Of a stretch of 15,005 bases of DNA, positions 1 through 15,005 are shown in pieces. The translations under genes and the position numbers were made by a program. The notes beneath the pieces were generated by a model. That model had not been told where the DNA came from and did no database searches. It was given only the letters and a program-made list of their open reading frames with translations. Origin of the DNA: Clostridia bacterium (GTDB lineage Bacteria > Bacillota_E > SLMV01 > PUMD01); assembly GCA_003562655.1 (NCBI GenBank), contig PWUC01000206.1, positions 1 through 15,005 of the forward strand, written 5' to 3'. Numbering within the stretch: position 1 is the stretch's first letter; each line of letters starts with the position of its first letter.

Positions 1-646
1 GCCTCGACAATCCACCTGGGTTACCCGGCGGTCGATGGGTCGAGACCACGGGAGCCATGTTCTCTGACAACCCGGCAGCCCGAGCCCGCCCCCGGGCAAA
101 GATCTCACGGAGGCCCGGCAAGGCGGCCTCGCGGTCCGATGAGCCCAGCAGATGGCAGATGATGGATGCCGGTGAAGGCAAAAACTCAGTTCCCTTTGTA
201 GTGAGAAGTGAGGAGGGAATCTTCCCGTGCGTTGCTCATGATACACAGACCGACCGACACCGGTGAGAGCTGCTCCGCATGGCACGACATCGCCCGGTTC
301 AACGAGCATGCCGCGCGCCTTTGACCTGCAGGATCCAACGTCCCCCATTCCGGGTCCAAATACAGGGAGCAGATCTCACAGCGATTACCCCAGGAAAGGC
401 CCCTGCCCGGGGCCCTCGTCGGGGAGGAGGAGGTGAAGTCCACCGGGCCGGGGTCCGGCCGGAGGAGACGACCCCGCGCCCAGTTCGGAGGGCGACGAGC
501 CACCCTGTCTCCCTGTTGGACCCGGCGACGGCTTCCGCGCACATGGCAGCGAGGAGGGCACCCCCGGGCCTTGGGGTGTTTTGCCCGACCATTACGGGCA
601 AGGTACCTACCGGGTGACCACTTACACGTTGCGGGAGGAATCAAAG
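1..646. other. No recognisable gene
   Basis: Open frames exist on both strands, as expected in GC-rich DNA, but none has a recognisable domain or a convincing ribosome site. One plus-strand frame stays open from 437 into the hsp20 start and reads HGSEEGTPGPWGVLPDHYG around 548-604; its composition is protein-like, but I cannot assign it to a family. A 7+7 bp palindrome lies at 581-601. Confidence 0.5.
581..601. promoter_or_regulatory. Palindrome upstream of hsp20
   Basis: Perfect inverted repeat TTGCCCG, 7-nt spacer, CGGGCAA, ending 45 nt before the hsp20 ATG. It could be an operator or a short RNA hairpin. It is not the CIRCE element (TTAGCACTC-N9-GAGTGCTAA) known from other heat-shock genes. 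Confidence 0.35.
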
Positions 647-1060
647 ATGCGCTATGAACTGCCAGGAGATCCCCTTCAAAGAAGAAATCTGTTCCCGGGA
701 GAACTCGATGATGCCCACACCTGAGGCGCCATCCTGGGTCCGCCGTTGGCGGATCTCGAAGACATGGGCGACCGTTATCAGCTGGTGGCCGAGGTCCCGG
801 GTGTGAACAGGCAGGACCTCAACATCCACGTCACCGAGACGTCCGTCAGCCTGCAGGCCGCACAGCAGTACCGGGAGGAAACGCGAGAGGGCAACTATCT
901 GAGAAGGGAGAGGCGCCGGGGCAGCTTCCGGCGAACGTTCTCGCTCCCCTCACCCGTTTCGCCCGAGGAGGCCCGTGCCAGGTTTGACAATGGAATCCTG
1001 ATCGTAGACCTGCCCAAGGAAGGTCGCGGTCGGGGCAGGGATCTGCAGATCGAGGGATGA
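647..1060 (+). pseudogene. Hsp20/alpha-crystallin small heat-shock protein, frameshifted near the N-terminus
   Basis: Small heat-shock proteins bind unfolding proteins and hold them for refolding. The ATG at 647 follows a strong GGGAGGA site (632-638) and begins MRYELPGDPLQRRNLFPGEL, typical of bacterial Hsp20 N-termini. That frame stops at TGA 722-724. The next expected segment, MPTPEAPSWV, lies in another frame (711-740). The first frame resumes at about 740 (PPLADLEDMGDRYQLVAEVPGV) and stays open to the stop at 1058. The alpha-crystallin core is complete, including EVPGV, a YLRRERRRGSFRRTF stretch and the C-terminal ARFDNGILIVDLPK strand. A TTG at 746 could start a 104-residue core-only protein but has no good ribosome site. 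Two compensating indels, or two assembly errors, explain the pattern. Family assignment is sure; whether a working protein is made is not. Confidence 0.85.
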
Positions 1061-1195
1061 CGCAGGCGCCGGCAACGCCGGGACACTCCACGAAATTCCC
1101 ATGGTCGAGTCACCCCGGGTGCCGCGTCCCACAGGTGACGCCTTCAGATCCCAAACGAAGGCCGGACGCTGAGGATGCACGCGAAAAGCCGCGAA

Positions 1196-1236
1196 CCGGG
1201 GCTTCCCGCAGGAGACCCTCCCGCGAAAAGCCCCGG
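1196..1236 (-). terminator. Candidate terminator after nrdJ
   Basis: Inverted repeat CCGGGGCTT (1196-1204) and AAGCCCCGG (1228-1236) begins 8 nt beyond the nrdJ stop. The loop is 23 nt and no clear U-tract follows on the minus strand. An 11-nt direct repeat CGCGAAAAGCC (1180-1190 and 1222-1232) overlaps it. It lies between the convergent hsp20 and nrdJ genes. Confidence 0.4.
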
Positions 1237-1243
1237 GCGTGCC

Positions 1244-3817
1244 TCAGCATTCCGTGTAGCCACAGGCCGCGCAGGACACACATCCCTCCTGGTAGATCAC
1301 CGCGTTGACACCACAGGCGGGACAGAGGGCATACTTCTGGTCTCCGGTGGGCTCCCCGCCCGACGCCCGGGGCGGATTCGGCTTTCTGGCAGCCAGGTCG
1401 GCCAGGTCCAACTGGGTCAGGTCGTCACCGCCGGCATCATCGTCGTCTGCCAGATACGAATCTGACTCGATGAACTCCCCAATGAACTGACCGATGGCAT
1501 CGGGAACCGACCGCACCCGGTTGGGGCCAAATCCAACGGAGCGGCTCCCCCCGATCCCGATCAGCTGATCCGCAACGACTCGAGGATCCACACCGCACCG
1601 AAAAGCCAGGGAAATCAGGCGCGCAATGGCCTCTGTGAAGGCCGCGACATCACTGCCCGCCTTGCCGATCAGGGCGAAGAGCTCGAAGGGATGGGTTCTG
1701 TGCATGTTGAGAGTCAGGAAGAGATTGCCCATGGGCGTCGCCTTGCGGACCGTGATCCCGCGGAGCCTGCTGGTGCGGGAGACCGGCCTTACGGTCCCCC
1801 ATTCAACACCGGACCTGGCGGGCACCTCCTCTTCCTTCTTCCCGTCCTCCTCCCCGCCCACCACCAGGACCTGCCCCTCGCGGCTGCCCACACGGTAGAC
1901 CGTCAGCCCCTTGCATCCCATCTCATAGGCCTGCCTGAAGGCCAGCGATATGTCTTCCCTGGAGGTCTCCTGCGGGAAGTTGATGGTCTTGCTGACGGCA
2001 TTGTCCGTGTGCGTTTGAAAGGCCGCCTGCATTTTGATATGCCAGCGGGGACTGATGTCAAGGGCGGTCACAAAGACCCTTCTAACATGCTCAGGAACAT
2101 CTCGCCGGGATTGCAGAGATTCGCCACCCGCAAGGCTGGTCATCAGTTCCTCCGAATGGAAGCCGCCGGCCCTGGCCACGTCCTCGAACACGCCGTTGAC
2201 CTCAACGAGCTTCTCGCCGTCCAGCACGTGACGCGTGAAGGCGATGCTAAACAGCGGCTCCACTCCACTACTGGTGCCTCCAATTATGCTTATGGTGCCG
2301 GTGGGAGCGATGGTCGTGGTGGTGGCATTGCGCAGCGGGAAGTTCCTCTCGGCATAGACACTCTTCTCGTAGTCGGGAAACACGCCCCGGTCCCCGGCAA
2401 GGATGCGGCTGGCCTTCTTGGACTCGTCATCGATGAAACCCATGACCTCCAGGGCCAACGAGACAGCCTCCTCGCTGTCGTAGGGAATGCCCAGTTTCAG
2501 AAGCATCTCGGCCCATCCCATGACCCCGAGGCCGATCTTTCTGCTGGCTCGGGTCATCGTACCGATTTCCTCCACCGGATACCTGTTGGCATCGATGACA
2601 TTGTCGAGGAAATGGACGGCGAGATGAACGGTCTTCGCGAGGGCATCCCACCTTATCTGATCCCTGAACTCCGGGAGCTGATCCGGGCTGTCGTACCACC
2701 CCGTGTTTTCCACGAAGGCACTCAGGTTCACGCTGCCGAGATTGCAGCTCTCGTAGGGAAGCAGGGGCTGCTCACCGCAGGGGTTGGTGCTCTCAACCAT
2801 GCCCACCTCCGGGGTGGGATTGTCGGCATTGATGCGATCAAGAAAGACCACCCCGGGTTCGCCGTTCTTCCAGGCCATGTCGGAAAGCAGGTCGAAGATC
2901 TCCTGGGCTGCAATCTCCGTCACCACACTGTCGTCCCGGGGGTTCACCAGGGGATATGAGTCGCCCCGCTCCAGGGCATCGATGAAGGCATCGGTTATGC
3001 CCACCGAAAGGTTGAAGTTTGTTATCGCCTCATTATCCTGCTTGCAGGTGATGAACTCCCTGATGTCAGGATGGTCCACCCGCAGAATGCCCATGTTGGC
3101 GCCTCGCCTGGTTCCGCCCTGTTTCACCGCCTCCGTTGCCGAGTTGAACACCTTCAGAAAGGAGACCGGACCGCTGGCAATTCCCCCGGTGGTGCGGACA
3201 ACATCATTCTTGGGGCGCAGCCGGGTGAAGCTGAAGCCGGTTCCTCCTCCTGATTTATGTATGAGTGCTGCGTTCTTGATGGATTCAAAGATGCTCTCCA
3301 TGCTGTCCTCGATCGGCAGGACAAAACAGGCAGAGAGCTGCTGCAGTTCCCTCCCGGCATTCATCAGGGTGGGAGAGTTGGGCACGAACTCCCTGCTGCT
3401 GATCATCCGGAAGAAAGCCTCCTGCAGCTCCCTGATCTGGGCCCACCGCTCCCGGACCGCCCGGCACACCCCGTCAAAACTGACCTTCATCCGACCCTCC
3501 CTCGCCAGGCGAGAATGGGCCCGCTTCAGGGTCTGCAGATCAAAGAATGTCAGGGACGCCTCATCCATGCTCCCGGATTCAGCTTCGGCGCCCGCCGCCA
3601 CCGTGGCGCCGCCGTCGGGATCATATATGTCCGGCCAGTACAGCACATCAATGGCGGCCACATTCCTGGCCACCCGCTCCAACATCTGGTGCGGGGTCTC
3701 GGTGAAATTCCCCTCACTGTCCCTGGCCAGATACCGTTTCCTCAACACGGTCAGGGCATTCTCGGTCAATCCAAGATCGTCGCCATACTCCATGTTCTCA
3801 AAACTCACTCCTCTCAA
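1244..3817 (-). CDS. nrdJ: Adenosylcobalamin-dependent (class II) ribonucleoside-diphosphate reductase
   Basis: Reduces ribonucleotides to deoxyribonucleotides using vitamin B12 to make the thiyl radical, so it works with or without oxygen. The 857-residue protein has the class II signature: first redox cysteine in LSACFVLP (C164), the glycine-rich HKSGGGTGFSF near 188-197, the catalytic NPCGEQ (C347, with N345 and E349), C358 in ESCNLGSVNL, and APTGTISIIGGTSSGVEP near 504-521. The C-terminus carries the swinging cysteine pairs CPACG and CVSCAACGYTEC (832-857). An acidic linker precedes this tail (DDDDAGGDD). The TTG start overlaps the nrdR stop as TTGA, which suggests translational coupling; GTG four codons in or ATG at codon 9 are alternatives. 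The length fits the long NrdJ form with its extra C-terminal domain. Confidence 0.97.
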   Translation of the reverse strand: MRGVSFENMEYGDDLGLTENALTVLRKRYLARDSEGNFTETPHQMLERVARNVAAIDVLYWPDIYDPDGGATVAAGAEAESGSMDEASLTFFDLQTLKRAHSRLAREGRMKVSFDGVCRAVRERWAQIRELQEAFFRMISSREFVPNSPTLMNAGRELQQLSACFVLPIEDSMESIFESIKNAALIHKSGGGTGFSFTRLRPKNDVVRTTGGIASGPVSFLKVFNSATEAVKQGGTRRGANMGILRVDHPDIREFITCKQDNEAITNFNLSVGITDAFIDALERGDSYPLVNPRDDSVVTEIAAQEIFDLLSDMAWKNGEPGVVFLDRINADNPTPEVGMVESTNPCGEQPLLPYESCNLGSVNLSAFVENTGWYDSPDQLPEFRDQIRWDALAKTVHLAVHFLDNVIDANRYPVEEIGTMTRASRKIGLGVMGWAEMLLKLGIPYDSEEAVSLALEVMGFIDDESKKASRILAGDRGVFPDYEKSVYAERNFPLRNATTTTIAPTGTISIIGGTSSGVEPLFSIAFTRHVLDGEKLVEVNGVFEDVARAGGFHSEELMTSLAGGESLQSRRDVPEHVRRVFVTALDISPRWHIKMQAAFQTHTDNAVSKTINFPQETSREDISLAFRQAYEMGCKGLTVYRVGSREGQVLVVGGEEDGKKEEEVPARSGVEWGTVRPVSRTSRLRGITVRKATPMGNLFLTLNMHRTHPFELFALIGKAGSDVAAFTEAIARLISLAFRCGVDPRVVADQLIGIGGSRSVGFGPNRVRSVPDAIGQFIGEFIESDSYLADDDDAGGDDLTQLDLADLAARKPNPPRASGGEPTGDQKYALCPACGVNAVIYQEGCVSCAACGYTEC

Positions 3818-4293
3818 CGCCTCCCTTCCTCATCTCTGTCTCTGTCTCTGCGCAGCTGGGCCACCTCCCGGTGAAAGGCCTCCACGTCAGCAAACAGCCT
3901 GTACACCGAGGCAAAACGAACATAGGCCACCTCGTCCAGCGTCCGCAGCCTGTCCATGACCCTCTCCCCTACCTCCCTTGAGGTGACCTCCCCGGCGGTA
4001 TCCGCCCTGATCTGATACTCAACATCATTGACCAGGCGCTGGAGTTCATCCATGCTGACGGGCCGCTTCTCGCAGGCCGTGACCACACCTCTGAGAACCT
4101 TGTCGCGCTGAAACATCTCACGCCTGCCATCCCTCTTCTTCACCATGAGAGGCCCCGCGTCAATGCGCTCATAGGTTGTGAACCGTCCCTTGCAGTGAGG
4201 ACACTCCCGCCGGCGGCGCACACAGCGATTCTCCTCCGCCGGTCGTGAGTCCAACACCCGGCTGCCCAACTCGCCACAGTGAGGGCATCTCAC
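3814..4293 (-). CDS. nrdR: NrdR transcriptional repressor of ribonucleotide reductase genes
   Basis: NrdR senses ATP/dATP through an ATP-cone and represses nrd promoters by binding paired NrdR boxes. The 159-residue protein has the N-terminal zinc ribbon with C3, C6, C31 and C34 (MRCPHCGELGSRVLDSRP and ECPHCKGRFTTYER), followed by the ATP-cone starting MVKKRDGRREMFQRDKVLRG (about 50-69). Length matches the family (about 150-160 residues). It is the first gene of a two-gene unit with nrdJ, with overlapping stop and start codons. A sigma70-like promoter and two box-like sites lie just upstream, so autoregulation together with nrdJ is likely. The C-terminal tail RRDRDRDEEGRR is charged and probably disordered. 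Confidence 0.97.
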   Translation of the reverse strand: MRCPHCGELGSRVLDSRPAEENRCVRRRRECPHCKGRFTTYERIDAGPLMVKKRDGRREMFQRDKVLRGVVTACEKRPVSMDELQRLVNDVEYQIRADTAGEVTSREVGERVMDRLRTLDEVAYVRFASVYRLFADVEAFHREVAQLRRDRDRDEEGRR

Positions 4294-4311
4294 CCGAACT
4301 CAGTCCTCTCA

Positions 4312-4327
4312 CCACAAGATATGGGAT
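4312..4327. promoter_or_regulatory. Candidate NrdR box 2
   Basis: CCACAAGATATGGGAT matches the core of the published consensus aCaCwAtATaTwGtgt at about 10 of 16 positions, including C-C-A-ATAT-G. It lies between promoter and nrdR start, 33 bp (about three helical turns) from the other box. Established pairs are usually about 31-32 bp apart. Confidence 0.5.
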
Positions 4328-4344
4328 GATCACAGGGTAATCTA

Positions 4345-4360
4345 ACACTATATGTTGCGG
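4345..4360. promoter_or_regulatory. Candidate NrdR box 1
   Basis: ACACTATATGTTGCGG fits the NrdR consensus over its first 13 positions with one mismatch. It covers the -10 element of the nrdR promoter, where a repressor would block RNA polymerase. Confidence 0.65.
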
Positions 4361-4374
4361 GTGCGCAAGGTCAG
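4347..4374 (-). promoter_or_regulatory. Promoter of nrdR-nrdJ
   Basis: On the minus strand, -35 CTGACC (4369-4374) and -10 TATAGT (4347-4352) are separated by 16 bp. This leaves a leader of roughly 45 nt before the nrdR ATG. The -10 lies inside NrdR box 1. Confidence 0.55.
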
Positions 4375-4407
4375 TTAGAAACTCTAGCCAGGAGTGAGAC
4401 AGGACAG

Positions 4408-5199
4408 TCAGGGGTGGTTTCGACAGGACTCCTCTATCCTCACCGGCAGGCGACCTTCCAACCAGCAACCCCGCCGGGGATCCGACATGATTCGATACGC
4501 ATAGATCTCGACACCCGCCAGGGCCGCGTCCCACAGGGCTCGGGCAAAGGCAGGGTCAACCTCCGCATTGGCAGAGAGCGAAACTGCATCGGGCCGGCAT
4601 ACGGCGAAGACCACGGCGCATCGGTCGCCTTTCGCAGCCAGGGCACAGAGATCTCGCAGATGGCGTCTTCCCCGCTCCGTCGGGGCGTCCGGAAACCGGG
4701 CCTCGGGTCCCCAGGAGGCCGAAACCGTGAGGGTCACCGATTTGACCTCAACCCAGCAGACCTCGGGACCCGAGTTCCGCCCCAGCTGATAATCGAACCG
4801 GCTCGCACCTGCAGACACCTCCCTGCGCATCCGGGTTAGTCCCCAAAACTCCGGAAGCCTGGCCTCCTGCAGCGATCGCGAAAAGACCCGCATCGGCAGC
4901 CGTGAATCCACCAGACTCCATCGGGGCTCCGCCCCATATGGCAGAGCCGCCATGATCAGATCCCAGGACGTCCTGCGGGTGGGCGACCTCCGCTCAGCAA
5001 GGATCACCCTGTTGCCCCGGACCAACAGCTGCGCCAGGCGTCCAGAATTTGCAACGTGCACCTGTTCAGCCTGGCCCGCCACCTCGACCTCGGCGACAAA
5101 GCGGTTGACCCGCCGCAGGAACAGGCCGCAGACCAGCTCCGCGTCGAGGACAACGCCTGAACCCGGTCCCAGGGGGCGGATGCAGTGAATGGGCCGCAT
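4408..5199 (-). CDS. sfsA: SfsA family protein (sugar fermentation stimulation protein homolog)
   Basis: SfsA in E. coli was named for stimulating maltose metabolism and binds DNA; the family has a PD-(D/E)XK nuclease-like core, and its role outside E. coli is not settled. The 263-residue product shows the family core: FVAEVEVAGQAEQVHVANSGR near 34-54, CWVEVKSVTL (E151, K153 of the nuclease-like ExK), the highly typical FPDAPTERGRRHL (169-181), and the C-terminal DPAFARALWDAALAGVEIYAY. The ATG at 5199 was chosen because a GGAG site precedes it and it starts 2 nt after the flavin reductase stop; a longer frame reaching 5325 overlaps that gene and its extra residues look non-homologous. The tight spacing implies one transcript with the flavin reductase. 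Length is slightly above the usual 230-240. Confidence 0.93.
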   Translation of the reverse strand: MRPIHCIRPLGPGSGVVLDAELVCGLFLRRVNRFVAEVEVAGQAEQVHVANSGRLAQLLVRGNRVILAERRSPTRRTSWDLIMAALPYGAEPRWSLVDSRLPMRVFSRSLQEARLPEFWGLTRMRREVSAGASRFDYQLGRNSGPEVCWVEVKSVTLTVSASWGPEARFPDAPTERGRRHLRDLCALAAKGDRCAVVFAVCRPDAVSLSANAEVDPAFARALWDAALAGVEIYAYRIMSDPRRGCWLEGRLPVRIEESCRNHP

Positions 5200-5201
5200 C
5201 G

Positions 5202-5768
5202 TCAGTCTCCGCGCACCGAGAATCCGCCCCTGCCGATCTCCTCGCCGAGCCGGTAGTAACGGCCCTGAGCGTAGGCCACCAGATCCTGGGCGATGACTGA
5301 GAGCACCCCCGATTCGTCGGTCCACTCCTCATCGACGTGAGCTCGTACCACCTCACCGGCGAAGCAGTCATGACTGCCCAGGGACAGGCGGTCGACGACG
5401 CGGCATTCGAGGTTGATCGGGCATTCCTCGATGACGGGTGCGTACTGCAGGACCCCCGCGCTTTTCGCCGTCAGTCCGGTCTCGGCAAACTTGTCGCAGT
5501 CCCGTCCCGAGACCACACCACAGTAGTCTAGGGCCGATAACTGGTCCGGGGTGGGGATATTGACCACAAACTCCCCGCTGTCGATGATCAGGGGGTAGGA
5601 GTAGCGGCTACTCCGAACGCCGATGCCCACCACGGGGGGCTCGGAGGACATCACCCCGACCCAGGCTATGGCTATTATGTTGGCATTGCCGCTGCGGTCG
5701 GCGCAGCTGACCATCACTGCCGGCACAGGATACAAAAAGGTGCCGGCATCAATCTCTTTCTTGGACAT
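5202..5768 (-). CDS. Flavin reductase-like domain protein (flavoredoxin type)
   Basis: Predicted FMN-binding split-barrel protein of the flavin reductase/flavoredoxin family; such proteins reduce flavin with NAD(P)H or shuttle electrons, and the partner here is unknown. The 188-residue product begins DAGTFLYPVPAVMVSCADRSG and continues NIIAIAWVGVMSSEPPVVGIGV and SGEFVVNIPTPDQL (about 66-79), the characteristic FMN-binding core. It ends with the barrel strands HDCFAGEVVRAHVDE and YYRLGEEIGRGGFSVRG. Cysteines at SALDYCGVVSGRDCDKF are common in this subgroup. The ATG at 5768 follows GAGGAGGGAAGGG; an in-frame extension to 5837 would run through the upstream hairpin and into the previous gene, so it is rejected. 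It probably forms an operon with sfsA. Confidence 0.9.
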   Translation of the reverse strand: MSKKEIDAGTFLYPVPAVMVSCADRSGNANIIAIAWVGVMSSEPPVVGIGVRSSRYSYPLIIDSGEFVVNIPTPDQLSALDYCGVVSGRDCDKFAETGLTAKSAGVLQYAPVIEECPINLECRVVDRLSLGSHDCFAGEVVRAHVDEEWTDESGVLSVIAQDLVAYAQGRYYRLGEEIGRGGFSVRGD

Positions 5769-5784
5769 CCCTTCCCTCCTCAAT

Positions 5785-5815
5785 GCCCCGCTCCGGGGAG
5801 TCCCCGGAGCGGGGC
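5785..5815. terminator. 14-bp perfect hairpin between amidohydrolase and flavin reductase genes
   Basis: GCCCCGCTCCGGGG, loop AGT, then the exact reverse complement. It fills the 55-nt gap between the amidohydrolase stop and the flavin reductase ribosome site. No U-tract follows on either strand, so it may be an atypical terminator, an mRNA 3'-end stabiliser or an attenuator. Confidence 0.6.
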
Positions 5816-5823
5816 TGACCGAC

Positions 5824-7008
5824 TCATTCATCCTCAAGCCTGTGTACGATCCTGCCCTCCACCAGGGTCGTGACGCACCTGGTGTAGTTGTGCAGCGGGT
5901 TGCCGTCGAAGATGGCCACGTCGGCGTCCTTGCCGGCCTCGAGACTTCCCACCCGGTCGGCGATGCCCAGCACCTCGGCCGGGTTGATGGTGATCGCCTT
6001 CATGGCATCGTCCTCGGCCATGCCCTCTCGCACCGCGAGGCCCGTCACCACCGGCAGCCACTGGGTGCTGGAGGCGCCGTCCATCTGTATGCAGACCTTG
6101 ACCCCTTCCCTGGCGAGAATCCCGGGGTTGGCCAGGGTCACATCCTTGATCTCCATCTTGCCCCGGGCCATCAACAGGGGGCCGACGATGCAGGGGGCAC
6201 CTTTTTGCGCAAGAATCTCCTTGATCTTGAACCCCTCGGTCACGTGCTCCAGGCTGTAGCGGAGATTGAACTCCTCCGCGATCCGGATGGCGGTCAGAAT
6301 ATCATCGGCCCGGTGACAGTGGATGTGAGCCGACATCTCACCCGTCAGCACCCTGCCCAGGGCCTCCCACTTCAGATCCCTGTCGGGAAGATCGGGCTCC
6401 TCCTCCTTCTCCTCGGCCTTGGCCTTTGCCCTCTCGATCTTGTTCAGGTAATTCTGGGCCGAGACCAGGGCCTCCCTCAGCACCGCTGCGTTGGCCATGC
6501 GGGTTGCCGGGGTCTTGCTCTTGCCGACGCCGTAGACCCGTTTCGGATTCTCACCGAGGGCCATCTTCATACCCTCTGTTCCGGGCATCACCATCTCATC
6601 CACGGTCTTGCCGCTCAGCTTGATGGCGACGCCGGTCCCCCCGATGATGTTCGCGCTCCCGGGCTGCGTGTACACGCAGGTCACACCGGCTCCGAGGACG
6701 TCCGCAAAGGAGGGATCATCGGGATTGAGGGAGTCCACTCCCCGCAGCTGCGGCGTCACCGGGTGTGTGGTCTCATTGCCGTCGGCACTGGCCCAGGTTC
6801 GCGGCTCACCGAAGAGGCCGATGTGGCTGTGCGCATCGATCAGGCCCGGCGTCACCCACTTGCCCGAAGCATCGATGATGTCGGCGCCGGCAGGGACCTC
6901 AACGTCTGTTCCCACTGCGGTGATCTTGCTGCCCTCGATGAGAACCGTGCCCGGCTCAAGCGTAGCCCCGGTCATCGTCAGAACTTTGCCATTGGTAATT
7001 GCGATCAA
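5824..7008 (-). CDS. Imidazolonepropionase-like metal-dependent amidohydrolase
   Basis: Amidohydrolase superfamily member (COG1228-like), a metal-dependent hydrolase of cyclic amides or amino-acid derivatives; the exact substrate cannot be told. The 394-residue protein has an N-terminal beta-sandwich (TNGKVLTMTG...EGSKITAVG), the metal motif GLIDAHSHIG (H60, H62), PGSANIIGGTG near 116-125, AHIHCHRADD (H228, H230, H232), LEHVTEGF (E254, H255) and D310 in QMDGASS. It ends TINPAEVLGIADRVGSLEAGKDADVAIFDG, the standard C-terminal composite site. A charged insert (AKAKAEEKEEEPDLPDRD, 194-211) looks surface-exposed. The start is a TTG at 7008, seven bases after AGGAGGT; the open frame continues upstream through pdxA, but that stretch is a shadow. 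A 100-nt gap separates it from pdxA, so its own promoter is possible. Confidence 0.9.
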   Translation of the reverse strand: MIAITNGKVLTMTGATLEPGTVLIEGSKITAVGTDVEVPAGADIIDASGKWVTPGLIDAHSHIGLFGEPRTWASADGNETTHPVTPQLRGVDSLNPDDPSFADVLGAGVTCVYTQPGSANIIGGTGVAIKLSGKTVDEMVMPGTEGMKMALGENPKRVYGVGKSKTPATRMANAAVLREALVSAQNYLNKIERAKAKAEEKEEEPDLPDRDLKWEALGRVLTGEMSAHIHCHRADDILTAIRIAEEFNLRYSLEHVTEGFKIKEILAQKGAPCIVGPLLMARGKMEIKDVTLANPGILAREGVKVCIQMDGASSTQWLPVVTGLAVREGMAEDDAMKAITINPAEVLGIADRVGSLEAGKDADVAIFDGNPLHNYTRCVTTLVEGRIVHRLEDE

Positions 7009-7108
7009 CTGTTCTACCTCCTCACGACTGGGTGGATGGGCACACAGCTCCCCGGGATTCCGGGAGGAACTGCTGCCCCTGCTGTCACTGTCACTTCGCC
7101 ACCCGAAC

Positions 7109-8113
7109 CTACTTTCCTGCCTGCCACTGCGGCCCCCACCGGGCGGCGGCGATCGCCGCCTCCTCCATGGAGGTGCTCCCCGCCCTTCCCCGTCCTGCCA
7201 GATCCAGGGCCGTCCCGTGGTCCACAGATGTCCGCAGAAAGGGCAGGCCGAAGGTGAGACTGATCGTGCCGTGAAAGTCGAGGGTCTTGGCCGCGATGTG
7301 CCCCTGGTCATGAAACAGCGACAGCACCGCGTCATATCGGCCGGTGTGGCCCAGGTGAAAGACGGCATCGGCGGGAACCGGCCCCTCGAGATCGATACCA
7401 TCGGCCCGGGCCCTGCGAACAGCCGGGAGGAGGATCCGAGCCTCCTCGTCGCCGAACAACCCACCATCTCCGGCGTGGGGGTTCAGGGCAGCCAGAGCCA
7501 GCCGGGGCGCCCTGACGCCGAGACGGCCCAGGTCCGCAGCCGCCTCCCGGGCCAGCTGCACAACGGCTGTCTCCGTCATGCGGCGGATGGCCTGACGCAG
7601 CGAACAGTGACGGGTGAGAAAGAATATGCGCAGCGATTGGGTCTGAAACATGGTGCGAACGGCGGAAGCCCCGGTGAGCTGGCGGAGCCCCTCGGTGTGA
7701 TCGGGATAGCGGATCCCGGCGAGCTTCAGGGCCCCCTTGTGCATCGGGGCAGTGGCCAGCGAACAGCAGGTTCCCTCCCGGGTGAGCCTGACCGCGTATT
7801 CGAAGGCCCGGGCCGCAGCCATCCCGGAGGCCGCAGAGACCACTCCGGGCTGGACCTCGGCCCCCTCTCCAGGGGGCTCGCTGTACATGAGAACGTCATC
7901 GGGGGTCCCGGGACAGACCCTGGATGGATCGGGCGCCCGGCAGAGTCTCACCCGGGCCTGGCCGGCCCTGAGCTCCCGCTGCAGGTGCCGGCGGTACCCG
8001 ACCAGAAGGGGGACCGCCCGGCGCCGGACCCGCCCCGAAAGAGCGGCCCTCACCGCCACCTCCGGCCCGATCCCGGCCGGATCCCCCACGCTGATAGCCA
8101 CCACGGGTTTCAC
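7109..8113 (-). CDS. pdxA: 4-hydroxythreonine-4-phosphate dehydrogenase
   Basis: Oxidises 4-phosphohydroxy-L-threonine with NAD in DXP-dependent pyridoxal phosphate synthesis; PdxA2-type relatives act in other catabolic routes. The 334-residue protein begins MKPVVAISVGDPAGIGPE, the family's classic N-terminus. TAPMHK (121-126) and DHTEG (138-142) form the substrate pocket. The three metal ligands are H169 (LTRHCSLRQA), H213 (NPHAGDGGLFG) and H268 (LFHDQGHIAAK); DHGTALDLAGRG (298-309) follows. GTG at 8113 is chosen because GGAGGAG lies about 9 nt upstream and the start aligns with the family; upstream ATGs at 8122 and 8173 are less likely. No other pyridoxal phosphate synthesis gene is nearby, so a catabolic or salvage role is possible. 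Confidence 0.94.
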   Translation of the reverse strand: MKPVVAISVGDPAGIGPEVAVRAALSGRVRRRAVPLLVGYRRHLQRELRAGQARVRLCRAPDPSRVCPGTPDDVLMYSEPPGEGAEVQPGVVSAASGMAAARAFEYAVRLTREGTCCSLATAPMHKGALKLAGIRYPDHTEGLRQLTGASAVRTMFQTQSLRIFFLTRHCSLRQAIRRMTETAVVQLAREAAADLGRLGVRAPRLALAALNPHAGDGGLFGDEEARILLPAVRRARADGIDLEGPVPADAVFHLGHTGRYDAVLSLFHDQGHIAAKTLDFHGTISLTFGLPFLRTSVDHGTALDLAGRGRAGSTSMEEAAIAAARWGPQWQAGK

Positions 8114-8174
8114 GGGCACCATCTCCTCCCCGGGGCGAGCGAACAGGGCCGCCCCCCGGAACATAAAAACCACA

Positions 8175-8526
8175 TCACAGGGACACGTCCCCGGGGCCGA
8201 TCCATCCCGCGCGTCGCATGTAGACGGCGGTCAGACCGGCGAGCGTCGCCGGAATGGCAAAGTGCAGAAGCGCCACCGAGATGAATATCCCCGTCGACCA
8301 GCCCATGACCGTCACCGTCCCAAACTGCCCGACCAGCCCACTGGTACCCATCCCCGCTCCCCAGGGCGTCGTATCCATATGAAACGCCAGGGGTCACCAG
8401 GGGGCCGCCCACTGCGCTGGCCACGGTCACGGGAAGGCCAATGAGGGACGGCGGAACGTCGATCAGGTAACGCTGCACGCTGAATTCGATGTTCTTCCGT
8501 CGAAGAAACCCGGTCCGCTGCGCCAT
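8175..8526 (-). pseudogene. Remnant of a PTS IIC permease (PF13303-like) with large internal deletion and frameshift
   Basis: The start reads RRKNIEFSVQRYLID, matching the N-terminus of PTS IIC proteins of the PTS_EIIC_2 type. It is then joined directly to what is normally the C-terminal region: PPSLIGLPVTVASAVGGPLVT, then (in a second frame, from about 8380) DTTPWGAGMGTSGLVGQFG, LLHFAIPATLAGLTAVYMRR and GWIGPGDVSL. In intact members about 200 or more residues of membrane helices lie between these parts. The deletion junction is near 8457-8460; the one-base shift is near 8380. The remnant is about 117 codons against roughly 340 expected, so it cannot transport sugar. Homology is recalled from family patterns, not searched. 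Confidence 0.8.
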
Positions 8527-8548
8527 CGATGCCCCCAGCCCAGTTCGA

Positions 8549-10549
8549 CTACTCGCTCAGATACCTCTCAAACCACTCAAACTGCCGCTTCAGCCGATCC
8601 CGGCGGTTGTGGGGCCGACCCGAGCGCGACAGCTCGTGGTCTTCCCCCCGGTACCGCACGAACTCGCACTCCACCCCCAGCCGCTTCAGGGCCACATACC
8701 ACTGTTCGGCCTGTTCCATCGGGCAGCGATAATCCTCCTCGGCATGGACGATCAGGATCGGGGTCACCACGTCCGGTGCATACCGGATGGGAGATCGGGA
8801 CATGATGAAGTCCTCACTATCCCACAGGTCGGCTCCGCCCATGCCCCGGCGATTCCCGTAGAAGCCGATGTCGCTGCAACCATACTTGGTGTACAGGTTG
8901 GAGATGGAGCGGAAGGTCACCGCTGCGGCAAAGCGGTCCGTCTGGCTGACGATCCAGTTGGTCATGTAGCCCCCGTAGCTGCCGCCCGTCACCCCGAGGC
9001 GTTCGGGGTCCACCCAGTCCTGTTCACAGGCGAAGTCAACAGCCGCCATCAGATCGCGGTAGTCGTTACCTCCCCAGTCACCGATCACGCCCTCGGCGTG
9101 CTCCTCGCCGTAGCCGGTGCTGCCCCGGGGGTTGGTGTACATGACGCCGAAGCCCGCAGCTGCCAGCAGCTGATACTCACCGAAGAAGGCGTTGCCGCTG
9201 GTCCCCGCGGGTCCCCCGTGGATCTCGAGCACCAGGGGGTACTTCTGCCCCTTTTCGAAACCGACGGGTCTCATCAGCCAGCCCTCGATCTCCCAGTCCT
9301 CCGCTCCCGCAAAGGTGACCCTCTCCGGCATTGACAGATCGATCTCCGCGAGGAGACCGGCATTGAAGCGGGTGAACTGCACGGGATCTTCGCCCGGCCT
9401 CTGCACCCAGAGATCGCCGGGCGTATCGTTGTCAGCGCCGACGGCGGCAACGACCGGCTCCCCCTCGGTGCTGACCGAGTAGGAGGTGATCACCGGGGGA
9501 AAGCCCTCGAGGACCCTGTGGTTCGCCTCCCGGTCGACCCGGTAGAGCCTGGAGCAACCCCCGTCGGTCAGGCTGAAGACCAGTCCCCAACGGCACCAGC
9601 CCGGGGCAGCCTCCCCGGCGTCAAAACGGGCATCGGCGCCCACGCTGTTGCCCACGTTGCGGTCGAACCCGGACGTCAGGGATGTCCAGCCGGTCCCGTC
9701 GGGAGACATCAGGTACAGCTCGGTATTGGCGGTCATGCGATCGCCCTGTTCGTGTCCAAAGAAGGCGATCACATCGCCGGTCGGCGATGGCCGGACAGCA
9801 GATACCGGCCCCTGCCCCCGGGTGATGCGGCGTGCCTCTCCACCCCCGGCGGGCACCGAGTACAGATCCGGCACATAGTACATCTGCAGCTCGGGACGCC
9901 GGTCCGAGGTGAAAAACACCGTCGCCCCATCAACGGACCAGGCGGGAGAATGATCATCGGCCCCGGCGTCCGTCAGGCGGGTGACCTTTCCGGTGTCAAC
10001 ATCCATGACCCATATGTTCATCTTCCGATCATCGTCAAGGAAACCGCGCCCGTTGAACTTATACCGAAGCCTCCGGGTCACATAGACATCCGCACGGTCC
10101 CGATCATCCTGGCAATCGTCCTCCGACGGGGGCATCGAGCTGAAGGCAAGCCTGTCGCCCGATGGAGACCAGGTCAGGCCGCTGGCAGCTCCTGTGAAAT
10201 CCCCCAGCAGCACCGCCTCCCCACCTCCTCCGTCGATGCACCAGATTCGATCCTTGCCGCCCCGATTGGACACAAAGGCCAGTTTCTGTCCGTCGGGAGA
10301 CCAGCGGGGCGACCTGTCCCGGTCGGCCTGGTCCCCTCCGGCCGGATTGGTGAACTGCACCGCACTGTCGGGGTCTTCCGTGTCAGCCACCCAGATCGCG
10401 GACCGGTACGCATCGTGTTCAAGATCGGTCTCTGTGACCACAAAGGCGATCCTGCTCCCGTCCGATGAGACCTGGGGATCGCCGACAAACCGCAATCTCC
10501 ACAGATCCTCGGAGACCATCCTCCGCTTCTCCCCTGGTGAACCCATCAT
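8549..10549 (-). CDS. S9 family prolyl oligopeptidase / acylaminoacyl-peptidase-like
   Basis: Cytosolic serine peptidase that trims peptides, probably oligopeptides or acylated N-termini. About 666 residues: an N-terminal seven-bladed beta-propeller (repeats such as DPQVSSDGSRIAFVV, SPRWSPDGQKLAFVSNR, TWSPSGDRLAFSS, SPAWSVDGATVFFTSD) followed by an alpha/beta-hydrolase domain from about residue 430. The catalytic triad is visible: S524 in GGSYGGYM, D606 in HAEEDYRCP and H638 in GEDHELSRSG. The oxyanion region is EIHGGPAG, then YTNPRGSTGYGEE. No signal peptide is seen. Start is uncertain: ATG at 10549/10546 after GGGAG, or ATG at 10519 after GGGGAG; the frame is open to 10594. Its stop lies 22 nt before the PTS remnant. 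Confidence 0.93.
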   Translation of the reverse strand: MMGSPGEKRRMVSEDLWRLRFVGDPQVSSDGSRIAFVVTETDLEHDAYRSAIWVADTEDPDSAVQFTNPAGGDQADRDRSPRWSPDGQKLAFVSNRGGKDRIWCIDGGGGEAVLLGDFTGAASGLTWSPSGDRLAFSSMPPSEDDCQDDRDRADVYVTRRLRYKFNGRGFLDDDRKMNIWVMDVDTGKVTRLTDAGADDHSPAWSVDGATVFFTSDRRPELQMYYVPDLYSVPAGGGEARRITRGQGPVSAVRPSPTGDVIAFFGHEQGDRMTANTELYLMSPDGTGWTSLTSGFDRNVGNSVGADARFDAGEAAPGWCRWGLVFSLTDGGCSRLYRVDREANHRVLEGFPPVITSYSVSTEGEPVVAAVGADNDTPGDLWVQRPGEDPVQFTRFNAGLLAEIDLSMPERVTFAGAEDWEIEGWLMRPVGFEKGQKYPLVLEIHGGPAGTSGNAFFGEYQLLAAAGFGVMYTNPRGSTGYGEEHAEGVIGDWGGNDYRDLMAAVDFACEQDWVDPERLGVTGGSYGGYMTNWIVSQTDRFAAAVTFRSISNLYTKYGCSDIGFYGNRRGMGGADLWDSEDFIMSRSPIRYAPDVVTPILIVHAEEDYRCPMEQAEQWYVALKRLGVECEFVRYRGEDHELSRSGRPHNRRDRLKRQFEWFERYLSE

Positions 10550-10630
10550 GTGGCATCGCTCCCGTACTTGCCGTATTGACCACAAATGCTGCACAATGAG
10601 TTCCTATTCTACGCATCCACAGCCAGTCCT

Positions 10631-11122
10631 CTACAGCTGATCCTCAGCGAAGAGCTCCTCCACAGGGAGCTTGTCCCTCGGCGCACCCTCATCACGGGCA
10701 TACCCGATGGCCATCCCCATGACCACCTCCATGTCAGCGGCCACACCGATCATCTCGGAGATGACGTCGCGGTCCCAGTATCCCAGCCATATGGTGCCCA
10801 GGCCCCGCTGCACTGCAGCCATCTCCATCTGGGTCATCGAAATCAGGACGTCGGCCAGTGCGCCGCGTTTCCCCCTGTCAGTGGCAACACCGAAGATCAG
10901 CAGACCGGCCCCGGCAACGAAATCCTGCATGGAGGCCCTCTGCACTGTCTCCTTGATCCTGGCGGGGTCCTCGATGATGACAAACCGCCGGGCCTGCCGG
11001 TTGCTCGAGGTCGCTGCCCACCGGGCCGCCTCCATCAGATGATATCTGTCATCACAGGAGACGGCCTGCCCGGTGAAGCTCCGCACGCTGCGGCGTCTGC
11101 GGCAGAGATCAACAACATCCAT
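10631..11122 (-). CDS. Small nitroreductase-family FMN oxidoreductase
   Basis: FMN-dependent NAD(P)H oxidoreductase of the nitroreductase superfamily; the natural substrate is unknown. The 163-residue protein starts with the typical phosphate-binding segment RRRSVRSFTGQ (9-19), followed by LMEAARWAATSSNRQARRFVII, which contacts FMN, and QMEMAAVQRGLGTIWLGYWD with a GIGTCWLG-like motif. The C-terminal half ends VVMGMAIGYARDEGAPRDKLPVEELF, common in this family. It is on the short side, as in the compact subgroup that dimerises to build the active site. The ATG at 11122 is preceded by GGGTGGGAT. A near-perfect palindrome lies about 40-65 bp upstream. The gene lies between the peroxiredoxin and the peptidase, all on one strand. 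Confidence 0.9.
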   Translation of the reverse strand: MDVVDLCRRRRSVRSFTGQAVSCDDRYHLMEAARWAATSSNRQARRFVIIEDPARIKETVQRASMQDFVAGAGLLIFGVATDRGKRGALADVLISMTQMEMAAVQRGLGTIWLGYWDRDVISEMIGVAADMEVVMGMAIGYARDEGAPRDKLPVEELFAEDQL

Positions 11123-11160
11123 GGTATCCCACCCTTCGCCAGCTGTGTTTCTGAATCAAC

Positions 11161-11185
11161 GACATCATACCCGGGGAATGATGTC
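11161..11185. promoter_or_regulatory. Palindromic operator-like site upstream of nitroreductase
   Basis: GACATCAT, 9-nt spacer, ATGATGTC: an 8+8 bp perfect dyad about 40 bp before the nitroreductase start. On the minus strand TTGACA (11182-11187) overlaps its distal arm and could be a -35, but no good -10 follows at 16-18 bp. Confidence 0.45.
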
Positions 11186-11336
11186 AATTCGCAGGGTCAT
11201 CTGCATCGACTGCATCACGAGCGAAGGTTCAGAACCCTTCCGAAGGCGGCCTGCCCGGGGCCGGACGCGTCCGTCCAGACAAGGGGGACCGGGACAGCCC
11301 CCGGCCCCTCCCGCATCCTCCCATCGCCCTTTTGGG

Positions 11337-11963
11337 CTATATCTGTCCCACCATCTCCCAATCCGTGCTCAGGCCCGGTTCGCCCGGCCGCCACCCGGCC
11401 GGTGCACCCAGCCCGGTGTCCTCGGCAAACTGAACGGCCTGTATGACCCGGATCAGCTCCTCGACGTTCCGCCCCACCGGGCCGGGATACTTGCAGAAAT
11501 GCACGACATCCCCCGCCGGAGATACGATGACAGTCGTCCGGGTGGCAAAGCCCGTCTCAGGATTTAGAGCGCCGTAACAGGCGGATATCTGCCGGGTGGG
11601 ATCAGAAAGAAGGGGATACTGCACCTGTCGGGCCGACGGTGAAATCTCTGCAAAGATCTTGTGGGAGAAGACACTGTCAGTGCTGATTCCCAGTATCTCC
11701 GCGTCCAGTTCGACAAATTCATGGTAATGGGCAGCCACGGCTGCCAGTTCCGTGGGTCAGACGAAGGTGAAGTCGGCGGCGTAGAAAAAGAGAACCACCC
11801 ACAGATCCCGGAGGTCAGACAGCCGCATCCGGATCCTGTCCCCCCGGTAGTATCCCTCGGCCTCGAAGTCAGGGGCAGCTACGCCGAGAACGATCGGTTC
11901 GGTGACGAAGCACGCCTCTTCGGGCAGCACAGCTTCGGGCACAGCTAACATCTCCTCTCTCAT
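11337..11963 (-). CDS. prxU: Peroxiredoxin with in-frame UGA at the peroxidatic position (probable selenoprotein)
   Basis: AhpC/TSA-type peroxiredoxin reducing hydroperoxides. One frame of 208 codons runs from 11963 to the TAG at 11337, broken only by TGA at 11759-11757. Before it the protein reads LFFYAADFTFV, after it PTELAAVAAHYHEF; the family motif is FYPxDFTFVCPTE, so UGA falls exactly on the catalytic cysteine (residue 69). The rest is intact: GISTDSVFSHKIF, YPLLSDPTRQIS, YPGPVGRNVEELIR and GWRPGE. The usual resolving-cysteine motif VCPAxW reads APAGW here, so that cysteine is absent; C residues in SACYG and HFCKYPG remain. A selenocysteine peroxiredoxin is known from Eubacterium acidaminophilum. 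Start may instead be GTG at 11942, after GAGAGGAG. The alternative is a nonsense mutation of a cysteine codon, less likely given the exact position and hairpin. Confidence 0.87.
11730..11756 (-). promoter_or_regulatory. Candidate bacterial SECIS element in prxU
   Basis: Read on the minus strand after the UGA, an 11-nt linker leads to a perfect 6-bp stem GGCAGC/GCUGCC with loop CGUG (11739-11736). The apical loop starts 17 nt after the UGA, with G at loop position 2. Both fit the published bacterial SECIS model (16-37 nt, G within the first two loop bases). A competing stem CCACGG/CCGUGG is possible. Confidence 0.6.
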
Positions 11964-11982
11964 CTACATCCTATTCACGGGG

Positions 11983-12005
11983 GGCAAAGCGGTCCGCTTC
12001 TTGCC
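11983..12005. promoter_or_regulatory. Palindrome in the prxU-iadA divergent region
   Basis: GGCAA-AGCGG, T, CCGCT-TC-TTGCC: ten base pairs of dyad symmetry with a two-base bulge; the inner AAGCGG-T-CCGCTT is perfect. It lies in the 94-bp gap between divergent prxU and iadA, where an operator would be expected. Only the symmetry supports this. Confidence 0.35.
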
Positions 12006-12057
12006 ATCTGCGGCCGGTCAACTCAGAATTGTGTCAGGGACAGATGGGAGGCAAGCA

Positions 12058-12657
12058 ATGCAGGACAACCTCCTGGAGGTCACACTGATTCGCAATGCCA
12101 GCATCGCGGCACCCGAAACCGGGGGGTCCGCCGACATGCTGCTGGTCGGTGATCGGATCGTGAGCATCGGGAAGATTGGATCTGTGCCCCCTGAACTGCT
12201 GGGCCACGTGGCGGTCATCGATCTGGACGGCGATTACCTGGTGCCGGGGTTCATTGACGTACACGTATACGTTGTCGTAGGCGGAGGCGAGGGGGGACCG
12301 GCCACCCGCACGCCGGAGATCACCCTGTCGACCCTGACCCTGGCGGGTGTGACCACCGTCGTGGGAGTGCTGGGAACAGACGCGACCACCAGGGGACTGC
12401 CCTCTCTTGTCGCCAAGGCCCGGGGGCTGCAGCACGAGGGGTTTACCACCCTCATCTACACCGGTGCGTACCAGGTGCCGACCCCGACCCTCACGTCTGT
12501 AAAGGACGACATCCGCCTTTTGACAGAGCCTCCCAGCTAGGCTCGCCCGACCTGAGTCACCTGGCCTCGGAATGCCGCCCGGGAGGAATGCTCGGGGGCA
12601 AACCGGGCCTCTTGCACATCTCACGTGGTAGGCGGACAGGGCGGCCTCGCACCCCTC
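12058..12657 (+). pseudogene. iadA: Isoaspartyl dipeptidase, 5' fragment, frameshifted
   Basis: IadA hydrolyses beta-aspartyl dipeptides released from damaged proteins. GGGAGG lies 6 nt before the ATG at 12058. Residues 1-160 follow the family: PGFIDVHVYVVVGGGEGGPATRTPEITLS, LAGVTTVVGVLGTD and YTGAYQVPTPTLT. The frame stops at 12540 against about 390 residues expected. Family sequence continues in a second frame (LSHLASECRPGGMLGGKPGLLHI, about 12549-12620) after loss of roughly 20 residues including the VIGVGEIAISDHRS region, then shifts again to HVVGGQGGLAPLL. The metal motif normally DxHVHI reads DVHVYV, so a metal-ligand histidine has become tyrosine. The gene is dead. Downstream it is interrupted by reverse-transcriptase sequence. 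Confidence 0.85.
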
Positions 12658-12870
12658 TTAACGCCAGGACCGCTGTCTTCTTGACGATCTGGATCGCGAG
12701 CTTCAATCTCGTTGTCATCGTTTCGTGCGTTATGCAGATGATGTGAACGTGTACGTCAAAAGCAGACCCGCGGGGGAGCGGGTTCTTGAACACCTCGATG
12801 AACATCAAGGATGAACGACGCAGCTGCGGGTTCATCGCCCATGCCCTCTCGCTGACCAGGACGAGGTCGT
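12658..12870 (+). pseudogene. Decayed group II intron reverse-transcriptase fragment
   Basis: From 12680 one frame reads LDDLDRELQSRCHRFVRYADD and then VNVYVKSRPAGERVLEHLDE up to a TGA at 12812. This is the catalytic block of group II intron (LtrA-like) reverse transcriptases, with the YADD active site. Just before, TPGPLS in another frame resembles a deleted version of TPQGGPLSPLL. After the stop, QLRVHRPCPLADQ may be the eroded KLRVNxxKSAV segment. About 70 codons of a roughly 420-residue protein remain, with indels. No ribozyme domain V or 5' GUGYG end was recognised. It lies between two iadA pieces, so it probably marks an old intron insertion. Confidence 0.75.
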
Positions 12871-12957
12871 CGGGACATGCTCTGCCGTCCTCAATGGCCC
12901 GGTAGGTAAACGAAGCCGATGTGTCCTACGGCCCGGCCTCGCTGGCCAAGATCTGAC

Positions 12958-13079
12958 TCTCTCACATTCCTGCGGGAGGAGGGCGCGGATCCGGGCCTCA
13001 TCACAATGAGTTCTGACGGCAACGGCAGTCTTCCCCGGTTCGACGAGAAGCGAAACCTCCTGGAGCCTGGGGTAAGCAG
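12958..13079 (+). pseudogene. iadA: Isoaspartyl dipeptidase, 3' fragment
   Basis: The frame reads LTFLREEGADPGLITMSSDG, then NGSLPRFDEKRNLLEPGVS. SSDGNGSxPxFD is a hallmark of the C-terminal half of IadA and contains the catalytic aspartate. It continues the same gene as the 12058-12657 fragment after the reverse-transcriptase insert. Similarity ends near 13079, where a long inverted repeat begins; the last 80 or so residues of the family are missing. Confidence 0.8.
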
Positions 13080-13147
13080 TCCCAGATCCCCCCTGCTCAC
13101 CGTGCAGGACCTGGCGAGCAGGGGGGTGTCCCTGGCACCCCCAGGCT
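13064..13147 (+). repeat. Nested inverted repeat (84-nt potential hairpin)
   Basis: Outer arms AGCCTGGGG (13064-13072) and CCCCAGGCT (13139-13147); middle CCAG (13082-13085) and CTGG (13132-13135); inner 11-bp arms CCCCCCTGCTC (13088-13098) and GAGCAGGGGGG (13116-13126) with a 17-nt loop. It sits between the iadA remnant and the toxin-antitoxin promoter. It could be a terminator, a structured RNA or a mobile-element relic. Confidence 0.6.
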
Positions 13148-13176
13148 TACCTGAAAGGCGAGTTCCGTGGTATAAT
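13147..13176 (+). promoter_or_regulatory. Extended -10 promoter of the toxin-antitoxin pair
   Basis: TGGTATAAT, an extended -10 (TATAAT at 13171-13176), with a weak TTACCT 18 bp upstream. The predicted start is near 13183, about 55 nt before the antitoxin start at 13238. The -35 touches the last base of the nested inverted repeat. Confidence 0.65.
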
Positions 13177-13237
13177 CTTACATGAGAGGTAGCTTTGCCA
13201 GCAGAAATCCCTTGACACCATGGAGGGGGTGGTACCC

Positions 13238-13675
13238 ATGAGGCGCAAGAACCTGAATTCGCTATGTGAGGCAAGCGGGGTGTCGCTCGTATACCTTTAT
13301 GGATCTCGGGCAGCCGAGGGTGCGGCGTTTATCAAAGGCAGTGACGAAACCGACCCGGGCGGTGATATCCTGGCTGACCTGGACGTGGGCGTGGTCATGC
13401 AGGCGCCCCTTCCCCCTGCATCAGAGAGACACAGACTCTACTCGTCTCTGAGCAACGGCATGCAGGATTGCTTCCGGAGTTTTCGGGTTGATCTCGTCTT
13501 TCTGCAGGAGCGCCATTCGGTGTTCCAGTATGAGGCTCTACAGGGAATCTGCATATACCAGTCCTCCGACGAGCAGCGCAGTGAGTACGAGATGATGGTG
13601 CTCCGCCGCGCCGCGGATTTTCGTCCAGTCTTGAACATGTACCTCAGGGAAATACTTGAGGAGGTCACACCATGA
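13238..13675 (+). CDS. mntA: MntA-like minimal nucleotidyltransferase antitoxin
   Basis: In type VII (HepT-MntA) systems the nucleotidyltransferase AMPylates a tyrosine of the HepT ribonuclease and silences it. This 145-residue protein has the fold's motifs: YLYGSRA (G22, S23), DLDVGVV (D47, D49) and the third carboxylate D85 in FRVDLVFL. The usual spacing is GSx10DxD; here 23 residues, rich in G/D/E, separate S23 from D47, so the loop is enlarged. The ATG at 13238 was chosen because GGAGGGGG ends 8 nt upstream; an ATG at 13220 lacks a site. Its stop overlaps the hepT start (ATGA), so the two are co-translated. Order antitoxin-toxin. Confidence 0.9.
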   Translation: MRRKNLNSLCEASGVSLVYLYGSRAAEGAAFIKGSDETDPGGDILADLDVGVVMQAPLPPASERHRLYSSLSNGMQDCFRSFRVDLVFLQERHSVFQYEALQGICIYQSSDEQRSEYEMMVLRRAADFRPVLNMYLREILEEVTP

Positions 13676-14103
13676 TCAACCGCACCCTGGTGGAAGAACG
13701 TCTCGTCCTGATGACGACCTACGTTCAGGAACTGAAGCAGCTCTCCGAGCTGCCCCGCGGGGAGTTCCTCGACGATGCCGTCAGGGTCGCCGCGGCCGAG
13801 AGTTTTCTAAGGCGGTCACTCGAGGCAGCCTTCGACATCGGTCGCCACATCCTCGCCAAGTCCGGTCATATCGATATGGCCGGCGAGTACAAAGCCATCG
13901 CCAGAGGTTTGATGAATCTCGGGGTCACAGATGGTGATCTCGGCAGAACACTGGTGCAAATGGCGGGCTACCGGAACCGGCTGGTACACATGTACGCCCA
14001 GGTCGCTGAGGAGGAACTGTACGACATTATCACCGTCCACCTCGGGGACATCCGCAGGTTCATTGTGCAGGTCCGAGACTTCATCTGCACATCGGGTGTG
14101 TGA
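13672..14103 (+). CDS. hepT: HepT-like HEPN ribonuclease toxin
   Basis: HEPN-domain toxin; in studied systems the dimer cleaves RNA, and MntA inactivates it by adding AMP to the motif tyrosine. The 143-residue helical protein carries the complete Rx4HxY motif: R101, H106 and Y108 in RNRLVHMY. Other family features are AAESFLRRSLEAAFDIGRHILA (41-62), the paired-helix core, and GEYKAIARGLMNLGV. GAGGAGG lies 8 nt before the ATG, inside the end of mntA. With an intact active site and target tyrosine, the toxin appears functional. It is the only clearly intact gene pair in the decayed segment 12.0-14.6 kb. Confidence 0.92.
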   Translation: MINRTLVEERLVLMTTYVQELKQLSELPRGEFLDDAVRVAAAESFLRRSLEAAFDIGRHILAKSGHIDMAGEYKAIARGLMNLGVTDGDLGRTLVQMAGYRNRLVHMYAQVAEEELYDIITVHLGDIRRFIVQVRDFICTSGV

Positions 14104-14535
14104 AGTTCCAGCCGGGCCTCGTCCAAACCCGACGGGCGCGAGGTCATCCCTCCCCTGCGCCACATGCCGGGAGATGAACCGGGACACTCACCAGAGCTCC
14201 CGCCATCGCAAGAAGTCAACGGTGAAACCGGCCTCACCGTAGTTCCCTGACTCAACCGTCGAAGGTAAAGAGCCCTGCCGAGTGGCCCCACACCTCGCAC
14301 CTGGCGCTTAGGCGCAGTCGCCATATCCGAGATGCTGCACGAGATAGAATGGGAGAACTGTGCTATATGGAGTCGTCGAACACGGAAGGGACTCAGCGCA
14401 CTCGGCGTATCCGAGGACCCTATCCCGAGATCCAAGGTAGGCAGTATGAGGCTTACTGTGCGCTCATGAAAAACGTGCAGGGTGAAGTTCAGTCGGTTAT
14501 CTTTATCTCCGAGATCGACTCTCTTATCCTAAGTT
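14104..14535. other. Region between hepT and the IS element, no assigned gene
   Basis: I see no tRNA, recognisable protein or clear repeat. The only open frame worth noting is 14349-14558 (plus), listed separately. Confidence 0.4.
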
Positions 14536-14558
14536 CCCCCTCCCCTGACTGGCGTTAA
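14349..14558 (+). CDS. Possible small hypothetical protein
   Basis: A 69-codon frame with alternative ATG at 14367. The middle (PYPEIQGRQYEAYCALMKNV, then QGEVQSVIFISEIDSLIL) alternates charged and hydrophobic residues and looks protein-like. No strong ribosome site precedes either ATG, and I recognise no family. It could be the tail of a broken gene or a chance frame. Its last codons enter the terminator-like hairpin. Confidence 0.25.
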   Translation: MGELCYMESSNTEGTQRTRRIRGPYPEIQGRQYEAYCALMKNVQGEVQSVIFISEIDSLILSSPSPDWR

Positions 14559-14592
14559 TCCCCGACCAGGCAAGGGCGGAGGGGTGTTCTTT
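14536..14592 (+). terminator. Candidate terminator upstream of the IS element
   Basis: Imperfect stem with arms at 14537-14552 and 14566-14584 (CTGG/CCAG at the top, then C-rich against G-rich with small bulges), followed by TGTTCTTT. It could end toxin-antitoxin transcription or insulate the IS. Confidence 0.5.
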
Positions 14593-14631
14593 ATGGAAAT
14601 ATGTAGTCTATACACTCTGGGCATATGGCCC

Positions 14632-14660
14632 TTGACACCGGAGTATAGACGGTATATAGT
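14632..14660 (+). promoter_or_regulatory. Promoter of the IS transposase
   Basis: TTGACA (14632-14637), 17 bp, TATAGT (14655-14660): nearly ideal sigma70 spacing and sequence. One arm of an 8-bp inverted repeat (GTATAGAC) lies in the spacer, so a protein binding the repeat would block it. Confidence 0.75.
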
Positions 14661-14688
14661 AGACTAAACACAACTCCGGAGGTGCACC

Positions 14689-15005
14689 ATGTTCGTCAAA
14701 AAATCCTGGAACACTCAAAGAAAGAAAAAACACGTCCAATACCATATCGCACAGTCCTATCGCGTCCCGGGTACCAACAAGGTTCGACACAAACTCCTAA
14801 TGAACATAACCCCCCTTCCCCAGCACGTCATAGAGTCCATAGATCTCGCCTTCAAAAGCGGTCAGGTCGTGGATGTAGGCGGAACTGTCACCGCAGCTGA
14901 TGTCAGCGTCAAAATGGGTGACACTGCCCGGGGAGCTGGCCTGGTGAGTGTGTATCGAGCATGGAAACAAGAGAAAATGGACCAGGTGCTCTCTGCTTTG
15001 ACCCC
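14689..15005 (+). CDS. Transposase, IS4 superfamily / IS1634-like, N-terminal part
   Basis: Open from ATG 14689 to the window end (105 codons) after a CCGGAGGTG ribosome site. It begins MFVKKSWNTQRKKKHVQYHI and continues AQSYRVPGTNKVRHKLLMNI, then LPQHVIESIDLAFKSGQ and MGDTARGAGLVSVYRAWKQ. This pattern (short basic N-terminus, YxIAESYR, RHxxIxNI.LP) resembles N-termini of IS1634-type DDE transposases; the catalytic DDE residues would lie beyond the window. Codons are richer in A/T and in AAA/AAG than the surrounding genes, consistent with recent arrival. The family is assigned from memory of the pattern, so the subfamily is less sure than the transposase call. Confidence 0.72.
   Translation, partial: MFVKKSWNTQRKKKHVQYHIAQSYRVPGTNKVRHKLLMNITPLPQHVIESIDLAFKSGQVVDVGGTVTAADVSVKMGDTARGAGLVSVYRAWKQEKMDQVLSALT

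Follow-up and report, generated by a model that had tools for sequence, protein, structure and literature searches.

The DNA analysed here, a stretch of 15,005 nt to which we refer as the window, carries on its minus strand a gene for an AhpC-type peroxiredoxin with an in-frame UGA as the catalytic codon, and comparison with related sequences makes it very probable that this is one intact, real selenoprotein gene whose product has selenocysteine (Sec) as the catalytic residue. The earlier note on this DNA had proposed a probable selenoprotein, and the proposal is supported by the presence of TGA at the same codon of an orthologue (L001), by purifying selection both before and after the TGA, and by a covarying SECIS hairpin. 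Decoding of the UGA as Sec is supported by comparative sequence evidence; the peroxidase activity and the reductant of the enzyme are predicted. The gene is of a kind already known, that of PrxU, and its sequence places it in a group outside the PrxU model.

The minus strand from 11963 to 11337 is a single frame of 208 codons followed by TAG, and its sole break is a TGA at codon 69. The description in the earlier note of one frame of 208 codons broken by one TGA is true of this strand; the coordinates given there were correct, but the strand was left unstated, and the gene lies on the complement, with no such protein in frame 1 of the plus strand at 11337..11963. The likelier start is GTG at codon 8 (11942) because a Shine-Dalgarno-like AGGAG, putatively functional, lies 9 nt upstream of it (11952..11956, minus strand) and because the L001 orthologue has ATG at this position with identical spacing. 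With this start, the coding sequence would extend over 11337..11942 (minus strand, stop codon TAG at 11337-11339) and encode 201 residues with Sec at 62. The UGA (11757..11759, minus strand; codon 62 of 201, or 69 of 208) is at the peroxidatic position, in the motif DFTFV-U-PTEL, and the window reads DFTFVUPTEL where cysteine relatives read DFTFVCPTE, which bears out the earlier placement of the TGA at the catalytic Cys of an FVCPTE motif. The gene has an in-frame TGA aligned to the Cys of its homologues, one of the criteria by which bacterial selenoproteins are recognised. The read-through protein has the AhpC-TSA domain (PF00578; 117.5 bits, cut-off 26) expected of an AhpC/Prx1-type peroxiredoxin, and the match, from residue 27 to residue 155 of 208, runs across the TGA. 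The split into 68 and 133 residues that had been predicted for gene callers is found in the list of open reading frames, as fragments at 11757-11963 and 11337-11738 (both on the minus strand).

Peroxiredoxins with Sec in a TxxU motif are treated as an established family in PMC13188914, PMC1088965, PMC1794560 and PMC2398784, a seleno-peroxiredoxin is listed for Clostridium sticklandii in PMC3091704, and the precedent of PrxU (Sohling et al. 2001) is cited in PMC13188914, PMC8533274 and PMC9312934. PrxU of Peptoclostridium (Eubacterium) acidaminophilum (NZ_CP007453.1, L204) is, like the window protein, AhpC-type, with UGA at the peroxidatic site, a SECIS element at the same distance and a C-terminal resolving position that lacks Cys (EVAPSGW in PrxU). 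Unlike the window protein, to which it is 39% identical, PrxU keeps the Pro of PxxxTxxU, and it extends further at both ends, with Sec at 84 of 240 and additional residues in the C-terminal tail. The appeal to PrxU in the earlier note therefore holds for the kind of protein but not for the family as NCBI models it: against the PrxU model NF040737 (NCBIfam, cut-off 270 bits), the window protein scores 168.3 bits, about 100 bits short. The reference PrxU reaches 408 bits and nine PrxU-like proteins (L030, L037, L038, L039, L045, L052, L056, P0052 and P0192) 314-378 bits, whereas the window-like L025, L026, L028, L115, L118, L120, L124, L205 and P0022, which are Sec or W-called forms, score 155-191 bits and P0047, a Cys form near the window protein, 140 bits; many of the proteins were scanned as matched stretches and not whole.

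In a quickly built ML tree with 93 rows, the window protein falls into a starred set of 11 rows (10 Sec and 1 Cys), apart from a starred PrxU-like set of 38 rows. The 93 rows remained when 151 were thinned at 80% identity; the 151 consisted of 123 AhpC-type loci, 5 of the 33 Prx6-type loci, and 23 Cys proteins picked by hand from 60 in the database (resolving Cys absent from 17 and present in 6), 13 of which survived the thinning. Of the 17 Sec rows read in the window's group, L025, L118-L120, L122, L124 and L205 are off the tree; identity assigns them to the group, as does the model score of L025, L118, L120, L124 and L205. The genome of L001 (G001) carries both kinds, each as one gene (L025 with 162.5 bits and L056 with 342.6 bits). 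In G011, two genes for Sec-peroxiredoxins of this group lie side by side (L028), and their products are 43-44% identical to the window protein. PrxU is the best NCBIfam model for the window protein, and the two share Sec, the position of the SECIS element and the missing resolving Cys, all of which would fit an orthologue of PrxU proper in place of a member of a separate group; the gap in model score (140-191 bits for window-like and 314-378 bits for PrxU-like proteins), the separate starred sets and the coexistence of both kinds in G001 argue for the separate group, and we consider orthology to PrxU proper improbable.

Near the window protein, both by identity (48% over 181 residues) and by model score, is a peroxiredoxin from a plasmid of Cytobacillus spongiae (WP_225003809.1, L205), which likewise has TGA at the site, a SECIS element, no resolving Cys and no Pro. 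The group is not unknown to annotators, because one CDS in the record of this plasmid spans the TGA. Typical 2-Cys AhpC/Prx1 proteins, such as PDB 5y63 chain A (E = 1.1e-37), share with the window protein the sequence family and the TxxC/U motif, but have Cys in place of Sec and a C-terminal CP cysteine that is missing from the window protein. The 1-Cys motif of the Prx6 type, FTPVCTTE, is not present, the window protein reading FTFVUPTE.

The UGA might in addition act as a selenium switch, with mostly a 61-residue stub made when selenium is low and the full enzyme when it is present, such that the gene would report selenium status. Sec decoding generally has this property, with low selenium favouring the termination product and selenium favouring the full-length protein; nothing in the window points to it specifically, and the N-terminal piece alone covers just part of the AhpC-TSA domain, so that we regard a switch as very unlikely.

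A genome scan returned two loci, of which L001 was used and L002, a match of 30 residues, was left out. L001 (PXCI01000131.1) belongs to the MAG Clostridia bacterium T3Sed10_282, which may come from soda-lake sediment, the label 'T3Sed10' being found also in soda-lake metagenome papers. Its orthologue is 82% identical to the window protein from codon 8 and has TGA at the same codon; the earlier note had regarded the codon of close homologues as telling, and here it is TGA and not TGC. Comparison of the window gene with L001 by the Nei-Gojobori method gave dN = 0.114 and dS = 1.02 upstream of the UGA (ratio 0.111), and dN = 0.097 and dS = 0.85 downstream of it (ratio 0.115). Synonymous sites in this pair are near saturation, yet the protein is constrained on both sides of the TGA. 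A motif scan of loci L025-L192 identified 128 sites (not de-duplicated), of which 70 have TGA, 41 TGC and 17 TGT, with no other codon; TGA occupies the catalytic codon in 66 distinct AhpC-type genes, including that of the window.

The caution in the earlier note that the window holds pseudogenes was justified for one neighbour. An amidohydrolase-like gene at 12058-13137 (plus strand), located by tblastn with the intact L001 protein, looks broken: the homologue in L001 is one open frame of 389 codons (3754-4923, minus strand), and the tblastn match in the window is broken up into three blocks that occupy two frames; between the second block and the third, 337 nt leave 61 residues without a match. 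This pattern is what decay looks like in the window, and the peroxiredoxin gene does not resemble it. A nonsense mutation of the catalytic Cys codon, which would make the peroxiredoxin a pseudogene or an error of this strain like its broken neighbour, is contradicted by the sharing of the TGA with L001 at dS 0.85-1.02, by the dN/dS of 0.115 downstream of the TGA, and by the occurrence of TGA at this codon in the 66 genes. We reject the pseudogene reading as highly improbable, and a recent Cys-to-stop change is disfavoured because purifying selection acts on both sides of the TGA and because the SECIS hairpin that follows it covaries.

Elsewhere around the gene, a nitroreductase-family gene (PF00881, 74.7 bits) lies downstream on the same strand (10631..11122, minus), and a nitroreductase gene is also found downstream in L001 (7780-8361), after a longer gap. 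At 13220-14103 (plus strand), a nucleotidyltransferase gene (PF18765) is followed by one for a HepT-like RNase (PF01934), with overlapping ends; the two resemble a toxin-antitoxin pair of the MntA/HepT type. A search with Rfam at gathering thresholds yielded no match anywhere in the window, and ARAGORN found no tRNA in it.

The hairpin, GGCAGC-CGUG-GCUGCC (11730..11745, minus strand), lies within the coding sequence at nt 15-30 counted from the U of the UGA. Nucleotides 15-20 pair with nucleotides 25-30, giving 6 bp around a CGUG loop; the structure begins 11 nt after the TGA, and the loop is 17 nt past the codon. PMC13188914 gives as rules for bacterial SECIS elements a loop of 3-9 nt, a stem of 4-16 bp, a G in the first two loop positions, a distance from UGA to loop of 16-37 nt and a minimum free energy of at most -7.5, and the window hairpin conforms to each of these (a 4-nt loop with G as its second base, a stem of 6 bp, a distance of 17 nt and -13.1 kcal/mol). 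Single-sequence folding of the 45-nt stretch that yields this energy gave a z-score of only -2.08, and 8 of 200 shuffled sequences folded equally well.

Comparison across genes shows that the hairpin mostly accompanies the TGA. At least 5 of the 6 pairs are formed in 51 of the 64 distinct AhpC-type TGA sequences vs. 2 of the 57 Cys sequences, and an NGUN loop is present in 53 of 64 vs. 0 of 57; 13 of the 64 TGA sequences have no hairpin at that register. An earlier, smaller count had given 20 of 22 TGA sequences vs. 2 of 31 Cys sequences. The set of sites comprised 156 after the removal of three duplicates from 159; no site was matched in 11 loci (L090-L093, L120, L122, L124, L185, L189, L190 and L192), of which L120, L122 and L124 were read later and have TGA, and the other eight are outside all counts. 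Among 22 chosen aligned TGA sequences, 93.2% of cells pair, two-sided changes occur in five of the six pairs, and none of 500 shuffles scores as high; shifting the register by 1-3 columns gave a poorer result each time, and RNAalifold, unprompted, returned the same helix. When the 22 genes were recoded synonymously, pairing had a mean of 0.669 and a maximum of 0.758 (n = 1000), compared to the observed 0.894. Over the 12 codons that follow the UGA, 2 of 9.7 synonymous sites differ between the window and L001 (pS = 0.21), vs. 0.51 for all post-UGA codons, although these are small numbers. The prxU gene of P. acidaminophilum has a hairpin at the same place. A separate set of 15 Prx6-type TGA peroxiredoxins (L075-L089), with the motif DFTPVUTSE and once DFTPVUTTE, has the hairpin at the AhpC-type register in 1 of 14 distinct sequences and an NGUN loop in 0 of 14.

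The Sec machinery is present in G001, the genome with the closest orthologue: we identified tRNA-Sec (73 bits; called by ARAGORN as tRNA-SeC (TCA)), SelB (333 bits), SelD (375 bits), and SelA, which is split between the ends of two contigs, with one of its pieces next to selD. The selD gene of G001 (L017, G001:C126) has an in-frame TGA, and SelD of this genome is therefore probably a selenoprotein too. SelB exceeded the cut-off in each of ten additional genomes from the window's group, and the tRNA-Sec model matched in 11 of 11 genomes (these ten and G019) with 64.9-79.2 bits; its cut-off is unspecific, in that a tRNA-Ser of G001 also passes with 50.2 bits, and in that, among 14 control genomes, it matched Thermus composti as well as E. 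coli and M. jannaschii. In a wider set of 67 genomes, grouped by the peroxiredoxin matches listed, SelB was over the cut-off in 17 of 19 other genomes that carry a TGA gene of the AhpC type, in 14 of 15 that carry one of the Prx6 type, and in 26 of 33 for which the list shows no match interrupted by TGA, and co-occurrence with SelB was accordingly discarded as a control, as uninformative among relatives. G019 and G008, both genomes with a TGA gene, gave no SelB match at E = 1e-30. The hairpin, taken with the machinery of the relative, suggests that SelB carrying Sec-tRNA would bind just past the UGA, such that Sec would be inserted and termination avoided.

Database entries for this gene and its relatives take two forms. 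Of the 40 best database relatives (query excluded), 31 are 115-136 residues long, the window's own stub among them, and the other 9 are 195-246 residues long and have Trp at the catalytic site. W is found at this site in 35 of the 95 full-length database relatives in which the site was found (P0002, P0005, P0007-P0009, P0017 and P0022 among them), and the likeliest reading of such entries is that a TGA was translated when the genes were called under genetic code 4. Reading of UGA as tryptophan throughout by the host itself, to which these 35 entries might point, has a negligible probability and is rejected, as genes of the window ordinarily end in TGA (8 of the 11 others checked, the remaining 3 ending in TAG; all 11 match Pfam families and none has an internal TGA, which is partly by construction for table-11 ORFs) and the DNA-checked codon at the 128 sites is TGA, TGC or TGT and never TGG. 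For three named entries of the short form, comparison with DNA shows truncation at the Sec codon. P0172 from Thermosediminibacter litoriperuensis, P0073 from Desulforamulus hydrothermalis and P0055 from D. aeronauticus, all 133-136 residues long and recorded as short peroxiredoxin (AhpC) or AhpC/TSA-family proteins, are identical, past the initiator residue, to the post-TGA parts of L115, L118 and L117, respectively. The other named stubs compared, several Bacillus entries included, had no match among the loci examined.

Sec at the catalytic position goes together with the loss of the C-terminal resolving Cys. At the resolving position of typical 2-Cys enzymes (CPxxW), the window protein has APAGW, and PrxU itself has Ala. 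Among 123 distinct AhpC-type genes for which DNA was available, the resolving Cys is present in 57 of 57 Cys genes vs. 1 of 66 TGA genes. The one TGA gene that has it, L038 (EVCPSGW), is a useful comparison enzyme. Database proteins gave a less strict pattern, with the resolving Cys absent in 17 of 60 Cys proteins and present in 1 of 35 W-called proteins (P0192, PrxU-like). The association between Sec and the missing resolving Cys rests on few events on the tree, and an independent-pairs test on starred branches found 4 pairs (p = 1), too few events for the sign test to have power. In literature listings, mostly of titles, we recognised no title on a missing resolving Cys in bacterial Sec peroxiredoxins, and Sohling et al. 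2001 may well report it. Within the window's group, the resolving Cys is present in 0 of 17 Sec rows. A conserved N-terminal Cys as an alternative resolving residue, which the first database hits had suggested, was rejected, given that no cysteine column exceeds 5 of the 17 rows and that L120 is free of Cys from the in-frame stop that precedes it through to its end.

A second difference concerns the active site itself. PxxxTxxC is the peroxiredoxin motif, and the window protein has AxxxTxxU, with Thr and Sec kept and Pro replaced by Ala at residue 55 (201-residue numbering). The PxxxTxxU form is stated in PMC13188914. Within the window's group, the Pro is missing in 15 of the 17 Sec rows, the exceptions being L123 and L124, and, among the 123 distinct AhpC-type genes, it is missing in 12 of 66 TGA genes vs. 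0 of 57 Cys genes; in database rows, it is missing in 26 of 35 W-called proteins and in 1 of 60 Cys proteins (P0047, Alteribacter keqinensis). An alignment of 60 relatives shows Thr66 to be nearly invariant and Arg142 to be invariant (208-residue numbering); in peroxiredoxins, both residues have catalytic roles in the active site. In the predicted reaction, the selenolate would reduce peroxides with the aid of this Thr and Arg, and the resulting selenenic acid would be resolved by an outside thiol, such as thioredoxin or a small thiol. The window enzyme is thus most likely a 'one-Sec' peroxidase reduced by an external thiol, because the C-terminal resolving Cys is missing and there is no conserved cysteine column in the group.

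Taken together, these findings raise the serious, if still tentative, possibility of a second subfamily of AhpC-type Sec-peroxiredoxins, distinct from PrxU, that would work by a 'one-Sec' mechanism and would have lost the resolving Cys and, in most members read, the near-universal active-site Pro, with selenium letting the active site tolerate losses that would not be borne by a Cys enzyme; such a subfamily would occur widely in anaerobic Bacillota and in some Bacillaceae, and would be under-recorded because many members are stored as stubs cut at the UGA. The findings point to misannotation of the window gene and also of relatives in cultured species, whose public entries are fragments of 133-136 residues. 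The combination of Sec with a missing resolving Cys, together with the loss of the Pro in the window's group, provides a testable idea of what benefit selenium may bring to a peroxiredoxin.
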